From the NCBI GenBank assembly GCA_026419775.2, contig JAOPGA020000868.1, forward strand, positions 1 through 53,715: a DNA stretch of 53,715 nt. The letters are read 5' to 3'. The notes beneath the pieces are model-generated. The model did not search any database. It was not told the DNA's origin and saw only the letters and a program-made list of their open reading frames with translations. Position numbers and translations under genes: made by a program. Of this stretch, positions 1 through 53,715 are shown in pieces. Within the stretch, counting starts at the first letter, position 1, and every line of letters starts with the position of its first letter. This DNA is from Acrasis kona (lineage: Eukaryota > Heterolobosea > Eutetramitea > Acrasida > Acrasidae).

Positions 1-1810
1 TCCAACGTGACCAATCCTTGTCCCGCTCGTAATAACACCCTCAGGATGGCATGTCTGGCTTGCATGTGAGCTTGACCCCACTGCTTGCTGTCCGGCGAGT
101 AATATTCCAATCCCAACAATCCAGCCCTCACCATGTTCAACCAATTGACGTAAACAATGTCGTCCGCTAATTCCTTGTCGCAGAATCCAAAAATGTTCAA
201 CACTTGTTCCTGCACGCATAGGTAAATGCCGACTGCTTCCGCTCTGCATTCCTCCCAACTGCTGCTGATGGTGGAGAATTTGGCGGGATAAGTCTCTCCG
301 TACTTGTAGAACGTGTCGACTGGTTTGTTGGTGAGCGGATTGATGGTGGTGGATGGGTCGAAATTAAATTGTGAATTTTCTTGATTGGTGCTGCTCAGTA
401 ATTTACCGCTCCCGTGTCCCAACAATTCGTGCAGTCCCACTTGTACTTCGAACGCCTTTCCTTTCAACGTTTTGAATTTTTCGTGATCGCTCTCGTGAAG
501 GAACGATAATTCATCTGCTCCTTGAGTGATGGGAGCGTTGAGCACGTTGCCCAGCGACACGTTCTTGAAGCCTTCCGTCTGACGAATGTCGTCGTAATTG
601 GGAATGTTGATTCCTGCAGGGATGCCGCTCGATGCAAAAGTGACCACCTCTAACGATGTGAAATCTGGTCTTTGGAATTGATCCTTTTCGAATGCTTTGG
701 TGTGATGGTTCCACGGTAACATGGCGATGAAGTTTTCTGCATTGTCGACGAGCGCGTTGAACTTCTTGGTCGTCTCCTTGTTGACCACGGCGACGAATCC
801 TTCCCATTCTCCTCTCACTTTTAATGGATCGCGATAGCTCTCGATGAAACCAATGTTGCTCTCGACGACGGGTCCCTTGTCCTTGATCCAATGACGTTGA
901 GAATCTTTATGTGCTTCGATGCTTCCTTGATCGAACGATTCCACGTACTTTAGTAACATGTTTGATTCGTGATCGTTGAGCGCATTTTCTTGGGCTAATT
1001 TCAAGTTCTTGACAATGTTGGCCATGTCCTGTTGATAATCTCCGTACTCTACCGTAATGTTTACATTCTTGTATTGATGGGTCTTGGATGGTAGCTTGGT
1101 GGCACTTGCGAGCAACACCGTGAATCCATCGCTGGTCTTGAATAGACGTGTGTTGTAGGCGCTAATGTCTTGTTGTTCGAGGAAACCTTGTACAAGCTCT
1201 GCATCTTCTTTGGTTACATCTTTGGTGTAGTAGCCGGAACAGGTGGTCTTGCCGAAGCCAATTTCCAAGTTTTCTTCGTCGAGCGAGTACATGGCGTCTA
1301 CACAGGCTTCGAAGAGCTTGATGGTGTCGGGGCTACTGGTGCTGACGATCTTTGCGAGGGCATCTCTTTCGATTCTGGGAATGAACTTGGTGTCGCCGAA
1401 GCTCTTGTAATTTCCAAGGTTGCCGTAAAAGTTTACTGCATACTGTAAAAAGTTCTTTAGATCGGTCTCGTTGGCATTGATCTTTTTGTTCAAGTCATCG
1501 ACAGTGAAGGATCCTTCTAGCGGCACTAGAGAACGGAAGAAGGATTGTAGGAAATCAAAAATGGCAGGGGCTTCGTGGGAGGCTTGAGCGAGCACAATTC
1601 TTGTACCAGCCCATGATGCTTTATGGATTATTTAGATTTAATATGATGGTACGTACCCTGAGAAATGTAATGTGCATACTTCTTCTCCTTGTCACTGAGG
1701 CCATTAAATGCTTCCTCTACCACTAGAGGCACTACAGGTACTGATTCCTGGGTCACATAGTGCTTGAGGCGGTTATCTTGCAGTAATTGATTGATTGTTT
1801 GTCTGGACAT
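1..1810 (-). CDS. DPP3: Dipeptidyl peptidase III (M49 zinc peptidase), 3' end cut by window
   Basis: Cytosolic metallopeptidase that removes dipeptides from the N-terminus of short peptides. Exon 1 is 1810-1657 and exon 2 is 1618-1 (open at the window edge). The 38-nt intron has donor GTACGT and acceptor AAAG, and joining gives an unbroken frame. With the start at 1810 the zinc motif HELLGH falls at residues 448-453 and the second zinc site EECRAE begins at residue 507. This is almost the numbering of mammalian DPP III (450-455 and 508), which supports this start over an in-frame upstream ATG at 1909 that would add a basic 33-residue leader. About 590 of roughly 730 expected residues are present. 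The upstream ATG could give a mitochondrial isoform, but I see no proof. Family assignment is very secure. Confidence 0.95.
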
Positions 1811-2135
1811 CGTTGTCTTTATAATTTTTTTGATCTGCCCACTTGATCTTTTTGTAAATGGTGATGCAAACGATTTTACTTGAGTTCTTAATAATTTCGC
1901 ATGGAACATTTGGTTAAATTACCTGAATGATAGTCAATCATCTTTACAATCATACCAAAGGTCTGACATCATGTTTGAACTAGATGAATCATCGATTAGT
2001 CTGAACATCTATCTAATTTCTATAGGACATTAAGGGTGTGAGTGATTGCTGCAATGATTATTCTTCCATTTGGAAGCGAACTAACCACTAGCTCTGTTAA
2101 TTGGATCATAATTGAGTCAACCGCCAGGAGAATGG

Positions 2136-2143
2136 TATAAATA
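2136..2143 (+). promoter_or_regulatory. TATA box of the lectin-like gene
   Basis: TATAAATA lies 41 bp before the ATG at 2184, the same octamer and a similar distance as before the p25-alpha-like gene at 16.5 kb. Assigned by sequence and position only. Confidence 0.5.
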
Positions 2144-2183
2144 AGTGGATCAACCCCACACCAACCACCATAAAAACAAGTTC

Positions 2184-2786
2184 ATGTCAACCACTCAAGA
2201 TCAGCCACAAACTAAAAGACCAACCGCCATTGGTGCAAAGATACTAGTTGCAGGAGCATTTCTGGTGTCGGTTCTATCCTTTGTCGTTTATCGTCATGGA
2301 ATAGCGCAGCCCCTGACCCAAAGACCTGACTGCTTCGCAAACGATCGTTGCAACGTATCGTGTATCATTGAGCACTACGGATACCCAACTTATCAAAAGC
2401 AAGGACTTCTCACATATCCAGAACTGAACAGTGGAGACTATCTGGTGTCGCAAAACATGAAGCACTGCCTTTACTTGACCCATGAAGGAGCTTTGAAAGT
2501 CATGACGGATAACTTTTCGGTTGATGTGATACCCAAGAGGAAGCAAGTGGACGGCCCCTACAAGCTCAAGATTGGATCAGACAGGATTTATTTGATGAGT
2601 AAGGCGGATAATTCCATAAGTTGGGAGATGAAGACAAAGAGTTACGTTGGATTGTTCCCTAGATTAGTGATGCAAAATGATAGAAACATTGTAGTTTATT
2701 CTTGGCAGGACGAACAAGCGGTTTGGATTTCAGGTACTAAGTTGTTGAGGCTGGACCAAAACAAGCACACAGGACCGCTAGTTTAA
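2184..2786 (+). CDS. Small membrane-anchored bulb-type lectin-like protein
   Basis: A 200-residue protein. The upstream in-frame codon at 2145 is GTG, so the first ATG at 2184 is used. Residues about 17-38 form one hydrophobic segment preceded by a lysine/arginine-bearing stretch, giving a probable type II signal anchor. The outer part contains a bulb-type (mannose-binding, B_lectin) pattern: a CLYLTHEGALKV strand followed by QNDRNIVVY, which matches the QxDxNxVxY sugar-binding signature, and a terminal W-I-S-G-T. Several cysteines (CFANDRCNVSC) suggest disulphides and an extracytosolic location. The family is known from plant lectins and from comitin-like proteins of amoebae. Ligand unknown. 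A strong TATA box precedes it and it has no intron. Confidence 0.7.
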   Translation: MSTTQDQPQTKRPTAIGAKILVAGAFLVSVLSFVVYRHGIAQPLTQRPDCFANDRCNVSCIIEHYGYPTYQKQGLLTYPELNSGDYLVSQNMKHCLYLTHEGALKVMTDNFSVDVIPKRKQVDGPYKLKIGSDRIYLMSKADNSISWEMKTKSYVGLFPRLVMQNDRNIVVYSWQDEQAVWISGTKLLRLDQNKHTGPLV

Positions 2787-3243
2787 AAAAGTAGGTTTTA
2801 ACTAATACATATGTACCAAAATGAATGTATATACCCAATCTTCTCGTCTTCCTTCTTCCGTTTGGAGTTGGTTGTGGGTGACATCATTAATGGTTTGTTT
2901 AGAACTTTAGAATTTGATTTCTAACAACAATTTTATAGATGTTGAACCTTCCATTATTTTATTTGAAGTTCGATTTATGCGGGAAATCCGCAATGTTGTA
3001 ACCACACAATAAAAGACGAAAGATGTTTTAATATTTTAATAATTATATGACACAAGAACATCGATCACTGACTTTAACAATCTTTTATTAACTCCGGCAT
3101 GTATTGACCGGTGCCTGCGACAGAAGGTTCAAGCATTGCACGCTTCCTGGCAGATTTACGGTTTAACCGACATAACTTCCTCCTAGATATCTGCTGGTAT
3201 CGCCTCTTTTCAGCCCAACCAGAAAATTTCTCAACAACATTAA
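2787..3243. other. Intergenic stretch with a possible gene remnant
   Basis: No complete gene. On the minus strand, about 3235-3080 is open and reads like a basic protein tail (WAEKRRYQQISRRKL, then ending MPELIKDC and a stop), but it has no visible start and abuts the palindrome at 3244. It could be the tail of a gene cut by the repeat insertion, or chance. Confidence 0.25.
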
Positions 3244-3297
3244 TGTCAACATATAAGATATATTAATATATATATTAATATATCTTATATGTTGACA
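3244..3297. repeat. Perfect 54-bp palindrome
   Basis: Two 27-nt arms (3244-3270 and 3271-3297) are exact reverse complements with no spacer. They start TGTCAACATATAAG and end CTTATATGTTGACA. A further copy of the right arm (25 nt) stands at 3304-3328, immediately before the inverted-repeat element that begins near 3334. It could form a cruciform or be two back-to-back ends of a small inverted-repeat element. Confidence 0.9.
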
Positions 3298-3545
3298 ATT
3301 CCCTATTAATATATCTTATATGTTGACATTCCTATCCCTAGCAGAATTTTATGAATTATTATTTGTCTTTTTTATTATTTGGGTGTATTTGTCTGCGAAC
3401 TCGAAAATAAAGAATAAGGACAAATAGAAATAGGGTAAATAATAACAATAGCGTATGAATAGAAGCAAATAAAAAAAGCCTATTCCTTTGTATTTTCTTC
3501 TATTGATCAATATCCGTTTTTTTGAAGAGGTTGTCATGAACACAT

Positions 3546-4528
3546 TTATGTACTAAAAACACAATTTTTATTCGTCCCATACACTCGCTTTCGTTTTTTT
3601 CTGCTTTGGCTCCTGGTCACTCTGCTCTTCTTGTTGTTTTCTGAAAAGGGATGGTGCTTGCTTTTGCGGCCTTCTTGGTAGTGGAGGTAGCCTGATGTAC
3701 AACTGGAGAAAGAGTATTTACAACTGGTGTAGGGATAAAATCGGGGATCACGTTGGATACTGTATTGGGTGTTGGCATAGTTGCTGGTTGCTGGAGTTAG
3801 AGTGGGAGCGACCGATGCAGCAGGTACCGATGGCATTGGTTGAACTTGATTTAATAGAGCAGGAGGTAAGGGTACACTTTGGACTGTAACTTGAAGAAGT
3901 TTCTTGTCAATAATGTCTGCAATGATACTTGGTAAGTTGGCAGGAACGGAAATTCTTGAAATCTTCTCCTCAATTAGACTGGCAATATCAGTGTGCAGTT
4001 TGGATGTGTCTTGTTTAGAGGCCTGTGTATCCGGATATTCCAAACCAATAGTGGGCTTGCTGATGATTCGTTCGTACAATTCATCAAGGAACAGCTCTGG
4101 TTTAAAACCGGCTTTCATGTTCTTGCACGGGAACGCATTTTTCTAAAAAAAAGTTCAGAGTAGGTTATAGTGAAAACATACATGGCTGTCTCGTGAAATC
4201 AATTTCTTGATCGCATCAACCTTCTATCTGTTCGCACCTAGTTCATTCGCTATGGTTGGATGGAGGAACGCCATATGAAACCCGGCTTCATTAAAGCAGT
4301 CTGGCATGAAAGCACGTTCGTCCAAATCTTTTAACAAGTCCTCCTCATCTTTAACATTTTCAACGTATTGTGTATGTTTTGACTCTGCTTTAACAATTAA
4401 CTGCTTACGGGCCAGTTCTGCGGCATGAATTGGTAGTGTCACTAAATGTTATCATTCGATTAATACATCGAATCAATAATGAACTTACAAGACCTTAATT
4501 GATTAGATTTTGTCTCCAGTGCTTGCAT
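3546..4528 (-). pseudogene. Broken gene inside the inverted-repeat element (minus strand)
   Basis: Exons can be read at 4528-4489, 4441-about 4181 and about 4141-3546, with two plausible introns of about 47 and 39 nt. The frame is interrupted by an in-frame TAG near 4226 and by a probable shift in the 3' half, near the coding of a proline/alanine-rich stretch (NQVQPMPSVPAASVAP). The product would have an acidic central part (VKDEEDLLKDLDERAF) and a basic, lysine-rich tail. I do not recognise the family. It may be a second protein of the transposon or a captured host gene. Confidence 0.45.
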
Positions 4529-4773
4529 CTTTGAAGAACTTGCATATGTCTAGTGTATGTAATTGACCAGGTATGCCATGTCAAGTAGCTGAGCACTGTA
4601 TTGATCAGATTTGTGCTGGTGTCTCTTCCATTTTTCTGAAGTGGTTTGGTTGGGTTGACTCTAAATTTCTATCGATTACCTGAAGATTTGTTTGAACACG
4701 AATGAAGAGGACTCGCGGGTTACTTGGAACCAAGGTTGGGCAATACAAATACAAATACAAAAGAGGAGATTGA

Positions 4774-5902
4774 ATGACTAGTTACGATAAAGAGGATGAT
4801 TTCAGTGATGTTGAATCATCTCCATCGGAAAATGAATATTCAACTTTTGTACATCCAAATGAAGATAATGATTTCGACGGCATAGATAGAGAAAATATTG
4901 GAGAAATGAGTGAGGTGTCTGATGATGAAAATAATTTTAATCCAAACACATTAAACACAACAGTTGGAGATGAAGGAATTGGAGGGTACAAATGAATTGC
5001 AAAAAGAGATTGACGAACAAGATGTGGAGTGACGAAGATGGCTTTAATTACGAATCGGAACATGGTGATGAATCAGATACTGATGAGGATATTACAGATC
5101 CGAACATTTATAAGAGTGACCCCAGAAGAGATCGAGATTTGTGGTTCGAATTCTTTGATAAACACAAGCGAGAGAAACATAAAGAAGCAAAACCCACTCC
5201 GTCAAAATTCTGGAATAGTTGGGGGATCTGTTACAAATACGTACCTAATGCTGNATCTCTTGTGCATGAAGGAGACTCACAGACTCAGTATATCTACCTT
5301 GGACTCATTAAAAATTTCGTGTTACCAAAGGAACTTCGAAGGCAACCTAGATTCGCTTTTGTAACAGCACTACAGACATATTGAATTCATGAAATTCAAA
5401 GGCATATGAGCTCAAGTATTACACTTTATGGTACATGCCAGTTCTACTATCCAACATTGAGAACCTGCCAAATTACATTATGAGCATCTGGTTGAAGCTG
5501 CAGAACCTTATTCGCTTACTTGTTAAAGAAAAGTACACCAGTGAAGATGTTGACAGCTTGGCAATGAAATTGTTAATACCATCAAATCGAAATTCGAAAC
5601 ACAACGCATTACATTCAAGATGCAGTTACTACGACAACTCCGACGATATATCGAATATCAAGGACCACTCCGTTATGTATGGTGCTTTGAGTTGGAGAAC
5701 CTTCTATCAATCATCAGGAACTACGGGGCAGTACAGATTAACATCGCTCGATCCTGAGTTGGGGTTTACTCTTGTATCAGGATCCCAAATTGTAAAAAAA
5801 TTGGTGGCTGTAGATGTTTGTGATCCGATTGTATACAAACTTAAGGGAAATAACAATGATTATGTAAATACGTACCGCACTCTAGTTGATGTGAGTCCTT
5901 AA
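4774..5902 (+). pseudogene. Broken probable transposase-related gene inside the inverted-repeat element
   Basis: Three open segments (4774-4995, 4992-5384, 5435-5902) lie in different frames and together resemble one protein with a very acidic N-terminus (DDFSDVESSPSENEYS), a charged middle (DRDLWFEFFDKHKREKHKE) and a C-terminal part with SRCSYYDNSDD. Shifts occur near 5000-5035 and near 5380-5430, and there is an N at 5254. The acidic leader before a tryptophan/aromatic core is a layout common in transposases, but no catalytic triad could be identified, so the assignment rests on position between the inverted ends. Confidence 0.4.
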
Positions 5903-6084
5903 ATTAATATTAATTTAAATAAAAAATATAATTGTTTTAATGACTCATAATGTGTGTTTAATGACTGATACAATAAAGACAAATACATGGTAGATAATTA
6001 TTATTTCCATAATGCAAATAAATACGTTTTAAAAATATATACCAAAAATTACAAATAATAATTCATAAAATTCTGCTAGGGATG

Positions 6085-7679
6085 TCCATACTACACACCT
6101 CGTACATTCCCACATAGGGCTCGTGGAACTATTCAAACATGTTTGGATATTTTAAAAGTCTTTTGCAATGGGAGATTTCATACAGTGCAAGTTGACAAAT
6201 CCACGCTCATAAAAATTGACCTTTTCGCATCATTCTTTCCAGCAAAACTCGGTATGTACCAGCTCTTCTTCGTTTTCTTGGAGGATGCTCTCAAAGGGGG
6301 TGCCGGTCTATCAAGCTCTTGGAATCGTACTGTCTCGTCGCTTTGGGACTCCTGCGATGAGTTATGATCGTCTTCATCAAGGTGGGAGAAACTGACAGAG
6401 ACACCACGTGTGTGCATTGTCTTATTTGCAATTTCTCAATTCAAAAGGACGTATTGATAGGAGGACTGCGCTGTTTTTAATTCAGCGACTCGGCATAACC
6501 TTCGGAGTTTGCGTTCTTTTCAGCGCAAAGAATTAATACCTACACAAAATAAAAACAACACGAGTGGAACACGGCACGACCCAATTATTATTGGAAAGGA
6601 TCAATGTGTTATTGTTTTAGTTACACAAGACAATAGAAAGAATTATGCAACCAAGATGTTGAAGAAAAGGACAACACAATCACTTTATCACAGATGCCAA
6701 ACAATACTGTTTAGAGCAATGGACATTAAGCAAAAAAAGAGATGTGATGGCTTGGAGTTTGGGTATACACAACCAAGTGGAGACAATACTGATGGCTTTT
6801 TCTAATAAATATCTTTACTTTAGAATATTTGTAACTGCAATGACTCAAGGATAACTTTGATGGATACGGATAGTGGACGAGTTTTCGATCCGTACTCAAC
6901 TCGCTAGCAGACTCTGTTTTACCAAAATTGTCACGAGTTTGGATCGAGTCTTTGGATCGATCCGATCCATATAGAGTCCTATGGTTTTATCAAAAATTGA
7001 CCCTTACAGAGTACAGAAAGTGATTAAAAAAGCAAAGTATCTATCTACAAAAGTTACCATGGTTGACGATGCCCGAATGAAGACATACATTACAAAATTG
7101 TAGTTTGGGGACAAACGAAGGTTTTTGTAAGAAGAGAAATCCGTTCATTAAATTATTTAGGTGATTGGTTCAGTTTTTTTGTTTAAATTGAAGTTCATTG
7201 AAATTTTTTAACGTTGTGAAAACTAACAAAACAAACAAGTACATTGCTATCTATCTACTTACATACCCACCCACCACCCAAAGAACCACGTGGATAGTTC
7301 TCNTAAAGATGTGCTATTATTAGACTGTAGAATGGGTGATTAATAACGGGACAGCAGAGGTTGATCGGTATCGGCGTAAATTTGGAGATCTTACTCTGGA
7401 TATTGGAACGTAGTTGTTTAGAATAATATGTTATTGTCGTTATAGATTGGATGAAGGAAAGAAGTTATTAAGATATAATTCCAATTGTTAGTAGAGGAAA
7501 AAGAGAATAAGGAAACGTAAATAAGGTTTTATATAATAGTAAGGTAAAGGAAGTTGTGATAATTGTCATAAGGAGGTACCAATATACCGAGATATAAAAA
7601 TAAACGCCATTTTTACAAGGATTTCTCTTCGTTAAAAATTAAAATTTTGGTGCAAGTTGACCACAGTAAAACTGAAATC
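6085..7679. other. Gene-poor stretch, 1.6 kb
   Basis: Only short open stretches without a convincing start or family (for example 6178-6417 minus and 6509-6805 plus). The segment 6870-6985 contains several near-repeats of GGATCGA/CGATCC in both orientations, like the remains of an inverted-repeat element. One N at 7303. From 7050 on it is A+T rich and probably holds the promoter of the gene at 7680. Confidence 0.4.
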
Positions 7680-9521
7680 ATGATTTTCAACCCGAAGCCA
7701 GAATACGAGCAATACCTCCCAAAGACAACAAAGGGACTAAAATCTATTTTTAATCAAAGCAATTTCAAAACCGAGCCAAACACTCAAGTGTTGTCAAAAG
7801 AAGAAGTCAAAATATATGGATACAAAAGAAAACTCAGAACTCAACATCAACCTTTGGAAGGAGAGGGAGAGACTTTTTCTTTCGCTCGTATAACAACAAT
7901 TCCCAAACCAGATCACTGTGTGTATAGTGTAAAATTTAAAAACGATATTGATGTAAGTATTATTAGGACCCTTGCAGCCATAAGTCAAGGCGATTATATA
8001 TATTTTTATGATCAAGACTTGGAAATTGGAACATCATTTTACACCAACATGTGGCTTCATGGCGATGAACCCATACACTTTGGGGTTGTGTTTGTATGGA
8101 GAGAGTATCATACCAAGGAAGTTACTTTCGATCATTTCCAAGTTGAACAATCTAAGATATATCATACTGGAGGCCTTTTAAGAGAGACTGTACTTTTTTG
8201 GAGGTTTATGCCTGAATACACAAAATTTAATGTGATTGATACTGAAGTTGCAAAGAAGTACAAGACTTTGACATTCAAAGGATATACTATAGATTCTCAA
8301 TTAGTAGTAGGGGCAGAAGATGGTGAAAAAATTCTTTTTGACAGCTACAATGAGAGAAAGATTTGCGTGGATAAGGACACATATTACAACACAACGGCTT
8401 TTCATGATTTGGTTAAGAAAATATTCTCAACTGAAAAGCGGAAAAAGTGGTATTACAAGGCTACAGACCCAAGCAAATTGTTTGAAGATGCTGAAATTAG
8501 CCCTTTAAGCATCTACAATACTATACTGTCCCAATTGGTAAAAATCAAAATTCGTGGACACCCGATTCTATCAATATTACAAGAGATATATTATCATAAA
8601 GGACTATTATATCCAATAGCTGTTACTGGGGGAGCTATTCGTGATGCTATTGCAGGTAAAGAACCCAATGACATTGATTTAGTTATAGGAGCTCCATATA
8701 GAGATGTTGAGATACTATTGAAGGACGTATTTGGTGCCAAGGGAGAGCAATTAACAAATAACATATTCAGAAGTCAAGGAGTTACTATAACATTTGGTCA
8801 ATTTAAGATTATGAACAAGACGGATGGGGAGAAAACCGATGAAGATCTGGATATTGCATTGTTCAAGTCGGACAAACTGATAAAAGAGGATTTTAGCGAT
8901 GAACTGTCTGTGCCATTCAAGGATAAAAAGAACCAGTATTCTTACGGTTGGTCGTACGAAAATGATGCCAAGCAGAGGGATTACACATTGAATGCACTTT
9001 ACTTGGAGATTTTTGGTAATCCACCGTATTTGATTGATCCTACAGGATATGGATTATCTGATGTAAAAGCAAAACGTTTGCGCTTGGCAAACAAAGATTA
9101 TTTTTCATTGTACGATCTAGGTGCACAATTCAGATACACAAAAATGCTCGATAGTGGATATTCGACAGTGGAAGACGACATTCCTAGCGTCATTTCTGCT
9201 ACCATCTCATCGTATTTGGACAAAGTGCAGGATTGTTGGAAAAGTGATCAAATACAAGCAGTGAAAGATGCAAAGTACTTCTTTTCGAAGATGCAGGGGA
9301 AAATCTTTAAGGATTACTCCAACATTGAGAATGACGTAAATCAACTGGTAAGTAATCCAAATGTGAAATGGTCGACGCGAGTTCTGAATTTTATGGAAAA
9401 TCGCGAAATCATTTGCGAGATTGAAGCGGATCCGGAGCTGAAGTATGAAGTGAGACTTCTTTTGACTGCCTTGAAGAAAAAGGCAGATGAAATGCGGAAT
9501 GGTACGGTAGAATTGGAATAA
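7680..9521 (+). CDS. Class II nucleotidyltransferase (CCA-adding / poly(A) polymerase head) with a long N-terminal extension
   Basis: A 613-residue protein. The ATG at 7680 is the first in frame (codons upstream are TTG/GTG). Residues 317-333 carry the class II polymerase-beta head motif GGAIRDAIAGKEPNDIDLV, with the GG pair at 317-318, R321, and metal-binding aspartates D331 and D333. A later EDLDIALF supplies the third acidic strand. RDYTLNALYLEIFG and LIDPTGYGLSDVKAKRLRL match the RD-NA and liDp-G-DL-R motifs of tRNA nucleotidyltransferases. The first ~300 residues match nothing I know and the C-terminal helical part is short. It could be a tRNA CCA enzyme, but the extension and lack of a mitochondrial leader make a diverged nucleotidyltransferase of unknown substrate equally possible. 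An AATAAA follows at 9592. Confidence 0.75.
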   Translation: MIFNPKPEYEQYLPKTTKGLKSIFNQSNFKTEPNTQVLSKEEVKIYGYKRKLRTQHQPLEGEGETFSFARITTIPKPDHCVYSVKFKNDIDVSIIRTLAAISQGDYIYFYDQDLEIGTSFYTNMWLHGDEPIHFGVVFVWREYHTKEVTFDHFQVEQSKIYHTGGLLRETVLFWRFMPEYTKFNVIDTEVAKKYKTLTFKGYTIDSQLVVGAEDGEKILFDSYNERKICVDKDTYYNTTAFHDLVKKIFSTEKRKKWYYKATDPSKLFEDAEISPLSIYNTILSQLVKIKIRGHPILSILQEIYYHKGLLYPIAVTGGAIRDAIAGKEPNDIDLVIGAPYRDVEILLKDVFGAKGEQLTNNIFRSQGVTITFGQFKIMNKTDGEKTDEDLDIALFKSDKLIKEDFSDELSVPFKDKKNQYSYGWSYENDAKQRDYTLNALYLEIFGNPPYLIDPTGYGLSDVKAKRLRLANKDYFSLYDLGAQFRYTKMLDSGYSTVEDDIPSVISATISSYLDKVQDCWKSDQIQAVKDAKYFFSKMQGKIFKDYSNIENDVNQLVSNPNVKWSTRVLNFMENREIICEIEADPELKYEVRLLLTALKKKADEMRNGTVELE

Positions 9522-9591
9522 GAAATTATCATCTCTTTGATACCCGAAATATTCAATCAAAGCAATATCAAGTCTGAGACAAAATTTGAAC

Positions 9592-9597
9592 AATAAA
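9592..9597 (+). terminator. Poly(A) signal AATAAA
   Basis: Canonical hexamer 70 bp after the nucleotidyltransferase stop, followed by a T-rich tract. Confidence 0.4.
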
Positions 9598-9760
9598 ACT
9601 ATTTTTTATTTATCTTTTAACCAAGAAGGCCACCCAATAACATCTCCACGGAAGAACTCTCACCAGTTAGAGCGTTCCAGTTGGCATGACTCGATTCTTG
9701 GCAGCTGAGCGCTTATCTTGTTCAACTCCGATAAAGCAACAAGCACGTTAATGATGCTCC

Positions 9761-10039
9761 TCATCCACGGTTGCTGGACTCTCTTGTCTCAACAACTTCT
9801 GGTTCTTCTTGCTCGCCTTCTTCGTCTTCACTAATCTCGCCTTCACTCTCTTCCACATCCTCTGCGTCATTTACTTCATCAAACTCCAAAACGCCATCAA
9901 CTGGTGCTTGCTGTCTATGACACTTGTACAGGACGCTGCTCTTTTTACTATTTTGGTTTCTTAGAAACGAGAAGACGCCACAGAAGAAGAGTTGAAAATA
10001 GCATACGAAATGCACCGCTACATTCGTGAGAACATCCAT
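9761..10039 (-). CDS. Small membrane protein with acidic cytosolic tail, unknown
   Basis: The frame is open to 10123, but that codon is GTG. The first ATG is at 10039, giving 92 residues. Residues about 1-25 are hydrophobic (VAVHFVCYFQLFFCGVFSFL), probably one membrane span, and the C-terminal half is strongly acidic (EDVEESEGEISEDEEGEQEE). No family recognised. Coding status rests on composition and an open frame; an upstream exon is possible. Confidence 0.45.
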   Translation of the reverse strand: MDVLTNVAVHFVCYFQLFFCGVFSFLRNQNSKKSSVLYKCHRQQAPVDGVLEFDEVNDAEDVEESEGEISEDEEGEQEEPEVVETRESSNRG

Positions 10040-10376
10040 AACAAAAAGAACAAAAAGTTCGCTAGGTTTGGTGGATCCAGAGGTTTTAATGAGCCGTGGA
10101 ATAGTACTTTTTAATTTAATCACTTTAAATGGCCTCGGCCTAAATAAACACTTTTTAATTTAAAGCATTGTAGATCAACTCTCTACCTTGTCGGTAATGC
10201 TTTTGAACTTTGCCTAAAAATTTTGAAAATTAAAAGTGTGTATGGTTTTCCTTCACATGATGTTCATTTTTTATTACAAATTTAGACGATCATAACCACA
10301 AAATTAAGACATGTTTTTTTGCCATCACACAGCCCAGAATAAAGTCGGGGGAGGAAAGTTGACTCCGCATTCTTTT

Positions 10377-11921
10377 ATGAAACTTTTAATCACAATCTTG
10401 TTATTGTGCGTCATGACTTCAGCAAGACCACGGATATTATTCTCTGGATCCAGTGGAAATACGGCGAATATTGTGCTAATACAAATTGCAAGGGTGGTCA
10501 ATAGCAATCAAGACTATCAACTATCTTTCGGTACTTTCGATGAATTCAAAACAAAAGTGGATAGTTTAGGGACACATGTAAGGTTTATTGACTATGGTAA
10601 AAATCCGTCTCATATCCCAGTGGAATTAGCCAAAGCTATAGCAGTAGAAACCACATTTTATAAAAGCATGGCAAACATCACATCCATCCTACTTCGAACA
10701 TACGAACCAACTTTTAAGGCTTTAGAGCCCATATTTAAGGACCCAAGCACACGACCCCATGTGCTTGTTTCTGATTATTTCGACTTGGCAGGACCTGACT
10801 TGGCAGATCATTATTCAGTGCCTGTTGTGATTGTTAAAAGCAACGCACAATTAGATTTTGGTGGCTTCTTTGAAATGCCGAGGGATCTACCGGACAGAAC
10901 GCTCGGACATGGACTACAAGACATGAAGAATTTTAAAAAGAGACTTTGGCAGACCATCGCACCTGCATGGTACATGACTGGTTACATGATTCCCATATGG
11001 ATGAGATATGACCAACTAAGCAACCTTCGAAGACGTTTTGGAATTAATGTTGGCGAGGCCAAGCCATTTGGATCTCTGGACGACCGTATCGTGATCTGCT
11101 GCACTTCATTTGGGTTTGAGTATGCCAGGCCCATCAGCACGTACACTCACCTGGTAGGTCTGTTACACGAACCATACGATCCATCCACTCACATTAAGCA
11201 ACAAGACATGGGCCTGATGAATTGGTTGGACCAATCAGAACAAATCGTTGTTTATGTTTCATTTGGAACCCTTGTCAGACCTCTTGATTGGCACTTGGAG
11301 AATCTGGTCAGAGGAGTGTTGATGAATAGTTCTGCCAGAGTGTTAATCGCAACAACGAGTCAACATGATGCAAGCTTGCTACAAGACATTGATGCTTCGA
11401 GGGTGAGGATTGAACCTTGGGTCAACCAACAAATGGTGCTACATCATGCACGCACAAGAGTTTTCATTTCACACGGAGGAGGACAATCCATCGCAGAAGG
11501 TTTATCCTGTGGAATGCCAATGTTGATTTTACCGTTCATGAGCGATCAGCTTCCTAATGCCATCCGTCTGTTTGAGATGGGTGCTGGTTTGTATTTGAAT
11601 AAGGCTGACTTTACTGCCCAAGAAGTGTATGAAAAGATGATGCGGTTGTTGAATGAGGATGGGTTCAGGGAGAGATCAAAACATTTGTACAGCGTTAGTT
11701 TGACTTACGGACATGAACGGAGAGCGGCGGAGATTGTTGTGAATACGTTGGAGGTTGGAGAGGAACACTTGAAACCGTTTGATCATGATTTTACATTTTT
11801 GCAAAAGTATAATTTGGATGTTCATTTGTTGATAGGGTGTGCCATGAGTGTCTTGACCTTTTCTGCGAGATTGGTTATCACAAAGATTGGAAAGAAGTTG
11901 TTCGGGTTGATCAAAAAATAA
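10377..11921 (+). CDS. UDP-glycosyltransferase (GT1 family), ER type with C-terminal anchor
   Basis: Transfers a sugar from a UDP-sugar to a small acceptor. The ATG at 10377 opens directly into a signal peptide (MKLLITILLLCVMTSA); an in-frame ATG at 10311 would add 22 polar residues and is less likely. The 514-residue length is usual for eukaryotic UGTs. The UGT donor-binding signature is in the C-terminal half: FISHGGGQSIAEGLSCGMP followed by LPFMSDQLPNA. VSFGTLVRP is the conserved strand before it, and WVNQQMVLHH is the usual lead-in. A final hydrophobic helix ends in GLIKK, a dilysine-like tail fitting ER retention, as in animal UGTs. Acceptor unknown. No intron seen. Confidence 0.88.
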   Translation: MKLLITILLLCVMTSARPRILFSGSSGNTANIVLIQIARVVNSNQDYQLSFGTFDEFKTKVDSLGTHVRFIDYGKNPSHIPVELAKAIAVETTFYKSMANITSILLRTYEPTFKALEPIFKDPSTRPHVLVSDYFDLAGPDLADHYSVPVVIVKSNAQLDFGGFFEMPRDLPDRTLGHGLQDMKNFKKRLWQTIAPAWYMTGYMIPIWMRYDQLSNLRRRFGINVGEAKPFGSLDDRIVICCTSFGFEYARPISTYTHLVGLLHEPYDPSTHIKQQDMGLMNWLDQSEQIVVYVSFGTLVRPLDWHLENLVRGVLMNSSARVLIATTSQHDASLLQDIDASRVRIEPWVNQQMVLHHARTRVFISHGGGQSIAEGLSCGMPMLILPFMSDQLPNAIRLFEMGAGLYLNKADFTAQEVYEKMMRLLNEDGFRERSKHLYSVSLTYGHERRAAEIVVNTLEVGEEHLKPFDHDFTFLQKYNLDVHLLIGCAMSVLTFSARLVITKIGKKLFGLIKK

Positions 11922-11959
11922 ATTTATTTTAAACTCTTTTACAAAATTAATTCTAAATT

Positions 11960-13258
11960 TTAAAATGCACCCATCGTGGTCAGAGCTAACATGATCAGTG
12001 ATCCCACTAACGCTGAAAGTTGGATACCTAATCCCGCAAGCCTAAAGGTGCCCATTTCGAAACCACACAATATGATGTTTCCTGCGCGAGATTCCTTTGT
12101 CAACTCCTCCTGTGATCTTCGTTTATCTATGGCCTCAAGTTTCTGATGACACATTAAGAACTCCTTTGTCTTGCAATAAGAAATGATACATTTCGATGTA
12201 ATTTTCAAAACAGTCAGGATGATACCCATTGTCAAATCCCTCTTGTAAGGTGCCCATGGCATTGCCATCACAGTCAAGAAGGTACAAATTGACACCCAAG
12301 TCAGATGAAGCAAGCTGACAAACAAATTTTCGACTTGACGATGAACAGGAACTACGTATGCCAACAAACAAAAAACCGGATCAAGGATCTGACCGATACT
12401 GATGGCATACTGCATCAAAATATCTCCACGAGGATTCTTTTTAAATACATATGGGAGAATAGAATTTATGACTGCATTATCAAAGAAGGATATTAAACTT
12501 TGCGTCAAGACCAACCTATAAGTCCATGTGAGTTTCCATTTATGAGATGTTATCGGCTGGTTAATGTTTAAATCCTTGTGTTGGATTAGAGAACTTTCGT
12601 AATCTTCACACTGGTGGGAACGAAGTTGTGATTTACCAAATGTACTAAATCTTAAAAAAGTAAAAGCACAGAGCGACACGAAAGTGATTGCCGAAAGAAC
12701 AATACAAAAAACCAACACATTAAATAATGGCTTATTGGATCCTGGTTGTTGTATGAGAGACAAGACGCCAACAACACCTCCGGTCAACCCTTCACCGATG
12801 GTCAAGGCACTACTGAATAGATATCTGTAATTAGAGATGAACGCAAAATAAACAACGCTGGTGGTGCAATCCACAGCTCCACTTAAAAATACAAAAAATA
12901 AAAACCATAAACTATGTTCTGAATTGTTAGTGTAGACTGTGCGGTCCCAGAATAAACCTAAAAATATAGTCGATATGATTCCAACAACACAAATGATGTA
13001 GATGCTAACGGTGTCAAAGTGTATCCTATTCGCGCTTGATATAAATGCCGTCGTTATGACTAAATGTATGATGGGAAATACGTTACTGAGTTGAAGGGCA
13101 ACCGACATTTGTGATGCTATCGCCCATTTTTCTGGTAGTTTTTTCACGAATAACGGGAGTTGTGAATAGACGCCATTTACTACGATCCACGATGACAGTC
13201 CAAATAATATAATCGATATGTACACAAGCCATGTTGAAACCCTGCTGATGTGGGACAT
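11960..13258 (-). CDS. Riboflavin transporter of the SLC52 family
   Basis: A 432-residue membrane protein with about 10-11 hydrophobic segments. The N-terminus ILFGLSSWIVVNGVYSQLP followed by LPEKWAIASQMSVALQLSN matches the SLC52/RFVT hallmark (GxGSWxxxNGxxxxLP...LPEGW...Q-N). The C-terminus CGFEMGTFRLAGLGIQLSA is also family-like. Expected to move riboflavin across the plasma membrane. A hydrophilic loop of about 35 residues lies mid-protein, as usual in the family. Convergent with the UGT gene, stops 38 bp apart. Substrate is inferred from family. Confidence 0.8.
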   Translation of the reverse strand: MSHISRVSTWLVYISIILFGLSSWIVVNGVYSQLPLFVKKLPEKWAIASQMSVALQLSNVFPIIHLVITTAFISSANRIHFDTVSIYIICVVGIISTIFLGLFWDRTVYTNNSEHSLWFLFFVFLSGAVDCTTSVVYFAFISNYRYLFSSALTIGEGLTGGVVGVLSLIQQPGSNKPLFNVLVFCIVLSAITFVSLCAFTFLRFSTFGKSQLRSHQCEDYESSLIQHKDLNINQPITSHKWKLTWTYRLVLTQSLISFFDNAVINSILPYVFKKNPRGDILMQYAISIGQILDPVFCLLAYVVPVHRQVENLFVSLLHLTWVSICTFLTVMAMPWAPYKRDLTMGIILTVLKITSKCIISYCKTKEFLMCHQKLEAIDKRRSQEELTKESRAGNIILCGFEMGTFRLAGLGIQLSALVGSLIMLALTTMGAF

Positions 13259-13483
13259 GTGTCCTTTGTGGGTGTGTTGAGTTGATTGATCACTTGTAAT
13301 AAATTTTATTTATTTTTAAATCATGTTAGAATGAGCACATAATCTCACTGTGTTAGTGTGTACCGTGTACGATGAAATCAATTATTTTTTCCTTATCTCC
13401 ATCTTTTCTAATTTGTAATCGTTGCTACAGATTTTTACAAGTTTCAATTGTTTGAATGACATTACCGTTAAACATTTTTGAAA

Positions 13484-14560
13484 ATGACAACAAGCTCACC
13501 CCTTCGGATAGCATTATCATCACCGAAGAAGGATGGCACACCAGGCTCAACACATATCATAACCATCGCTCCTTCACCACACAAGCGTGACAAAACGTGT
13601 AGAAACTTGTTTCAAACAACACTTGATTCACCAACTTATTACCACCCTGAAGATGAGAATAGAAGCCATTTCATTAAGAAGTTCCTTAGTTATCTGTCGC
13701 ACTTTATTAAACGCATTTCTTCCAAGAAGGCTGAACTGCAGATGGATGGATCTGAACCTGAAGAGACAATTTCATTCGACTTTATGAATGAAAATCTAAT
13801 CATCACCGAAGAGATTGTCGAAGAGATGCAGCCAGAAATAGGTGTTCAAACAAATGTTAATACAAATCAAGATGCGAAGTTGATTGATTCGCTGAAGGAT
13901 GAGAATCAACAATTGAGGGGTAGTTTTGATTCTCTTATGGAAGAGCACGGCGTCCGCGGACAACTATTAGAGCGCTGTGAGAATGAGCTAAGTAGATGCA
14001 TCAGAGAATTAGAAGTCATGAAACAAAGAGAAGTCTCAAACACTTTTAATTCAGAACTCAAAATCCAATCACTCGAGGAAGAGGTTATCAGTCTGAAAGC
14101 AACACACAAATCCGAATCAATCTCAAATTTTGAAAAGAACACACTTTTAATTAGTACCATCCGCATGGACGCAGACAGAATATCCCAAGATAAGGATAAA
14201 CAGATTGAAAAAGAAAAGAAGAAACAAGGCCAAGTAGAGGAGAGGGCAAAGGATCTAGCCTCGAAATTGACAAAAGAAAGATTGAAATTTGAACAAGGAC
14301 AGACTGCTAAAATACGCGATAGAAGAGAAATAGAGGATCTCAAGTGTCTTGTGTCCTCTCTTCAGTGTAAGGTTGAAAATTTTGCAAGGCAGAATCAGAG
14401 TTTGACTGCTAAAAACGAGCATTTAACAGCACACATCAACAGAACTAAAACTAAACAGAACGCTCCACAACAAAGACAACACTCAACAGTTGCGTTCAAC
14501 GCAAATTCCTTGATTGCCGTCTTCTTTTGTATTTTATGTATGATATTATCTAGAAATTAA
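13484..14560 (+). CDS. Tail-anchored coiled-coil protein, golgin-like
   Basis: A 358-residue protein; the codon at 13478 is TTG, so the ATG at 13484 is the start. Residues about 1-60 are Ser/Pro/Lys rich, about 120-330 are heptad-rich coiled coil (for example LIDSLKDENQQLRGSFDSL), and the last ~20 residues form one hydrophobic segment (LIAVFFCILCMIL) ending SRN. That layout fits a C-terminally anchored tether on Golgi, ER or the nuclear envelope. No specific orthologue recognised. The stop lies 10 bp from the stop of the convergent PPR gene. Confidence 0.65.
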   Translation: MTTSSPLRIALSSPKKDGTPGSTHIITIAPSPHKRDKTCRNLFQTTLDSPTYYHPEDENRSHFIKKFLSYLSHFIKRISSKKAELQMDGSEPEETISFDFMNENLIITEEIVEEMQPEIGVQTNVNTNQDAKLIDSLKDENQQLRGSFDSLMEEHGVRGQLLERCENELSRCIRELEVMKQREVSNTFNSELKIQSLEEEVISLKATHKSESISNFEKNTLLISTIRMDADRISQDKDKQIEKEKKKQGQVEERAKDLASKLTKERLKFEQGQTAKIRDRREIEDLKCLVSSLQCKVENFARQNQSLTAKNEHLTAHINRTKTKQNAPQQRQHSTVAFNANSLIAVFFCILCMILSRN

Positions 14561-14570
14561 AATTTTATGT

Positions 14571-16241
14571 TTATTTTACAGTCTTCATAATAACATATGT
14601 AACTCGATCAGGTTCTACTTTGTATAGTTCTTGCATCTCATCATGCAATTTAATAGCCTGTTTGTGCATCTTATTGCGAACAAGACCAGATATCATACAA
14701 TTGAAGGTTACCACGTCTGGCGTCAATCCATTCTTTATCAACAATTGAAATGTGCGGTTGCCATCATCGAACCTACCTTCCCTGAATAACGCATTAAGAA
14801 TTGAATTCATCGAACTCAAATCAGTATTCTCCCCACACTGCTTAATTGCACCGTCCAAGTCACCAGCGTCGCACAATTCTTTTATTGTTCGTTTGTTCAC
14901 ATTTACATGATTTTTCTCCTCAATAGTATCCGTGTGAGCCCTTTCTAACCCAAGTTCGGAGTATGCCTGTTCCCTCATGTCTTCCTCCACATCTTGGTCA
15001 TCCAAAAACTTCTTCGCGCAAGATGCAAGAGTATCACTCACTTCAAGTCCTCTTGATCTCATTTCCCTCACAAGCCACATGCCAGCATGGTAGTAAGATT
15101 TACTAAAACACCGTTCTACCAAAACAGAATACAATAGTACGGAGTCTTTTGATACACCCTTTATGGCGTCACCGAAAATAGCATCGACTTGGGATGGAAC
15201 TACATTTTCCAATGGTATCATGTTACAGAACAACTCAAACATAATTACATCAGAAGCGTAGGGTGCGATAGCAGCACCCAGTTGACAAAGCTCCTCAAAA
15301 GAAGAATGTTTACAATTTTTAACAGCAAAACACATTACATGTTGTGGAACAGAACCAGTAGAATCTATTTCTTTTATTTGACTCATAATTTCGGTAGGGT
15401 CTAATTCTCCAAAATCAACTTTAATATCATACGGTTCCTCCGACTTGCCATCACCAGCAGTCAATACCTGCTTTTCTTTACCAAAGTGACCAGACACCAC
15501 CGCATCGAACGTTACCATAGGAGGTTTGTTTCCACTATCATTCAGCTGGTTGAACACATGCCTTGCAGAATCCATGTCCCTCACATTTATATATGCCTCC
15601 ATCATCATTGAATACAAATTAAACTTTTTGTCTTGAGAGTCAATGATGTCAAATAATTTTTGAGCATCAAAAAGTCGTCGTGATGCAATTAGCGAACGAA
15701 GCAGCCTCTTCACCGAATTGATCTTGGTGCTGATTTTATGGTTTTGTGAATGTAGGATTAATAGTAGCTCGAAGGCTCGCTCCTGCTGATGTGCTTTAAT
15801 TAATGCACCTAAAGAAACATTTAAAATATCTGGCTGGATCTCGGATCCGCAAAGCGAAGCTTGTGTTATTACGTCGCAAACGACATCGAGTTGATCTTTA
15901 TCAATTAAATTATTTACTTTATCAAATAAATAGTGTTGAAATGGGTATCCATCCATTAAACGGTATCGTTCGCGAACAGTGGTTGATGTGTTCTGATTAA
16001 TGGACAATTGTTCTGGTTTGACAATGTGCTGTGATATTGAAGAATAACGATCAACCATTGCCTTAATCTCCTTCTTTTTTCTATTATATTCTAATCTTCT
16101 CTCATCCTCTGAAAGTGGAGTAGGGCGTACAAATTCTTCGTAAAAGTCGTAGGAATTCGGTTCATTTGTGACGTATGTTCTACTAAGCTGCCTACTGAGG
16201 CGAGCTAACTTTGTTATACGTGAACATGCTCGTTCCATCAT
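14571..16241 (-). CDS. Pentatricopeptide-repeat protein, probably mitochondrial
   Basis: A 556-residue protein. The N-terminus MMERACSRITKLARLSRQLS is arginine-rich without acids, like a mitochondrial presequence. Helical repeats with PPR spacing run through the middle (SMMMEAYINVRDMDSARHVF) and are clearest at the C-terminus, where residues about 480-556 give two units with the F-x-x-L-I-x-x-G-L-x-P-D-V-V-T-F-N pattern followed by RVTYVIMK. PPR proteins bind organellar RNA for processing, stability or translation. Target RNA unknown. Start is the first of two tandem ATGs at 16241. No intron. Confidence 0.82.
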   Translation of the reverse strand: MMERACSRITKLARLSRQLSRTYVTNEPNSYDFYEEFVRPTPLSEDERRLEYNRKKKEIKAMVDRYSSISQHIVKPEQLSINQNTSTTVRERYRLMDGYPFQHYLFDKVNNLIDKDQLDVVCDVITQASLCGSEIQPDILNVSLGALIKAHQQERAFELLLILHSQNHKISTKINSVKRLLRSLIASRRLFDAQKLFDIIDSQDKKFNLYSMMMEAYINVRDMDSARHVFNQLNDSGNKPPMVTFDAVVSGHFGKEKQVLTAGDGKSEEPYDIKVDFGELDPTEIMSQIKEIDSTGSVPQHVMCFAVKNCKHSSFEELCQLGAAIAPYASDVIMFELFCNMIPLENVVPSQVDAIFGDAIKGVSKDSVLLYSVLVERCFSKSYYHAGMWLVREMRSRGLEVSDTLASCAKKFLDDQDVEEDMREQAYSELGLERAHTDTIEEKNHVNVNKRTIKELCDAGDLDGAIKQCGENTDLSSMNSILNALFREGRFDDGNRTFQLLIKNGLTPDVVTFNCMISGLVRNKMHKQAIKLHDEMQELYKVEPDRVTYVIMKTVK

Positions 16242-16505
16242 TTTTGTTTACAAATTGTATTTAATTGGTTGAGTTTCAGAGATCTCATTACACACTTTCA
16301 TCCTTTTAGACTAAAACAAAGATCCCAAGCCCAGTTTATTAAGGAGTAAATTATGATGCATTGTATTGTTACATGCACTTGACACTTGAGTGTCCCTACA
16401 ATTAATAAATTCCCATTTTCAATTAACAAAAAAAACTGTATATGTTGATTTTAAAATAGCATCTATATTTTTACATTTATTTCCTTAAACAGAACTACAG
16501 TCAGG
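16242..16505. other. Intergenic region between divergent genes
   Basis: A+T-rich spacer between the divergently transcribed PPR gene and the p25-alpha-like gene. No open frame of note; promoters of both are expected here. Confidence 0.4.
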
Positions 16506-16513
16506 TATAAATA
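16506..16513 (+). promoter_or_regulatory. TATA box of the p25-alpha-like gene
   Basis: TATAAATA 58 bp before the ATG. The leader between them ends in CAACAACAAC repeats directly before the start codon, an unstructured leader of the kind found on strongly translated mRNAs. Confidence 0.55.
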
Positions 16514-16570
16514 GCTGCCAATTTTTTCGTAGCTATCATCAATATAAACACAACAACAACAACAACAAAC

Positions 16571-16963
16571 ATGAGCAAACAACAAAGCATTTTTGACCGT
16601 CTTTCCGATAGAAGCACCTTCACAGGTGTATATAAAAACAAAGGTGGTATCAACGACCTAGACAACGGAGGAAACGTCCACAACTTATCTCAAATCACAA
16701 GAAGTAACATCCATGGCAAGAGTACCTCTATGAAGACTGGAAAAGGTATTCCAACCGTAACCGACTCTGCACCAGTGAAGAAGTCGAGGCCATCAACTTC
16801 TAACGGAAGCATCTTTGACAGACTGTCTGATAGAAGTACTTTCACAGGTGTATACAAGAACAAGGGAGGAATCAACGACTTGGATAATGGCGGAAACGTG
16901 CACGACCTTTCTCAGATTACAAGAAACAAGATGCATGGGTCCGCAACAGCTATGAAGGTTTAA
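16571..16963 (+). CDS. p25-alpha/TPPP C-terminal-like repeat protein
   Basis: A 130-residue basic protein made of two nearly identical ~40-residue units (about 5-45 and 78-118) joined by a Ser/Pro/Lys linker. Each unit contains IFDRLSDRSTFTGVYKNKGG followed by INDLDNGGNVH and LSQITR. The F-D-R-L-x-D-x-S-x-F-T-G pattern matches the C-terminal motif of the p25-alpha (TPPP) family, which binds and bundles microtubules. The N-terminal EF-hand-like core of long TPPPs is missing. Short p25-alpha proteins of this type occur in flagellated protists, so a microtubule or flagellar role is likely but inferred. A strong TATA box suggests high or stage-specific expression. Confidence 0.65.
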   Translation: MSKQQSIFDRLSDRSTFTGVYKNKGGINDLDNGGNVHNLSQITRSNIHGKSTSMKTGKGIPTVTDSAPVKKSRPSTSNGSIFDRLSDRSTFTGVYKNKGGINDLDNGGNVHDLSQITRNKMHGSATAMKV

Positions 16964-17258
16964 ATAAAATTTTGTACACTAATATGTTGTATTTGTTACT
17001 GCTTTTTTATTTCACTTATTTCAAACGTTACTACAGTTTAGAAAGTGTAAGCAAAAACTGTTGTGGTATGTGAATAGATGACAAACAAAAGAGTTAGTTG
17101 TAGTCCTTATATTCAGTCTACTGTCGGTCGGTGAGTATAAGAGGTTGAATGTATGAGAGTTGCAGAACCTGTTGAGTTGCACAAGACAAATTTCGCGAAT
17201 GGCAAAAGGAAGGACAAAAGAATATATGGGTTAGGATGCTCACACATCAATAATTATT
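16964..17258. other. Intergenic stretch without features
   Basis: 3' region of the plus-strand gene and of the convergent ankyrin gene. Nothing recognisable. Confidence 0.4.
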
Positions 17259-17776
17259 TTATTTTAATGTCGCAGTTATTTGCTCATTTTCAGCATAATC
17301 GATGGGTAGGTGCCCTAAACTATTCTTACTGTTTTTGTCAGCACCACCGTCAATCAATAATTTCGCAATAGTAGCGGATCCGGTCTTTGCGGCGACGTGG
17401 AGAGCGGTATCCTGAAAGGGGTCTTGTGTTTTTGTGTGTACATCCGCCCCTTTTTCTAATAAGAGCGAAACTAATTCAGGATCTTCACGGATGACGGCTG
17501 CGTGAATGGGATAATGGTAGTCTTCAGATCCGATATAATTCACATTAGGATGCTGTTTTATTAAAGAATAATGTAGCAACCAACACGTACCTTTGAAATG
17601 AAGAACTTTGTCATCTCTACATCACCCAACTTGATGGCATGATTTGTAAGGTTTAATTCATTCTTGTCGTTAACTAATGGGTAGACTTCATTATATGTGC
17701 TCTCAACATTTGATATGTCACGGCTCCATATGGCTGTTTTCAACTTGTTCACTGGACCGAATTCATCCCTCTCCAT
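17259..17776 (-). CDS. Small ankyrin-repeat protein
   Basis: Exon 1 is 17776-17591, the intron 17590-17553 (38 nt, GTACGT...ACAG) and exon 2 17552-17259. The spliced product has 159 residues. Exon 2 contains three ankyrin units: YPIHAAVIREDPELVSLLLE with GADV, TALHVAAKTGSATIAKLLID with GGADK, and a terminal half-unit LGHLPIDYAENEQI. Exon 1 encodes a diverged N-terminal unit (NLTNHAIKLGDVEMTKFFIS). It is a protein-interaction module with no other domain; partners unknown. Confidence 0.8.
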
Positions 17777-17863
17777 GTTGTTTTGTAATAACAGTCAACT
17801 GTCATGTGAACATTAATTGACCAGAACAATAAAAGAGCCATCACTATGTGTCAAGATTTTTAT

Positions 17864-18987
17864 TCAACCAAATCTATAAACTACATCCATCGCTTGGAAC
17901 TTGTAACACACCCAACCCTCACTGTTCGATATCCTTCTTGAAAACCGTTCGTTAATATCGCTCTCCTCAACGTTATGTTCACTTGTCAAATCAGTCAACT
18001 TTTCCCATCCTTCCTTATCAGTCTTCCACATCATTTCATCAATCTTTTTCACTTCTTTAAACTTTTCAATTTCTTGTTCAATCAATTTTCTTTTGAGTGT
18101 GTATTTAGTCAAGTCAACTTCCTCATCCTTCAACAACTCCATCTCTCTCTTGAACACTTGATCTGCAAATTCCTTAGGTAGCAGTGGGTTACTAATGTTC
18201 TTGTTAATGATCTCTGGATCACTACAAATGTATTTTTCTGCGTCTTGATGGGCTCTCACATGGATTCTGAACATTATTAGCAACAATTGAAAAAACATTT
18301 CACATACCCACAACATCTAGCGTCGGGAATCAAATATTCAAGATCCACATTAAACACTTTTTTAGAAAGATACTTGTATAGTTCTTGTAGTGAGCTCAAT
18401 AATTCTTGATCTCTTCTTGACCACCTTCCAAGTGTAGTTCTTAATTTAATGTCAGCGTCAATGTCCACGCCGTCCATTTGTCTTCCACTTCCCTTGAGTT
18501 GAGCATTTTCTACAAAATTTCTTCTTGCATTTCTAAGAACGCTCAAAAGCTTTTGGTACTTGTCGAAGAGTGAGGGTCCGTCGTTGGCTGCTTGTGTTAA
18601 AACGAGAATTCACTAAGACTTACACATGGAGGCAATAGATGAGAGTTCTGATTGAATCTTTTGATCATTCTGAACAAGTTTTGAAAGTTCTGAAGCAATC
18701 TGTTTTGATGTCGCTAAATCTATCGGAAGTTTCTTGTAATGTTCTTCATTGAAGACTTCGTTTAATGTGAGTGTGACTTCTGGGAATTTGATGTCTATTT
18801 CGTCTTTCTTCTCCTCGTCTTTGGTTGCTTCTTTTGCATTTGCTGGATCTTCGTTTGTAGGATTTGATTCCACTGTTGCATCCGTTGATTGAAGTCTGAA
18901 AATTACATTGCGATTTTTTATAATTGTGGATGTACTCCAAGAAGATAGTGTTTTAGGATTTCTACGCAAGACACGGTTCAAAAGCAT
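17864..18987 (-). CDS. Probable mitochondrial coiled-coil protein, unknown function
   Basis: Exon 1 is 18987-18624. Exon 2 begins at 18590 (AAG acceptor, 33-nt intron) or 18587 (CAG acceptor, 36 nt) and ends at 18308. The second intron is 18307-18267 (41 nt) and exon 3 is 18266-17864. The frame is continuous, giving 349 or 348 residues. The start MLLNRVLRRNPKTLSSW is a typical basic mitochondrial presequence; a longer in-frame leader from 19074 would hide it. Residues about 35-65 are acidic and the rest is helical and charged (KRKLIEQEIEKFKEVKKIDE). No known domain. Length, leader and helical character would suit a lineage-specific subunit of a respiratory or ribosomal complex, but that is a guess. 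Confidence 0.6.
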
Positions 18988-19331
18988 GGTGTGAATTTCT
19001 GGTTGACAACAAGAAAAAAACGATGAAGCCACTAAAACAGTTGGGCTTGGTGCAGCAGTTTGTTGCAGCTTCATGAATGATTATAGGAAAGTAGGCTTTT
19101 CAAGTGATGCCACAGTCAAGAAATTAGACCCTGTATGTGATACCGTATGAAGAGGGTGAAGAGGAAGATGTTCTGATAAAATATCATACGGTGTGACAAA
19201 CATGAATATACTTTTAAAAACAGTTTCTCGGCGAAACAAAACATGTTGTTTAAAAAATTTAATAAAAACTGTTCAACATTCACTTAACAATCATAAGTTT
19301 TTTATTCTGTTCATCCTCAGCACGTAGAAAC
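18988..19331. other. Divergent intergenic region
   Basis: Lies between the divergently oriented gene starts at 18987 and 19332. A+T rich near 19200-19320. No RNA gene or repeat seen. Confidence 0.35.
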
Positions 19332-20676
19332 ATGAATCCGGTGGTAAAGCAACATTATCTCTTTACTTATTGTCGTCTGATAATTATACCCAACCCGTTC
19401 CTTCTTCTACAAACGGAACCGGATTTTGATTGTATAAATAAAGATTTGATTGACCCGATGACAAATTGGTTGTCGAATCAAATAAAAAAAATGGATGAAC
19501 AGATGGAGAACATTACACAGGCGTACACCCCAATATATGATGTTCCAATAGCATATGCGTGCTTTGCTGCATATTATAGCTTCTTAACAATATTATGGAC
19601 CAGTAATTGTATACGGCACAGCAAACAGGGAATAGCCCTACAAAGAACTTTATTGTATGTTATAATCGCGAAGGCTTTAGATTCTGGTGCCCTGTTTGCG
19701 TATACTCTGGTATGCGTACAAAGAGGTTAGTAATGGTTGTTGAATCAACACTAATTCAAGTAGGAGAGTGTTTGAGTCCTTTGAAGGCGTTACTATATAT
19801 TACATCTACGTTATTTGAAGTATTATTATTCTTGGGCATGATTTTGATCGCCAAAGGATGGTACATAACTAGAACAAGTCTTGAAACACAAGAAAAAAAA
19901 ACATTAATATGCAACCTGCTCTGCCTCATGATTTGTGAGACAGCTAGACAGCTCAATCCCTTCTTTGCCGTAAGTTTATACCATGACAAAAATGTAACTT
20001 TACAAGCAGTTCCCATTATACGTAATGTTTGTGGTAATGTTCGGGCACATTTTCTCGTCAATCCTAATCAACATTCGCTCGCTAACAATACAACAAATGG
20101 AATTTTCAAACGCATATCCCGACGTTCCCGGAGAACAATTCCCCTCTTACCAAAAGATTGTATTGTTCAGGAAACTTCGTGTATTATTGTGTTCCTATAT
20201 TATATTCACAGTAACCGTAAGCAACCTCTCACTACCTGTCAACTAACATTAAAAAGTCACTCGTCGTAGTGCTATTGTTTGCTGCGGATAACAACAAGTA
20301 CAGGAGCGGCGTAGCATTCGTACTGACTGAACTGGTTCCCATAATCATCATTCCAAGCATTGGCTACCTGGTGAGATGTAGAGATTTTTCCACCTACCAT
20401 CGCTTCGACACATTACCACAAAACACTTTAAATCAACATCAGATAACAATAGAGTTTGACATGGACGATCCAGGATTTATTACATCACAAGTCAACTACA
20501 TTGAACAACAGGCGCCACAAGCACCAGAGGAAGCACAAGCGGAGCAAATGAAACTGGACTTGGCTTATGAAGAGGACAAAGTAATTGTGATAAGGAATCC
20601 TAGTGATGAAAAGAAGAGCACATCAAATTACGCTGTTGCGCTGAGGAGTTTGGAACCACCTTTAGTTAACGTGTAA
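19332..20676 (+). CDS. Seven-transmembrane protein, GOST/GPR107-TMEM87-like
   Basis: Four exons, 19332-19725, 19761-19969, 20007-20216 and 20257-20676, with introns of 35, 37 and 40 nt. Joining gives 410 residues. Seven hydrophobic segments follow an ~80-residue N-terminal part (which itself has an early hydrophobic stretch): about PIAYACFAAYYSFLTILW, TLLYVIIAKALDSGALFAY, LLYITSTLFEVLLFLGMILI, an LICNLLCLMICETARQL helix, YVMFVVMFGHIFSSILINI, LLCSYIIFTVTSLVVVLLF and VLTELVPIIIIPSIGYL. The IAKGWYITR loop after TM3 matches the L-x-S-x-G-W-x-I-T-R motif of the lung-7TM/GOST family, which works in Golgi trafficking. The tail is soluble and acidic. The lumenal GOLD-like domain is shorter than usual, so the family link is plausible, not certain. 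Confidence 0.6.
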
Positions 20677-20718
20677 TGTATTGCTTTATGTATTATTTTA
20701 AATTATTTACAATTCTCT

Positions 20719-21122
20719 TCATTTTTGTATTCTGTTGTCCGGTATGGATGCAATTAATGTTGGATCGTTCTCACCTTGTTCAAAATTAGGAGCGATAGAT
20801 GTCACTACTTGACGAGGGTGATTGGTGGGCTTGTATGTTAACATTAGTGGCTGCTTTGGTGTGTACGTGAGCATGTTGTTGCCTTGGTTCTTCCTTTGAT
20901 CTATGATTTGGTTCACATTTCTCCACTCATTTGAAATTTTATCTGTAGTGTCGAACAATGTATGTATTAATGCCTCGGTGAATGTAACCTTGTATGGTTT
21001 TGTTTCTTGAAGCTGCCTCCTTTTCTCAATAACTATGATATAATTAGTTTTTCGTATGAATGCACTTTACCTTTAAGACCACTGAAAACACTTGCAAAGG
21101 CACTCAGCAGAAAGTAAATCAT
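20719..21122 (-). CDS. Small secreted or membrane-anchored protein, unknown
   Basis: Exon 1 is 21122-21071, the intron 21070-21033 (38 nt, with an ACTAAT branch motif) and exon 2 21032-20719; the product has 121 residues. The N-terminus MIYFLLSAFASVFSGLK is hydrophobic, a signal peptide or short anchor. The remainder is polar with a repeated LTYTPK / LTYKPT motif. No family recognised. The start lies 50 bp from the divergent SNRNP27 start, so the two genes share a very short promoter region. Confidence 0.6.
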
Positions 21123-21171
21123 TCTTTTGTTGTTACAATATTATAATCAACCACCACCAACAACGAATTCG

Positions 21172-21684
21172 ATGAGGGAGGACAAGTATTCTACAAGTAG
21201 AAGAGAGGAACGAAGAGGAAGATCGCCAAGAAGAGACTCATCACCTGATAGACGAAAGTGGTCAAATGATAAGTATGACGATGATAAATACAGAGATAAG
21301 CGCAGAAGGGATCACTATCGCAGACGTTCGCGGTCGCGGTCACCACCAAGAAAGAGGCAAAATAATCCATACAATAATTACCCACCAGAGGGAAGGTCAG
21401 GTCAGTATGGAAAAATCGAAGAAGTCAAATCAGAGACAAAGAACGTGGTGGAGGAAAGCAAAGAACGTACCGAAAAGAATCAAGAAGATCAACAAAATGC
21501 TTTAATGGAACAGTTAGGGTTTGCTGGGTTTGGTACAACAAAAAACAAACATGTTGCAGATAGCAGATGCAATATTGGTTTTGCCAAAATTAATACAACT
21601 CGAAAATATAGACAGTTTATGAATAGAAGAGTCGGTAATGGTCCGCCAAGGGATGATTCTGATGCACCCGTTGATCAATCATGA
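21172..21684 (+). CDS. SNRNP27: U4/U6.U5 tri-snRNP 27 kDa protein
   Basis: A 170-residue spliceosomal protein. ATG at 21172; the open frame upstream has only a TTG. The N-terminal half is RS/RD-rich (for example RRRSRSRSPPRKR), the usual RS domain. The conserved C-terminal domain is clear: MEQLGFAGFGTTKNKHV with the terminal KYRQFMNRR motif, corresponding to the M-G-F-x-x-F-x-(S/T)-T-K-x-K-x-V ... RKYRQYMNRRGG region of SNRNP27 (DUF1777). Acts in tri-snRNP during 5' splice-site recognition. This fits a genome with many short introns. Confidence 0.88.
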   Translation: MREDKYSTSRREERRGRSPRRDSSPDRRKWSNDKYDDDKYRDKRRRDHYRRRSRSRSPPRKRQNNPYNNYPPEGRSGQYGKIEEVKSETKNVVEESKERTEKNQEDQQNALMEQLGFAGFGTTKNKHVADSRCNIGFAKINTTRKYRQFMNRRVGNGPPRDDSDAPVDQS

Positions 21685-21801
21685 TAGCTCTTCGTACTTA
21701 AACGAGGGCCACTTTAATATTAAAACTTGTAAAAAAATAGTAAAGAATGAAATCTAATTTTGAAAAACATCTGTGTTCCAGTTTTCTTGTTTTTTGTAAA
21801 A

Positions 21802-22299
21802 ATGTCAGATGTTGGTGAGGACGACTTTTCAGACCAACCATCTGAGGTAGATGGAGATGTGGAGGATGATTTGGAAAGCGACGAGGATGAGAATGAAGAA
21901 CCAGAAGAAGAGGGTAATGAAGAAAACTGGAGTGATGACGATCTAGAGGACATTCCTGATTTCTTCGCTGGCCTGACGACTTTGAATAAAAACAGAGTAA
22001 GAGACGCGCGCCGTGGGGTATTTATGAGACAAGTTCTGCAAAACAAGCCGACTGAACAAAAAAGAATAACAGATAAGATAGCCACCGAGTGGAACAACAT
22101 AATGGCTCTTCCAGAAATGTCCAACAAAAATTTTGATTTTACGGTCATTAGAAATCTTCTCGATTCTAAGGGTACACAACCATTACATCCCAACTTGAGC
22201 TTGAAAACTCAATCAGAGTTGGCACAAGTTCAACGCGACCCATGGATATACAGTAGTGAATCTGAAGGCGAGTCCGAAAGTGACAGTGATGAGAATTAA
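21802..22299 (+). CDS. Acidic probable nuclear protein, unknown
   Basis: A 165-residue protein; the codon at 21760 is TTG, so the ATG at 21802 is used. Residues 1-50 are almost entirely Asp/Glu/Ser, residues about 51-145 form a folded-looking core (FFAGLTTLNKNRVRDARRG, TEWNNIMALPEMSNKNFDF), and the tail is again acidic. Acidic ends around a small basic core recall histone chaperones or ribosome-assembly factors, but no family is recognised. Confidence 0.6.
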   Translation: MSDVGEDDFSDQPSEVDGDVEDDLESDEDENEEPEEEGNEENWSDDDLEDIPDFFAGLTTLNKNRVRDARRGVFMRQVLQNKPTEQKRITDKIATEWNNIMALPEMSNKNFDFTVIRNLLDSKGTQPLHPNLSLKTQSELAQVQRDPWIYSSESEGESESDSDEN

Positions 22300-22411
22300 G
22301 TCTACTCTTTCAAGACGGTGTCAAGATTAATCAAGATCTCCTTGTCGACTCTAAAATTGTTCATGACTGGTATTTAAAATGTATTCGACTAACAAGGTTT
22401 TAAAAGTTTAA

Positions 22412-23464
22412 TTATTCCTTTTTATTCTTTATTGATAAAAATGATCTGGTCCTAACAATGTCTTTGAAATCTTGCATGCTTTTTTCCTTCATTCTTTTAG
22501 CGTCCTTACATCTTGTTGTCCCAATGTCTATCCCTATGGCATCAAGTCCTGCATAGTTTGCTGCCAAGAGTATACTTCCTTTTCCACAAAATGGATCAAC
22601 TATCGTTGTTGCACCCGCATTCTTACAATACATTACGGCCATCATGCAGGCATTGATTCCGGTAGCCTTTGGATAAATCATCTCTCCTCTATCGATTACA
22701 TCGGGAAGAGGGAACCTTTCATTCGGATAAGTGGTGTTTTTTCCATAGCACAGCATGTGTGAGTAGGTTGGTCTTCCAACCTTGACTCCATCTACCGTGT
22801 TGATGAGACAAACTTTGTGCCAGAACATTTTTACATTCTTAACACGAGACGCACCAATGTTACACAAGAAGGATTTATCAATGTACTCATCACAAACCGA
22901 CCTCTTTTTATCTTGGTCGTTTGTTTGTGTTAAAAGTTTCACATCTGTCTGATAGAACACTGCAGAGGCACCCTCGGGTAGTTTTTCAAGAATGAGCTGA
23001 ACAGTGTCAGAGAACCATTCCTTCCATTGCTCAATTTTCAAGTGCGGCATTTCGCAGTAGTCAGGAAGAGATGTAACAACAAATCCGGGAAGCACTGGTT
23101 GTTCGTTAATCCATTTTATTGCGTCTGAACATATAACGTCGTATCTAGCGTTATCTGTAATCTCATTATTATAATTGAACTTCATTTTAAAATCTTTTTT
23201 AGTGTTGTGAACAGTGTGTGCAACCCTTAGATAGTATAACGTTGCTGCGTTTGTGATGATTAAAGATATGATAATTCCAGACGCGATATGTATGTAGCAC
23301 AGTGTACAGGTGGTGATAAGTATAATAGTAAATACTGAGAATGGGTGGTCGAGTCCGAAATCCTCTCCTTTCATTTTGTATTTTGCAGTGGCGAAAAAGT
23401 TTTTCTTCTTTTCATTCCTCCTTTTACTTCTTTCCAAGTTTGGTTCTCTGTCCTCTGTTTTCAT
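22412..23464 (-). CDS. SAM-dependent methyltransferase with N-terminal membrane segments
   Basis: A 350-residue protein. Residues about 38-80 contain two hydrophobic segments (VFTIILITTCTLCYIHIA, IIISLIITNAATLYYL). A Rossmann methyltransferase follows in the permuted order used by amino/N-methyltransferases. The catalytic-strand motif VVTSLPDYCEMP (an S-L-P-D variant of D/N-P-P-Y) precedes the SAM-binding motif TTIVDPFCGKGSILLAA and the acidic strand AIGIDIG. VDPFCGxG is typical of UPF0020/Trm11-like RNA methyltransferases and DNA N-methylases. Related proteins are annotated in kinetoplastids and other protists without a known substrate. A membrane-bound form is unusual; the substrate could be RNA or protein. 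Confidence 0.7.
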   Translation of the reverse strand: MKTEDREPNLERSKRRNEKKKNFFATAKYKMKGEDFGLDHPFSVFTIILITTCTLCYIHIASGIIISLIITNAATLYYLRVAHTVHNTKKDFKMKFNYNNEITDNARYDVICSDAIKWINEQPVLPGFVVTSLPDYCEMPHLKIEQWKEWFSDTVQLILEKLPEGASAVFYQTDVKLLTQTNDQDKKRSVCDEYIDKSFLCNIGASRVKNVKMFWHKVCLINTVDGVKVGRPTYSHMLCYGKNTTYPNERFPLPDVIDRGEMIYPKATGINACMMAVMYCKNAGATTIVDPFCGKGSILLAANYAGLDAIGIDIGTTRCKDAKRMKEKSMQDFKDIVRTRSFLSIKNKKE

Positions 23465-23616
23465 TTTCCAACAGGAGGTGTTAATTGTATGTTTGGTTGT
23501 CTTGTTCAGAGATTCAACTAATGTTACAAATAATTATTTGAACAGGAACGACCAACAAGTTGAGCGAATACAGAAAGAGTAAAGAAAATGCACATCACAA
23601 TACAATGTTTAATAAA

Positions 23617-26600
23617 TTATTTTTCGCAGCTATAAACTCGATACAGAGCGAGTACCTCTTCTTGTAGCTTCTTCCAAACATCAAGAGATTCTTCACCCCT
23701 CATCAAATGTCCCATCATTATTTCAAAGCACTCCCGTTGCTGGTTTGTCAAAACTGATGCACTGCCAGCAGGATCGGTGCATACTTCATCAATTCTCAAC
23801 AAATGTTCGAAGTTGTGAGCAATCTGTTTTGCTCTTTGAACAATAGAAATGGGTATGCCAGCTTTACTGGCTACGCTCAGTCCATAACTAGCTGGAGAAA
23901 CACCAGGTATAAATTTGTACAAGAATGTGACGTCGAATGGACGGTTTGGGTCGTCCATAACCTGCATCTGATACAAGGAAACGTATGGATTGTACATGAG
24001 TTGATTTGTAAGATGAAAATAATGAGTGCTAAACAGAGTTCTACATTGTATCACTTCGGACAAGTACCGGAGGGTAGCATAGGCGATGCTAAAGCCATCA
24101 AATGTACTGGTACCTCTACCTAGTTCATCAAGAATCACAAGAGAGTTACACGTGGCATTTCGGAGAATGTTGGAAGTCTCAGTGAGCTCCACCATGAAGG
24201 TACTTTGACCGGTCATGATGCGATCGCTGGCACCAACTCTGGTGAATATTCGATCTACTGCAGTCATACGACAACTAGTAGCTGGTATTCTACAACCTAA
24301 CTGTGCCATTATAACTGCAACCGCATTTTGACGCAACAAGGTGCTCTTGCCACCAGCGTTCGCTCCAGTTACAACTATACACAAAGGATTAGAAGGAGAC
24401 GGGCCAAGAAGAGTACTATTTGGAACGAATGGATTTTGATCAGTATTAACACACGGATGAGACATTTCGACCAGATCTAAAAAAGGTTCTGGTTGATCAA
24501 CAAATTCAACCTTGCACATTCCATTATTCATGGAGGTACGAGTCAGGCTCAATAAACAATCTAGTTCAGCAATACAAGACATACATCTGTTCCAAGATTC
24601 ATAATCATCGTCGAACACTTTCATGATGCGACGGAGTTCTCCCCTCAACACAATGTCTCTCTTTTCTTTGGCTTGTTGATGAAGAGGCATCAATCTGATC
24701 ACTTCTGGGGAATGATATCTCTCTACTTGACTTGTTTGACTGACAAGAACCCAACTCTTTGGCACTTTTGTATTTTTGGGAACTTGTATCTGGAATGGTT
24801 TTCTTTGGAGCATTTTGTAAGTGCAATCTTTGGTTGACAGCTTTAGAGTTTTAATGTTGTGAGACAAGTGTTGGTCGAGCTCCGATTGAATGGACTCCAA
24901 GTGAGCGTTGGCTTTGTCAAAATCAGGATTTGCTCCTTGACAAGGCAGGATGTGACCGTCCTGCCTTGCCAATTGATGGTCGAACATTGTTTCAAATTTT
25001 GTTAACAACGGTTGGAGATCGGGAAAACCAAAGGAGTTGTTCTTGTCCATAGGGACCACTTGAACAACATTCAACAGCACTTTATTAGTCACCAGTCCAT
25101 CACGGATCAAGTGTTGAATATTATTTATTGCATCGAAATAAATTTTTAAACACTGAAGAGTATCAAGAAGCAAGATGACACGTTTCTTGTTCAAAGTAAC
25201 ATCAAACATGATCTCATCGCTCTTTACACATGTTTGAGCGTGGATTCTAGATAAATTACGTTCCAGATCACCAGTCACCCTTGGTATAATGTTTTCGAAA
25301 TGCTCAAAGTTCATTTCAATTTGGTCCACTGCTCCTATTCGGTTCGAAATGTCGAACTGATGACGCAGTGGATGACATACCCAGTATCGGAACAATCTCC
25401 TTCCGGATGGAGTGCTACACTTGTCCAAGTACTCCAACAGGGATCCCTTAATGCCATTATCCTTACTGCTAAGAATTTCCAAATTAATTAACGTCTGTCC
25501 GTCCAATGTTAAGTGACTTGAATCATGTGTAATGTCATACGAACGTATGTTGGCCATGGTTAGCGTCTCTTCGTCTAGTCTTAGTTCATATAAATAGTTT
25601 ACCAAAGTGCCAAAAGCGCTCATCACCAGATCATCGTCCTTGTAGGCAGATAATACGGGCGGTAGTTCTTTAAAATAACCTCTGGCCTCGATTTGATTTA
25701 ATGTGTCTGATCGATTCCAGGTTGACTGGCGTGGATTCAGCACAGGTTTACAAAAACTAACGCCACACATGACATTTAACAGATTCTTTGTCAGAGAACC
25801 ACGCCCAAAAATAATTTCTTTGGGAGATATTTGTTGAACAAGTGTTTCTAATCCAGAGCCACAAAAATCATCATTTATTCTACCAATGTTGAATTCTGCA
25901 GTGCTTGTATCAGCAAAGCATATGCCCAGGTTGTTCTTGTCTTGTACCACGCACAATAGATAATGGTTGGTGTGAATGTTGGAGATCATGTCTTGGTCAA
26001 CGAGGGTACCTGCGGTATAAATCTGCCTGACCTCTCTCCTGACTACATTATCTTGAGGACCAATTTTCTTTTGTAATCTAATCTTGAGTTCCTCCGGAGT
26101 TTCCATTTGTTCTACCCTGGCTACCTTGTAGCCGTTTGCAACAAATTTACTGGCCCAATGTTTGAAGGAAGATTCGGGGACCCCAACCATCCTCATGTTG
26201 ACCCTCTCCGTCAAATGTAGATCGAAATCATTCTTTCCAATGTCTGCATCCTGTGGTGATTAGTGTTTGAATGATGGTAATGCTTACAGTTTCGTACAGG
26301 GCATAAAATGCACCCATTTTATAAAAGAAGATGGTGTCGAATAGATTCTTCTTCAACCTCCAGTATTGTCTGTCGTAAGCTGGCATGTTGTTGTAGGCAT
26401 TTTCAGGGATGTGAAAAGAGTTGATGGATTGTAATCTTCGTGACCCTTTGGTATCCCTGCTGCATCTTTCACATCTTCCAACCAATAATATCTCTCAGCG
26501 TTTGGCTTTGAATTTGTTCGCTTCGGGCTTGATTTCTTTGGTGTACTTTTCAAAGGGGTGCTTTTTTGTTTTTTACGGGTTGGTGTGGTTGGGGCACTTT

Positions 26601-26871
26601 CTTCCTCCAGTTCTGGGAAATCTTGATCTGAATCTCCTTCATCACTTACATGATACTCTTCTTCAGGTGTCTAATTTGGTAAATACTAGTGAATTTGTTA
26701 CTTACCTCTTCTCTCTTTCGTTTAGGAGTCCTTTTTGGTGTACTTTTGGTTGTTGCTGATTTCTTTTTTGGAGTTACAGGAGCCTGGATTTAGTTGTTTG
26801 ATTGTGGAAATTGGTCATACCTCATCCTCAGAGTCCGAAATCTCTCGATAATTCACTCTGCTTGATCTCAT
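23617..26871 (-). CDS. MSH6: DNA mismatch repair protein MSH6 (one frame break)
   Basis: Partner of MSH2 in MutS-alpha; recognises base mismatches and small loops. Exons 26871-26821, 26783-26706, 26670-26288 and 26250-23617, introns of 37, 35 and 37 nt. Exon 3 is one base short (383 nt): the frame breaks in the run of four A at 26414-26417, and one further base would restore a 1048-residue protein. The basic Ser/Thr/Pro nuclear tail covers the first ~110 residues. The mismatch-binding domain contains MGAFYALYE (F165), where the usual F-x-E glutamate is alanine (A167). Clamp and lever domains follow. Walker A is TGANAGGKSTLLRQ with K806, Walker B is VILDELGRGTSTFDG with D879-E880. MSH6 rather than MSH2/3 is shown by KGYKVARVEQMETPEEL. 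Confidence 0.9.
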
Positions 26872-27057
26872 GCCAGCGGTTAAATTGTAATTGAAGTTTT
26901 TGTTACAAAAATGCACCGGATGATGACATCTTACAAAGCGAAATAGAAGCGAGCACGATTGTACATTTACAGCATGTGCTTTAAAAAGGATTCTATATGG
27001 GTCAACTGAGTAATTTCTGTACGTCAGTTGGTCAGAGTGTTTGCCATAAATATAAAC

Positions 27058-27591
27058 ATGGTTCCCTTGACGTGGGAGTATTTGCCGACAGATGTCCTCT
27101 TTATTATTGCAGGGTATTTACCAACCAAAGATTTCTTGGCCAGTAGAACCGTGTGCTACGCATGGAGTGAGGGTGCTGAAGAATTTTTAGAGGAAATTTT
27201 ATGCCAAAGGCTTTTGGATAAAAAATATGCATTTCGTGACGGATCACATAGCAGTTCAGCCCACGATAACTACTGCAAATTAACAATACGACATGAAGAA
27301 TCTAATTATGATGAGTTAATAGCAGATTCTACTGGAAGAATTAGCAAAGGTGGTTTCCTCAAAATGCTATTCAATACATATACTTTTTTGGGAGAGAGGA
27401 TTATAGAATTAAATTCAATCTTTAAATTAATTTTGAACAGGACAGAATATCCAATACTCACGCGTACAAAATATGAAGATGATTCTGATGATATCATCTA
27501 TGATTACTATTATTGGATTAGAAGCAACAAGCTTTTGTACGTACATATAAATAACAAAAGTATATGGTATGAAATTCATCACGTTGTATAG
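27058..27591 (+). CDS. F-box protein, unknown substrate
   Basis: A 177-residue protein; ATG at 27058 (the frame upstream lacks ATG). Residues about 4-45 form an F-box (EYLPTDVLFIIAGYLPTKDF, then ASRTVCYAWSE), the Skp1-binding module of SCF ubiquitin ligases. The C-terminal ~130 residues have no known repeat. The next gene downstream also begins with an F-box, so the two may come from a local duplication. No intron. Confidence 0.7.
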   Translation: MVPLTWEYLPTDVLFIIAGYLPTKDFLASRTVCYAWSEGAEEFLEEILCQRLLDKKYAFRDGSHSSSAHDNYCKLTIRHEESNYDELIADSTGRISKGGFLKMLFNTYTFLGERIIELNSIFKLILNRTEYPILTRTKYEDDSDDIIYDYYYWIRSNKLLYVHINNKSIWYEIHHVV

Positions 27592-27742
27592 TTTCTGGTG
27601 TAGTTGCTCCAATAAACAAATCATAACCCCGTGTGGTCTGACCAAACCATTTTAAAGACTGAAAGTTTTTGCAAATACAATAAAATTGTTATCTTTCTGT
27701 TAGAACATGTCCATCACAATTTTGTAAGAAAGGAAACCACCA

Positions 27743-28634
27743 ATGCAAAGTGATGATATAATCCGAATTATCTCGTCGTATATTGGTCCAAGTCTCAAAG
27801 ATGTCCTCAATCTTAATTTAGTGAGCAAGCAGTACCAACAAATTTTTGATAGTGACCCTGTGTGGTCTCAAATATGGAAGAACAAGTATCCACTTCAACC
27901 TGATGCATTCAGTGAAAATTTCAAATTCTGCTACTCACAACTGCATTTACTTCAAAAGACTACTAAAGTCAAAACAACTCCACAACAAGAAGATATTAAA
28001 ACAGTGGTTCTTGGCAGTGGTGGTGCAGGAAAATCTTGTTTAGTTGTTAGATATATAGTTGGGCAGTATGTTGCTGAATATGATCCTACTATAGAGGATG
28101 CATATAGAAAATTTGTAAAAGTAGGAGACAAGGGTGTTTTTCTAGACATTTTGGGTATGTCATATTTATAATGGCCTTGATTCTTACTTAAAAAAAGATA
28201 CGGCAGGACCTGAGGAGTACTCCTCCATGAGAAACCAGTACATGAACTATGCAGATTACGTAATCATTTGCTATGATTGTACATGTAGGAAATCATTTGA
28301 TGAAGTCAAAAATAACTATTATAATTTTGCTCAGACAGCATCAAAAAAGAAACAGTCAAAGGTGGTTATTGTGGAGTGCAAGAGGGATACCGAAATTCAC
28401 AACAATTTAACGTATGTCGACCAAAAAGAGGCAAGAGACTATGCACAATCAGTCGGTGCACCCTTTTTTACGACGAGTGCGCTCTGTGATATAAATATTG
28501 AGGAACCTTTTAGGGCTATAGCAGAGGACAGCCTGTTGATAGATTCCAAAATCATTGAGAGATTGAAAAGCGGAAAACCTGTTACTGCCAGTGAAAGGTA
28601 CCCTGACAAGAAAAACAAGTGTGTATTGTGTTAA
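27743..28634 (+). CDS. F-box-Ras GTPase fusion
   Basis: Exon 1 27743-28154, intron 28155-28197 (43 nt), exon 2 28198-28634; 282 residues. Residues 3-48 form an F-box-like helical module (IIRIISSYIGPSLKDVLNLN, then VSKQYQQIF and VWSQIWKNKYP). Residues 86-282 are a Ras-subfamily GTPase: P-loop GSGGAGKS (91-98), a Ras-type effector loop EYDPTIEDAYRKF, switch II DTAGPEEYSSMR (138-149) and a CaaX end, CVLC. The catalytic glutamine equivalent to Ras Q61 is Pro142, and the NKxD motif reads CKRD (198-201). Both predict slow or absent GTP hydrolysis and altered guanine binding. The intron lies inside the GTPase, which supports one continuous gene. A Ras domain recruited to SCF ubiquitin ligases is the inference. 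Confidence 0.85.
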
Positions 28635-28811
28635 AATGTAAATTAACTTCGAACTGCTAATTGTCTAAAATCCTGTCTATAAATACATTCACAACATAAA
28701 AAGGTCGAATACAACTTCTCAACTACAGAATCCTAAATGTACAATCATGTATGCGTTTAAAAAACTTTCGCATCTTGAAAATTTTGTAACAATAGTAAAC
28801 CTGATCTGCCG

Positions 28812-30667
28812 ATGATCCAAGTGGCATCAAGAACCCACGCTGGTTTTTTTCGGAAGATTTGTGCCACAGGACATGGCCGCTTATTGAACTCAAGATTGTA
28901 TTCCTCGTACGATGAGTCCAGAAGTGGAACCAACCACCCATCACAGGCCGTGGACTTGGGTAATTTGTTATGCGATAGGCATGCGAGAAAAAATCCAAAT
29001 AAAATCGCCCTGAATTACTTTGCAAAAGTTCATGAAGACACACTTGCCCCTGAAATACAGGAGCAAACCACATGGGAAGAGTTGAGCATAAACTCTAATT
29101 TGTTCGCACATTTCCTTCACCAAGAAAAACCAATTTCCATTAGAAAGCATGAAAGAGTTGCAATACTACTACCTAAAAGTCTAGAACTGATGATATCATC
29201 AATAGCCACTTGGAGGATCGGCGGCTGTATAGTTCCGTTGTTTACTGGTCTTGGTCAGGATTCTATAAAACACCGCATTCTGGACAGTGGAGCCAAGGTT
29301 ATTATTACTGATGCCAGCAACCGTGAAAGGCTATCCTCCATTCCGGAGATTGTGGATGACCCTAGCATGAAAATTATTACTGTTTACGACAGATCAATAA
29401 AATCATATCCTCCATTTGTAGCACAGTCAGTGGCACGCGAATTCAATTTTTGGGAAAGAATTCAACACATTGCCAGCGACGTCACATTACGCGACCAAGT
29501 CGCATCTGAGAAGGTTGATCAGAATGACAATCTGATATTGATGTACACTGCAGGTAGTACTAGCATACCTAATGCAGTCATGGTGCCAGTCAAGGCATTA
29601 CAATCTTTTGAAGCGTATATGACGTATAGTTTGCACGTACAACCTGATGATGTGTATTGGAATGTTGCTGATCCAGGATGGGCCTATGGTGAGTTGCTTT
29701 AATATAAAACATGTCCACTAACTCATCTTAAGGAATGTACTATAACGTATGTGGCACTTTGTTAAGTGGCATTACAACCATTTTTCTTAACGAGCCATTT
29801 GATCCATCTGTAGCTGTTCGATTGGTACAGGACCATCGTGTTACCAATCTCGCAGCTCCCACTACATGTTATAGAGCCATTGCAAGTTCTGGAATAACAT
29901 GCCATGTTGACTTTCCCATCAAACTGACGAGCGTTGGAGAGCCACTAAGTCCTGCTGTTGGTCAGTTTTACCAAAAGTCATGGAACGGTCTACGTGTTCA
30001 CGAGCACTATGGTCAGACAGAAATGGGAATGCTTGTTTGTAATCATCACCACCCCGCATTGAAGAAAGAGCTCAGGCAAGGTGCAATGGGATCTCCAATG
30101 CCTGGATTTCAAATGGCAATTGTAGATGCTGAAAATCATCAAATAAAAAAAATAGGCCACTCTGGTCAACTAGCCATCTGCGTGAACGAATCTCCACTTA
30201 ATTTTTTTAGAGGTTATTGGAACAATGACCATAAAACCGTAAAGAGATTGGTATTATCTCCTGATGGTGATACCATATTGAGCTTGACGGGCGATGCTGC
30301 CAGGATGGACCAAGATGGTTATTTTTATTATGAGGGAAAGAGCCAAGACATTATCATGACCAGTGCCGTCAGAATCAGTCCTAGAGAGGTGGAAGACGCT
30401 CTTGTCGACCATCCTGCAGTTAAAGAATCTGGTGTTGTAGGGGCACCCGACTCACTACGAGGCGAGATTGTCGTGGCGTTTGTTGTGTTGAAGCATAATT
30501 ATGTTGAAAGCGAAGATTTGCGCGATAACATCAAGTTGTTTATAAAGGATAAACTATCAAAGCATCAATATCCGAGAGAGATTTATTTTGTAGAATCACT
30601 GCCTTATGGTACCAATGGAAAACTTCAGAGGTCATGGCTCAAGAATAAAATTATTCAAAAGGAATAA
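28812..30667 (+). CDS. Acyl-CoA synthetase (medium-chain/acetyl type), mitochondrial
   Basis: Exon 1 28812-29688, intron 29689-29732 (44 nt, CTAAC branch), exon 2 29733-30667; 603 residues. ANL-superfamily enzyme that activates a carboxylic acid to its acyl-AMP and then acyl-CoA. The first ~35 residues (RKICATGHGRLLNSRLY) look like a mitochondrial leader. A5 motif HEHYGQTEMGM, A7 TGDAARMDQDGYFYYEGKSQD, and the catalytic-lysine end YGTNGKLQR are good. The A3 phosphate-binding loop is degenerate: YTAGSTSIPNAV in place of YTSGTTGxPKG, losing the second Thr, Gly and Lys. ACSM-like features (VADPGWAYG, FRGYWNN) suggest medium-chain or branched acids. The loop change may lower activity. Confidence 0.85.
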
Positions 30668-30695
30668 TTACAATAAAAACGCGCATTGTAAAGTC

Positions 30696-33568
30696 ATGAG
30701 AAATAATAGCGGTTGTGAAATACTCTTCGTTCTTCTGCTTTGCTGCCTGTTGATCAAGGCAAGACTACCATCGTCGGGGAACGAAGGTTTCAAAAAACAA
30801 AATTTCATTCACATAAGGTCAGGATCTATTGGAGCAGATAGTGAGCACTTGTTGGACGTTAACTCACGTAAGTGTTCTACTTTATCAACAAGAATAACTT
30901 CGTAGTTGCATCTATAAATGAGGAAAAAATCCAAGTATTGATTAAATTTGCTCCAGTGTACGAGACACAATTTGGAAAAACAAGTTTCAAATATTTAACT
31001 GAAGAATACAAGAAGAAGATCAGGGAGGAATTTGGAATCAAGTTATCCTCTTACATTCCTCACCATTCATACATTGCCGTGGCTACTCCAGAACAGATTA
31101 GCAAAATTTCAGCACATGAACATGTCGACTTTGTGGCACACTACAAACCACACATGAAGGTGTCCACCCTCGAGCACAAGGACATCAACGAACACATGAA
31201 AGAGACAGCATCCATTTCTGCATCTCTCGTGCCAGATCAAGAGCGCACCTTAAGAGACGCGGAGCAAATCAAAGATCAAATCAAGTCCATCCTCGACAAC
31301 AACAACATTCCCCATCAACACCTCCTTGCTGCATCAAAGAACAAGATCATTGCCGTGGTGCACAAACAACACTTTGCACAAGCAGCAAAGGCACTATCCA
31401 CGCACGTGCAAGTTCATTGGATCGAACAACACGACGTACATGCCCAACCAGAGAATGCATTCAATCGTAAATTGATACAAACCAACAAACAACAATCAGA
31501 ACCATACTCCATCGCCGGTCTCAAGGGCAAAGGACAAGTCGTCGCCTATGGTGATTCCGGTCTCGACGTCTACAGCTGCTTCTTCCACGATCAAGACCAT
31601 CGCGTTCCCTTTGTGAATGCCAAAAATCTCACGTCCCATCTCAGCCCCCATCATCGTAAAATTCGCGGCTACTACACATTCATAGACGACAAGGACGATC
31701 TATTGGGACACGGCACTCACGTGGGTGGAACGTTGGCAGGACAAAGTTTGTACAATGGAAGCAACACGTTTAACGGAATCGCACAGGAGGCCAAAATCTT
31801 CATGTTCGACGTTGGGTGCAGCACCAAAGGTGGATGTAAATGCGAACAAGAAGGAAACGTGTGTCCATGCACCATGCTACCCAACGGCGTGTGTCCAGAG
31901 AATGGAGGGTTGTTCATGCCCAACGATCTGGAGAATAGCGGTTACTTTATGGCGCCCTATCTAGCAGGCGCTCGTCTGCACTCCAATTCCATCGGAGATC
32001 GCATCGAACAAGGATACACCACCACCAGCAAGGAAATCGATTCCTTCGTGTACCATCACGACGACATGTTGATCTTGTGGTCAGCAGGTAACAGCGGAAG
32101 GAACGATGGTTACATGACGCTGACAGGTCCCTTGAAGGAATTCAAGAATGGCATCGTCGTGGGTGCGAGCACCAGCAGCAGAGAGAGTTGGGATTGGTTG
32201 GTGAGCGACGTAGGAGTGCGCAACCTTACGGATAGTTTGTTGAGCTTAAAAGCTAGTATTTATAATGAGTTCCAATGCTTTTGCACCAATCACACGTTGA
32301 ATCCACAAATGTGTGCTGCTGCGGAGAGATTGGTGGACGAGAAATCATGTTGCCAGCTATTCGGTGCACCCGATTGCAATGGATTCAAACCCAAATCATG
32401 GGCCACCAATCCCATGGCAGCGGTCATCAGCGGATGTTGTCATGAATGCGTGCGCAAGGCTCTACAAGATCCATCCGTAGCTCAATACTTTGACTATCAA
32501 AACTTGGCCAGCTTTAGTAGCTTAGGTCCCACCATCGACGGTCGCATCAAACCAGATTTGGTGACGCCTGGTTACTATGTCATCTCTGCTAGAAGTCACG
32601 CCAGCGATCCATCCGTCACTTGCGATGGCAACAGAGAGCTATCTCATCATGTCAAGGAGATGGCAGGCACCAGCATGGCCACGCCGACGGCCACCGCAAG
32701 CGCAGTGTTGGTGAGACAATACTTTACCGATGGTTATTATCCCAGCGGACGTGCTCATGGCGAAGGTGCCAAGTACACCCAACCAAGTGCTGCGCTGGTC
32801 AAGGCCACCATGATATCCAGTGCCAGACCCATGAGCGGCATTGCTCGCTTCGCAGATCGCTTCTCCTTCTTCCAACCTGCTCACAGGCGCTTCTTTGAAG
32901 GATTCGGTCTCATCAACTTGTCCAACGTGTTGAACGTTCATGATGCACCATCTCCTCCTCTGTTCGTGAGCGACGGCAACACCGTGGCGACCGACCAGGA
33001 CGATTCTTATGAATTCGAATTCACTTGTAAACAAGATGTCAAGTGCGAATTGGTGGTGACGTTGACGTGGACCGATCCACCTTCGTCGCCCGCTGCTTCC
33101 TTCTCTCTGATCAATGATTTGGACTTGACCGTTTATCATGGACAGGACGGCAGTTCGTTCTTGAGAGGAAACGTGATCGACGGATCCATGCATGACAAGG
33201 ATCACTTTAATAATGTGGAGAGAGTGTTGTTTGCGGTGGGCGCAGAGGAGCACGCCAACAGCGGTGTTTATCGAGTGGTGGTGTCCGGCTACAACGTTCC
33301 ACAGGGTCCACAAAAGTATGCACTGGTGATTAGTGCCAGCGAGAATGGATTCGACAGGGAATTAGTCGAGAAATCATTCTTGACTACGCACGGAGGTCAT
33401 GGACACGATGATCCGTCACGTGACTTTTTTAAGAGAGATATTACCATGAAGGTTTGGGGCTTCTCTTTGTTGGTTGGTTTGATGGGTGCTGCGTTGTTGG
33501 CGTCGGTGGTTGCGTTGGGTGCCGTCACAATCAAGAACAAGAGATCGTCGTATCAAACAATAAATTGA
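30696..33568 (+). CDS. Subtilisin-like serine protease, type I membrane protein
   Basis: Exon 1 30696-30867, intron 30868-30905 (38 nt), exon 2 30906-33568; 944 residues. Signal peptide ILFVLLLCCLLIKA near the N-terminus, a pro-region to about residue 260, then an S8 catalytic domain with Asp274 (AYGDSGLD), His329 (GHGTHVGG) and Ser647 (AGTSMATPTA). Two cysteine-rich inserts occur in the domain (CKCEQEGNVCPC and a CxCC... group near 530-600). A beta-sandwich follows (LVVTLTWTDPPSSPA). The protein ends with one membrane span (LLVGLMGAALLASVVALGAV) and a short basic tail. Architecture resembles the protease half of Dictyostelium TagB/TagC, without the ABC transporter. G+C and codon choice are clearly higher than in its neighbours, typical of a highly expressed gene. 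Confidence 0.9.
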
Positions 33569-33576
33569 TATATTTT

Positions 33577-34469
33577 TTATTTTCGTGTGTTGTTGGATTC
33601 TTTGGTTAACAATACGATGCTACGGAGGGTTGGATTGTGACTGGTAGTGAGTGGTTGCTTACCTCGACACGTTATCTGCTATGCGAAGCATTTCTGGTTC
33701 GACGTCCTTAATGTTGTCAAAGTTGGACGAACAGCTGACTTCTACTAGATAATTGTCCTCGTCGACATTTTTAACATGATCGGGTTGGTTCCATCCGTGA
33801 GTGTGATCCATGGAATATAATTGATAAATGGATATACAGACGCCAGTTGGCGTGACGTACTGAAATCCCTTCTTGATGTATTCATATTCGTACCTGTCAT
33901 GATTAGTCGGAGTATAGAGTGAACGAATTACGTTATTTCCATTGATTGTAGAAATTCTAAAATGTTATCGGAAAATACCTTGGAATAGCTGACATTTCTG
34001 GTGGCTACCTTGAATGTGCGATCTTTGGTTGATTGTTGCTCTCTACCAAGGTATTTTATATACTTCCACTCTCTACTGTCGAATGTTTTCGAAGCCTTAC
34101 TTATTTTTAGATCAGCAACAGCGAGGAGGTTAACTTGTTCGGGTATCTATTGATTATTATGATTATGCAATCGAGACTTACGGGTTGTAGATGGCTTGCT
34201 GAAATGCCTGCTGTATTTAACTCTGCAGCTTTTGTAGTTGATTTCGTTTTCGATTTGACGGTTTCAGTCTCGGTCTTTGTGTGTGGCGTGCTCATTGTCT
34301 TGAATACAATCTCCCATGTCGCGAAAGAATTTGTTGCATCTGTCCTCGTTGATGTTCCACAAATACCACATAACCGTGTCTTTAGTTTGTTGATATATGA
34401 TTTTTCGATCATTCCATATAACGTCATCTCATATAATTGAGAGGAAGTCTTTGCTTGGTTCTGGTCCAT
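33577..34469 (-). CDS. MED18: Mediator of RNA polymerase II transcription subunit 18
   Basis: Exons 34469-34182, 34146-33932, 33893-33663 and 33619-33577, introns of 35, 38 and 43 nt; 258 residues, all phases agree. The N-terminal strand-helix YEMTLYGMIEKSYINKLKTR followed by LCGICG matches the MED18 start (E-Y-x-L-x-G-S-x, L-x-x-R-L-R-G-L). WKYIKYLGRE, LEFLQSMEITYEYEYIKKGF and NYLVEVSC correspond to the W-R-Y-L-G, G-F-x-x-x-x-E-x-x-x-K-G and L-V-E-L-S positions. A final exon adds SIVLLTKES, as in the conserved end helix; without that splice the protein would stop at 33663 after NVSR. MED18 sits in the Mediator head with MED20 and MED8. Stop is 8 bp from the convergent protease stop. Confidence 0.8.
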
Positions 34470-34525
34470 TGTTGTTTGCTTACAATAATTTATTTTAAAA
34501 CACTCAAAATTGTTATAATACAAAT

Positions 34526-36640
34526 TTATTTGGTCTTCAATGCACTCTTTTGAATATTAGTAACGTCGCGCATAGCAGAGAACTTCTTATAGTGATCTAT
34601 TTGAGCGCGTAGCTTACTAATTTCCTCAATGTATTCTTGTTCTTGTTCCGCATTTTGACTTGAAAGTAATTCTTCCTTCTCCTCTTCCAACTGACACCTT
34701 CTTTCGTCGACTTCCATCAACTCTCTACTCAATTCTTGTATTTTCTCTTCCTTCTCCTGCAGCTGTCTGGTCAATGTATTAATCTTTTCATTGTCGACAC
34801 GCAGTGATGAGGACGGTGTCGAAGGAGCGGATATTTGCAATTGGGAGCGGAGTTTTTGATTTATTGCTTTTAGTTGTTCCATGTGTTCTAATCTCGTCTT
34901 CAACTCTTCTGATTCCCGTTGCGACTGATCCCGCTCCAGAGAAATGTTCATCACCACATCCTTCTCCTGTTCGTATTTTTTCTTGTATGATTCGTACTTG
35001 CTACGAAGTTCTTCGGATTGAGAATGTAGTTGCGTTAATCTGCTCTGTAATTGTTGGGTTTGGTTGGAATTGTACATTTGTGAGTTGACGGTCTTTTGGT
35101 ATTGGTCGTTCATTTCGTTAAGCTCCACCACTAAATTTGCTTTCTGTGACTCTAGTTGAGTGACTCGTTGAGATGTTTGATTGACTTGATGTTCAAGTTC
35201 ATGTATGGATCTCTCTCTTTCTTGGATGGTATATTTCAGCGACTGTACTTGTCTGTTGTTGTTATCACATTCACTTAACGCTGATTCGTGCTGCTTCTTC
35301 ATTTCGTTCGATCGTTGTTCCCAATCCCTGATGGTTGCTCTCAACGTCTCAATCTCCAACTCAAACTGGGTCAATGATTCATTACACTGGATGATGATGT
35401 CATTCTTCTCATGCATCTCTGCCTCCAAGTACTCAATGCTTTGTTTGAGTTCGTAGATTTTTTCCGACTGCTCCACACAAGTGACGTCCAGTGTCTGCAA
35501 TGTTTCAGCAATCTTTTTGTTGTCGCTTTTACTCTTCTCAAGCTTCTGAGAGGTGAGTTCTTGGTTCTTTCTATAATCCTCACACTGTTCACGCCATGTC
35601 AATATTTCCTTCTTGAGTTCTTCTTGAGTTGACTTTAAAGTTTGGTTGTCTTTGGTGTAAGCTTCCTTTTCCACTTGTAGTTGATTCAATTTTTGTTCCA
35701 ACTGAGCTGAATGGGGACGAAGGGATTCAAGTTCTAAAGATTGATTATGATAATGTTGGGTGAGCTCAGACAAACGTCTATCAATCTCTTCGCTCATGGC
35801 TCTCTCAGCAGTAAGTTCGGCCGAAAGTGATTCCAAATGCAGGCGATAATCGTTAATGTGATCATCCTGCTGGGAGCATTTTTCCTCTAATTGCTCTAAT
35901 CTTCCTTCACAACCTTGGTATTTTTGTAATTGGGTTTGCAACTTTTCAACTTGTTTTTTGTAATCTCTGACAGCTTTATCGATGGATTTTTCAACCAGGG
36001 TGTGTGTATCATTCTCGTGTTTTGTCTTCATGTTCAAATTATACTTCTCCAACTTGCTGTGTTTATCAGTCAAAAGTTGAACCTCTTTCGTTTTGGCCAA
36101 AAGATCCCTCTCTGCCTTTCTTCTAAGGTCGATGCTTGTCTTCAACTCACGGTTTAATTCTGCTATTTTGGTCTTAGAATCATTGTTCTCTGTCTTCTGA
36201 TTGTATTGTTGCTGAACGGTCATTAACTCAATCTGTAAGTCCTGAAAAGCATCTCCGCGTCTTCTTAGTTCATCATTTAACCTAACGTTTTCATCCATCT
36301 GCACGGTATAAGTGGTTTTGAACTTGGATAATTCTTCTTTGAGTGTTGGGCAGGTCGTGCAGGGACCAGATGATGTGATGGAGGAGGCAGTAGTTTGTTT
36401 AGCAACCTCATCTTTAAAAATCTTCATTTTTAGCATCTCAATCTCCATCGACATACGGTCGCATTCCTCTTTTGACTTTGATAACTGTTCCTTCAAATTA
36501 ACGATGGTCTTTTGGTCGTTCGATGCGACCGTCATTGCTGTTGGTAGTTCAAATGGTGGGAACAAGCTACTGTTCAGTGACTTGCCCATTAGGAACGAAT
36601 CATCAGACGTATGGTCGTCCACGTCCATGCCAAAATTCAT
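34526..36640 (-). CDS. Long coiled-coil protein, unknown (possibly spindle/centrosomal)
   Basis: A 704-residue protein from the ATG at 36640. The first ~35 residues are acidic and Ser-rich (MNFGMDVDDHTSDDSFLMGK). Residues about 45-670 are almost continuous heptad repeat coiled coil, interrupted by a short CxTCPTL region near 95 and a Ser/Pro break (SAPSTPSSS) near 615. The C-terminus FSAMRDVTNIQKSALKTK is conserved-looking and basic. No family certain. The size and layout fit structural tethers (golgin, kinetochore or centrosome components). Confidence 0.6.
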   Translation of the reverse strand: MNFGMDVDDHTSDDSFLMGKSLNSSLFPPFELPTAMTVASNDQKTIVNLKEQLSKSKEECDRMSMEIEMLKMKIFKDEVAKQTTASSITSSGPCTTCPTLKEELSKFKTTYTVQMDENVRLNDELRRRGDAFQDLQIELMTVQQQYNQKTENNDSKTKIAELNRELKTSIDLRRKAERDLLAKTKEVQLLTDKHSKLEKYNLNMKTKHENDTHTLVEKSIDKAVRDYKKQVEKLQTQLQKYQGCEGRLEQLEEKCSQQDDHINDYRLHLESLSAELTAERAMSEEIDRRLSELTQHYHNQSLELESLRPHSAQLEQKLNQLQVEKEAYTKDNQTLKSTQEELKKEILTWREQCEDYRKNQELTSQKLEKSKSDNKKIAETLQTLDVTCVEQSEKIYELKQSIEYLEAEMHEKNDIIIQCNESLTQFELEIETLRATIRDWEQRSNEMKKQHESALSECDNNNRQVQSLKYTIQERERSIHELEHQVNQTSQRVTQLESQKANLVVELNEMNDQYQKTVNSQMYNSNQTQQLQSRLTQLHSQSEELRSKYESYKKKYEQEKDVVMNISLERDQSQRESEELKTRLEHMEQLKAINQKLRSQLQISAPSTPSSSLRVDNEKINTLTRQLQEKEEKIQELSRELMEVDERRCQLEEEKEELLSSQNAEQEQEYIEEISKLRAQIDHYKKFSAMRDVTNIQKSALKTK

Positions 36641-36688
36641 AAATGTTTAAAATGTTAACGAACAATTTGGTTGATAAAAAATGGCGGA

Positions 36689-38152
36689 CTAATTTATTGA
36701 ATATCTTCCCTTGAGCACCTTTCCTGTTGGATTTTCAATCACATCACCTTCACGTGTGAAAACTACGACACCTCTCAAAATAGTCATATTAACAACACCC
36801 TTCAACGCCCTTCCATCATATGGTGTAAGTGGATGCTTGTGATGAAACATTCTCTTCTTTCTGGCATCGAGCACGTATGATTCATCTGGGCTCCAGATCA
36901 CAAAATCAGCATCAAGGCCCTTTCGTATGGTGCCCTTGCGATCGTGGATTTGTACCAACTTGGCAGGTTCTTCACATTTCCACTTTACTAAATCACTAAA
37001 AGTAAATCCTCTTATCGATGCCTGTGTCCACAGTGCAGACAAAGATAATTCCAAAGAAGAGATGCCACCCCATGATTTGAAGAAATCGTTGTTTTTTAAA
37101 TCTGGAGGACTAGGGGAGTGGTCGGACGTGACCATACTAAGTACGCCACTGCGTAGTCCGTTCCACAAACCTTCTCTATTAGCAGCAGTGCGGATGGGTG
37201 GACAGCACTTGTATTGGGTGGCACCATCAGGAATACTTTCGGACGTAAAAAACAAATAATGTGTACAGGTTTCGCTGGAGACACCATCCATCTCACTAAG
37301 AGCCTCATCAGTTGCAACGTGAACAATATGACAGCGAGTGAGTTTATCTTTACAAAGCTCGACTACCTTACGAATAGCTTCGACCTCCATTCTGGGTGGT
37401 CTAGACTTCATAAATGTTGCATAGTGTGAACCATTTCCATTTTTTATTAAATCTTGAATTTCTTGTTCTAACTCCAAAACTTCAACCTCGGCATGGAACA
37501 TGTAAACAATGTCGTGATCTTTGAGAATGTTCAAAGCAGTTTCAATGTGAGATTCATCCACGGCACCAAATTCTTGGACTCCGGAATTAATCATGAATGA
37601 CTTGAAACCTAAAACTCCTGCATTTAACAATGGCAAAAGATCGTTCTTGTTCTCTGGTACAACCCCACCTAAAAAGCCAACATCGACGAACGTTTGATTC
37701 ACAGAAGTCTTCATCTTGATGTCCAAGTTTTCTACAGTAGTTGTTGGTGGTAATGAGTTTAAAGGCATGTCGATGACGGTGGTAACACCACCAGCTGCTG
37801 CACCCTTAGTAACTGTTAAAAAGCCCTCCCAATGAGTGCGTCCAGGATCGTTGACGTGAACATGTGTATCGACCATTCCAGGCATTACTATATCATCTCC
37901 AGTATTGATAATACGTTGGCATCCATGTAAGTCGTAGTAGTCGGCGATCTTTTCAATCTTGCCATCTGCGCCAACATGAATAGTGCCAGATATTGGAATC
38001 AAATCTTTTGAATCTCTAATCATTCTCTTCGCCTGAATAATTAAGCATCCCTCATTAGGTTGTGAAGTTGTTGGTGGTTCTACGGGTGGCGTGGCGATGA
38101 AGTACACTGCAAGTAAACTTGCCAAAGAGATCAATATCGAAATTTTTATCAT
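36689..38152 (-). CDS. Allantoinase with N-terminal signal anchor
   Basis: Hydrolyses allantoin to allantoate in purine degradation. A 487-residue cyclic amidohydrolase. Metal ligands are all present: H97 and H99 (DTHVHVND), K184 (VLGFKSFM, the carbamylated lysine), H220 (YMFHAE), H278 (CHIVHVA) and D344 (VTSDHSP). TTVIDMPLNSLPPTTTVEN is the allantoinase rather than dihydroorotase or hydantoinase signature. Residues 3-22 form a hydrophobic segment (SILISLASLLAVYFIA) followed by a proline linker, so the enzyme is probably in the ER/secretory lumen or bound to a membrane, as in plant allantoinases. No intron. Start at the first ATG. Confidence 0.9.
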   Translation of the reverse strand: MIKISILISLASLLAVYFIATPPVEPPTTSQPNEGCLIIQAKRMIRDSKDLIPISGTIHVGADGKIEKIADYYDLHGCQRIINTGDDIVMPGMVDTHVHVNDPGRTHWEGFLTVTKGAAAGGVTTVIDMPLNSLPPTTTVENLDIKMKTSVNQTFVDVGFLGGVVPENKNDLLPLLNAGVLGFKSFMINSGVQEFGAVDESHIETALNILKDHDIVYMFHAEVEVLELEQEIQDLIKNGNGSHYATFMKSRPPRMEVEAIRKVVELCKDKLTRCHIVHVATDEALSEMDGVSSETCTHYLFFTSESIPDGATQYKCCPPIRTAANREGLWNGLRSGVLSMVTSDHSPSPPDLKNNDFFKSWGGISSLELSLSALWTQASIRGFTFSDLVKWKCEEPAKLVQIHDRKGTIRKGLDADFVIWSPDESYVLDARKKRMFHHKHPLTPYDGRALKGVVNMTILRGVVVFTREGDVIENPTGKVLKGRYSIN

Positions 38153-38262
38153 TTTGATTGACTAAAGATTCGTAATACGGTACATTACATGCGAACAAAT
38201 AAATTGTTCAAACATCATTGATGCACATTGCAGAATTTAAACACACCATGTGAACTGTTACA

Positions 38263-39977
38263 ATGAGGTCCAAGAACATTCTGTTCAATTTGAGGCAATA
38301 CACAACTGGAAATCTCGTCATGAACAGTAGGATAATAAAAGGAAATCCTAACCAAGATGAGGTAATTGTCAAAGAAGGATATCGGTTTATAAAACCTTTT
38401 GAAAGGAAGTATGAAGTTAAATGTAAGGGTAGATGGATGGGGAGAAAACTTCTAGACACATACATGTATGAATACACCGTACCTGAAGACGTTTGCGTGA
38501 GTGTTTGTGAAGTTATTGAAATTAACATGCACAGAAGGACATGATAAAAAAAGGACTAATCAAGGTGAACGACGAAATCAAGAGCGAAGATTACATCTTC
38601 ACAGGGACAGAAGTTCTTCAATATAGCGACATTCGGACTGACAGGGCCGTCATCAATTTTGACCAAATAGAAGTAATTCACGAAGATGATCTATTCTTCG
38701 TGATTAATAAGCCCCAATCAATACCAGTGCACCCAAAAGGAAGGTACACCAAGAACACTTTGACGTACATTATAAAAAACGAGTATGGCATGTCGGGGTT
38801 AAGACTTTTACATCGCTTAGACAAGGTCACTTCAGGAGTGTTGCTGTTCGGCAAAACAACGCCAGTGGCTCAAACATTCACCAGGCTAATGGGCACCAAT
38901 CAGGTCAAAAAGTTTTATCTTGCCAGAGTCACGGGAAGATTCCCACACGATCAAGACGAGCCGCCGTGGCAGAATGATCCAGAAATACATTACGATAAGG
39001 AACACGGAGTGTGGCACGTCACCAAGTCCCTTCAATGTGTGAACGAGAGAAGAGGAATTTATAGGGCCATTGACAATAATCAGCTCATCCCCGTACAAGA
39101 ACAGGTTTTGACCGACTTGACAGGATCCACCGTAGCAGAAAAATACAAAACGGCTCATACATTATTTAGGTTCCTCGGATATGATGCACAAAGCAACACG
39201 TCGCTCATGTTTTGTGCACCCATCACAGGTCGCACCCATCAACTCAGGGAGCACTTGCGCGTATTAGGACATCAAATCGTTCACGACGACGAACACTTGG
39301 TACAAGACTTGACGGACACACAAAGAGGAGTGCATGGTTGGAGGCACAAGATGGAAATATTCGAAAGGCTTGGATGGAACAACAAGGACATCATAGAGCA
39401 CATGAACGACGAAAACATTAACGAATTCTTGGAAAAGAAGAGGGACGGAGAGTTGATTCACGGAGAGTTTAAAATCGATCTGCACGCATTCCACTACTGC
39501 ATCAAACTAAACAAGACGGACACGTTGGACATGATGGGACTGAGAAAGCGACCAAGAAACATTAGCGAAGGAAAGTTAAAAAAGTATCAAGAAAAGTCGA
39601 GAAAGCGTCAAAAAAAGATTGAAGCCAGAGAGAAGGCCATTAGCTTGGGTCAGATGGTGATGAAGAAGGATTTAAAGAGCGACGAAAAGTATCAGGCCTA
39701 TTTGGAAAAGGTCAAATTGCAACAAGAGCAGGATCGTGCTCATTTAGAATTAGTGGAAAAGAAGATACAACAAGTGGGAGAGGTGCCCGAGGAGAGCATG
39801 ATGGATTTTGAAACAAGAGTATTGCCAGAGTGGTGCGCTGCATTTCAGGGCGAAGAGTTTACAAAAGTGTTGAGAGAGTGCGTGGAGCACAGCAAACAAT
39901 ATGCTTACAAGCATAATCACGAGGATGATGGTGTCCAGGAGGTGGATCAAATAGACGAGGGTGAGGTTGATGAATAA
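38263..39977 (+). CDS. RluA-family pseudouridine synthase with charged C-terminal extension
   Basis: Exon 1 38263-38496, intron 38497-38534 (38 nt), exon 2 38535-39977; 558 residues. Isomerises uridine to pseudouridine in RNA. An S4-like segment lies at residues about 65-105 (KKGLIKVNDEIKSEDYIF). The catalytic region has VINKPQSIPVHPKGRYT and LLHRLDKVTSGVLLFGKT, the R-L-D-x-x-T-S-G motif holding the catalytic aspartate. APITGRTHQLREHLRVLGH is the R-T-H-Q-L-R-x-H motif. Similarity is closest to eukaryotic Pus9/RPUSD2-type enzymes that act on tRNA position 32. The last ~200 residues (about 355 on) are Lys/Glu-rich coiled coil absent from bacterial relatives. The first ~20 residues may be a mitochondrial leader. 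Confidence 0.88.
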
Positions 39978-40243
39978 ATAATAATTGTTTATTTTTGTAT
40001 GATTGATTCTTTCGAAATTCTTGTTGCTTTTACATGTGTACTGGATTCATAAACCTCAATAGTACCCAAAGTGTCTCATTAATTTGTACTGGTCCTGCCT
40101 CAATACAAAACTAATTTTTGGATGATGAGAGCATAGTGCTTACTACAAACAAACAGTCAACCTATAGTAAATGATGCAAGTTGCAATTGACAAGAACAAC
40201 TGTCATTTGATTGAAAAAAGTTGTAAGAAATACCTCATCAGAA

Positions 40244-40924
40244 ATGACAGACAGAGCGGCATATTACGACTTCTTCAACAAAGCACCTGTTAACAAGAGT
40301 TCTGCCGAATCCAATGCATTAGTGGAAAAGTTCCACTCTAAACTACAGATACCCCTCAGCACTCTCAAACAATATTTTGAATTCTTTTACAAGGCACCAG
40401 TAAACAAGACTGTCAGTGAAAGTCTCGACTTGATAGAAAAATTTCACAGCCGTTTGCCCGTTGCCTACGTCAAGGACGCTTTCGACTTCTTTTACAAATC
40501 ACCAGTGAACAAGACTTCAAGCGAGAGTATTGATTTAGTTTATAAATGGGGGACACATCCATACGGTTCAGTCCCAATTTTTTTTATGAAGGTCATGTTT
40601 GACTTTTTTTACAAAGCACCTGTGAACAAGAACGCTAGTGAAGCCTTGAGTCTTGTCTACAAGTACTATGAAACCACTGAAGTTGATGGATGGTTGCCTT
40701 CATACGATAAGTTAGTTTATGACATTCCAAAATTCTTTGACTACTTTTACAAAACAATAAACTGTAACTCGTCCGAAAGTCTTGTTAACTGTGAAAGAAT
40801 TATGAAAGGTGTGGGAAAAGTTGATTTTGATACTTTTAGCAAGGCCTACGATCATGCATACAGGAAACAGAATCAAAATAGACAACAGTCCATGGCTGCT
40901 GCTTTTAGTGCAGTAGGATTGTAA
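40244..40924 (+). CDS. Tandem-repeat protein (FFYKxPVNKxxSES units), unknown family
   Basis: A 226-residue protein; ATG at 40244 (the frame upstream starts with TTG). It consists of five units of about 38-45 residues, each starting with a F-D-F-F-Y-K-(A/S)-P-V-N-K-x-x-S-E-S-L-x-L core, for example EFFYKAPVNKTVSESLDLIE and DFFYKSPVNKTSSESIDL. The fifth unit is degenerate (DYFYKTINCNSSESLVN). The asparagine followed by K-T/S is not a consensus N-glycosylation site except N-C-N-S in the last unit. No signal peptide. A Gln/Asn-rich helix ends the protein. I know no family with this repeat. Confidence 0.65.
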   Translation: MTDRAAYYDFFNKAPVNKSSAESNALVEKFHSKLQIPLSTLKQYFEFFYKAPVNKTVSESLDLIEKFHSRLPVAYVKDAFDFFYKSPVNKTSSESIDLVYKWGTHPYGSVPIFFMKVMFDFFYKAPVNKNASEALSLVYKYYETTEVDGWLPSYDKLVYDIPKFFDYFYKTINCNSSESLVNCERIMKGVGKVDFDTFSKAYDHAYRKQNQNRQQSMAAAFSAVGL

Positions 40925-41139
40925 ACCCAATAAAGAGATTATGTTTTGGAAAGATGATGTGTTCGTCTTTTGAAGAGATTGGATCCTGATTAATACCAAC
41001 GGAAACCATTGGTGTTTCTAGAGGATAATGTAGTTATGTCGATTCAGGGGAAGTGCTTGAAGGGTGTGGAAGTTTGTTTGTATCAAAACCATTTTACAAT
41101 CAACCCCATTCAACATGTTTAATACCGGTTGTGTTATTT

Positions 41140-41345
41140 AGAATCGGATGAAAAATGTGTACGATAATGGATTAGAATTGCCTGCAAGCAAGGGCACATA
41201 AACTACTTTTAGGTGGTCCACGTATTGATACTAGTGCAGGCGATAATAATTTTATTAAAATAGCGATAATGGACGCGCAAATGTAATTGAGCTCCTTTTG
41301 AAAGGTCCCGTGTTGATCCTGCCGCAAATGATATCCTGAGAATGT
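41140..41345 (+). pseudogene. Ankyrin-repeat gene relic
   Basis: Short stretches in changing frames spell consecutive ankyrin pieces: RIDTSAGDNNFIKIA (from about 41222), ANVIELLLKGP (about 41279) and VDPAANDILRM (about 41311). These match the D-P-S-A-x-D-N-x-A-I-x-x-A ... V-x-x-L-L pattern of long ankyrin arrays in amoebae. At least three frameshifts and a stop. No intact gene nearby; the ankyrin gene at 17.3 kb is only distantly similar. Confidence 0.5.
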
Positions 41346-41479
41346 ACGGCCACATTTGGTTTGTATGGATCAATTTAATTTTGTGAATGTTGTGAAATTG
41401 ATTGTTTAGAATTACAGTTTATTGAAGCCCAATCTTATAGATATAAGCAACCTCAGCTACTCTTGAAATCTTTACGTGT

Positions 41480-43970
41480 TCAGAGTGCATTTAAATTCTT
41501 GTTTCTTGATCGAATTGAATCACGTGATCTGTATTGATACTCAAAAGGCGATTGTTCATGTTCATCTTCAGCACAACTTTCGCAGTCAGCCAACAAGTTG
41601 GCAGCTATTTGATCGTCAGGGAATGTTTGTATATAATCCTTGATGCCCCGTACGGCACCATTCCAATCACGACTAAGTGCGCTTATAAATGCGTTATTAA
41701 ATTTATCGATTGCTTTTGATTTGTTCTCCTTGTCAACTTCATATAGCCATTCGCCATCTCCACCGTTGTCTTGAGATGTTATTAGTTCATATGCAGTAAT
41801 AGCAGCGCCATCACTACTTGCGTCTAGGTACTCATTTGATTGTATATAATAAATTGGTCTACAAGAAAACTTAGCGGCTACCGTGCGGTAGATTTCATCG
41901 TCGATTACAATATCGGCATTTAGATTTTTATTGGTGGTATTTATAACTTTTGAACGTTTGGTCACGTTCCCAAATGTACAAAGAAGTCGTTTTGTTTTAT
42001 TACCAATGTTACCCAAATATGATTGTCCACTTACAATTGATATAGTGGCAATTTTGTCACCAATAGTAAAACTCCTGTTCATTTTGTTGAGTTCTTCTTG
42101 AATGTTAATAGCTGCCGTACAAGCAACCATACTCCATCTAGTCGAAGTATGTTCGGTTATTGGCCAATAAACAGTAATGGATTGATAAGAAAAACGTTCG
42201 ATTTGACCTTTGTATTTTGTAATGCATTTTGTTACTGTGCTTAGAATGGAGCCGTGATATGATACAAAACGGTTCAAATCATCTTCCTGATCCAAAATAT
42301 CAGAGGCCGTTCTGTATTGTGATAGTCATGAGAACTAAATCTCTTCTCTCAAGACCAAGAGCAAATATACTACCACCTTGGTGTTTGGATGTATGGGATA
42401 CCGTGTGACTAACTGTCTCCGAGTGCTTATCAACTGATTCATACTGAGCTTTTGTTTTCGCATTTTCTGTTTTATCATCGATATCAATGATTGCATCAAA
42501 ATCTCTTTGTAATATGTGACTTGGAAGAAAAGCCTTGTAAGAATTAAGTCTCTCAACCATGGTCAAGAACGCATCTTGTATTAAACGAACTTCCCTTAAC
42601 CAAGATACACCTTTCTGTTTCTCAATAAGATCCAACTTCATGTTTTTTACGAGCTCCATTCTTGAAGCTAACGATTGAAGAGGTGATGTGATTCTGTAGC
42701 CAAATACGATTCCGAATAAAATGAGCAAAATAGTAAAGAAACAAAGCAGTACCGAAACAGTAGTTACGATCATGATATTATTACCAAGTAGTGTTGATTG
42801 CGGAATAACTACCACAGCAATCCACTCCATATTGGTGCCGTCTGTTATATAGGAGGCAGTGGCAAAGTACTGTACTTGATTATACACGAAACCCATTGAA
42901 ATAGAAGTAGAATTTGGATTGATGACAGAGTATCCATTGCTACTAATCATCGACACTGCTGTTGCTATGATAGGATTACCAAACTGAGTAGCGAGTGTTA
43001 ATTGGGTTCCATTCGCTCTTGTTAAAAGGTTATCATCTGACGTGGCCATAATGTTGCCGGTTGCTTTCTCCACTAGAGCTATGGAACTACCTGGTATCTT
43101 GGTGACATAGTTTCTAAGAGTTGTTGATAATGTTTTTGCGGTGATGGATAAAAATGAAGCGAAAACTACTTTGTTTGTGGTTGTGTTGAAGTGACCAACT
43201 ATATAGCTCAATGCTATATTACATTCGATTCCTCTTGCGTCAACCGCACATCCGTTCGGAACGATATTAGCATTAAGGTATTGCAAATTAGGTTTTGCAA
43301 GTTTGAATTTCGTTTGAAGAATGAGACCTGCTCCTGGTGTGTTCACTATTGGTTTTGAAGGATCATAAGACCCATCTGATAATAAATAGTTGTGAGTAAC
43401 TACGAGTGGTGCAGAGATATTAGGGTAAGCTGCAAAGTAGCCGTCAAGATAATCATCCTTGTTAGTTATACCCGTCACAGGGTAGACAAGTCTACCAGTA
43501 GAGTCAAAGTTACCAACTCTAAAATCACAAATGTTGAGAGTATATGAACGTGCATCGTCAGTTGTGAGCATTTCAAACAGCTTAGACATGTATTTGGCGT
43601 AGAAAGGTAAATTACTTGCATCCATCGGAACATTAAGGGAACCTGTCGTATATCCCGCTAATGCTGACCTAACGATTGCTTTCCCTGGTGATAATCTCTC
43701 TAATATCATGAACCTAACACTTTCGCTAATGGTAATTAGAATAGAGTTCATTGAAACATTGTTGGTCTGAACAAATATTCCGGCCCAAATAGCTAATACT
43801 GCGATAACTAGCACTCCAAATAAAAGTACGATAGCTATGATAGATACACGAACGGATAGAGGTGAATAGGTAAATTGTTTTTGTGAAGGCTCGTCGTCCA
43901 TGTAGAAGGACTGCTCATCCTCCTCTTGAACTTCGGGAACCACTTGCACAGTAACACTCTTCTTGAGCAT
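41480..43970 (-). pseudogene. Receptor with extracellular sensor and cyclase-homology domain (frame-broken)
   Basis: Two frames join at about 42305-42312: 43970-42300 (556 residues) continues into 42302-41480, one base out of phase (the AA of CAGAACGG). Order: N-terminal cytosolic tail, TM1 (IIAIVLLFGVLVIAVLAIWA), a ~340-residue Cache-like extracellular sensor, TM2 (TVSVLLCFFTILLILFGIVF), a HAMP-like helix (GYRITSPLQSLASRMELVKN), then a class III nucleotide-cyclase fold and a TPR-like tail (DWNGAVRGIKDYIQTFPDDQIAANLLADC region). The catalytic domain looks inactive: the first metal aspartate strand reads LVLMTITIQ and the second SITVYWP. IGN and TFGNV mark the usual G-N-x-G and G-x-x-V-N positions. 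This architecture is common in Heterolobosea. The break may be an assembly error. Confidence 0.75.
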
Positions 43971-44107
43971 TTTGCTTTATAACTGTAATCTGAAGTTTGC
44001 CCGTAATCTTCCGCGTCTCTTCGAAAAAGCTTTGCTAATATATTTGGAATAAATAGCCACTCTATATTTCGTTATGGTTTGCTTCTTGACTGTTTTGTTT
44101 CAATTCA

Positions 44108-44676
44108 GCGAGGTCCTATTGCACCAAGCTGTGCTGATGCCCGAGATCTACTCTCCAAAATAAGCAATATTGTGGATTTTGGTATTCCTTGACGGATTTT
44201 GTGTCTATTAATAGGCGCTACGACAGCAGTTATGATAATACAGCCTTGGATACATCCATCCTATATGTACCCAACACCAAGTCACCAGCAATGCTTTCTT
44301 CATCTGACATAATGATTGGTGCATACTATAATGCTATCAAAAGTATTGGTTCGTCCAAAGATTTATCAGACCCAAATTCAATAGCCACCAGCTTTTGTCC
44401 AAAACGCTATCAGGTCTACAATGAGAAGAACAATATTAAAGTTATCAGCCCTCAAGGTGAGAAGGCGTTGGACTTAAGTGATAGTGATTTAGCAGTTCAA
44501 TGAACTCTAACATATGATTGCAGGCTGCTCAGTCGTACATTTTACATAAAAATTCACTTACATGAATTCTGATGATGGCAGACTTTACAAGCCCATGGTC
44601 AAATTGTAATCAACCACTAAAGACAGAATCACTATCTCCTACCAAAGCACCAAAGCTAGATGCAGTATCAAAATAA
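44108..44676 (+). pseudogene. Decayed, internally deleted copy of the gene at 46.8-48.0 kb
   Basis: Matches in order to the 46755 gene: GPIAP and DARDLLSKIS versus TAPF and DAYNAGEFLSKLQS; SDIMIGAYYNAIKSIGSSKD versus SDIMIGAYYNAIKNVGEKKD; EKALDLSDSDL versus XLDLGDEEL; the IAGCS / SRTFY region; and DDGRLYKPMVKL versus EDGRLYKAIWSNYNQP. About 100 bases between the STFYRKIQLYEF and SEDGRLYK parts are missing, and frames change at least three times. The N-terminal ~150 residues of the paralogue are absent. Confidence 0.75.
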
Positions 44677-45059
44677 ATCATTTGTGGGGTCGAAAACATT
44701 ATTAAAGAGGCATAAAAAACAAATGTGATACAAATATGAAACGAATGCCACGTGGTGGTTCCGATTGCACATTCAAGCACCGAATTATGTATACACCAGA
44801 GCAGCAGCATGATTGATTGTGTGGACCAAGCAATCGAGAGTGAATTTCTTCTAAAGACATCTTTGCGTAGATTTACCACTAAAGCACTTTTGAGTAAAAT
44901 TACGCATTTGTTCTGTAAATAAAAACATACTTATGCAATTCTTACCACATGTGTACAATGAATAATGTATACGTTTATCACAAGAAGAAAGAATTGGAGA
45001 GAAATAATGTAAAACACTAAATCGATTTAATATCATCATGTCCTTGTAAAAATTAAAAC

Positions 45060-45143
45060 GGGGACAAGTGGCAATCGAACCCACAAACTTCCGCACCCAA
45101 AGCGGAAATCATACCAATATGTTGACACCAGACCATTATCCCC
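45060..45143 (-). tRNA. tRNA-Pro(UGG)-like gene with enlarged D loop
   Basis: Read on the minus strand: acceptor GGGGATA pairs with TGTCCCC (one G-T wobble); D arm GGTCTGGTG ... GGTATGATT as in eukaryotic tRNA-Pro; anticodon stem-loop TCCGC-TTTGGGT-GCGGA with anticodon TGG; T arm GTGGG-TTCGATT-GCCAC. Total 84 nt instead of about 72: 11 extra bases (TCAACATATTG) in the D loop, and one extra T before the 3' acceptor strand. G53-G61 is mismatched. Either a functional gene with a D-loop intron, or a decaying pseudogene. Confidence 0.6.
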
Positions 45144-45266
45144 TTCTAAGCTTCATCTTTATCGTCTATAAGGTAAGGATATTAATGTTTAGATATGGTA
45201 TTTAAAAATTCAACCAAGTTGACCACCTGATTCCTGACCATCAAACTCAGTGTCAGATCTGCGACT

Positions 45267-46195
45267 ATGAAAAGATTATATTCAACCTTAAACGACGTAT
45301 GTACCGACTTCCAATACATTTCTAGAACAGTGATAGTGATGATGGTGATTATGAACCAAATCATCATCCAAAACCAAATCCTAACTCACGCCGGAGACGC
45401 GAACGAGATTTCTGTGTCTCTATTAAAAACGAAGTTCACGGATCCGCACCAACATATTCGAGGTCAATTCGTCGAAATCCTAAACCAAGGTTCTCCAAAG
45501 GGCACATTGTTACATCAAGTGAAGTTAAAGACCTAAACTTTCATCGAATACATCAAAACACATTTATCGGTTTCGATCGTGAAACAGAAGAGATTGTCTT
45601 GGTGGTCAACTTTCGTCCATTCAACAAAATGACTTCGGAAGAAGATCAAGACTTTAGGGCTATGCTCAAAATTCTACACGAGCAGTCACTCATTAGAAAG
45701 CCCCACCCAAACAAACCATCTCACCGTGGGAAAATGTTTTCAATGGGATGGAGACCAGATTACATTGGTGGTCACTCGGTCGGAAGACACAATTGTAGCA
45801 ACATTTCAAACTCGGATGAAATTTTAAAGTCCGAAATGGACGTATGTCGTGTGGCTTCACTTTATCGTAAATACTTTAAGAGACTTTGCCCCTCTTTATT
45901 CGCAACCATGGAGCAAGATGCAAAAAACTTTAACATTCCATCAATCTCTGAAATGAATTTCGATCAGTTAATGTCAAAGGAACCTTTTGCTAGCACCTTA
46001 ACATTTACTCGAGACTCATTTCATAGTGTTAACCACGTTGGCAAGAGTAGTAACCAATATACATATGGTATTTGGATACCCTCCACTCAGAATGGAGAAT
46101 TTGCCACCAGGGAGCTTTTACAAGCGAAAGGAGGCTATTTGACTCTTGATCAATTGTCGCAGTACATTGATTTTAATGAATGTGATGGAGGGTAG
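45267..46195 (+). CDS. Possible Tet-like 2OG-Fe(II) oxygenase-fold protein, diverged
   Basis: Exon 1 45267-45296, a 29-nt intron 45297-45325 (GTATGT...TCTAG), exon 2 45326-46195; 299 residues. The splice removes stops and joins a basic N-terminal region (NPNSRRRRERDFC) to IGFDRETEEIVLVVNFRPFN and a folded domain with KMFSMGWRPDYIGGHSVGRHN, TYGIWIPSTQNGEF and GGYLTLDQLSQYIDFNECD. This order (GWR, then N-H-x-D, then Y-G-I-W-x-P, then I-D-F) resembles the Tet-like 2OG-Fe(II) oxygenase family common near mobile elements in fungi. The metal-binding H-x-D reads HVG here and the region carrying the second His is missing, so it is probably inactive. Family call is tentative. Confidence 0.45.
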
Positions 46196-46754
46196 ATACT
46201 TTAACACATACAGTAAAAACAATAAAGAAGAACTTTTTAAAAATTTGTCTTATTTTATAGATTCTATAAAGCATTTCTCAGTGGGTAGGAATGAATGTTC
46301 AACGAAAACTTTGAATGACACTCAAAGTATCTATTCTCATTCTCTTGTCTTTTGTATATCCGCGGTGCTGTGTCTGACTAGACTATCTGCTGACCTTCTT
46401 GCTGATTTATAATTGTGATATTTTCCATGACATGTACCTTCTGTTACGCCCTATGAAACCGTTTACTTAAATCTCATAGTAATTAAATATGTAGTTTGAG
46501 GAATTCATTATATTTGCAACCAATAGTGCATTTGATTGATGTGTAATTGTGGTTGTAAATTACATCTTCCGACTTCTATGTGTTAAGTATGCAATGGCTC
46601 TAGTGTTATGTATTGTTTATCGGTATGGACGTAAAGATCAATTAGACTATTCCAACACATTTGATACGAAACACTGATGTTATAGAATACAGTGAGTTGG
46701 TAAGCGCGCAATTTTACAAAACAACTCAGCACAGAAGACTAAACACAATATACA
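46196..46754. other. Intergenic stretch, 560 bp
   Basis: A+T rich, with AATAAA about 25 bp after the preceding stop. No further gene or repeat seen; the promoter of the 46755 gene is expected in the last 100 bp. Confidence 0.35.
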
Positions 46755-48030
46755 ATGGCAATCAAAAAGACATCCACCATTCAAACAAAGAACTTTAGCT
46801 ACAAAAAGTTATCTCAAACAATAACAACTTTGTTAACAAATGTAAACAATAAATTGGGAGTAAGAGCAGTCGAGGACATTGTCAAGTTGCTTGTACAGTG
46901 CAACAAAAAGCGATTACACACAATAAGCAACGCAGTTCTTCAAGGAGCTTACAGTGTTAGCGGCGATGATCCTGAAACATTAACAGTCCTTAAAAAGCTG
47001 GGTGACCAAGATATGGAGGTTGGATCTAACCTTGAAGATTTCATGGGTCACGTGTGTGATCTTGTACATAACTCAAAATCGAAAAAGAGATCATCAAAAA
47101 AAAACAAGACAAAGAGGACGAAGAAGAGGAAGAGGAGGATAAAGAAGAGGAGGACAAGGACGAGTCGGAAGAAAAAAATCCCAAGGTTGACGTAGAGGCA
47201 GAAAACAAAAAGAATGCAATTAAGATATTGCAGACACGCATAACAGCACCATTTAACCAGGTTAGTGTTGATGCTTACAATGCTGGAGAATTTCTTTCCA
47301 AATTACAATCAGTAAGCAGTACAACATTATGTGAAGATGGTGGATGCGACAGTCTTGCGTTGGGATATGTTCAATTGTGCTCTCAACATCAAATCGCTAG
47401 TAAAAGCACTCTTCAATCTGACATTATGATTGGTGCATACTACAATGCCATTAAAAATGTCGGCGAAAAAAAAGACTCGTTGAACCCAAATCCAACAGCT
47501 GACGACAAGATCAAGACTATGCTCTTGTTATTTTGTTCATGGAGGAGATGCTACCAAGACTACATTAAAAACAACAATGTAGAAGTTAGCTCCAAAGTCA
47601 AAAAANCATTGGATTTGGGTGATGAAGAATTGCTTACCCTTCAACTCCATGAAATCCAACACATGATCGCAGGCTGCTCAAGCAGTACATTTTACAGGAA
47701 AATTCAATTATATGAGTTTGCAGTAAAATATCCATATGTGTTGAATCTTTCTTTGCCGACAAAACATTTGTTTAACCATATACCCATGTTGGTTAAAATC
47801 CTTGAGGAGGATTCAGAGGACGGAAGACTTTACAAAGCGATATGGTCAAATTACAATCAACCTACTAGGAACACAACACCATCATCCGAGGATCAAAAAT
47901 CTGATGAAGGTACGTTTTTATTGTGTCAGATTCATTTACATGNCAAGTTAAACTTTTTCAATTTGTGGATACTCAAAAATCTATTAAGCATCTTGAGTAC
48001 AATTACTTTGAAGTTGGGTTTGGGTATTGA
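46755..48030 (+). CDS. Charged protein of unknown family; -1 frameshift at A AAA AAC needed
   Basis: Frame 1 runs 46755-47195 and would end in a very basic stretch (KRTKKRKRRIKKRRT). A -1 shift at the heptamer 47099-47105 (A AAA AAC) enters a frame reading an acidic linker (QDKEDEEEEEEDKEEEDKDE) and continuing through the rest. A 38-nt intron at 47910-47947 (GTACGT...CAAG, one N) and last exon 47948-48030 end the protein; with the -1 shift all phases close at 412 residues. N bases at 47606 and 47943. The N-terminal part is helical (LSQTITTLLTNVNNKLGVRA); the C-terminal part has SDIMIGAYYNAIKN. No known domain. A single-base omission in the A9 run would explain the break equally well. A decayed paralogue lies at 44.1-44.7 kb. 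Confidence 0.6.
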
Positions 48031-48179
48031 CTAAAGGGGTTAGAGGTATAAAAATGTCATGGTTGACCGTAGAGACATTTTGAAAACATTTTCGGAATCA
48101 GCGTCGAATTTTGATTATAATGAAATAGTTTTATTTTTTTTAAATTAGTGTCAAAATCTGTGTTTAACAAAAGTGATTT

Positions 48180-48575
48180 TAGCTAAATTGAACATTGATT
48201 GGTAGGTCACGTAGTGGCCGTACAATCAATGTGAGGTAATGTAATGGTTTGCTAAAGTTATAACTAGATTGAACATTGGTAGAGAGGTCACGAAGTGGCC
48301 GAGCTACCAATGTGAAGTAATATAAAAATTTAAAGTAAAATATAGCTAGATTGAACATTGGTAGAGAGGTCACGAAGTGGCCGAGCTACCAATGTGAAAT
48401 AATACAAAAGTTAATTAAAAATTTATAGCTAGATTGAACATTGGTAGAAAGGTCACGAAGTGGCCGAGCTACCAATGTGAAGTAATACAAAGGTTAGTTA
48501 AAAATATATAGCTAGATTGAACATTGGTAGAGAGGTCACGAAGTGGCCGAGCTACCAATGTGAAGTAACTAATGT
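48180..48575. repeat. Array of five ~83-bp units, each with a 41-bp hairpin
   Basis: Hairpins at 48192-48232, 48273-48313, 48355-48395, 48438-48478 and 48521-48561; starts are 81, 82, 83 and 83 bp apart. Each has outer arms ACATTGGTAG / CTACCAATGT and an inner stem GGTCAC-GAA-GTGGCC. In the first, diverged unit the arms changed together (ACATTGATTG / CAATCAATGT), keeping the pairing. Spacers are A+T rich and also similar (ending TAGCTAGATTGA). Between the frameshift gene and the recombinase gene. Confidence 0.92.
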
Positions 48576-48885
48576 GAGATATTGTTAAAATAATAAAAGA
48601 AGTAGATTTGGTATTATGTATCTAGTTTTATTTATGTTATAATCAGGCTTGACTTAGTTGGCAGATACTAGTTTTCAATGTTTCAAAGGTCCTAGGTTCA
48701 ATATTTTCTAACAAAATTATTTTGAAAAAAAAACAATTCCATTATATATTATAATATAGAAAATATATTGTAAAACTAGGGTTGATTAGTAAAGTTGACC
48801 AAAATTCAAATCTCTACATTGAAAACAAAGTTAAAAAAACAAAGTTAGACCCTCTAGTATACAAAGTCACTAAAGTTCAATCAAA
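48576..48885. other. Leader region of the recombinase gene
   Basis: 310 bp, strongly A+T rich, no gene. Contains TATATATTATAATATAGAAA near 48745 and short AAAGTT/AAGTTGAC repeats near 48795-48875; the promoter and 5' UTR of the downstream gene are expected here. Confidence 0.35.
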
Positions 48886-51729
48886 ATGAGTTTCTCTCCA
48901 GTTTCAAGTACAAAGTTGTCCAAATCCCAAATGAACGTTCAATCATTGTCAAGGTCTATTGTTTCTCCAAATGCTTCTCAAGTTCCAATTATTGTTATCG
49001 ATGATAGCGATGATGATATTGAAGTATTTGTCGCTGCAACAAAGACATCCTCTAATCAAGTAATTAAAAGAAGTATTATTTATAGCCCTTCATCACCGTT
49101 ATCACCACTATTGCCTTCACCACCCTCAACACCTAAATCACCACTATTTCCCTTATTACCCGTAACACCATTATCGCCACTATCGCCTCAAGCACCACTA
49201 TCGCCCGCAACACCATTATCTCCCTTATTACCCGCAACACTATTATCACCATTATTGCCACTATCGCCTCAAGCACCATTATCACCCTCATCACCCGCAA
49301 CATCATTATCACCACTGTCACCTTTACTACCCTCATCGCCTCAAGCACCACTATCACCCTTATCGCCCGCAACATCATTATCACCACTATCGCCTGCAAC
49401 ACCATTATCACCTTCATCACCTATAACACTACAATCATCAACCATATCAAAATCTTTACCTCAAAAAAGAAAGATAACCACCCTTTCTTCAAGTCAAAAA
49501 AAGAAAGCTATTGTGCGCCCTATTGATGATGAGGACCGTGACGATGAAGACACTGATATTTTGGGAGAATTTCGAACTCATTTCAACCCTAATGATAGAT
49601 CTCGGAATGCAATTCAAATAGAACAAGTTAATCAAAGGGTAATGAGCACAAATAATATGAATATTGCTGAATTCAAACCTGATACTCTCGTAAATACTGT
49701 CGTATCAAATGAATCAGTTTATCAAGTATATTCTGAAAGGCTTGAAACGCCTATTATGTCTAATTTTGGTGGAGGTCGACAAACTAGGAAACATACCCCA
49801 AATGATAATGATTTTAAAGCAATCTCATTAGCAAAATACCCTGTTAATCTTTGGTCCACAAAGATTGTTAGTACAGCAAAACAAAGTGAGGACGATTTAT
49901 ATCCACAATTTCGATTATTTTGTCATTCAAATTACCAAAATAACAAATGGATAAATGATCAAGAAATTTGTGATACTTTCGACGAGGATAACGACAACCA
50001 TTATTTATTAAACTCTTGGCTACAATATATTCAATCATATCAATATTTAAAAAATATTAATAATATATTAAATGTTGGTTATGACGGTATGATTAGCGAA
50101 TTATATATGACTGCCCCTGACAAAGCCACTAATCCACTACCTGTTCGCCCCGCTGACCTTAAAAATAATGTTGAATTTAGATATTTTATGAATGATAAAG
50201 AATACACAATCTATCATTTTGGTAAACAAATTAATAGTGTCGATATTATTTGTAAAGATATTATTTCATTTCTAAGAACTTATTCCAAACAAAGTATAAT
50301 AGTTGTTAAAGAGTATGGTGTTCCTTATTATATCGATACTGGTAAGGCAAGTGGTGCTTTACAACACGATTTGTCTATTATGTCGTCATTTATATCATGG
50401 GCATTTTCTTCAACCGGTTATCCTGTACCAGCCAATAGAAATAATAGACCCAGATTAGTATTATATTTTAAAACTGATAATTTAATTAATTATTTCAATG
50501 TGCATTTAGTTAATTTAGTAAGAGATAAAGTTAAAAACTCATCTCTAATATCTAGTATTGTAACTGTATTTAACAAGTTATTAAAAATGTTACAAGAGTA
50601 TTATGAGTCAAAAGGCTGGCCAGATTATACAACCGTTCAACAAGATGCAGCTAAAGCTACCATTAAAAGGTCTATACTTTGGCTTAAAAATCATAATAAG
50701 AAATGTCGTATTCATCATGGTGTATTCGTTAATTATAGCAAACGAATAGTTTTTTTGAAACAATATAATTTGTATTTGTCAATCGAGGACTTTGATAAAG
50801 TATCAAAAGCAATCAAAGATAGAATTACTTTCTTAGAAGTATTATGGCTTAGTATTCCTATTGTTAACAGAGAGAAAGTGTGGTCTATAATGGGGTATTA
50901 TATCGAAGAAGGTCAGTTATGGTGTACATACTTTCACATTCAATTATATGGCATCAGACCTGCATCACTCTTACAAGTTACAAAAGATCGTGTATATTTT
51001 AAAGTTGTGAACTCGCCACATGATTTAGCCAAGAATTATCTTTTGGCAGTGCCTCATTTATTATCACTTGGTGATGAAAAGAGTCCGTATGATGTTACTA
51101 ATAGACATTTGTCTATGGGTACTGATCTAATTCGACAATGGGCATTATATTTAGCCAACAAGCATCCAGTAATTGTTAATTTAATTTTGAAAAGAAATCC
51201 TAATTTAAGTCGCGAAGTTGTTGAAAATCAATTATGGTTTTCGAAAAAGGGTTCAATAATGAACAAAGACATGTTGAGAGACAACATCAAACGACATTGG
51301 GGATCTTTAACTGGGGTATACACTACTCCCAGGTTGATTAGATTTCAACTCGGTCATTATGCGTTTGAAACTACTCAAGGCTCTCATGCTGCAATGTTAC
51401 ATGTTTGTTACATGATGAATCATTCTTTAGGAACACATTTAAAATATTACGTTAGATCGGATACTAAAAGTGATAGAAATACTGCCGATGATCAAAATAT
51501 TATTACAAATATGTTGCAAGGTAAAACTCTTCCTGATGCTAGCGGTAATAGACAAAATATCATTAGCGTTCAACAAAAATTAGATGCTAAAGAAAGAGCG
51601 GCACAAGGCATAGAAGAAGAGGAACATGATAGTAATGACGATAATGAGGAAGATGATGGTGATGAAGAATACAACCCTTTAGCTTTAAATAGATTTCATA
51701 ACATGTTGTCTGAAAATAATAACGAATAA
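48886..51729 (+). CDS. Tyrosine recombinase-like protein, Crypton-like, with Pro-rich repeat region
   Basis: A 947-residue intact frame. Residues 30-60 contain VPIIVIDDSDDDIEVFV, a SUMO-interaction-like motif. About 68-185 is a degenerate SPLSPLLPATPL repeat encoded by a minisatellite. Basic stretches near 195-213 (QKRKI, QKKKAIVR) look like a nuclear signal. The C-terminal third has tyrosine-recombinase features: R691 in YGIRPASLLQV (box I), R816-L-I-R819 (box II, H-x-x-R variant), H846 and Y854/Y855 in MMNHSLGTHLKYYV. H846 to Y855 is 9 residues, as in lambda Int (333 to 342), and R819 to H846 is 27 versus 22. No reverse transcriptase is nearby, which fits Cryptons better than DIRS elements. 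The tail is acidic. Codons are more A+T rich than in the core genes. Confidence 0.7.
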   Translation: MSFSPVSSTKLSKSQMNVQSLSRSIVSPNASQVPIIVIDDSDDDIEVFVAATKTSSNQVIKRSIIYSPSSPLSPLLPSPPSTPKSPLFPLLPVTPLSPLSPQAPLSPATPLSPLLPATLLSPLLPLSPQAPLSPSSPATSLSPLSPLLPSSPQAPLSPLSPATSLSPLSPATPLSPSSPITLQSSTISKSLPQKRKITTLSSSQKKKAIVRPIDDEDRDDEDTDILGEFRTHFNPNDRSRNAIQIEQVNQRVMSTNNMNIAEFKPDTLVNTVVSNESVYQVYSERLETPIMSNFGGGRQTRKHTPNDNDFKAISLAKYPVNLWSTKIVSTAKQSEDDLYPQFRLFCHSNYQNNKWINDQEICDTFDEDNDNHYLLNSWLQYIQSYQYLKNINNILNVGYDGMISELYMTAPDKATNPLPVRPADLKNNVEFRYFMNDKEYTIYHFGKQINSVDIICKDIISFLRTYSKQSIIVVKEYGVPYYIDTGKASGALQHDLSIMSSFISWAFSSTGYPVPANRNNRPRLVLYFKTDNLINYFNVHLVNLVRDKVKNSSLISSIVTVFNKLLKMLQEYYESKGWPDYTTVQQDAAKATIKRSILWLKNHNKKCRIHHGVFVNYSKRIVFLKQYNLYLSIEDFDKVSKAIKDRITFLEVLWLSIPIVNREKVWSIMGYYIEEGQLWCTYFHIQLYGIRPASLLQVTKDRVYFKVVNSPHDLAKNYLLAVPHLLSLGDEKSPYDVTNRHLSMGTDLIRQWALYLANKHPVIVNLILKRNPNLSREVVENQLWFSKKGSIMNKDMLRDNIKRHWGSLTGVYTTPRLIRFQLGHYAFETTQGSHAAMLHVCYMMNHSLGTHLKYYVRSDTKSDRNTADDQNIITNMLQGKTLPDASGNRQNIISVQQKLDAKERAAQGIEEEEHDSNDDNEEDDGDEEYNPLALNRFHNMLSENNNE

Positions 51730-51948
51730 ATTTGTTTCCTTTTTTTCATTTTTGTTCATCTTTTACAGAATCGGTCGAGTTTGAGTTACTTAATGTAATT
51801 TCCTGTAAATTGTTTTACTCTATATTGTGTCTCATGGTATTTATTAGCTAATTATATTATTACATTGTCTAGGAAAATACATAATTGTATATTAAAAGAC
51901 GAGAAGGTAACTAAATGTGATTTGATTAGAAATTGTTAAAATTATAAT
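51730..51948. other. 3' region of the recombinase gene
   Basis: A+T-rich sequence with no open frame or repeat that I can see, before the diverged repeats begin. Confidence 0.3.
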
Positions 51949-52440
51949 CGGTTTTAAACGATTCGATTTTTTATGCCGATTCTAACGCTTGTCTTGGATT
52001 TGATAGCGTGTCATTATTGACCGAGAAGGGGTTCTAATTTGAATTGATTTATAATTAATTAAATGATCTTCGGTTTTATATGGTTCAATTTTTTATGTTA
52101 ATTGTGATAGTGAACTCAGATTTGTCATTGCGTCGTTATTGACCAAGAATGTGTCATGATTTGAAAAAATTTGAATTAATCTAAATTGAATAACAACTTA
52201 TTTGGTCTTATATGAATCGATTTTTCATGCTGATTGCAACGGTGAACTCAGATTTGACATTGAGTCATTATTGAATAAGAATTTGTCATTTTACATTTTG
52301 TATCCAAATAAGGATGCCACGTTGTGGGACCAATAGAAAAATAGCAAATTACAAAAATTGATATATGATCTGATTTTTTGTGCTGCCTCCAACGCTTGTT
52401 TCAGATTTGACAGCGCATCATTAATACTATGCGCGCTTTA
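51949..52440. repeat. Four diverged tandem copies of a ~122-155 bp unit
   Basis: Copies start near 51949, 52071, 52203 and 52358. Shared blocks are CGGTTTTA...GATTCGATTTTTTATGC, then AACGCTTGT...GATTTGACAGCG and TCATTATTGACC. Identity is low and spacing varies, unlike the 257-bp repeats that follow, so this is an older array. Confidence 0.6.
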
Positions 52441-52559
52441 CAAGTTAGTCACTATACAGCGCTTATCAATGTTCTTACCTTATTTTCAAAAAATGTTGAT
52501 TCTGAATTTTCCGGTTTTGTCAAACTGATTTTTTTACTCTAAATGTCTCCAAAATCGCA

Positions 52560-53715
52560 CACAGGGTGCCTTATAATGTATCGAATACAGCTTTAAAGTC
52601 GAGATAGTCCAAGGTAGTGTTGTAGTCAACTCAGGTTGGGGACCAAGAATCAAGCCCCATTTAAATGTTCCAAATGACCTCATACTTGACTGTGATGTGC
52701 CCCATAGTGTATTGAATACAGTTTTGTAGTCGAAAGTAATGTACTCACTTGTAGCGGTCAACATGCGCCTGATGCATTTTTCCATCCCATGCAACATTTA
52801 AAACTATCCGTTTTGCTTCAAAATCGCACGCTGTACTGGTTAGACAGTATGTAAACGTGTACTTACTTTGTTTTTGAAAAAAGTCAAAATTAATGGGGAC
52901 CAAGAATCAAGCCCAATTTAACTACTCCAAATGACTTCATATTTGACTGTAAGGTGCCTCATAATGTACCGAACACAGTTCTGTGTGTCGAAAGTGATGT
53001 GCTTCTTCTAGCGGTCAACTTGTGCCTGATGCATTTTTCCATGCCATGCAACATTTAAAAGCATCCGTTTTGCTTCAAAATCACACGCTGTACTCGTTAG
53101 ACAGTATATAAACGTGTACTTACATTATTTTTAGAAAAAGTCAAAATTAATGGGGACCAAGAATCAAGCCCAATTTAACTACTCTAAATGACTTTATATT
53201 TGACTGTAAGGTGCCTCATAGTGTACCGAACACAGTTCTGTGTGTCGAAAGTGATGTGTTTCTTCTAGCGGTCAACCCGCGCCCGATGCATCTTTCCATC
53301 CCATGCAACATTTAAAAGTATCCGTTTGGCTTCAAAATCGCACGCTATACTCGTTAGATAGTATGTGAACGTGTACTTACATTATTTTCGGAAAAAGTTG
53401 AAATTAATGGGGCCCAAGAATCAAGCCCAATTTAATTGTTCCAAATGACTTCATATTTGACTGTAAGGTGCCTCATAGTATATCGAACACAGTTTTATGT
53501 GTCGAAAGTGATGTGTTTCTTCTAGCGGTCAACTTGTGCCTGATGCATTTTTCCATCCCATGCAACATTTAAAAGCATCCGTTTATCTTCAAAATCGCAC
53601 GTGGTGCTCGTTAGATAGTATATGAACGTATACTTACATTATTTTTGGAAAATGTCGAAATTAATGGGGCCCAAGAATCAAGCCCAATTTAATTGTTCCA
53701 AATGACCTCATATTT
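52560..53715. repeat. 257-bp satellite, over four copies, continuing past the window
   Basis: The block GGGG(A/C)CCAAGAATCAAGCCC starts at 52638, 52895, 53152, 53409 and 53666: spacing exactly 257 bp each time. The later copies are highly similar, with scattered substitutions and almost no length changes; the first is the most diverged. A partial unit precedes from about 52568 (GGTGCCTTATAATGTA). Shared blocks include CGAAAGTGATGTG, AGCGGTCAAC and CATGCAACATTTAAAA. No coding potential. Could be centromeric, subtelomeric or an element-derived array. Confidence 0.95.

Follow-up and report, generated by a model that had tools for sequence, protein, structure and literature searches.

The window, a stretch of 53,715 nucleotides from Acrasis kona (contig JAOPGA020000868.1), contains a recombinase-like gene and an upstream hairpin array, both located in a repeated block that starts at a short telomere-type repeat. 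The features are as follows.

47228..48034, forward strand: frame of a truncated repeated gene in the left flank, whose last codons span telomere units (LGLGID); from the ORF list and sequence reading
48014..48024, forward strand: left block edge TTGGGTTTGGG, about 1–2 telomere units, where the truncated repeated gene stops; copies agree rightward and differ leftward
48014..48159, forward strand: left terminal region, common to recombinase-less blocks (about 96% in C323, C647, C374 and C488; about 80% in C816 and C628)
48178..48578, forward strand: five ~83-bp units with one 41-bp hairpin each; from direct repeats, folding and a genome pattern search
48192–48232, 48273–48313, 48355–48395, 48438–48478 and 48521–48561, forward strand: the 41-bp hairpins, imperfect palindromes
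48886..51729, forward strand: recombinase-like gene, 947 codons in one intact frame, with a second copy on C1006; from the ORF list and translation
49084..49434, forward strand: Pro/Ser/Leu-rich repeat region, about residues 67–183; from direct repeats (family D1) and translation
50563..51570, forward strand: C-terminal region aligned with tyrosine recombinases; from profile and paralogue comparison
50956–50958, 51340–51342, 51421–51423 and 51448–51450, forward strand: catalytic-type codons R691, R819, H846 and Y855
51914..52423, forward strand: satellite with a ~122–153 bp period, also in recombinase-less blocks; from repeats D6 and D7 and copy comparison
52637..53715, forward strand: 257-bp satellite reaching the contig end and also present near other contig ends; from repeats D2, D3 and D5

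The gene is a single unbroken frame, as given in the preliminary description, and each of the four residues named there is found at its position. The proline-rich repeats, likewise noted before, show a 9-bp phase, and Pfam bears out the absence of reverse transcriptase, RNase H and methylase domains from the protein. Profile and paralogue comparisons support a C-terminal region of tyrosine-recombinase type, located in a repeated, probably mobile block. Profile alignment, run unsupervised, places R819, H846 and Y855 on the catalytic residues of XerD, with R691 lying outside the aligned stretch. The XerD profile score is reached by none of 300 shuffles with the window protein leading, and by 14 and 7 of 300 with the C968 or C389 paralogue leading. 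The pattern R691, R816-x-x-R819, H846 and Y855 is present in the window protein and in the C968 paralogue, which retains all four R/R/H/Y residues at an identity of ~25%. Furthermore, the context of boxes I and II is common to these distant paralogues, and the box-II signature survives at the same columns in 0 of 20,000 column shuffles.

Searches of Pfam, NCBIfam and PHROGs returned no family match for the protein, and a PDB profile search was empty. Homologues were absent at the thresholds used, both for residues 290–890 and when searching from the three-paralogue alignment. Phage_integrase (PF00589) matches 64 places genome-wide and none at this locus, and neither GCR1_C nor DUF3504 is matched in the protein by Pfam. 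For viral contigs, the analysis covered one of eight scans, which returned none. Two AlphaFold models were unusable (mean pLDDT 32.4 and 40.7); a fold search on the second, low-confidence model gave no significant match, and the unrelated proteins listed (best E 0.78) were disregarded. The empty searches and poor models would suit a protein outside the tyrosine recombinases, DNA-binding or of unknown type, in which the R...R...H...Y pattern arose by chance. Shuffling single sequences 20,000 times likewise produced a loose four-residue pattern in 291 and 111 cases. However, the conserved box context, the box-II signature and the profile score obtained when the window protein leads speak against such a protein, and we consider this explanation improbable.

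A domesticated recombinase, the other option raised initially, is contradicted for the window gene. Such a gene would be single-copy, fixed in place and devoid of catalytic residues, whereas this one retains them and is present as a pair of nearly identical copies whose left flanks are unlike. The C389 paralogue could fit domestication, because it has Q in place of R691 and lacks the tyrosine.

The five regularly spaced 41-bp palindromes reported upstream of the gene are present, the last one ending 324 bp before the ATG; the spacing of the repeat units (family D4) is 81, 82, 83 and 83 bp. All five hairpins fold better than each of their 200 dinucleotide shuffles, both as RNA (z −5.5 to −7.8) and as DNA (z −4.6 to −6.2). 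In the 16-pair stem, 80 of 80 pair cells are filled across the five units. Two stem pairs show compensatory changes, which in each case set unit 1 apart from units 2–5; since 17 of 500 shuffles reach the same level, their support is modest. Allowing for at most 2 mismatches, a genome-wide pattern search retrieved ten hairpins, five adjoining each of the two gene copies, and none in the reversed control. The search for further copies with the same hairpins, suggested in the preliminary description, yielded one. Together with the lack of hairpin-like repeats beside the paralogues, this supports an array private to the recombinase block. Rfam gives no matches in the window at gathering scores and, within 48017–48885, no match even with E values of up to 1. 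As duplex DNA, each hairpin has outer arms of 10 bp separated by 21 bp and inner arms of 6 bp separated by 3 bp, the inner pair containing an invariant T/G mismatch. According to parts of PMC3212892, recombinase core sites have arms of 11–13 bp flanking a 6–8 bp spacer; the earlier idea of classical core sites does not agree with this geometry.

(TTTGGG)n is found at contig ends of the genome and is evidently the host telomere unit, whereas three successive TTAGGG units are absent. The fungal marker family Chitin_synth_1N has no match in the genome, but the 14 genomes used as controls have none either, which makes this result uninformative. The literature covered on TTTGGG telomeres comprises parts of PMC7367193 and PMC12134996. 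The telomere-repeat junction at 48014–48024, which the preliminary description did not contain, is the start of the block. In C475, C412 and C37 the repeated gene is unbroken and its continuation past the edge point differs. The identical left edge occurs at eight loci, seven of which have a TTTGGG unit, while C488 has only TTTGTG; all left tracts are short, at about 8–12 bp.

The copy in the window has its right end beyond the contig. The C1006 copy is 99.95% identical (3 of 5699 bases differ), has the same start base and a different left flank, and extends for about 7.9 kb between one TTTGGG and the next; its right end is about 30 bp shorter than that of other blocks. Six shorter, recombinase-less blocks have the same left end (C323, C647, C374, C488, C816 and C628), and five of the six have a common right end. 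Both ends of the C1006 copy are homologous to the ends of these short blocks, which are devoid of gene and hairpins. Long and short blocks are arranged as would be autonomous copies and their deletion derivatives. The short block on C816 has TTTGGG on both sides and adjoins an open frame that is unique in the genome, in an orientation unlike that of a chromosome end; its left flank is cut off by the contig start. A second recombinase family (C968 and C205) also starts at TTTGGG, at the point from which its two copies match.

A haplotype or duplicate contig was dropped as an explanation, as left flanks differ and six further loci have the same edge. Clean entry of a cassette of 3.7 kb (48160 to about 51900) into such a block was also rejected; the joint is devoid of a target duplication, so the cassette is no less likely to have been lost from the long form.

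The recombinase-like gene with private hairpins in a TTTGGG-bounded repeated block suggests a mobile element of chromosome tips. We tentatively favour, at a little under an even chance, a tyrosine-recombinase DNA element resident at chromosome ends, bounded by telomere units and accompanied by deletion derivatives. The traits of telomere-resident mobile elements, namely fixed telomere-repeat-bounded ends, several chromosome ends, and long and short forms, are found in the sequence arrangement, with the telomere unit deduced from contig ends. This element is favoured by the XerD register and its retention in C968, the common left edge of the eight loci, the ends of the short blocks, the doubly flanked C816 block in its non-end orientation, the start of the second family, and the near-identity of two copies with unlike left flanks. 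The 6-bp terminal direct repeats of fungal Cryptons, described in parts of PMC3212892, are a further point in its favour. The recombinase would circularise the element, the joint of the circle being the 6-bp unit TTTGGG, and would insert the circle into telomere repeats, much as Cryptons may use their terminal direct repeats of 4–6 bp. Blocks at chromosome ends may additionally be trimmed, healed with new TTTGGG and copied from one end to another by host telomere recombination. Least certain is the role of the hairpins, which could serve the recombinase for binding or control, being read either as a folded strand or within a transcript.

Several observations weigh against this element. Its left tracts are short, with only TTTGTG on C488, the C1006 right end is truncated and that of the window copy is not covered by the contig. 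No known recombinase came up in the family, PDB and protein searches, and some shuffles match the profile score when paralogues lead. In the genome, neither a circle nor a clean target duplication nor an empty site with TTTGGG was found. Moreover, satellite blocks devoid of recombinase have the same type of TTTGGG edge (C837, C1006, C968, C419 and C628), and one flank bears different blocks on C1006 and C419. Because of these two facts, a general host process suffices for the junctions.

With such a process the recombinase gene, which might derive from an ancient insertion of Crypton type, would be an uninvolved passenger in a subtelomeric repeat spread by the host. Broken ends would be healed with TTTGGG and the distal block copied from another end by break-induced replication; yeast Y' elements are the comparison for such host-spread blocks. 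In addition to the junctions named above, on C88 the C1006/C419 flank breaks off about 100 bp sooner and has a TTTGGG cap, and TTTGGG lies directly on other sequence on C353, C229 and C330 and on a cut satellite on C186. Fungal MoTeR elements set a precedent for healing and break-induced replication in parts of PMC7367193. On its own, however, host spreading leaves unexplained that two recombinase families lie in such blocks, that hairpins are restricted to recombinase blocks, and that the C816 block is inside a contig with TTTGGG on both sides. We regard it as a real possibility, though not a probable one.

A single block that combines palindromes and telomere repeats with a recombinase-like protein would also be consistent with a role in end maintenance, in which the recombinase acts on hairpins or telomere DNA for the benefit of host or element. 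Protelomerases, which resolve or join chromosome ends, would be the model. However, gene and hairpins were found in two copies only, and because other contig ends carry TTTGGG without either, most ends do not require them. The hairpins also lie 0.2–0.55 kb inside the inner block edge, away from the tip. Such a role is highly unlikely.

Comparison with known systems draws on parts of the publications cited. Cryptons have terminal direct repeats of 4–6 bp, proposed as crossover sites (PMC3212892). They resemble the block in their lone recombinase gene, the lack of reverse transcriptase and inverted ends, and terminal repeats comparable with TTTGGG (PMC3212892). TTTGGG lies on both sides of the C1006 copy and of the short block on C816 and might correspond to such end repeats, but the former stops about 30 bp early on the right and TTTGGG could equally belong to the telomere of the host. 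Unlike Cryptons, the block has no recombinase-profile or GCR1_C match, and it has telomere-repeat edges, satellites and hairpins. Of the mobile tyrosine-recombinase system first proposed, the recombinase-type C-terminus, the repeated, probably mobile block and the private hairpins hold up, whereas for Crypton membership there is no profile hit.

TATE elements of kinetoplastids likewise have a tyrosine recombinase and sit in telomere hexamer repeats in tandem clusters, but they contain Gag-like and RT/RNase H frames (PMC6681497), none of which was found in the gene or in C1006:1–9999. The latter region, around the second copy, contains no further ORF of more than 95 codons among the ORFs of at least 80 aa listed. 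The absence of RT and RNase H frames from both does not fit TATE or the DIRS order. Endogenous nimaviruses also tie a recombinase to integration in telomere repeats, but are large viral genomes, and their telomere-specific recombinases are placed apart from Cryptons and DIRS (PMC10871703). The MoTeRs of Magnaporthe share a telomeric location, TTTGGG-type ends, a short form with both long-form ends, short interstitial telomere tracts, and breakage with healing; MoTeR1, however, encodes a reverse transcriptase in place of a recombinase-like gene (PMC7367193). Integron integrases are an analogy only, being tyrosine recombinases that work on imperfect one-strand hairpins (attC), whereas gene cassettes are absent between the hairpins here. 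A telomere-specific Crypton was not found in the literature covered, which includes parts of PMC3212892, PMC6681497, PMC10871703, PMC12506042 and PMC8647823.

The locus might represent a new group of recombinase-only telomere transposons, with TTTGGG as the 6-bp crossover repeat, insertion adding an end block, short derivatives accompanying the long form, and the private folded hairpins as recognition or switch site; we consider this extended proposal rather doubtful. To our knowledge, telomere-specific elements are mostly retrotransposons. If real, a small recombinase-only element with telomere-unit ends would be a simple system for studying the use of telomere DNA by site-specific recombinases and the turnover of blocks at chromosome ends, through gain, loss and exchange. 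It would also be a test case for a eukaryotic recombinase using folded hairpins, as integron integrases do. Even with the gene as a passenger, telomere healing and block exchange are documented in a genome whose end repeat, TTTGGG, is unusual.

From a TTTGGG-type junction at 48014-48024 onward, the right part of the window is occupied by a repeated block whose left end is fixed, whose right end is homologous and whose edges carry telomere-type units. It occurs in long and short forms, its hairpin array is private, and near-identical copies lie at two places. Ordinary genes, assigned with Pfam, lie to its left. In the following, C plus a number denotes contigs of the same assembly (G000; the window is C422), and L012, L013 and L014 are loci on C968, C389 and C205.

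Features of the window and of contig C389
Window 10311-11918, UDP-glycosyltransferase (Pfam)
Window 14574-16241, PPR protein (Pfam)
Window 23620-26214, MutS family (Pfam)
Window 30872-33565, subtilase (Pfam)
Window 36692-38152, amidohydrolase (Pfam)
Window 38541-39974, pseudouridine synthase (Pfam)
Window 48886-51729, recombinase-like gene, single intact frame of 947 codons
L013 4886-6877 (G000:C389:40885-42876), paralogue, intact, 663 aa

The preliminary description was correct in reporting an uninterrupted 947-residue frame (48886-51729) with R691, R819, H846 and Y855. The protein may also contain a motif resembling a SUMO-interaction motif. That it is probably a tyrosine recombinase is argued from the context of its motifs, from conservation and from a weak profile match rather than from structure; two AlphaFold models have a mean pLDDT of 32.4 and 40.7. 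Pfam and NCBIfam profiles gave weak matches to the window protein, all under the cut-offs (best 14.3 bits, ORF28), and both matches of a PDB search fall on its low-complexity N-terminal part. Using hhalign, the C-terminal regions of three paralogues were compared with an alignment that comprises XerD, Cre, lambda Int, FimB, FimE and seven lambda Int relatives, resulting in a score of 22.8 (P 0.029, probability 1.7%). R819, H846 and Y855 are aligned onto R, H and Y of XerD, but the alignment does not extend to R691. In the version led by the window protein, none of 300 column-shuffled versions matches this score (best 21.5). Led by C968 the score is 17.6, reached by 14/300 shuffles, in an unchanged register; led by C389 it is 18.6, reached by seven of 300. 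A box-II signature is found at matching columns of the window protein and the C968 paralogue and in 0/20,000 column shuffles, and a looser four-residue pattern, applied to single sequences, in 291 and 111 of 20,000 shuffles. Phage_integrase (PF00589) matches occur at 64 places elsewhere in the genome, several in frames of 600-977 codons; tyrosine recombinases have therefore expanded apart from the family of the window protein.

The five regularly spaced 41-bp palindromes described upstream of the gene are likewise present, in units of 81-83 bp, and are imperfect. In each hairpin a 3x3 internal loop separates a 10-bp outer stem from a 6-bp inner stem, in which one U-G (T-G) pair is constant, and a 3-nt loop closes the structure. 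In all five cases 0/200 shuffles fold as well as the real hairpin, both as RNA and as DNA. Two compensatory pairs separate unit 1 from units 2-5, a number reached by 17/500 shuffles; covariation support is modest because units 2-5 are nearly alike. Searching the 37.35-Mb genome for the hairpin pattern (at most two mismatches) returned 10 hairpins, and the reversed pattern gave no match. Five of these hairpins lie beside each of the two gene copies. Their arm and spacer lengths differ from those given for recombinase sites in PMC3212892, which does not support a reading as classical core sites. Purely by analogy, they may be recognised as a folded strand in the style of integron attC, or as RNA.

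We infer that TTTGGG is the telomere unit of this genome. TTAGGG x3 is absent from the genome, and for TTTGGG x3 the counts are 45 on one strand and 71 on the other; the reversed control, being this very repeat in a shifted phase, is uninformative. Counted among the places listed, at least 16 contigs carry TTTGGG x3. Among these, the repeat is on the minus strand near the contig start in C88, C229, C353, C374, C628, C647 and C652, and on the plus strand near the contig end in C186, C317, C330, C436, C488 and C837. The G-rich strand points outward in all 13 of these, the contigs of known length; the other three of the 16 are C393, C587 and C609. At the assembled ends of C374, C488, C647, C317 and C88, terminal TTTGGG tracts give way to TTGG and further on to long TG repeats, either a true feature of the ends or an assembly artefact.

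From 48017 to its right end the window matches C1006 except at 3 of 5699 bp; leftward of 48017 the two are different. The left end through 48159 is common to C323, C647, C374 and C488 (~96% identity), where the satellite of window 51923 onward follows within a few bases, with neither hairpins nor gene; C816 and C628 carry a relative of the left end at 80%. Left flanks are readable at 7/8 edges and all different, the C816 flank being cut by the contig start. TTTGGG is present at seven of the eight edges, and C488 has only TTTGTG. To the left of the block the window carries a repeated gene, also found in C475, C412 and C37 (98% identical), which continues TTGAAGTT-ATCAAG there but TTGAAGTT-GGGTTTGGGTATTGAC in the window. 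On C1006 the block, in reverse orientation, extends from 2204 to about 10130, with internal GGGTTTGGG or TTTGGGTTT absent, and is followed by GGGTTGGGTTTGGG and by a further satellite block. Over its final ~130 bp the C1006 copy shows homology to the right ends of blocks without recombinase on C374, C647, C488, C628 and C816 and to the end of C267, although it stops ~30 bp short. A TTTGGG tract at the contig end directly continues the blocks of C374, C647, C488 and C628. The C816 block is bordered by TTTGGG on either side and adjoins an open frame occurring once in the genome; a chromosome end at this block would have the opposite reading direction. Two unrelated frames (window 47228-48034 and L012 541-2631) are cut off, capped by TTTGGG and end in LGLG, which telomere units encode.

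Tentatively, the block is read as a telomere element driven by its recombinase, which would circularise it and then insert it at TTTGGG. Nearly as probable is a passenger model, in which the recombinase has no role and everything is accounted for by telomere healing and break-induced replication. In this genome TTTGGG is a general site of healing and exchange, as shown by blocks without recombinase and by one flank with different blocks; this leaves a recombinase-specific mechanism less well supported. The C968 recombinase block begins GGGTTTGGGTTTCTGCAAACC, and the C205 relative agrees with it from the identical point, with a single TTTGGG. The C968 gene, too, is oriented towards the satellite that comes next, and its frame terminates in LGLG, encoded by telomere units at the start of the next block. 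This recombinase-less satellite block starts at TTTGGG in C837, C1006, C968, C419 and C628, and with GGGTTGACCCC alone in C104 and C689. C1006 and C419 have different blocks behind a nearly identical flank (97% over 398 bp), which in C88 is cut ~100 bp earlier and capped by TTTGGG.

Cryptons (PMC3212892), TATE (PMC6681497), telomeric nimaviruses (PMC10871703) and MoTeRs (PMC7367193) are each partly alike, but in the available sections of these descriptions none has a recombinase-only gene together with telomere-unit ends, with short derivatives and with a hairpin array. The element carrying the recombinase is therefore classed as a variant among telomere-resident elements, and not as a Crypton. 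A likeness to the Y' elements of yeast and to protelomerases may also exist.

In the C968 paralogue (open frame, 696 aa) the box I arginine, R-x-x-R and NHS are conserved, as is the tyrosine nine residues past the histidine. With this paralogue as query, decayed pieces also turn up in C86 and C405, and a weak piece in C527. The open frame on C389 has Q in place of R691 and lacks the catalytic tyrosine, and within 10 kb its locus has no subtelomeric sequence in common with the other loci compared. It is a candidate domesticated recombinase gene, and its neighbour is presumably a CAP-like secreted protein. The C205 paralogue is interrupted by ~1.2 kb (L014 4987-6198) containing a 341-aa frame that, judged by eye, resembles RNase H/retroelement sequence.
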